NCBI GenBank assembly: GCA_018716365.1
Contig: DVKA01000017.1
Location: 1-12,572 of the forward strand
Direction: 5' to 3'
Source of the DNA: Candidatus Caccocola faecipullorum
GTDB taxonomy: Bacteria > Synergistota > Synergistia > Synergistales > Synergistaceae
Length of the DNA: 12,572 nucleotides
Shown here: positions 1 through 12,572 of the stretch, one piece after another
How positions within the stretch are numbered: position 1 is the first letter of the stretch
How the letters are laid out: each line of letters opens with the position of its first letter
The notes under the pieces: model-generated
Databases searched by the model: none
What the model was told of the DNA's origin: nothing
Seen by the model: the letters and a program-made list of their open reading frames with translations, nothing else
Program-made: the position numbers and the translations under genes

Positions 1-127
1 TACCAATTTTCTAAAAAAATTATAGCATAGCGTAAATTACGAAGAAACAAGAAACGCGATAAATCCAGTTATAATCAATAAAATCGCGCAATTCAACTTT
101 TTGCCGAATCACGCGATTTTATAATCG
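1..127. other. AT-rich non-coding arm beside the attachment site
   Basis: No credible gene is visible. The stretch is much richer in A+T than the rest of the window. It contains ATCGCG/CGCGAT words at about 55-60, 83-88 and 112-117. Two of them form an 11-bp inverted repeat (78-88 with 112-122, 23-nt loop). This looks like the arm of a phage attP site, where integrase and accessory factors bind, or a regulatory region in front of an integrase gene lying further left. That role is inferred from position and composition only. Confidence 0.45.
78..122. repeat. 11-bp inverted repeat ATAAAATCGCG / CGCGATTTTAT
   Basis: The arms at 78-88 and 112-122 are exact reverse complements separated by 23 nt. 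A third related word, ACGCGAT, is at 54-60. The repeat sits a few bases left of the tRNA fragment. It could be paired arm-type integrase sites, an operator, or a hairpin. It is unlikely to be a simple terminator because the loop is long and no U-tract follows directly. Confidence 0.5.
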
Positions 128-129
128 AA

Positions 130-178
130 CACCTTCACACGGTGGAAGTCGTTGGTTCGAACCCAATATCGCCCACCA
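130..178 (+). other. tRNA-Val(CAC) 3'-half fragment, attachment-site core
   Basis: The sequence folds as the 3' part of a tRNA. It has anticodon stem CACC (130-133) pairing with GGTG (141-144), anticodon loop TTCACAC (134-140, anticodon CAC at 136-138), variable loop AAGTC, T-arm GTTGG/TTCGAAC/CCAAT (151-167), 3' acceptor strand ATCGCCC (168-174), discriminator A and encoded CCA (176-178). No D-arm or GGGCGAT 5' acceptor strand precedes it, so this is not a working tRNA gene. A tRNA 3' half beside phage genes is the classic footprint of a tyrosine-integrase attachment site. Confidence 0.85.
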
Positions 179-188
179 TTGCTATCAC

Positions 189-226
189 AGGACTTTCGGG
201 GTTTTCCGAAAGTCCTTTTTCTTTTT
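189..226 (+). terminator. Rho-independent terminator after the tRNA fragment
   Basis: A perfect 11-bp stem (189-199 AGGACTTTCGG with 206-216) and a 6-nt GGTTTT loop are followed by a T-rich run at 217-226 on the + strand. Its orientation fits termination of a tRNA reading rightward. On the - strand it would lack a T-tract, so it is not an obvious terminator for the lysis genes. It may be the terminator that the tRNA gene uses once the phage is integrated. Confidence 0.8.
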
Positions 227-246
227 CGTCTACCGCTCGTCTACCG
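226..246. repeat. Tandem 10-bp direct repeat TCGTCTACCG
   Basis: TCGTCTACCG occurs at 226-235 and again at 237-246, separated by one base. It lies between the terminator and the end of the last lysis gene. Short direct repeats flanking an attachment core can be integrase or excisionase arm sites. The function here is unknown. Confidence 0.5.
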
Positions 247-255
247 TATGCTTCC

Positions 256-702
256 TCAAAACCTAATGACAGAATAGACAACGCCGACGCCGCAAACAGC
301 CTCGTCCCTAAACGGATCATACCCGCCGAAAAGCCCAACCGCCCACGGAGACGAGAGCCGGCTGTTCTGCTTCGCAAGCTTTTCCGTTTCCGCTTGCCAC
401 GCGGCGCGCTCCTCCTTAACGGCAGCTTCCAGTGATTCAAACTCCCCCGCTATCTGTTCAAGGCTCGCGTTTTGCGCGGCGAGGTACTCTCTGAGCGCTG
501 TCAGCTCCGCCGCCTGCGTCTCGATCAGCTCCACAGTATCGCGCCCGTCATGGACCGGCACTACATATGCCGTCGCGGTCAGCTTATATCCCGCCGGCCG
601 CAGACTTATGCTCCCTGTACCTTCCGAGCAGGCTGTTCCAGCGGCGAGCAATATCAGCGTCGCCGTCAGCGCCGACGCTCTGAAGAACTTTCTCTTTCGC
701 AT
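256..702 (-). CDS. Outer-membrane spanin-like protein (o-spanin candidate)
   Basis: This 148-aa exported protein is probably the outer-membrane part of a spanin-type lysis complex. It begins with a basic n-region (RKRK) and a hydrophobic segment (about residues 9-21), then AGTAC with Cys25. The Cys suggests a lipoprotein, but Gly at -3 departs from the usual lipobox, so ordinary signal-peptide cleavage is also possible. Residues about 58-115 are a heptad-rich coiled coil. The C-terminus is a glycine/aromatic segment ending in YSVIRF, the terminal-Phe pattern of outer-membrane beta proteins. The ATG has an excellent Shine-Dalgarno (GGAGGTGATACGAG spacing). Its first 119 bp overlap the end of the i-spanin-like gene in another frame, the usual Rz/Rz1 arrangement. 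It is longer than a typical Rz1, so the assignment rests on position, export signal and overlap. Confidence 0.65.
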   Translation of the reverse strand: MRKRKFFRASALTATLILLAAGTACSEGTGSISLRPAGYKLTATAYVVPVHDGRDTVELIETQAAELTALREYLAAQNASLEQIAGEFESLEAAVKEERAAWQAETEKLAKQNSRLSSPWAVGLFGGYDPFRDEAVCGVGVVYSVIRF

Positions 703-934
703 CTCGTATCACCTCCGGCAGCCGGTCTTTTCGCTTCTGGGCTTCTGTTATCGTCTCGTTTATCTTTGTTGACGCTTCTTCGGTCTTCATCGCCTCCATG
801 ACGGGCACGTCAACAGCAGCGCTCCTCTGATTGAGCCACACAGCCGTCAGACATCCAGCTACGAATATGGAGACGCCGGCGAGAAACCACAGCCACTTGT
901 GCTCGTTAAATATCTCTCTCAGGCTCACGCTCAT
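584..934 (-). CDS. Inner-membrane spanin-like protein (Rz-like)
   Basis: This 116-aa protein has a single N-terminal transmembrane segment (about residues 14-34, WLWFLAGVSIFVAGC...). A charged, helical, mainly periplasmic region follows, ending in a WNSLLGRYRE-type helix. This is the topology of Rz i-spanins, which stay in the inner membrane and link to an outer-membrane partner to fuse the membranes at lysis. The ATG has a GGAGGACGCC Shine-Dalgarno. The gene overlaps the upstream small membrane protein by 29 bp, and its last 119 bp contain the start of the next gene. I see no specific family motif, so the function is inferred from topology and position. Confidence 0.68.
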   Translation of the reverse strand: MSVSLREIFNEHKWLWFLAGVSIFVAGCLTAVWLNQRSAAVDVPVMEAMKTEEASTKINETITEAQKRKDRLPEVIRDAKEKVLQSVGADGDADIARRWNSLLGRYREHKSAAGGI

Positions 935-1172
935 GGCGTCCTCCGTGCGGCCGCTTCACCGCCTCATAGCCGGACTTCCCCGCTGCGGCCGCGAATACAA
1001 CGCCGCCGAAGTATATGCCCAGTTCCTTCGCGTTCGCGGGTATGTCTTTAGACAATATCCACGCTCCGACGAATACGAGCATGTTCACACCCCACGTCAG
1101 TATCGCGAGCGGTTTCGTCCACGGCAGAGAGTTCAGAAAGCCGAACAGCCCGCTAATCTTTCCGTCCTTCAC
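906..1172 (-). CDS. Small two-helix membrane protein, possible holin or antiholin
   Basis: This 88-aa protein has two hydrophobic segments (about residues 21-41 and 51-66) and a very charged C-terminal tail rich in Arg, His and Glu. It lies between the LydA-like holin and the spanin-like genes, overlapping the first by 20 bp and the second by 29 bp, so translation is probably coupled. The start is GTG at 1172 with GGGGAGG about 9 nt upstream; an ATG at 1181 in that stretch is in another frame and belongs to the end of the holin gene. Two small membrane proteins in one lysis cassette commonly act as a holin/antiholin pair, but which is which cannot be read from sequence. Confidence 0.65.
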   Translation of the reverse strand: MKDGKISGLFGFLNSLPWTKPLAILTWGVNMLVFVGAWILSKDIPANAKELGIYFGGVVFAAAAGKSGYEAVKRPHGGRHEREPERDI

Positions 1173-1497
1173 CGTCTTTCATCCTCCCCACTTCGAGCCG
1201 CTGGTCCACGATGCCGTCAATCCACCGCCCGCCCTTATGCACCGAAACGGCGACCATCGCTGCTATGCCGAACTCGCCCAGGCCTATCTCGTAGCCTATG
1301 CAGGTTATGACAAAAGCTAGGAACATATCCGAAACGACGCCGACGATCATCTTCGTCAGCTTAAAGCGCTCTTTACCCAGGTGTTTCTGTAAGAAGTCTA
1401 CGAAAGAGGTCACCAGCCCGACGAGAAGAAACGGGAACAGAAGAGTGAACACTCTGCGGCAGCTCTCGAAGAAGTCGCTTATCTCCTGCTGGCTCAT
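1153..1497 (-). CDS. Phage holin, LydA/superfamily-III-like
   Basis: This 114-aa inner-membrane protein probably forms the lesion that triggers lysis. It has hydrophobic segments at about 17-36, 48-68 and 71-87. The third is the GYEIGLGEFGIAAMVAV region, followed by a positively charged GGRWIDGIVDQR stretch; this resembles LydA-type holins. I chose ATG at 1497 because AAAGGG lies at good spacing. A longer open frame reaches 1551, but the extra residues lie inside the end of the peptidase gene and have no ribosome site. It starts 4 nt after the M15 peptidase stop and overlaps the next membrane-protein gene by 20 bp. The family call rests on topology and resemblance, not on a search. Confidence 0.72.
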   Translation of the reverse strand: MSQQEISDFFESCRRVFTLLFPFLLVGLVTSFVDFLQKHLGKERFKLTKMIVGVVSDMFLAFVITCIGYEIGLGEFGIAAMVAVSVHKGGRWIDGIVDQRLEVGRMKDGEGRKD

Positions 1498-1501
1498 GGT
1501 A

Positions 1502-1897
1502 TTACCCTTTCTTCGTCCTGTAGTCCCAGCGTGCCCGGCGTCCGCGCACATCGACGTGAATGCCCCAGTCGTATATGCCTATGCCTCCGTTTGCAAATTC
1601 GGGAATCTCTTCCGCAAATTTCTTAAGCTCCTCCGGCGTAAGGTTTTCGCACCATATATCCGCCGCTAGCCCCTTCACGTGCATACTGTTCTTCTCGCCG
1701 CCCTCATGTTTGTTCCAGAACGGGCATCTGTAACCGGAATTGACGAATATAGCCTCGCCTATCAGGTCGCGCAGCTTCTGTAATGCGTCTATAAGCTCCT
1801 GCTTTATGCCGTAGTGCGGGCAGTCGAAGCGGCCGCACTTGCAGGCGAACTCAGTGACCTTGAAATTCCTAGTCCCGTGCGCAAGGGCTTCAGTCAT
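1502..1897 (-). CDS. Peptidase M15A family endolysin-like carboxypeptidase
   Basis: This 131-aa protein matches the M15A zinc peptidases (D-Ala-D-Ala carboxypeptidase / L-Ala-D-Glu endopeptidase type), which cut the stem peptides of peptidoglycan. Visible motifs are NSGYRCPFWN (about 53-62), SMHVKGLAADI with ligands His73 and Asp80, and WGIHVDVR with His114. The length is close to a stand-alone M15A phage domain. A Cys cluster (CKCGRFDC, 19-26) precedes the domain. There is no signal peptide, so it would need the holin to reach the wall. I prefer ATG 1897 over GTG 1906: AAGGAG is 10 nt from the ATG but only 1 nt from the GTG. It overlaps the lytic transglycosylase gene by 8 bp (ATGACTGA). Confidence 0.85.
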   Translation of the reverse strand: MTEALAHGTRNFKVTEFACKCGRFDCPHYGIKQELIDALQKLRDLIGEAIFVNSGYRCPFWNKHEGGEKNSMHVKGLAADIWCENLTPEELKKFAEEIPEFANGGIGIYDWGIHVDVRGRRARWDYRTKKG

Positions 1898-2453
1898 GTG
1901 CCTCACTCTCCTTCAGCCATTCGCCGTATTTCTTCCACAGCGAACAGACGTTCTTCGCGTAAGCCGAAGAGCTTCCAGCTCCGTTATACCTGCCTGCGAC
2001 GGCGCGGATTATTCCGCCGTCAATCTCCTTCCTTTTACCCACTATGAGGTTGACCGCGGTATTATGTTTTGCAAGCTCCTTCCTCAGCAGAACGCTGAGA
2101 TGCGCTGCGCCGAAACGGACGTTCTGCGCAGGGTCGCACAATATTGCGACGGTGTTTCCGTCCCTCTGCTCCTTACTCATATACCCCCATGCGAGCGGCA
2201 GCATAAGCTGCATAAGGCCGTAGCTTGAAGCGACGCATGGGACGGCGATGCCGGCCTCGCCGGAGATCTCTTCGCACCTCGTTTTATATCTCTTTTCATA
2301 TTCCGGCTCGTAACGCACTGCGTCCTTGTCGCCGCCGGACTCCTGCTCAATGACGGCAAGAATAAGGGCCGCCGGACATTCCGTCTGACGGCCCCAATAT
2401 TCGGCGAGCCTGCGCCACTGCGCGACTTTTTCGGTAGGCTTCCAGTCGTTCAA
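1890..2453 (-). CDS. Lytic transglycosylase (SLT domain)
   Basis: This 187-aa protein carries a soluble lytic transglycosylase domain, which cleaves the MurNAc-GlcNAc bond non-hydrolytically. ALILAVIEQESGG (about 29-41) contains the ES pair with probable catalytic Glu38. SSYGLMQLM is the GLMQ block, and RYNGAG...AYAKNV is the C-terminal family signature. There is no signal peptide, so it acts either as a second endolysin with the holin or as a virion-associated enzyme. The start is TTG at 2453, supported by AAAGGAGG 8 nt upstream; no in-frame ATG lies nearby. It is the first gene of the lysis run and is divergent from the phd/doc module, with only about 75 bp between the starts. Confidence 0.85.
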   Translation of the reverse strand: MNDWKPTEKVAQWRRLAEYWGRQTECPAALILAVIEQESGGDKDAVRYEPEYEKRYKTRCEEISGEAGIAVPCVASSYGLMQLMLPLAWGYMSKEQRDGNTVAILCDPAQNVRFGAAHLSVLLRKELAKHNTAVNLIVGKRKEIDGGIIRAVAGRYNGAGSSSAYAKNVCSLWKKYGEWLKESEAHD

Positions 2454-2471
2454 TTCGAACGCCTCCTTTAT

Positions 2472-2503
2472 ATAGGTTATATTTCTCCTATTTAAGCTAT
2501 AAT
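2472..2503 (+). promoter_or_regulatory. Promoter and possible operator of the toxin-antitoxin module
   Basis: A perfect -10 hexamer TATAAT is at 2498-2503, about 25 bp before the antitoxin ATG, in a short AT-rich island. No good -35 is visible. ATAGG (2472-2476) and CCTAT (2487-2491) form a small inverted repeat overlapping the expected -35 zone. It could be the operator bound by the Phd-type antitoxin, since such modules are usually autoregulated. The operator role is inferred. Confidence 0.5.
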
Positions 2504-2527
2504 ATTTCTTGGAAGGATGTGACAGCT

Positions 2528-2770
2528 ATGATGGTGAACACGGATAATCTTATTTCCATAACCGAAGCGAATCAGAATTTCTCGAAGGTCGCGAGGATGG
2601 TCGATGAAAAAGGCGCGGCGGTCATTCTAAAGAACAACGTGCCGCGCTATATCGTCATAGAGTTCAGCCGGGCGGAACAGGCGCAGGAAGCCGACGACGA
2701 GGACGTTATGAGCATCTCAAAACGCCTGATAGAGCAAAACCGCGAAGCTTACGAGGTCCTCGCCAAGTGA
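2528..2770 (+). CDS. phd: Phd/YefM-family antitoxin
   Basis: This 80-aa acidic protein neutralises the Doc-type toxin next to it and probably represses their shared promoter. Residues about 1-55 fit the Phd/YefM DNA-binding fold: SITEANQNFSKVARMV, then a GAAVILKNNVPRYIVI strand-turn-strand. The acidic C-terminus (EADDEDVMSISKRLIEQNRE) would wrap the toxin. I chose ATG 2528 because GGAAGGA ends about 10 nt upstream; the GTG at 2519 is too close to that site. The stop overlaps the toxin start by 4 bp (GTGA), so the two are translationally coupled. It reads against all surrounding phage genes. Confidence 0.85.
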   Translation: MMVNTDNLISITEANQNFSKVARMVDEKGAAVILKNNVPRYIVIEFSRAEQAQEADDEDVMSISKRLIEQNREAYEVLAK

Positions 2771-3144
2771 AGACGCTAAGCAAGCGGCAGATACTCTCCC
2801 TGCACGACCACCTTATAGCCGAGACCGGCGGACAGGCTGGACTGCGCGACGATGGGCTTCTTGAGTCAGCCCTAGCCGCGCCATTCGCCGCCTTCGGTTC
2901 TGAAGAGCTATATCCGACGCTCGTGCAGAAGGCGGCGCGCCTCGGATACGGCCTAGTCAAAAACCACGCCTTCATCGACGGCAACAAACGCATAGCTGCG
3001 CACGCGACGCTCGTATTCCTCGCCGTCAACGGTGTCGAGCTGCGATACACACAGCAGGAGCTCTCCGATATATTCCTAAAGCTTGCAGCGGACGAAGCAC
3101 GGTACGAAGACCTGCTGGTATGGATAAAGGAGCACGACGCATAA
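2767..3144 (+). CDS. doc: Doc/Fic-family toxin (death on curing)
   Basis: This 125-aa toxin has the Fic-fold active-site loop HAFIDGNKR at residues 67-75 (His67, Asp71, Asn73, Lys74, Arg75). In the Doc branch the usual Fic 'GNG' becomes 'xNK'. P1 Doc phosphorylates EF-Tu and blocks translation, and the same activity is likely here. The N-terminal LHDHLIAETGG...LRDDGLLESAL motif and overall length match Doc. The start is GTG at 2767, inside the antitoxin stop codon. A terminator follows at 3165. The intact loop suggests an active enzyme. The pair sits between lysis and tail genes as an independent accessory unit. Confidence 0.9.
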   Translation: MKTLSKRQILSLHDHLIAETGGQAGLRDDGLLESALAAPFAAFGSEELYPTLVQKAARLGYGLVKNHAFIDGNKRIAAHATLVFLAVNGVELRYTQQELSDIFLKLAADEARYEDLLVWIKEHDA

Positions 3145-3164
3145 ACACATAAAAAAGAAGAGAA

Positions 3165-3189
3165 AAAGCCCGGCGCAGTGCCGGGCTTT
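3165..3189. terminator. Bidirectional terminator between doc and the tail genes
   Basis: A 10-bp perfect stem, AAAGCCCGGC / GCCGGGCTTT, with a 5-nt loop lies between convergent transcription units. On the - strand a long T-rich tract follows the stem, so it should stop the leftward tail operon well. On the + strand GGTTTTC follows, giving a weaker stop for phd/doc. Confidence 0.85.
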
Positions 3190-3230
3190 GGTTTTCTCTA
3201 TATTATTGCGCAGCAGACCGGGCGCGTTTC

Positions 3231-3335
3231 CTAAAGCACTTCGCCCCCGCAAGGCTCGCCCGTGTTCCACTCTTCCCAAACATATTCGTCCACATATTCC
3301 GCAATACGCTCTTTCAAGCTCTTATGAACGCCCAT
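3231..3335 (-). CDS. Small 34-aa ORF, unknown function
   Basis: An ATG at 3335 opens a 34-codon frame beginning MGVHKSLKERIAEYVDEY and ending GGEVL. An AAGGAGG Shine-Dalgarno lies at 3348-3354, 12 nt upstream, a slightly long spacing. It begins 28 nt after the stop of the carbohydrate-binding-like tail gene and ends before the shared terminator, so it would be the last gene of the tail unit. The predicted peptide is amphipathic and acidic, with a helix-like N-terminal half and a Trp-rich patch (VWEEW). I recognise no family. Confidence 0.5.
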   Translation of the reverse strand: MGVHKSLKERIAEYVDEYVWEEWNTGEPCGGEVL

Positions 3336-3363
3336 ATCCAGCAGCCGCCTCCTTGCCGTTATT

Positions 3364-3912
3364 CTACGCCGTTTCCGTCACTTCCGTCCACTGCCACAAC
3401 CCCTCGGTGTCCGGAGGCCAGACGCAGGCGGGCATGTCGGTTTCTGCTTTATAAAGTTTATCGTTGTAGCTGTAGTATTTGCCTCCTTCGACGTCCATAC
3501 CGTTAAGGTACGGTATCGGGTCGTCCTGCGTGCCTGTGGGCGTTGTGCCCGTTTCCGGGTCTGTCGAGAGCGGACGGTAGACGGCGAGCATGCCCTCGGC
3601 GCTTGGCGGCTGGTGTTCCTGCGCCGTTACGCCGCCCGATGATACTACTTCGTAGACTATACCTTCGTGCTGGATTCGGCGGCCCTGCGGGTATGTCTCG
3701 CCGACCGTCCAGACGGGGAAGAGTTCTGCCTTGGCGAGGAGTGAGAACTCGGCGGAGGTGAAGCTCATTGTCTGGACGAGATTCGCACGGGATTTCTGGG
3801 CGAGTACCGCTTCGGCTTCGGCTTTGGCCTCCGCCTGTTCCTGTGCATCAGCTTCAGCCTGCTTCATGGCGACTGTTTTGACCTTCGTCCAGTCGATGTT
3901 ACTGCTGCTCAT
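3364..3912 (-). CDS. Tail-associated protein with chitin-binding-like modules
   Basis: This 182-aa protein probably sits on or near the tail and binds surface glycans. An Ala/Glu/Gln-rich helical segment (about 12-45) is followed by two modules with the aromatic pattern of CBM5/12 chitin-binding domains: VGETYPQGRRIQHEGIVYEV (about 70-89) and GGKYYSYNDKLYKAETDMPA with W-P-P and W-Q-W further on (about 142-180). Such proteins are common in phage tail regions. It overlaps the upstream 121-aa gene by 14 bp and has a GAGGTG ribosome site, so the two are co-expressed. Function is inferred from module resemblance and position. Confidence 0.65.
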   Translation of the reverse strand: MSSSNIDWTKVKTVAMKQAEADAQEQAEAKAEAEAVLAQKSRANLVQTMSFTSAEFSLLAKAELFPVWTVGETYPQGRRIQHEGIVYEVVSSGGVTAQEHQPPSAEGMLAVYRPLSTDPETGTTPTGTQDDPIPYLNGMDVEGGKYYSYNDKLYKAETDMPACVWPPDTEGLWQWTEVTETA

Positions 3913-4264
3913 TGTTCTGCACCTCGCTTTCTATTTGCGCCGTGGTCGCTGCGCCCGTCAGCGTCACAGGGCCGTCCGTGTCAATAACCAGAGGATTCGG
4001 GTTCGGATAGCGGACGGATTGGTCTGCGCCATAAGAGTACGGCAGGCGCAGGTTAAGCGTGATATAACCGTTCTCACGGGTCACGTCGCCGCTTATATAC
4101 TCGCTCGCCACAGACGGCTCGTTGCTTGAGTTCATAAGCGTCTCGCCTTCCTGAAGCTGTGAGAAATCGAAAGCCTCTCCGTTTATCGTAAGCACGTCGC
4201 CCTGTGCGGAGACTACAGGCGGCGTAAGCTCAGACCTTATTGGGCTGAGGGTTATCTTGAACAT
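3899..4264 (-). CDS. Conserved phage tail-region protein, unknown function
   Basis: This 121-aa protein begins MFKITLSPIRSELTPPVVSAQGDVLTINGEAFDFSQL. That opening is familiar from small phage proteins encoded just upstream of tail accessory genes; I have no firm function for it. It has no signal peptide or membrane segment and looks beta-rich, with a Gln/Glu-rich tail. The ATG at 4264 has AAGGAG about 9 nt upstream. Its position between the switchable fibre gene and the chitin-binding-like protein suggests a tail assembly or accessory role. Confidence 0.6.
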   Translation of the reverse strand: MFKITLSPIRSELTPPVVSAQGDVLTINGEAFDFSQLQEGETLMNSSNEPSVASEYISGDVTRENGYITLNLRLPYSYGADQSVRYPNPNPLVIDTDGPVTLTGAATTAQIESEVQNNEQQ

Positions 4265-4407
4265 AAAATCAACTCCTTACACATACGTTACACAGGCACG
4301 CGACACGAATCAGGTGCGCGCCTGTGGGGTCAAATTTGGGTGTTATTAATACTGTTATACGATTGTTACACACTGCGGCGTGAGACCATTTGCGTCCCGT
4401 CCTGTCC
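4265..4407. other. Intergenic boundary left of the silent fibre cassette
   Basis: I see no gene. The stretch holds the ribosome site of the leftward 121-aa gene (4268-4278). It also holds an imperfect 10-bp hairpin (4293-4302 with 4315-4324, one mismatch, 12-nt loop) without a T-tract. An open frame leading into the silent cassette begins at 4340 but has no ribosome site, and its first 23 codons do not match the fibre N-terminus. The hairpin could act on the leftward transcript. Confidence 0.4.
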
Positions 4408-4429
4408 GCGCATCGTTGGTGCGCTGTCC
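4408..4429 (+). repeat. Putative inversion site, left copy
   Basis: A 22-bp element beginning GCGCATCGTTGGTGC and ending CTGTCC matches 21 of 22 bases of the element at 5138-5159 in inverted orientation. It contains GCGCA/TGCGC arms around a 7-bp centre. Homology stops abruptly on its left. It lies exactly at the junction of the constant and variable halves of the fibre protein, where a site-specific invertase would act. Confidence 0.7.
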
Positions 4430-4768
4430 GATGGGCATATCATTGAGTCCGGGGATAATGCCAATGGGTATTACGTGCGGTTCGCGGATGGGACGCAGGT
4501 GTGCTGGGGCCGTAAAAGTGTAAATGTTACTACTCAATCACAGAATGAGACATATTACATGGTAGTATATGGCACGTATCCAGCATCATTTATAGGGGAG
4601 ACAGCGTGCTTCGTCTCTGCGGATTACCCAGACGGTTCTGGAATTGTCGCCGCATGTAATTGCCAATACACGGGAACGGCAGAATGGCGAGCGCACTATA
4701 TGCCGCATAAGGCCGTCAGCTCGCGGACAATTATTTTTAGATTCCTCGCCATCGGCCGCTGGAAGTAG
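4408..4768 (+). pseudogene. Silent alternative C-terminal cassette of the tail fibre
   Basis: This open frame encodes 119 residues homologous to the C-terminal half of the adjacent fibre gene, in the opposite orientation. It starts RIVGALSDGHIIESGDNANG and ends LAIGRWK; the active copy has RIVGALSQGYIIESGDNANG and LAIGKWK. The middle 80 or so residues are quite different. The frame can be extended upstream to 4340, giving 142 aa, but that extension has no ribosome site and no match to the fibre N-terminus. It is therefore best read as a promoterless spare tip. It converges tail-to-tail with the active gene with 9 bp between the stop codons. Inversion between the two 22-bp sites would join it in frame to the constant N-terminus. 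Confidence 0.75.
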
Positions 4769-4798
4769 CAGCGGCGGCTATTTCCATTTGCCGATGGC
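4748..4798. repeat. Inverted repeat at the facing cassette ends
   Basis: GCCATCGGC (4748-4756) and GCCGATGGC (4790-4798) are exact inverted copies. Both encode the shared 'AIG' near the C-terminus of each facing fibre cassette. The pair can form a hairpin across both stop codons and may help terminate transcription. It is probably a by-product of the two homologous gene ends facing each other. Confidence 0.6.
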
Positions 4799-5305
4799 TA
4801 ATATATTCAAGTGTACCGGAACAGTTGTAGCATCCATTACTCGATAATAATGGACATGTGGGGTCATCGATAAAAAAGCATCTGAAGCGACATCTCCAAA
4901 TGTCACATATCCTCTTGCATCAGAGCCAACCTGTTCTGTCATAGCTCCCAATATAGCGGGACGGCTGGAAAATTCTGCCGGGTAAACAAACGTCCCCAGA
5001 GAAGCATAAGCTATAGGAGAGCTAATATTAGTGCAAGTAATTGACAAGTCTTTACTTATAATACATATCTGTGTCCCATTAGCAAACCTAACGTAATACC
5101 CGTTAGCGTTATCCCCAGACTCAATAATATAGCCTTGGGACAGTGCACCAACGATGCGCAGCACCCCTGCTGGTATTTTATTGTCCGCGTCGAGCAGCGG
5201 CAGCTTCAGCAGCTTTTCGAGCGCGGCTCCCGTGTTTTTATTAAGCGTCAGAATCTGTATCAGAGCCTGCGCCGTCTGTTCCGTCGTCTGAAGTTCCGTC
5301 GTCAT
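4778..5305 (-). CDS. Short tail fibre/tip protein with switchable C-terminus (active form)
   Basis: This 175-aa receptor-binding candidate has two parts. Residues 1-49 are a helical constant region (TTEQTAQALIQILTLNKN...LLDADNKIPAGVL) that would attach to the fibre. Residues 50-175 are a variable tip starting RIVGALSQGYIIESGDNANG, a sequence type common at the C-terminus of phage tail proteins, and ending LAIGKWK. The tip is visibly AT-richer than the constant part and neighbouring genes, suggesting separate origin. An inverted homologous tip cassette lies directly downstream. The ATG at 5305 has GGAGGAG 7-8 nt upstream. Its first 65 bp overlap the end of the upstream gene in another frame. 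Confidence 0.8.
   Translation of the reverse strand: MTTELQTTEQTAQALIQILTLNKNTGAALEKLLKLPLLDADNKIPAGVLRIVGALSQGYIIESGDNANGYYVRFANGTQICIISKDLSITCTNISSPIAYASLGTFVYPAEFSSRPAILGAMTEQVGSDARGYVTFGDVASDAFLSMTPHVHYYRVMDATTVPVHLNILAIGKWK
5138..5159 (-). repeat. Putative inversion site, right copy
   Basis: This is the - strand partner of the 22-bp element at 4408-4429, differing at one base. It lies at codons 50-56 of the active fibre gene, where the constant region ends. Beyond it the two copies share only 57 of 75 bases (hand count), nearly all differences being synonymous. The 22 bp are therefore conserved beyond what coding alone would require. Confidence 0.7.
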
Positions 5306-5594
5306 TTTCTATCTCCTCCACTCTGAATATTATGTCGCCCGCGTTTGTCGCAGCGAGTATCGTCTCGTCCGTTTCGCCGTCCGTGTAAATGAAAACACCG
5401 GCGGTGTCGCCCCTCTGCGCCATAAGAATCCAGTACGTGTCGTTCGTAAGCGGCGTACCGGCGGGCGCGTCCGTTTTACAGACGTATGTGCTTCCGTCGT
5501 GCGTCACCCAATCCAACGCTGAATAGGCCGTTGCATCTGACCATTCGCCCTTATGTGTGAGCACGGCCTTTCCTGCGTTTATCGTAATAACCAT
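5241..5594 (-). CDS. Small tail accessory protein with CBM-like module
   Basis: This 117-aa protein has a compact aromatic module at about residues 14-60 (HKGEWSDATAYSALDWVTHD...STYVCKTDAPAG...YWILMAQRGDT) like CBM5/12 carbohydrate-binding domains. The same pattern occurs in the upstream fibre protein. The C-terminal 20 residues are a low-complexity acidic Asp/Gly/Ser/Thr tail encoded in the overlap with the next gene. The ATG at 5594 has a strong AAAGGAGG site whose first bases are the stop codon of the upstream fibre gene, so translation is coupled. It probably decorates the fibre or helps it bind surface glycans. Confidence 0.65.
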   Translation of the reverse strand: MVITINAGKAVLTHKGEWSDATAYSALDWVTHDGSTYVCKTDAPAGTPLTNDTYWILMAQRGDTAGVFIYTDGETDETILAATNAGDIIFRVEEIENDDGTSDDGTDGAGSDTDSDA

Positions 5595-5609
5595 ATTTTC
5601 ATTCCTCCT

Positions 5610-6716
5610 TTATCCTATGGTGAATATAAGCTCGCCTGCATCGTTCAGCGACACGCCGGTGACGCTCGCGCCCTGCGGCCCCGTATCTCCAGTTTCACCT
5701 TTAAGCGCTGCAAGCTGTTCGGAGGTAAAGTCCTCGTATGTGAATGGGTCTCCTTTATCTCCTTTGTCTCCCTTGTCGCCTTTAGGAATAGTGAAGTCGA
5801 GTATCGCGTCTCCCGCGGTTCCGCTGTTGACTACGGCGGCCTGCGTTCCGGCGGCTCCCGTGGTTACAGTGCCGACGGCTATCGTGGCCGCGTCGCCTTT
5901 GGAGGCGATAACAGTCCACACGGCTCCCTCTTCCGGCGCTGTCCCTGTAGTGACCTCCTGTCCTATGTGAAGCCACCACGAACCGTTATACTTAACGCAG
6001 TCGTAAAATGAATACTGCGCTCCCTCCGAGTAAGCACCCTTAAAAACAATGCGCCCCCTGCCAAGGTTTATCTTCGGTTCGTCGCCGGTATAGATGTAGA
6101 CGCATCCGTCGTCGGCGATTTTTATATCGTCCGTCCCGGCGTCGCCGTAGTAGTCAACTACGAGACAGCCGTCGTCGTCGATGCGGAAACGACCGAAAGA
6201 GTAGGGGATATATTCCTGCGCGTGGACGCGCGACTCCTCGGCCCATGCTTTCGCCTCGTCCCGTGCGGCCTTCGCAGCGTTCAGAGCGTCGATCAGAGCC
6301 TGATATGCCTCGCCGGAATCCACCTGCTCCACAGTGCCGACAACCGCGCGCGACAGGTTCTCGACAATCTGCTGAATCATCATGACGACGAGGTCGAACT
6401 GCATTTCAATCGTCTTTGCGAAGAATTCGCCCTGATTCTCCAGCACCGTCGATTGGATCACCGGCACGACGCGCATGAGAATGATCTGGTCCTCCGCGGA
6501 AAGCGGCGGCTCGCCCGTCCCTTCGGGCGGATAAGTCACCGTCTTTTCCTGTTCGTTCAGCACATATCCCCTTTCAAGAAGCGCGGACTCCTCGTCCCCG
6601 CGCTTCACCCACACCTGAAGGTGCGACGCGTCGTACAAAAGAAACGTATACGGCCACACCCTCGTCACGCCGTTGCCGGCGTAAATATGCTTGTTCACGT
6701 CGCTTGGCACCGTCAC
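5610..6716 (-). CDS. Tail fibre protein, T7 gp17-like N-terminus with collagen-like repeats
   Basis: This 368-aa fibre probably anchors to a short podovirus tail. Residues about 8-130 ([18 protein letters not shown]...[18 protein letters not shown]...[12 protein letters not shown]) match the T7 tail-fibre N-terminal domain that binds the tail tube. A helical Ala-rich stretch follows (about 135-165), then a beta region with a CBM-like module (about 224-272, [17 protein letters not shown]...WTVIASKGD). Next are [11 protein letters not shown]..., a collagen-like GDK run (312-323) and [10 protein letters not shown] (340-349), which would trimerise. It lacks a large receptor-binding tip, so the downstream short fibre with the switchable C-terminus may be that tip. 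The start is GTG at 6716 with AGGAAAGGGG upstream; an in-frame GTG at 6710 is also possible. Confidence 0.85.
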
Positions 6717-6747
6717 GCGGCCATCCCCTTTCCTGCGTCAAGATATG

Positions 6748-6773
6748 AAAAAAGCGCCCCGTGCAGAGCGCTT
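6748..6773 (-). terminator. Terminator between the giant virion gene and the fibre genes
   Basis: Read on the - strand, AAGCGC and GCGCTT (6768-6773 and 6752-6757) form a 6-bp stem with a 10-nt loop, followed by six T residues. It starts 7 nt beyond the stop codon of the giant gene. The stem is short, so it may terminate only partly and lower fibre expression relative to the giant protein. Confidence 0.6.
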
Positions 6774-6780
6774 CTGTTCC

Positions 6781-9700
6781 TTATTCATCCCTCGGTTTGA
6801 AGCCGCTTCCGAGCACCAGATAGGCCCACGGTATGGCCTCGTCCTCGTCGTACCACGCCCAGAAAGCCTTCGCCGCCTGTATCATCTTGCGGTTCGGCAC
6901 GCCGTAGCGGTAGCCCGCGACCGTCGCCGCGCCTTCCGCTATGTCGCCCCATTCGATGTCCTCTCCGCTGAGCGCGTTGCCGCCCTGCTTATAGGCTATC
7001 TTCACGAGCCGCGCCACGCTGTCGAGAGCGCCCTGCGCCGGCGTGAGCTGAACTCCGTATTTGAAGCCGCCGCTTACGACGTTGCTTATCTCTCTCGCTA
7101 TCGGCACAGTAGTGAACGGCGACAGCGCCACCCTCGCCGTCGTCCACTTCGCCCAGCTCCATATGCGGCTTTCGTCGTCTTCCGGTTCCGGCCCGCCGCC
7201 GCGAAGCAGCGCTTCCGCAACGCTCTGCGCTACAAGGATATAGAAGGCGTAGCTCGCTAGGTCCTTCACGCGGTTTATGCCGTGCTCGTACTTCACGCGC
7301 ATGATCGCCTCGTTCTGCATCTGGTACATGACACGGAACCACGAATAGAACATCGTCGTCAGCTGCCCAATAGGCCCGGAACGCTCAAATGTCGAAAGGT
7401 CCGCTATCGTAGAGGCGCTCTGCGTCTGACGTATGACCGAATCCGCGTAAGCGACCGCCTTCGCCTCGTCACCGTAGCGTTTAAGCCCTATCTTGTAGCA
7501 CTGCACCCAGCCCGGCACATTGCACATATTCTGGAACAGCGGATAGACGGATAGGAAGAAATCCGCGGCGCGCGAAATGCCGTGGTCGTTCGTCGTCCAG
7601 TTCTGCCGCAGCTTGCGCACCTCGGCGTTCCCCTCGTCCATCTGCTCGCGCATAAAGGCCGACTTCTCGCGCGCGAAGGCGTAAGTCCTCGTATTCGGAT
7701 TCAGCCCCTCGGCGATAGCCAAAGCCGTATTGACGAAGCCTATCCTGTGAGCGAGCGCGAAATAGCCCAGCGGCTGCATAAGCGCGCCGCCTATATTGCC
7801 GCCCAGCGCGAACATCGCCGTCTTGCTCTTGATACCGTTTATTATCCTGTCGCCCGAGCCGGAGGCCACGCCGTTGTTCTTCGTGTTCGCCGCGATGTCG
7901 TTCAGCCATTTTCCGAAATTCCTGTATCCCCTGTCGCCGTAGACCGTCGTTATGACGCTCTTTATGGTATCGCGCCGCAGAATCTTCCATGCGTCGCGGA
8001 TTACCGGCGCCATCTCGTAGTCGTGTATGACGTTCGCGACATGGTTGTCCAGCACGGAGAACGAAAGCAGCGGCGGCCGCCCCAGCACGTTCTCCGCCCT
8101 CGCCTTGCGGTGTCCGCTCTTCGTATGCTTATCCAGGAAATTGCATGGCGCGGAGGCCATGACCTCCTGCCGCTCGTTCTGCGCGGCCGCAGTCTCCGAA
8201 TAGCGCAGGTCGGTCACGATGGGATAATACCCGCCGCGATAAGTGCCGTACTCCGTGACGACCGGCTTCGCCTCGACCTTCTCGATAGTCGTCCCCGTCA
8301 TAAGCTCGTGGACCTTCTTTATCTTCGGCCACATAGTATCAAGCAGGTCCCAGACGCCCTGGACATATTCCCAGTCCTCCCGCGACATCTTCGCCTTAAT
8401 CTTCTCGATGTCCGCGTCAGTCCAGCCCCAGCCGTCTTTCAGGCGCGCGAGGTTGTCAGCGTTGCCCATGTTGAGCGCCGCGCAGATGATATTCTCCTGC
8501 GTGAAAAGGCTCATCTTCTTCGTCGGGACGTGGAACACCTTGCCCGTCTCCCGGTCGGTAACGCGCTTGTACTCGCAGACGCCGATGTCCTTCGGCTTCA
8601 TGTCCGCCTTGAAATCCGAGCCGTAGACGCGCAGCTTGAGGTTACGGAACTCACCGAACATCCGGTTCAGCTCCGCATACTCGCGGCTCACAGCCTCACG
8701 CACGGGACGGAAAAAATAATCCTGCATCGGCCCGTCGTCCTCAAATCCGTCCAGCCAGCGGCACATCGCCTCTATAGTGTTCAGGTCGAGCAGCACGTCC
8801 GCAGCGGCGTTCGGGTCCTTGCGCGCAACCTCGATATGCGCATCGCCGTCTATCTTGTCCTTGCCGAATTTACTCTGAGAACGTTCAAGCACGGCTGCGT
8901 CGATTCCGGCAAGCTCAATATTCTTCTGGCGCGCAATGGTCTTCTTCTCGTCGCGCCCCGCCTGCATGATATTCTGGACGGCCTTGAAAGCGCTCTCAAG
9001 CTGATGCACGAAAAGCCCCTCGTACTTCATCTGAGTGATGCTCTGTGCTATCCACTCCGGCATGAGCAGCGGCACGCCCGCCTCCGCCTGCTCCTTTATG
9101 AAATCTGAAAGTGATTTCGCCTCTTGGAGAATGTCCTTCGGCGTAAGCGCCTCGACCTCTTTCTTAGTCCGTTTGGTGAAGTCGAACCTCGTCAGCAGCA
9201 TATCGAGCTGGTACAGAAATCTCGGGTCCATGCCGAAGGTCTGCTTCTGCTTGCGCTTCGCATATCTGGCCATACGCGAGCGTATATACTCGACGTTGCG
9301 CCGCGCGCGGTACATCGCGCGTATCGTCTCGTGGGCGTAAAGCTCTCGCCGCCTTGCCTCGCGGAAAGCCTCTTCGTCGAAATTCCGCAGGGCTTTGTCC
9401 GCCGCTGCTCGTGAATCCTTCTCGACGCGCACCCAGCCCGTTACGTTATAAAGCTCTTGGATTTTCATGCCTGTGACTTTGTTCCGTGCGTTCAGTTTTG
9501 CTATTTCAAGAGTATTACGTCTGTTTTCTCTGTTATAAACCTGCCTTGTAAGGCTCCTGAGATAACGTCCTGATGTTCGCATGGAGAGCTCTCTATTCTT
9601 CTCCTCAATGAAAGAGATACGCCGCCGCTCGTCCATCCTCTTATATTTCTCTTCAAGTTCTGTCTTTCGTTTCTGATACCTTGCGCGTATCTCTTTGCGT

Positions 9701-12572
9701 AGCGCAACGGCCTTGTCGTGGCTTTCCTGTATCTGTGCTTTCAGCCGTTCTGCGGCGGCATTGTAACGGGCTTTCGCCTTGCCGGTTTTCTCTTCCGCTT
9801 TGGCCTCTATCCTTTTTATCCTCTCCGCGTTGCGCGCGGCGCGGCGCTCCTGCCCAGCGACGTGCTTTTTATAGCGTTCGCGGTATTCGTCCATCACCTC
9901 GCGCCGCCCCTCTTCACGTGCAAGGTCGAGCGGCGATTCCAGCACAGCCTCGGACATAAGCAGGTTGAAAAGCCCCGTCTCGCCGCCTACATGTATCCCC
10001 ATACCGTCGAGCTCCTGCGCTATGTCGTCAAGGCCGCGCCCCTCTTTTGAGAAAAACGACGGCCCGTAGCGTTTCAGCAGAGCCTGCGCGTCCTCCTGCC
10101 CAATCTCGCGCGCGACAAATGAGTATCGCGGCCGCCCGTGCGCGCGCATCCACTTGACGACGTTCGTCCGAGACGCGGGGTCTTCGTTTTCGACACGCGC
10201 CGCCTCGTCGGCCTCGAATATCGCGCGGAACTCGGCTTCGGCCTCCTCCTCGCGCGCCGCGAGTTCGAGAGCCTCGTCGAAGTTCGCTTCCGTCTCCGCG
10301 GCAAGCCGCTCGCCGTGCTCCTCGCTCTCGTAAAGCGCAGCCTCCGCCGCCGCGTCCATAGCGGCGGGAGACGAAAGAGTATCCGTAAACTCACGCGCGA
10401 CGATCTCGCGCACGCGCGCGTCCACCTCTTCTTTTATCGACCGCCGTCCGGCGATCGCGTCTATCATCTCCTTCGCGCTGTTGAAGTTGAGGCTGCGCGC
10501 CGCAGTCTCAAGGTCTGCCATGCCGTCAGCGGCAAGACTGCCCTCCGGCATCGCGGAAAGCACCGTTTCGCTGAACATATCCATCACGGCCTCGGGATTG
10601 AGCTTCAGCTCTGGTTCTTCCTCCATCATTGCGAGCGCCCTGTACCCGGGTTCTGCGAGAACTGCGCGGAGCACCTGCGGGCGTATCTCCTCGGCGCGCT
10701 CCGCCATCTCTCGCCGCCGCTCCGGCGTGTCCTCGGAGAATAGTATGCCCAGCACGTTTTCCTTCGCCGCTTCAAAAGGATCGCCGTCAAACTCGTAATC
10801 CGGTTCGGCCTCTAGCGCCGGCGCGAAAGCCGCGTTCGCTTCGTCCGCTTCGCGCTCCTCCGCATCCGCCGCCTCGCGCCGCGCCGCGATGAGCGCGTCG
10901 GTCTCGCGTTCCGCGCGCAGCTGTTCCACAGCCTCGTCTGCCGCGACCATGCGGCCGAACACGCTGCGCACATCGTCGGACAACTCAACGTCGAGCTCCG
11001 TCAGCGTCCTGTAAATATCGCAGAGCCATTTCTTGAAACGCCGGAAAACGGCAAGCAGCTCGCGCGACGGCACCGGAGCCCTGCCCTCCATGAGATAGCG
11101 CTCGAAGCCGCGCGCGAAATACTCCTGCGCCGCGCGGTCGTAGGCCGCCCCGACTGAGCTCCTGCGCTCCATGCCGGAAGCGAGCCAAGCGCGGAACCCC
11201 TCTGCGGAAAGCCCGCCGCGATCGCCCTCAGGAACAAACTGCGCCGCCTGGCGCGCGATGTCCTCCGCGTTCTCCTCCCACCAGCGCGAGACAACTTTCA
11301 AATCCCTGTTCCACTCGGCCTCGGGCCCGTCCCACGCCGCTCTGTTCTGCGCCGTGTCGAGCGAAGCCAGATTCCGCAGATGCCAGAAATACAGATGCGC
11401 GAACTCATGCACGAAGGTAGAACGGTCTGCATCCTTCCCAAGCCGGATAGTAACCGGCGCACCCTCGTACTGAGGGAACGTGATAGAGCCGCGCGAGCCT
11501 GCGCCGCTGATCTGATAAAGCTGCAAATTGCCGCCGTCTCCGTCTTGTCTTATAATATTGCCGGAAGCTCCTTCTGCAGCTCGGCTAGTACCCGCCGCGG
11601 AGGCAAGACCGATGTTACCGGAGGGGGATTCTTCCTTGAAAGCTCCTTCCGAAGCTCGGCCGGCAGCCGCCGCGGAGGCAGCCCCGACGATACCGGAGGG
11701 AGCTTCTTCGTCCGCTTTATTCAGTCTGCTTATATCGTAATGCCACATCCCGTCGGTATGCTTTTCAAGAGAGAGCCGCACATTGTAAAGCCTTGGAATG
11801 CTGTCGCCGGAACGCCTTATGTAAACGGTGTTATCTAAGTAGCAGTATGCGAGAATATCCGCCTCGCCGCTCTTCCTCTTCTCCGCCATTACAGGAAACT
11901 CGACGCCGCCGTCGTTATTTTCTACGAGTTTTCCGCTCTCAATCAGTTCCCTCAGATAAGGGACGAGATACAGCTTTTCTTTGTCGTTCCTTCTGATAAA
12001 AGTACTCTCAACACCGCCTCTTCTCGAAAAACGCACCTCGCCCAAAACCGGATGAACGGCGGGCGGATTTTTCTGATTGCCTTCTGCGTCCAGCGTCTGG
12101 AGATTTTCGCGATACCATTCAAGAGCTTTCTTTCTCAGCGCCTTCATCTCATCTTTTTTAGAAACGTCAAACGCGCCGAGCAGTGTAGTATCAACGGGAA
12201 TAGGATTGTTATTCACAGGCGCGGCCTGATAATACGTCTCGGCGATATTCACGTCCGCATCGTCGAAAACAACATAGTTATAACTGCCCTCGCCCGCGCG
12301 CCTGCTGTTCCCGTCGAGATACTTGATTCCAAGCACCCCCGCCTCTTTGAGCAGGAGGCTCGCCTCTTTATCAGAATGTAATTTATGCGCCAGACTCCTA
12401 TATAAACTTCCTCCTTTTCTGCTTCCATATGTCATCTTATTCAAAAAACGTTCTCCCGACATATCGGTTATGGAGAACTTATCTTTGTTCGCGTCAAGCC
12501 ATGCAATGTCTTTCTGTATTGATGAATCTATGTCTTCGCCAGATTCTACATAGGAAAGCAATTCCTTCTTTG
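6781..12572 (-). CDS. Giant polyvalent virion protein (ART, BECR nuclease, zincin, coiled coil), 5'-partial
   Basis: The gene runs off the right edge: the frame stays open past TTG 12561, so the true start lies outside and at least 1,929 residues are encoded here. Numbering from Leu/TTG 12561, residues about 40-110 (GIKYLDGNSRR...YNYVVFDDADV) look like the end of an ART-PolyVal ADP-ribosyltransferase domain. Residues 165-285 (VRFSRRG...LVPYLRELIESG...YCYLDNTVYI...YNVRLSLE) resemble the barnase/EndoU/colicin/RelE-type nuclease of polyvalent proteins. HEFAH (385-389), with QEYFARGFERYL near 480, is a zincin metallopeptidase. A very long charged coiled coil spans about 870-1105. The C-terminus, with several hydrophobic helices, resembles LPD-type phage virion proteins. 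Polyvalent proteins are proposed to be injected with phage DNA and to act on host defences. Domain names rest on motif recognition. Confidence 0.85.
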   Translation of the reverse strand, partial: KKELLSYVESGEDIDSSIQKDIAWLDANKDKFSITDMSGERFLNKMTYGSRKGGSLYRSLAHKLHSDKEASLLLKEAGVLGIKYLDGNSRRAGEGSYNYVVFDDADVNIAETYYQAAPVNNNPIPVDTTLLGAFDVSKKDEMKALRKKALEWYRENLQTLDAEGNQKNPPAVHPVLGEVRFSRRGGVESTFIRRNDKEKLYLVPYLRELIESGKLVENNDGGVEFPVMAEKRKSGEADILAYCYLDNTVYIRRSGDSIPRLYNVRLSLEKHTDGMWHYDISRLNKADEEAPSGIVGAASAAAAGRASEGAFKEESPSGNIGLASAAGTSRAAEGASGNIIRQDGDGGNLQLYQISGAGSRGSITFPQYEGAPVTIRLGKDADRSTFVHEFAHLYFWHLRNLASLDTAQNRAAWDGPEAEWNRDLKVVSRWWEENAEDIARQAAQFVPEGDRGGLSAEGFRAWLASGMERRSSVGAAYDRAAQEYFARGFERYLMEGRAPVPSRELLAVFRRFKKWLCDIYRTLTELDVELSDDVRSVFGRMVAADEAVEQLRAERETDALIAARREAADAEEREADEANAAFAPALEAEPDYEFDGDPFEAAKENVLGILFSEDTPERRREMAERAEEIRPQVLRAVLAEPGYRALAMMEEEPELKLNPEAVMDMFSETVLSAMPEGSLAADGMADLETAARSLNFNSAKEMIDAIAGRRSIKEEVDARVREIVAREFTDTLSSPAAMDAAAEAALYESEEHGERLAAETEANFDEALELAAREEEAEAEFRAIFEADEAARVENEDPASRTNVVKWMRAHGRPRYSFVAREIGQEDAQALLKRYGPSFFSKEGRGLDDIAQELDGMGIHVGGETGLFNLLMSEAVLESPLDLAREEGRREVMDEYRERYKKHVAGQERRAARNAERIKRIEAKAEEKTGKAKARYNAAAERLKAQIQESHDKAVALRKEIRARYQKRKTELEEKYKRMDERRRISFIEEKNRELSMRTSGRYLRSLTRQVYNRENRRNTLEIAKLNARNKVTGMKIQELYNVTGWVRVEKDSRAAADKALRNFDEEAFREARRRELYAHETIRAMYRARRNVEYIRSRMARYAKRKQKQTFGMDPRFLYQLDMLLTRFDFTKRTKKEVEALTPKDILQEAKSLSDFIKEQAEAGVPLLMPEWIAQSITQMKYEGLFVHQLESAFKAVQNIMQAGRDEKKTIARQKNIELAGIDAAVLERSQSKFGKDKIDGDAHIEVARKDPNAAADVLLDLNTIEAMCRWLDGFEDDGPMQDYFFRPVREAVSREYAELNRMFGEFRNLKLRVYGSDFKADMKPKDIGVCEYKRVTDRETGKVFHVPTKKMSLFTQENIICAALNMGNADNLARLKDGWGWTDADIEKIKAKMSREDWEYVQGVWDLLDTMWPKIKKVHELMTGTTIEKVEAKPVVTEYGTYRGGYYPIVTDLRYSETAAAQNERQEVMASAPCNFLDKHTKSGHRKARAENVLGRPPLLSFSVLDNHVANVIHDYEMAPVIRDAWKILRRDTIKSVITTVYGDRGYRNFGKWLNDIAANTKNNGVASGSGDRIINGIKSKTAMFALGGNIGGALMQPLGYFALAHRIGFVNTALAIAEGLNPNTRTYAFAREKSAFMREQMDEGNAEVRKLRQNWTTNDHGISRAADFFLSVYPLFQNMCNVPGWVQCYKIGLKRYGDEAKAVAYADSVIRQTQSASTIADLSTFERSGPIGQLTTMFYSWFRVMYQMQNEAIMRVKYEHGINRVKDLASYAFYILVAQSVAEALLRGGGPEPEDDESRIWSWAKWTTARVALSPFTTVPIAREISNVVSGGFKYGVQLTPAQGALDSVARLVKIAYKQGGNALSGEDIEWGDIAEGAATVAGYRYGVPNRKMIQAAKAFWAWYDEDEAIPWAYLVLGSGFKPRDE
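11567..11716 (-). repeat. Two 75-bp tandem repeats within the giant gene
   Basis: Imperfect direct copies at 11567-11641 and 11642-11716 encode two 25-residue Ala/Gly/Ser units (PSGNIGLASAAGTSRAAEGA and PSGIVGAASAAAAGRASEGA). They lie between the nuclease-like and zincin-like domains and look like a flexible linker. A whole-codon period means copy-number change would keep the frame. Confidence 0.8.

What the first reader, a model, noticed from the sequence alone, without database searches (positions are those of the whole stretch)
4408..5305. Invertible tail-fibre tip: a phase-variation switch
The fibre gene at 4778-5305 (-) has a homologous but divergent C-terminal cassette on the opposite strand (4408-4768, +), tail to tail. 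The junction residues (RIVGALS...ESGDNANGYYVRF) and the end (LAIG[KR]WK) are shared while the middle differs. The spare cassette lacks a fibre N-terminus and ribosome site. Recombination at the inverted 22-bp sites would join it in frame to the constant 49 residues. This matches the logic of Mu G-segment and P1 C-segment host-range switches (established knowledge). Its occurrence here is inference from the sequence.
Basis: partly seen in the sequence, partly recalled or inferred. Interest (0 to 1): 0.88.

Follow-up and report, generated by a model that had tools for sequence, protein, structure and literature searches.

The report
Flippable phage tail-fibre tip, recombinase elsewhere
A bacterial virus carries two alternative tips for its attachment fibre, back to back in its DNA, and a related pair is found flipped in two related viruses, so flipping that stretch very likely swaps which tip is made.

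Summary
The expressed tip gene (5305-4778, -) and the silent tip (4409-4768, +) lie tail to tail inside a 96-nt inverted repeat (81%). The same anatomy recurs at six loci in four genomes of two genera. Two prophages in one single-contig genome carry the same 715-bp pair in opposite orientations (86.7%, minus), beside a downstream flank in the same orientation (89.7%, 1,830 bp); breakpoints coincide with a 13-bp core, RCATCGTNGGTGC. Among 73 tip proteins, 8 of 14 cassette clusters at 75% identity hold both expressed and silent members. The core occurs 13 times in the four genomes, 11 at switch arms. The tip profile matches an F2-pyocin side fibre. Unlike Mu and P1, no invertase lies beside the switch; in the two prophages delimited, the only serine- or tyrosine-recombinase hit is the integrase, so the enzyme probably acts in trans. 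Some exchanges look homologous rather than site-specific. Inversion of the window's own pair was not observed. New variant of a known kind.

The parts
5159..5305 (-). constant head of the expressed tip gene (residues 1-49)
   Evidence: this head type is found in 9 of 49 expressed-position proteins, no two of them in one cassette cluster at 40% identity
5145..5157 (-). crossover core, expressed side (GCATCGTTGGTGC)
4778..5144 (-). expressed variable tip cassette with stop
   Evidence: (phrog_2712 tail fiber protein, 1.3e-22)
4409..4768 (+). silent tip cassette (open frame, no fibre head)
   Evidence: phrog_2712, 2.8e-22; model pLDDT 85.9
4410..4422 (+). crossover core, silent side (GCATCGTTGGTGC)
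4408..4503 (+). left arm of the outer inverted repeat (partner 5064-5159), 81%
5064..5159 (-). right arm of the outer inverted repeat
4748..4798 (.). tail-to-tail junction, itself an 80% inverted repeat; its counterpart in G012a/G012b is found in both orientations
4265..4408 (+). flank outside the silent arm, not fibre-coding; over 24 nt it is 38-46% identical to the silent-side flanks of the other five loci and 21-42% to the six head flanks, so only weakly conserved
3899..4264 (-). conserved gene downstream of the switch (phrog_2398, unknown function)
5610..6716 (-). tail/fibre gene with a collagen-like part, upstream of the tip gene
   Evidence: phrog_1640 tail protein, 1.2e-21; collagen-like adhesin model, 0.0002, far below its cut-off

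Best explanation
It is an invertible segment of about 750 bp in a temperate phage. A constant 49-residue fibre head can be joined to either of two receptor-binding tips that lie tail to tail. Recombination between inverted cores (RCATCGTNGGTGC) at the head/tip boundary flips the segment and exchanges expressed and silent tip. Shown: anatomy, recurrence in six loci, both orientations in relatives, breakpoints at the core, the same cassettes in expressed and silent positions. Inferred: that the window's own pair flips, that the flip changes adsorption, and that a site-specific recombinase encoded elsewhere (host or another element) does it. My sub-estimates: inversion switch 0.9; crossover site-specific at the core rather than ordinary homologous exchange in the arms 0.65; recombinase supplied in trans, given site-specific, 0.7.
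For: Six loci with the same anatomy in four genomes, two genera. G012 loci a and b: 715 bp between the cores at 86.7% in minus orientation, downstream flank 1,830 bp at 89.7% in plus orientation; 65 identical bases run across the tail-to-tail junction in inverted orientation. Affinity switches at the core: upstream 24 nt, expressed-expressed 0.50-0.96, silent-silent 0.38-0.83, expressed-silent 0.08-0.42; downstream 78 nt, G012a expressed vs G013 silent 0.94, and G012a expressed vs G012b silent 0.79 against 0.67 for G012b expressed. The same cassettes sit in both positions in 8 of 14 clusters at 75% identity, against 6.5 expected under free mixing. Core codons ATC..GGT in 11 of 11 intact arms, against 16% (19 of 116 Ile) and 26% (35 of 136 Gly) elsewhere in the same frames (my subtraction); the combination is kept in 1 of 7 paralogous tips without a spare. 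11 of 13 genomic core sites are at switch arms, reversed-pattern control 0. Position N of the core is the same in both arms of each of 5 intact loci and differs between some loci (T, C, C, C, A). dN and dS of 0.045/0.143 and 0.127/0.280 for two cassette types, each compared between one expressed and one silent copy. Tip profile hits an F2-pyocin side fibre at 1.6e-12; R1-pyocin fibre is the top fold match for both models, at E 0.0022 and 0.0015.
Against: No reads, and no inverted copy of the window's own pair: the best-scoring protein to the silent cassette is 47% identical, and the highest identity over at least 90% of it is 49%. In window, C24 and C25 the ends are position-specific (expressed ..GKWK, silent ..GRWK), as if fixed. 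Several expressed/silent cassette pairs at 77-94% identity differ in the first codons after the core (P0028/P0031, P0030/P0017, P0026/P0054), so some exchanges probably crossed inside the arms, which fits homologous recombination. Upstream, the heads of G012a and G012b are only weakly alike (58% over 24 nt), so the same-orientation evidence on that side is weak. The silent copy of G012b is decayed and its core is degenerate, so that switch may be locked. No recombinase was identified.
Confidence: 0.82

Rival explanations
1. Ordinary homologous (RecA or phage annealase) recombination between the roughly 90-nt arms and among coinfecting phages shuffles tip cassettes; there is no dedicated site-specific switch.
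For: G012a's prophage encodes a RecT annealase. First codons after the core often differ between copies of one cassette. Nine different cassettes follow the window-type head, more than a two-state switch gives. The outer 37 nt of the C24 arms are 92% alike. Genus-wide homologous exchange of tail fibres is described for Pectobacterium tailocins (PMC13195805: title and abstract start, passages).
Against: In both DNA comparisons available (G012a/G012b and G012a/G013) the arm travels with its cassette out to the core. Whole arms are only 72-82% alike. Core codons are constrained beyond the protein. No RecT among the 25 of 26 Pfam families shown for the 27 G012b ORFs scanned.
Confidence: 0.28
2. 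A fixed arrangement: the opposite-strand copy is a relic or a recombination donor, and the two orientations arose by rare rearrangements.
For: G012b silent copy has an in-frame stop and a degenerate core. Window, C24 and C25 keep position-specific ends.
Against: Five of six silent cassettes are open. dN below dS across expressed/silent pairs. Cassettes are spread over both positions about as in free mixing. The window's silent cassette gives a confident fold.
Confidence: 0.08
3. The phage's own tyrosine integrase also inverts the tip segment.
For: It is the only PF00239 or PF00589 hit inside the G012a and G012b prophages as I delimited them. Dyad symmetry of the core is centred on a base, suggesting an odd-length overlap as in many tyrosine recombinases (3 of 2,000 column shuffles reach it; the inference on overlap is recalled knowledge). 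Window core and att-like tRNA fragment share TCGTTGGT (by eye).
Against: The integrases of G012a and G012b give no BLASTP hit to each other at 1e-10, yet their switches share the core. The tRNAs at the ends of G012a (Thr) and G012b (Pro) do not contain the core.
Confidence: 0.1
4. Diversity-generating retroelement target rather than inversion.
For: Variable C-terminal receptor-binding domain.
Against: No reverse transcriptase (PF00078) hit in G000 or G001; the hits in G012 and G013 lie outside the switch regions. Variation is whole-cassette with an opposite-strand spare.
Confidence: 0.01

Closest known systems
Mu G / P1 C / e14 P invertible tail-fibre segments (Gin, Cin, Pin serine invertases; general features recalled; e14/PinQ passages read in PMC12529663)
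   Same: Constant N-terminus, alternative C-termini on opposite strands, inverted sites at the boundary. e14 StfE2 carries a gp53-like, R1-pyocin-related C-terminal domain, and R1-pyocin fibre is the top fold match here. PinQ acts in trans on another prophage.
   Different: No adjacent invertase; segment of about 0.75 kb against 1.8 kb in e14; no assembly gene inside; core dyad is odd-centred.
Second bifidophage inversion locus, 689b-1 / Bb423phi2 (PMC6109161, passages)
   Same: About 500-bp inversion involving a gene's 3' end, short site (8 bp), no recombinase flanking; the authors suggest an invertase in trans. Closest precedent found.
   Different: Bifidobacterial phages, genes without identified function, different site; here tip identity, six loci in two genera and cassettes mixed over both positions.
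Rin shufflon of bifidophages (PMC6109161, passages) and Min of p15B (named there)
   Same: Receptor-binding C-termini exchanged behind a constant N-terminus; short crossover site (11 bp in Rin).
   Different: More than two cassettes and an adjacent recombinase in Rin; here two and none.
Carotovoricin tail-fibre inversion with Ein (PMC13195805, passages)
   Same: Tail-fibre tips exchanged by inversion plus homologous recombination across a genus.
   Different: Tailocin; the ein invertase belongs to the locus (present in 172 of 365).

Membership tests
Mu G / P1 C type invertible tail-fibre system | Alternative C-terminal cassettes on opposite strands, one in frame with a constant head | tested here: met
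   six loci
Mu G / P1 C type invertible tail-fibre system | Inverted crossover sites at the constant/variable boundary | tested here: met
Mu G / P1 C type invertible tail-fibre system | Both orientations of one pair exist in nature | tested here: met
   G012a vs G012b, (relatives; not shown for the window's own pair)
Mu G / P1 C type invertible tail-fibre system | Adjacent phage-encoded serine invertase of the Gin/Cin family | tested here: not met
   PF00239: the one G000 hit is on another contig; no G012 or G013 hit lies near a switch. In G001 the one hit is on C12; the prophages around C24 and C25 are not assembled, so there only the 4-kb contigs were seen
Mu G / P1 C type invertible tail-fibre system | Site of about 26 bp with an even, 2-bp centre | tested here: inconclusive
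   best dyad is on a base (odd centre); crossover bases not mapped
Mu G / P1 C type invertible tail-fibre system | Recombinational enhancer bound by Fis | not tested
   no call
Mu G / P1 C type invertible tail-fibre system | Tail-fibre assembly gene carried inside the segment | tested here: not met
   only the two tips lie between the cores
Rin/Min shufflon | Three or more cassettes separated by sites, adjacent recombinase | tested here: not met
   two cassettes; exact core only at the two ends of each intact locus
Diversity-generating retroelement | Reverse transcriptase near a variable repeat | tested here: not met

The most novel reading that the evidence does not exclude
A two-slot tip exchange system open to a shared pool: the silent slot is the acquisition port, where new tips arrive by homologous exchange without interrupting fibre function, and a host-encoded recombinase then flips them into expression. 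Candidates are the 196-aa serine recombinase, whose relatives of at least 75% identity occur in 6 of 52 family genomes including all 4 with the switch, or the tyrosine recombinase of about 190 aa seen in 3 of the 4. The bacterium would then supply the enzyme that sets its phages' receptor choice.
Probability: 0.27. Interest if true: 0.75.

Novelty: new variant of a known kind. Interest (0 to 1): 0.52.

Why it matters
Tail-tip switches are textbook biology in enterobacterial phages, where the invertase sits next to the switch (recalled). Here one is found in two genera of another family, with no recombinase seen beside it and with the same cassettes spread over expressed and silent slots about as random mixing predicts. 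That makes a concrete question testable: who flips phage tips when the phage does not bring a dedicated invertase? It also gives a searchable 13-bp signature and a natural library of tip domains behind one head.

Tried and rejected
Integrase as invertase: prompted by an 8-nt match between the window core and a tRNA-like fragment at 130-179. The G012a and G012b prophages end at different tRNAs without the core, and their integrases give no hit to each other at 1e-10, so the idea was dropped to a minor rival.

Piv/IS110-like invertase: no PF02371 hit in G000 and G001; the hits in G012 and G013 lie away from the switches. Retroelement.

Core-like sites next to the serine recombinase gene: only weak matches with two mismatches in an 11-base pattern, in G000 and G012, none in G001 or G013.

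All 160 have a tip hit; only L229 has a convergent pair within 400 bp, and it is 100% identical to the G012b locus over 9,207 bp. Of 49 loci, 48 have a tip hit and none a convergent pair. Loci cut by contig ends were not removed.

Viral-contig scans with the window, G012a and C25 tips alone gave no relatives. Phage records gave 35, none covering 80% of the query.

Association of the serine recombinase with the switch is confounded by kinship: 4 of 4 switch genomes hold a relative of at least 75% identity, and 6 of 52 genomes do in all, but these are 2 switch genera among 4 genera. The tyrosine recombinase was not surveyed across the family.

Full report
What is there. The genes are phage tail and lysis genes, mostly on the minus strand. 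The tip gene 5305-4778 (-) and an opposite-strand cassette ending at 4768 (+) are tail to tail. The outer inverted repeat is 4408-4503 / 5064-5159, 96 nt, 81%. Homology starts abruptly: the flanks upstream of the core in the two arms are 21% identical over 24 nt. Both cassettes match phrog_2712, tail fiber protein, at 1.3e-22 and 2.8e-22.

Same anatomy elsewhere. The one other genome held for the genus, G001, has two loci (contigs C24 and C25) with an expressed tip and an opposite-strand tip. In the family, 5 of 52 genomes have tip hits. Convergent pairs were found in four of them: window, G001 C24 and C25, G012 a and b, G013, that is six loci in two genera. The fifth, G045, has tip hits but no core within two mismatches at its tips in the stretches fetched; one of its tips lies 28 bases from a contig end, so a spare could be missing there.

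Both orientations. G012 is held as one contig and carries two prophages with the switch. Turned so that the expressed tips point the same way, locus a and locus b align in plus orientation downstream (89.7%, 1,830 bp) and in minus orientation between the cores (86.7%, 715 bp). The heads upstream align in plus orientation only weakly (58% over 24 nt; short BLAST pieces). The alignment of the inverted segment runs from core to core and includes 65 identical bases across the tail-to-tail junction. The expressed cassette of G012a and the silent cassette of G013 match at 92.7% over 386 bp, minus. So the pair, including its asymmetric junction, is found flipped relative to its flank.

Where it crosses over. 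Upstream of the core, sequences resemble each other by position (expressed-expressed 0.50-0.96; silent-silent 0.38-0.83; expressed-silent 0.08-0.42). Downstream, the G012 and G013 arms resemble each other by cassette. The core is RCATCGTNGGTGC. N is T in the window, A in G013 and C in C24, C25 and G012a, the same in both arms of each of these five intact loci. The codons ATC and GGT are used in 11 of 11 intact arms; elsewhere in the same eleven reading frames ATC is 19 of 116 Ile codons and GGT 35 of 136 Gly codons (counts, arms subtracted). Of seven paralogous tips without a spare, one keeps ATC GTN GGT. In the four genomes the core occurs 13 times, 11 at switch arms and 2 elsewhere; the reversed pattern does not occur. 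Dyad symmetry is best centred on the T of the core; 0.15% of 2,000 column shuffles reach it.

The population view. Searching about 5.8 billion proteins with the silent and the expressed cassette gave 36 and 62 proteins, 69 distinct. With the eleven loci proteins, 73 could be placed: 49 with a fibre head, 24 with a silent-side leader. Seven were dropped before the count: P0037, a near copy of the window's own protein, and six without the junction motif I used. Position was judged from the protein alone, without DNA. At 75% identity of the variable part there are 14 clusters with more than one member, and 8 hold both positions (6.5 expected under free mixing, 2,000 shuffles). At 60% it is 8 of 15 (7.0 expected), at 40% 9 of 19 (10.5 expected). 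Nine proteins, the window's among them, share the window-type head, no two in one cluster at 40%. Ends other than ..WK (such as ..RWKA or ..RWKE) occur in 9 of 49 expressed and 8 of 24 silent proteins. dN/dS is 0.31 and 0.45 for two cassettes, each compared between an expressed and a silent copy. Against a purely site-specific picture, P0028/P0031, P0030/P0017 and P0026/P0054 differ in the codons just inside the core although the variable parts are 77-94% identical, so homologous exchange in the arms probably also happens.

What the tips are. A profile of 67 tip proteins matches the C-terminal part of F2-pyocin side fibre 25ve (1.6e-12) and 9cod (1.7e-8). The silent cassette is modelled at pLDDT 85.9, an all-strand domain; the expressed gene at 72.7 overall, its tip better than its head. 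Fold searches put R1-pyocin fibre 6cl5 first for both, with snail agglutinins also listed; no match reaches E 0.001. A receptor-binding role is therefore inference from homologues.

Which enzyme. No recombinase hit lies in the window: the PF00239 and PF00589 hits of G000 are all on other contigs. From repeats of tRNA ends I place the G012a prophage at about 529.9-586.3 kb (a 16-base repeat, weak) and G012b at about 2,262.9-2,303.1 kb (a 40-base repeat). Inside each, the only hit to those two families is the integrase, and the two integrases give no BLASTP hit to each other at 1e-10. Among 29 G012a ORFs scanned one is RecT. For G012b 27 ORFs were scanned against Pfam, 25 of 26 families shown, with no second recombinase named; not every ORF of either prophage was scanned this way. 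Host candidates: a 196-aa serine recombinase (best PDB match 2r0q, named Tn552 DNA-invertase bin3, with Sin, gamma-delta resolvase and DNA-invertase chains also listed; NCBIfam best match Mpi master invertase at 6e-14 but 52 bits against a cut-off of 272), with relatives of at least 75% identity in 6 of 52 genomes, all four switch genomes among them; and a tyrosine recombinase of about 190 aa, 76-83% identical between G001, G012 and G013, with two copies in G001 and no open frame of that size among the six hits of the incomplete G000. Neither is tied to the switch by more than co-occurrence.

Literature. Eight searches of the held open-access library ran. None of the papers listed describes, by its title or abstract start, a tail-fibre inversion in these bacteria; the lists were cut (15 of 64, 12 of 22, 12 of 91), and subscription papers are mostly not held. 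PMC6109161 (passages) describes Rin and a recombinase-less inversion of about 500 bp in bifidophages and suggests an invertase in trans, the closest precedent. PMC12529663 (passages) shows a recombinase of one prophage flipping a tail-fibre segment of another. PMC13195805 (passages) describes Ein and homologous exchange. Mu and P1 details are recalled.

Judgement. It works like Mu G / P1 C but is not a member: the adjacent serine invertase and the assembly gene inside the segment were tested and not met. New variant of a known kind, moderate interest.

Noticed in passing
window 2519-3144 (+): Phd-like antitoxin (PF02604, 7.9e-6, below its cut-off) followed by a Fic/Doc-family gene (PF02661, 1.9e-19), on the strand opposite to the neighbouring phage genes: a likely toxin-antitoxin pair.
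   Followed up: no
window 130-179 (+): Looks like the 3' half of a tRNA gene ending in CCA (my reading; ARAGORN finds no tRNA in the window, Rfam nothing in 1-400), possibly an attachment-site copy next to the lysis genes.
   Followed up: partly
window 6781-12561 (-): 1,926-aa reading frame matching phrog_9880 (4e-174, unknown function); it holds a repeated 70-bp stretch, 11565-11634 / 11640-11709, 81%.
   Followed up: no
L112 16207-16569 (G012b): Silent cassette with an in-frame stop and a degenerate core: a switch that may be locked.
   Followed up: partly
L065 and L066 (G001 contigs C24, C25): Two small contigs with similar ends (84% and 96%) but four different tip cassettes, plus a further tip paralogue at one end: probably two related prophages broken in assembly.
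   Followed up: partly
L117 6320-7629 (G013): Two frames that look like an IS3-type transposase (my reading, no family search) between tip paralogues downstream of the switch.
   Followed up: no
L067 5416-6003 (G000 C149), L319-L321: 196-aa serine recombinase, 79% identical in two genera; beside a deoA-like gene (my reading) in G000 and G001, but with no shared neighbour found in the stretches of G012 and G013.
   Followed up: partly
L071, L073 (G001), L137 (G012), L135 (G013): Tyrosine recombinase of about 190 aa, 76-83% identical between genera, two copies in G001; no core-like site within two mismatches in these loci except one at L135 2865.
   Followed up: partly
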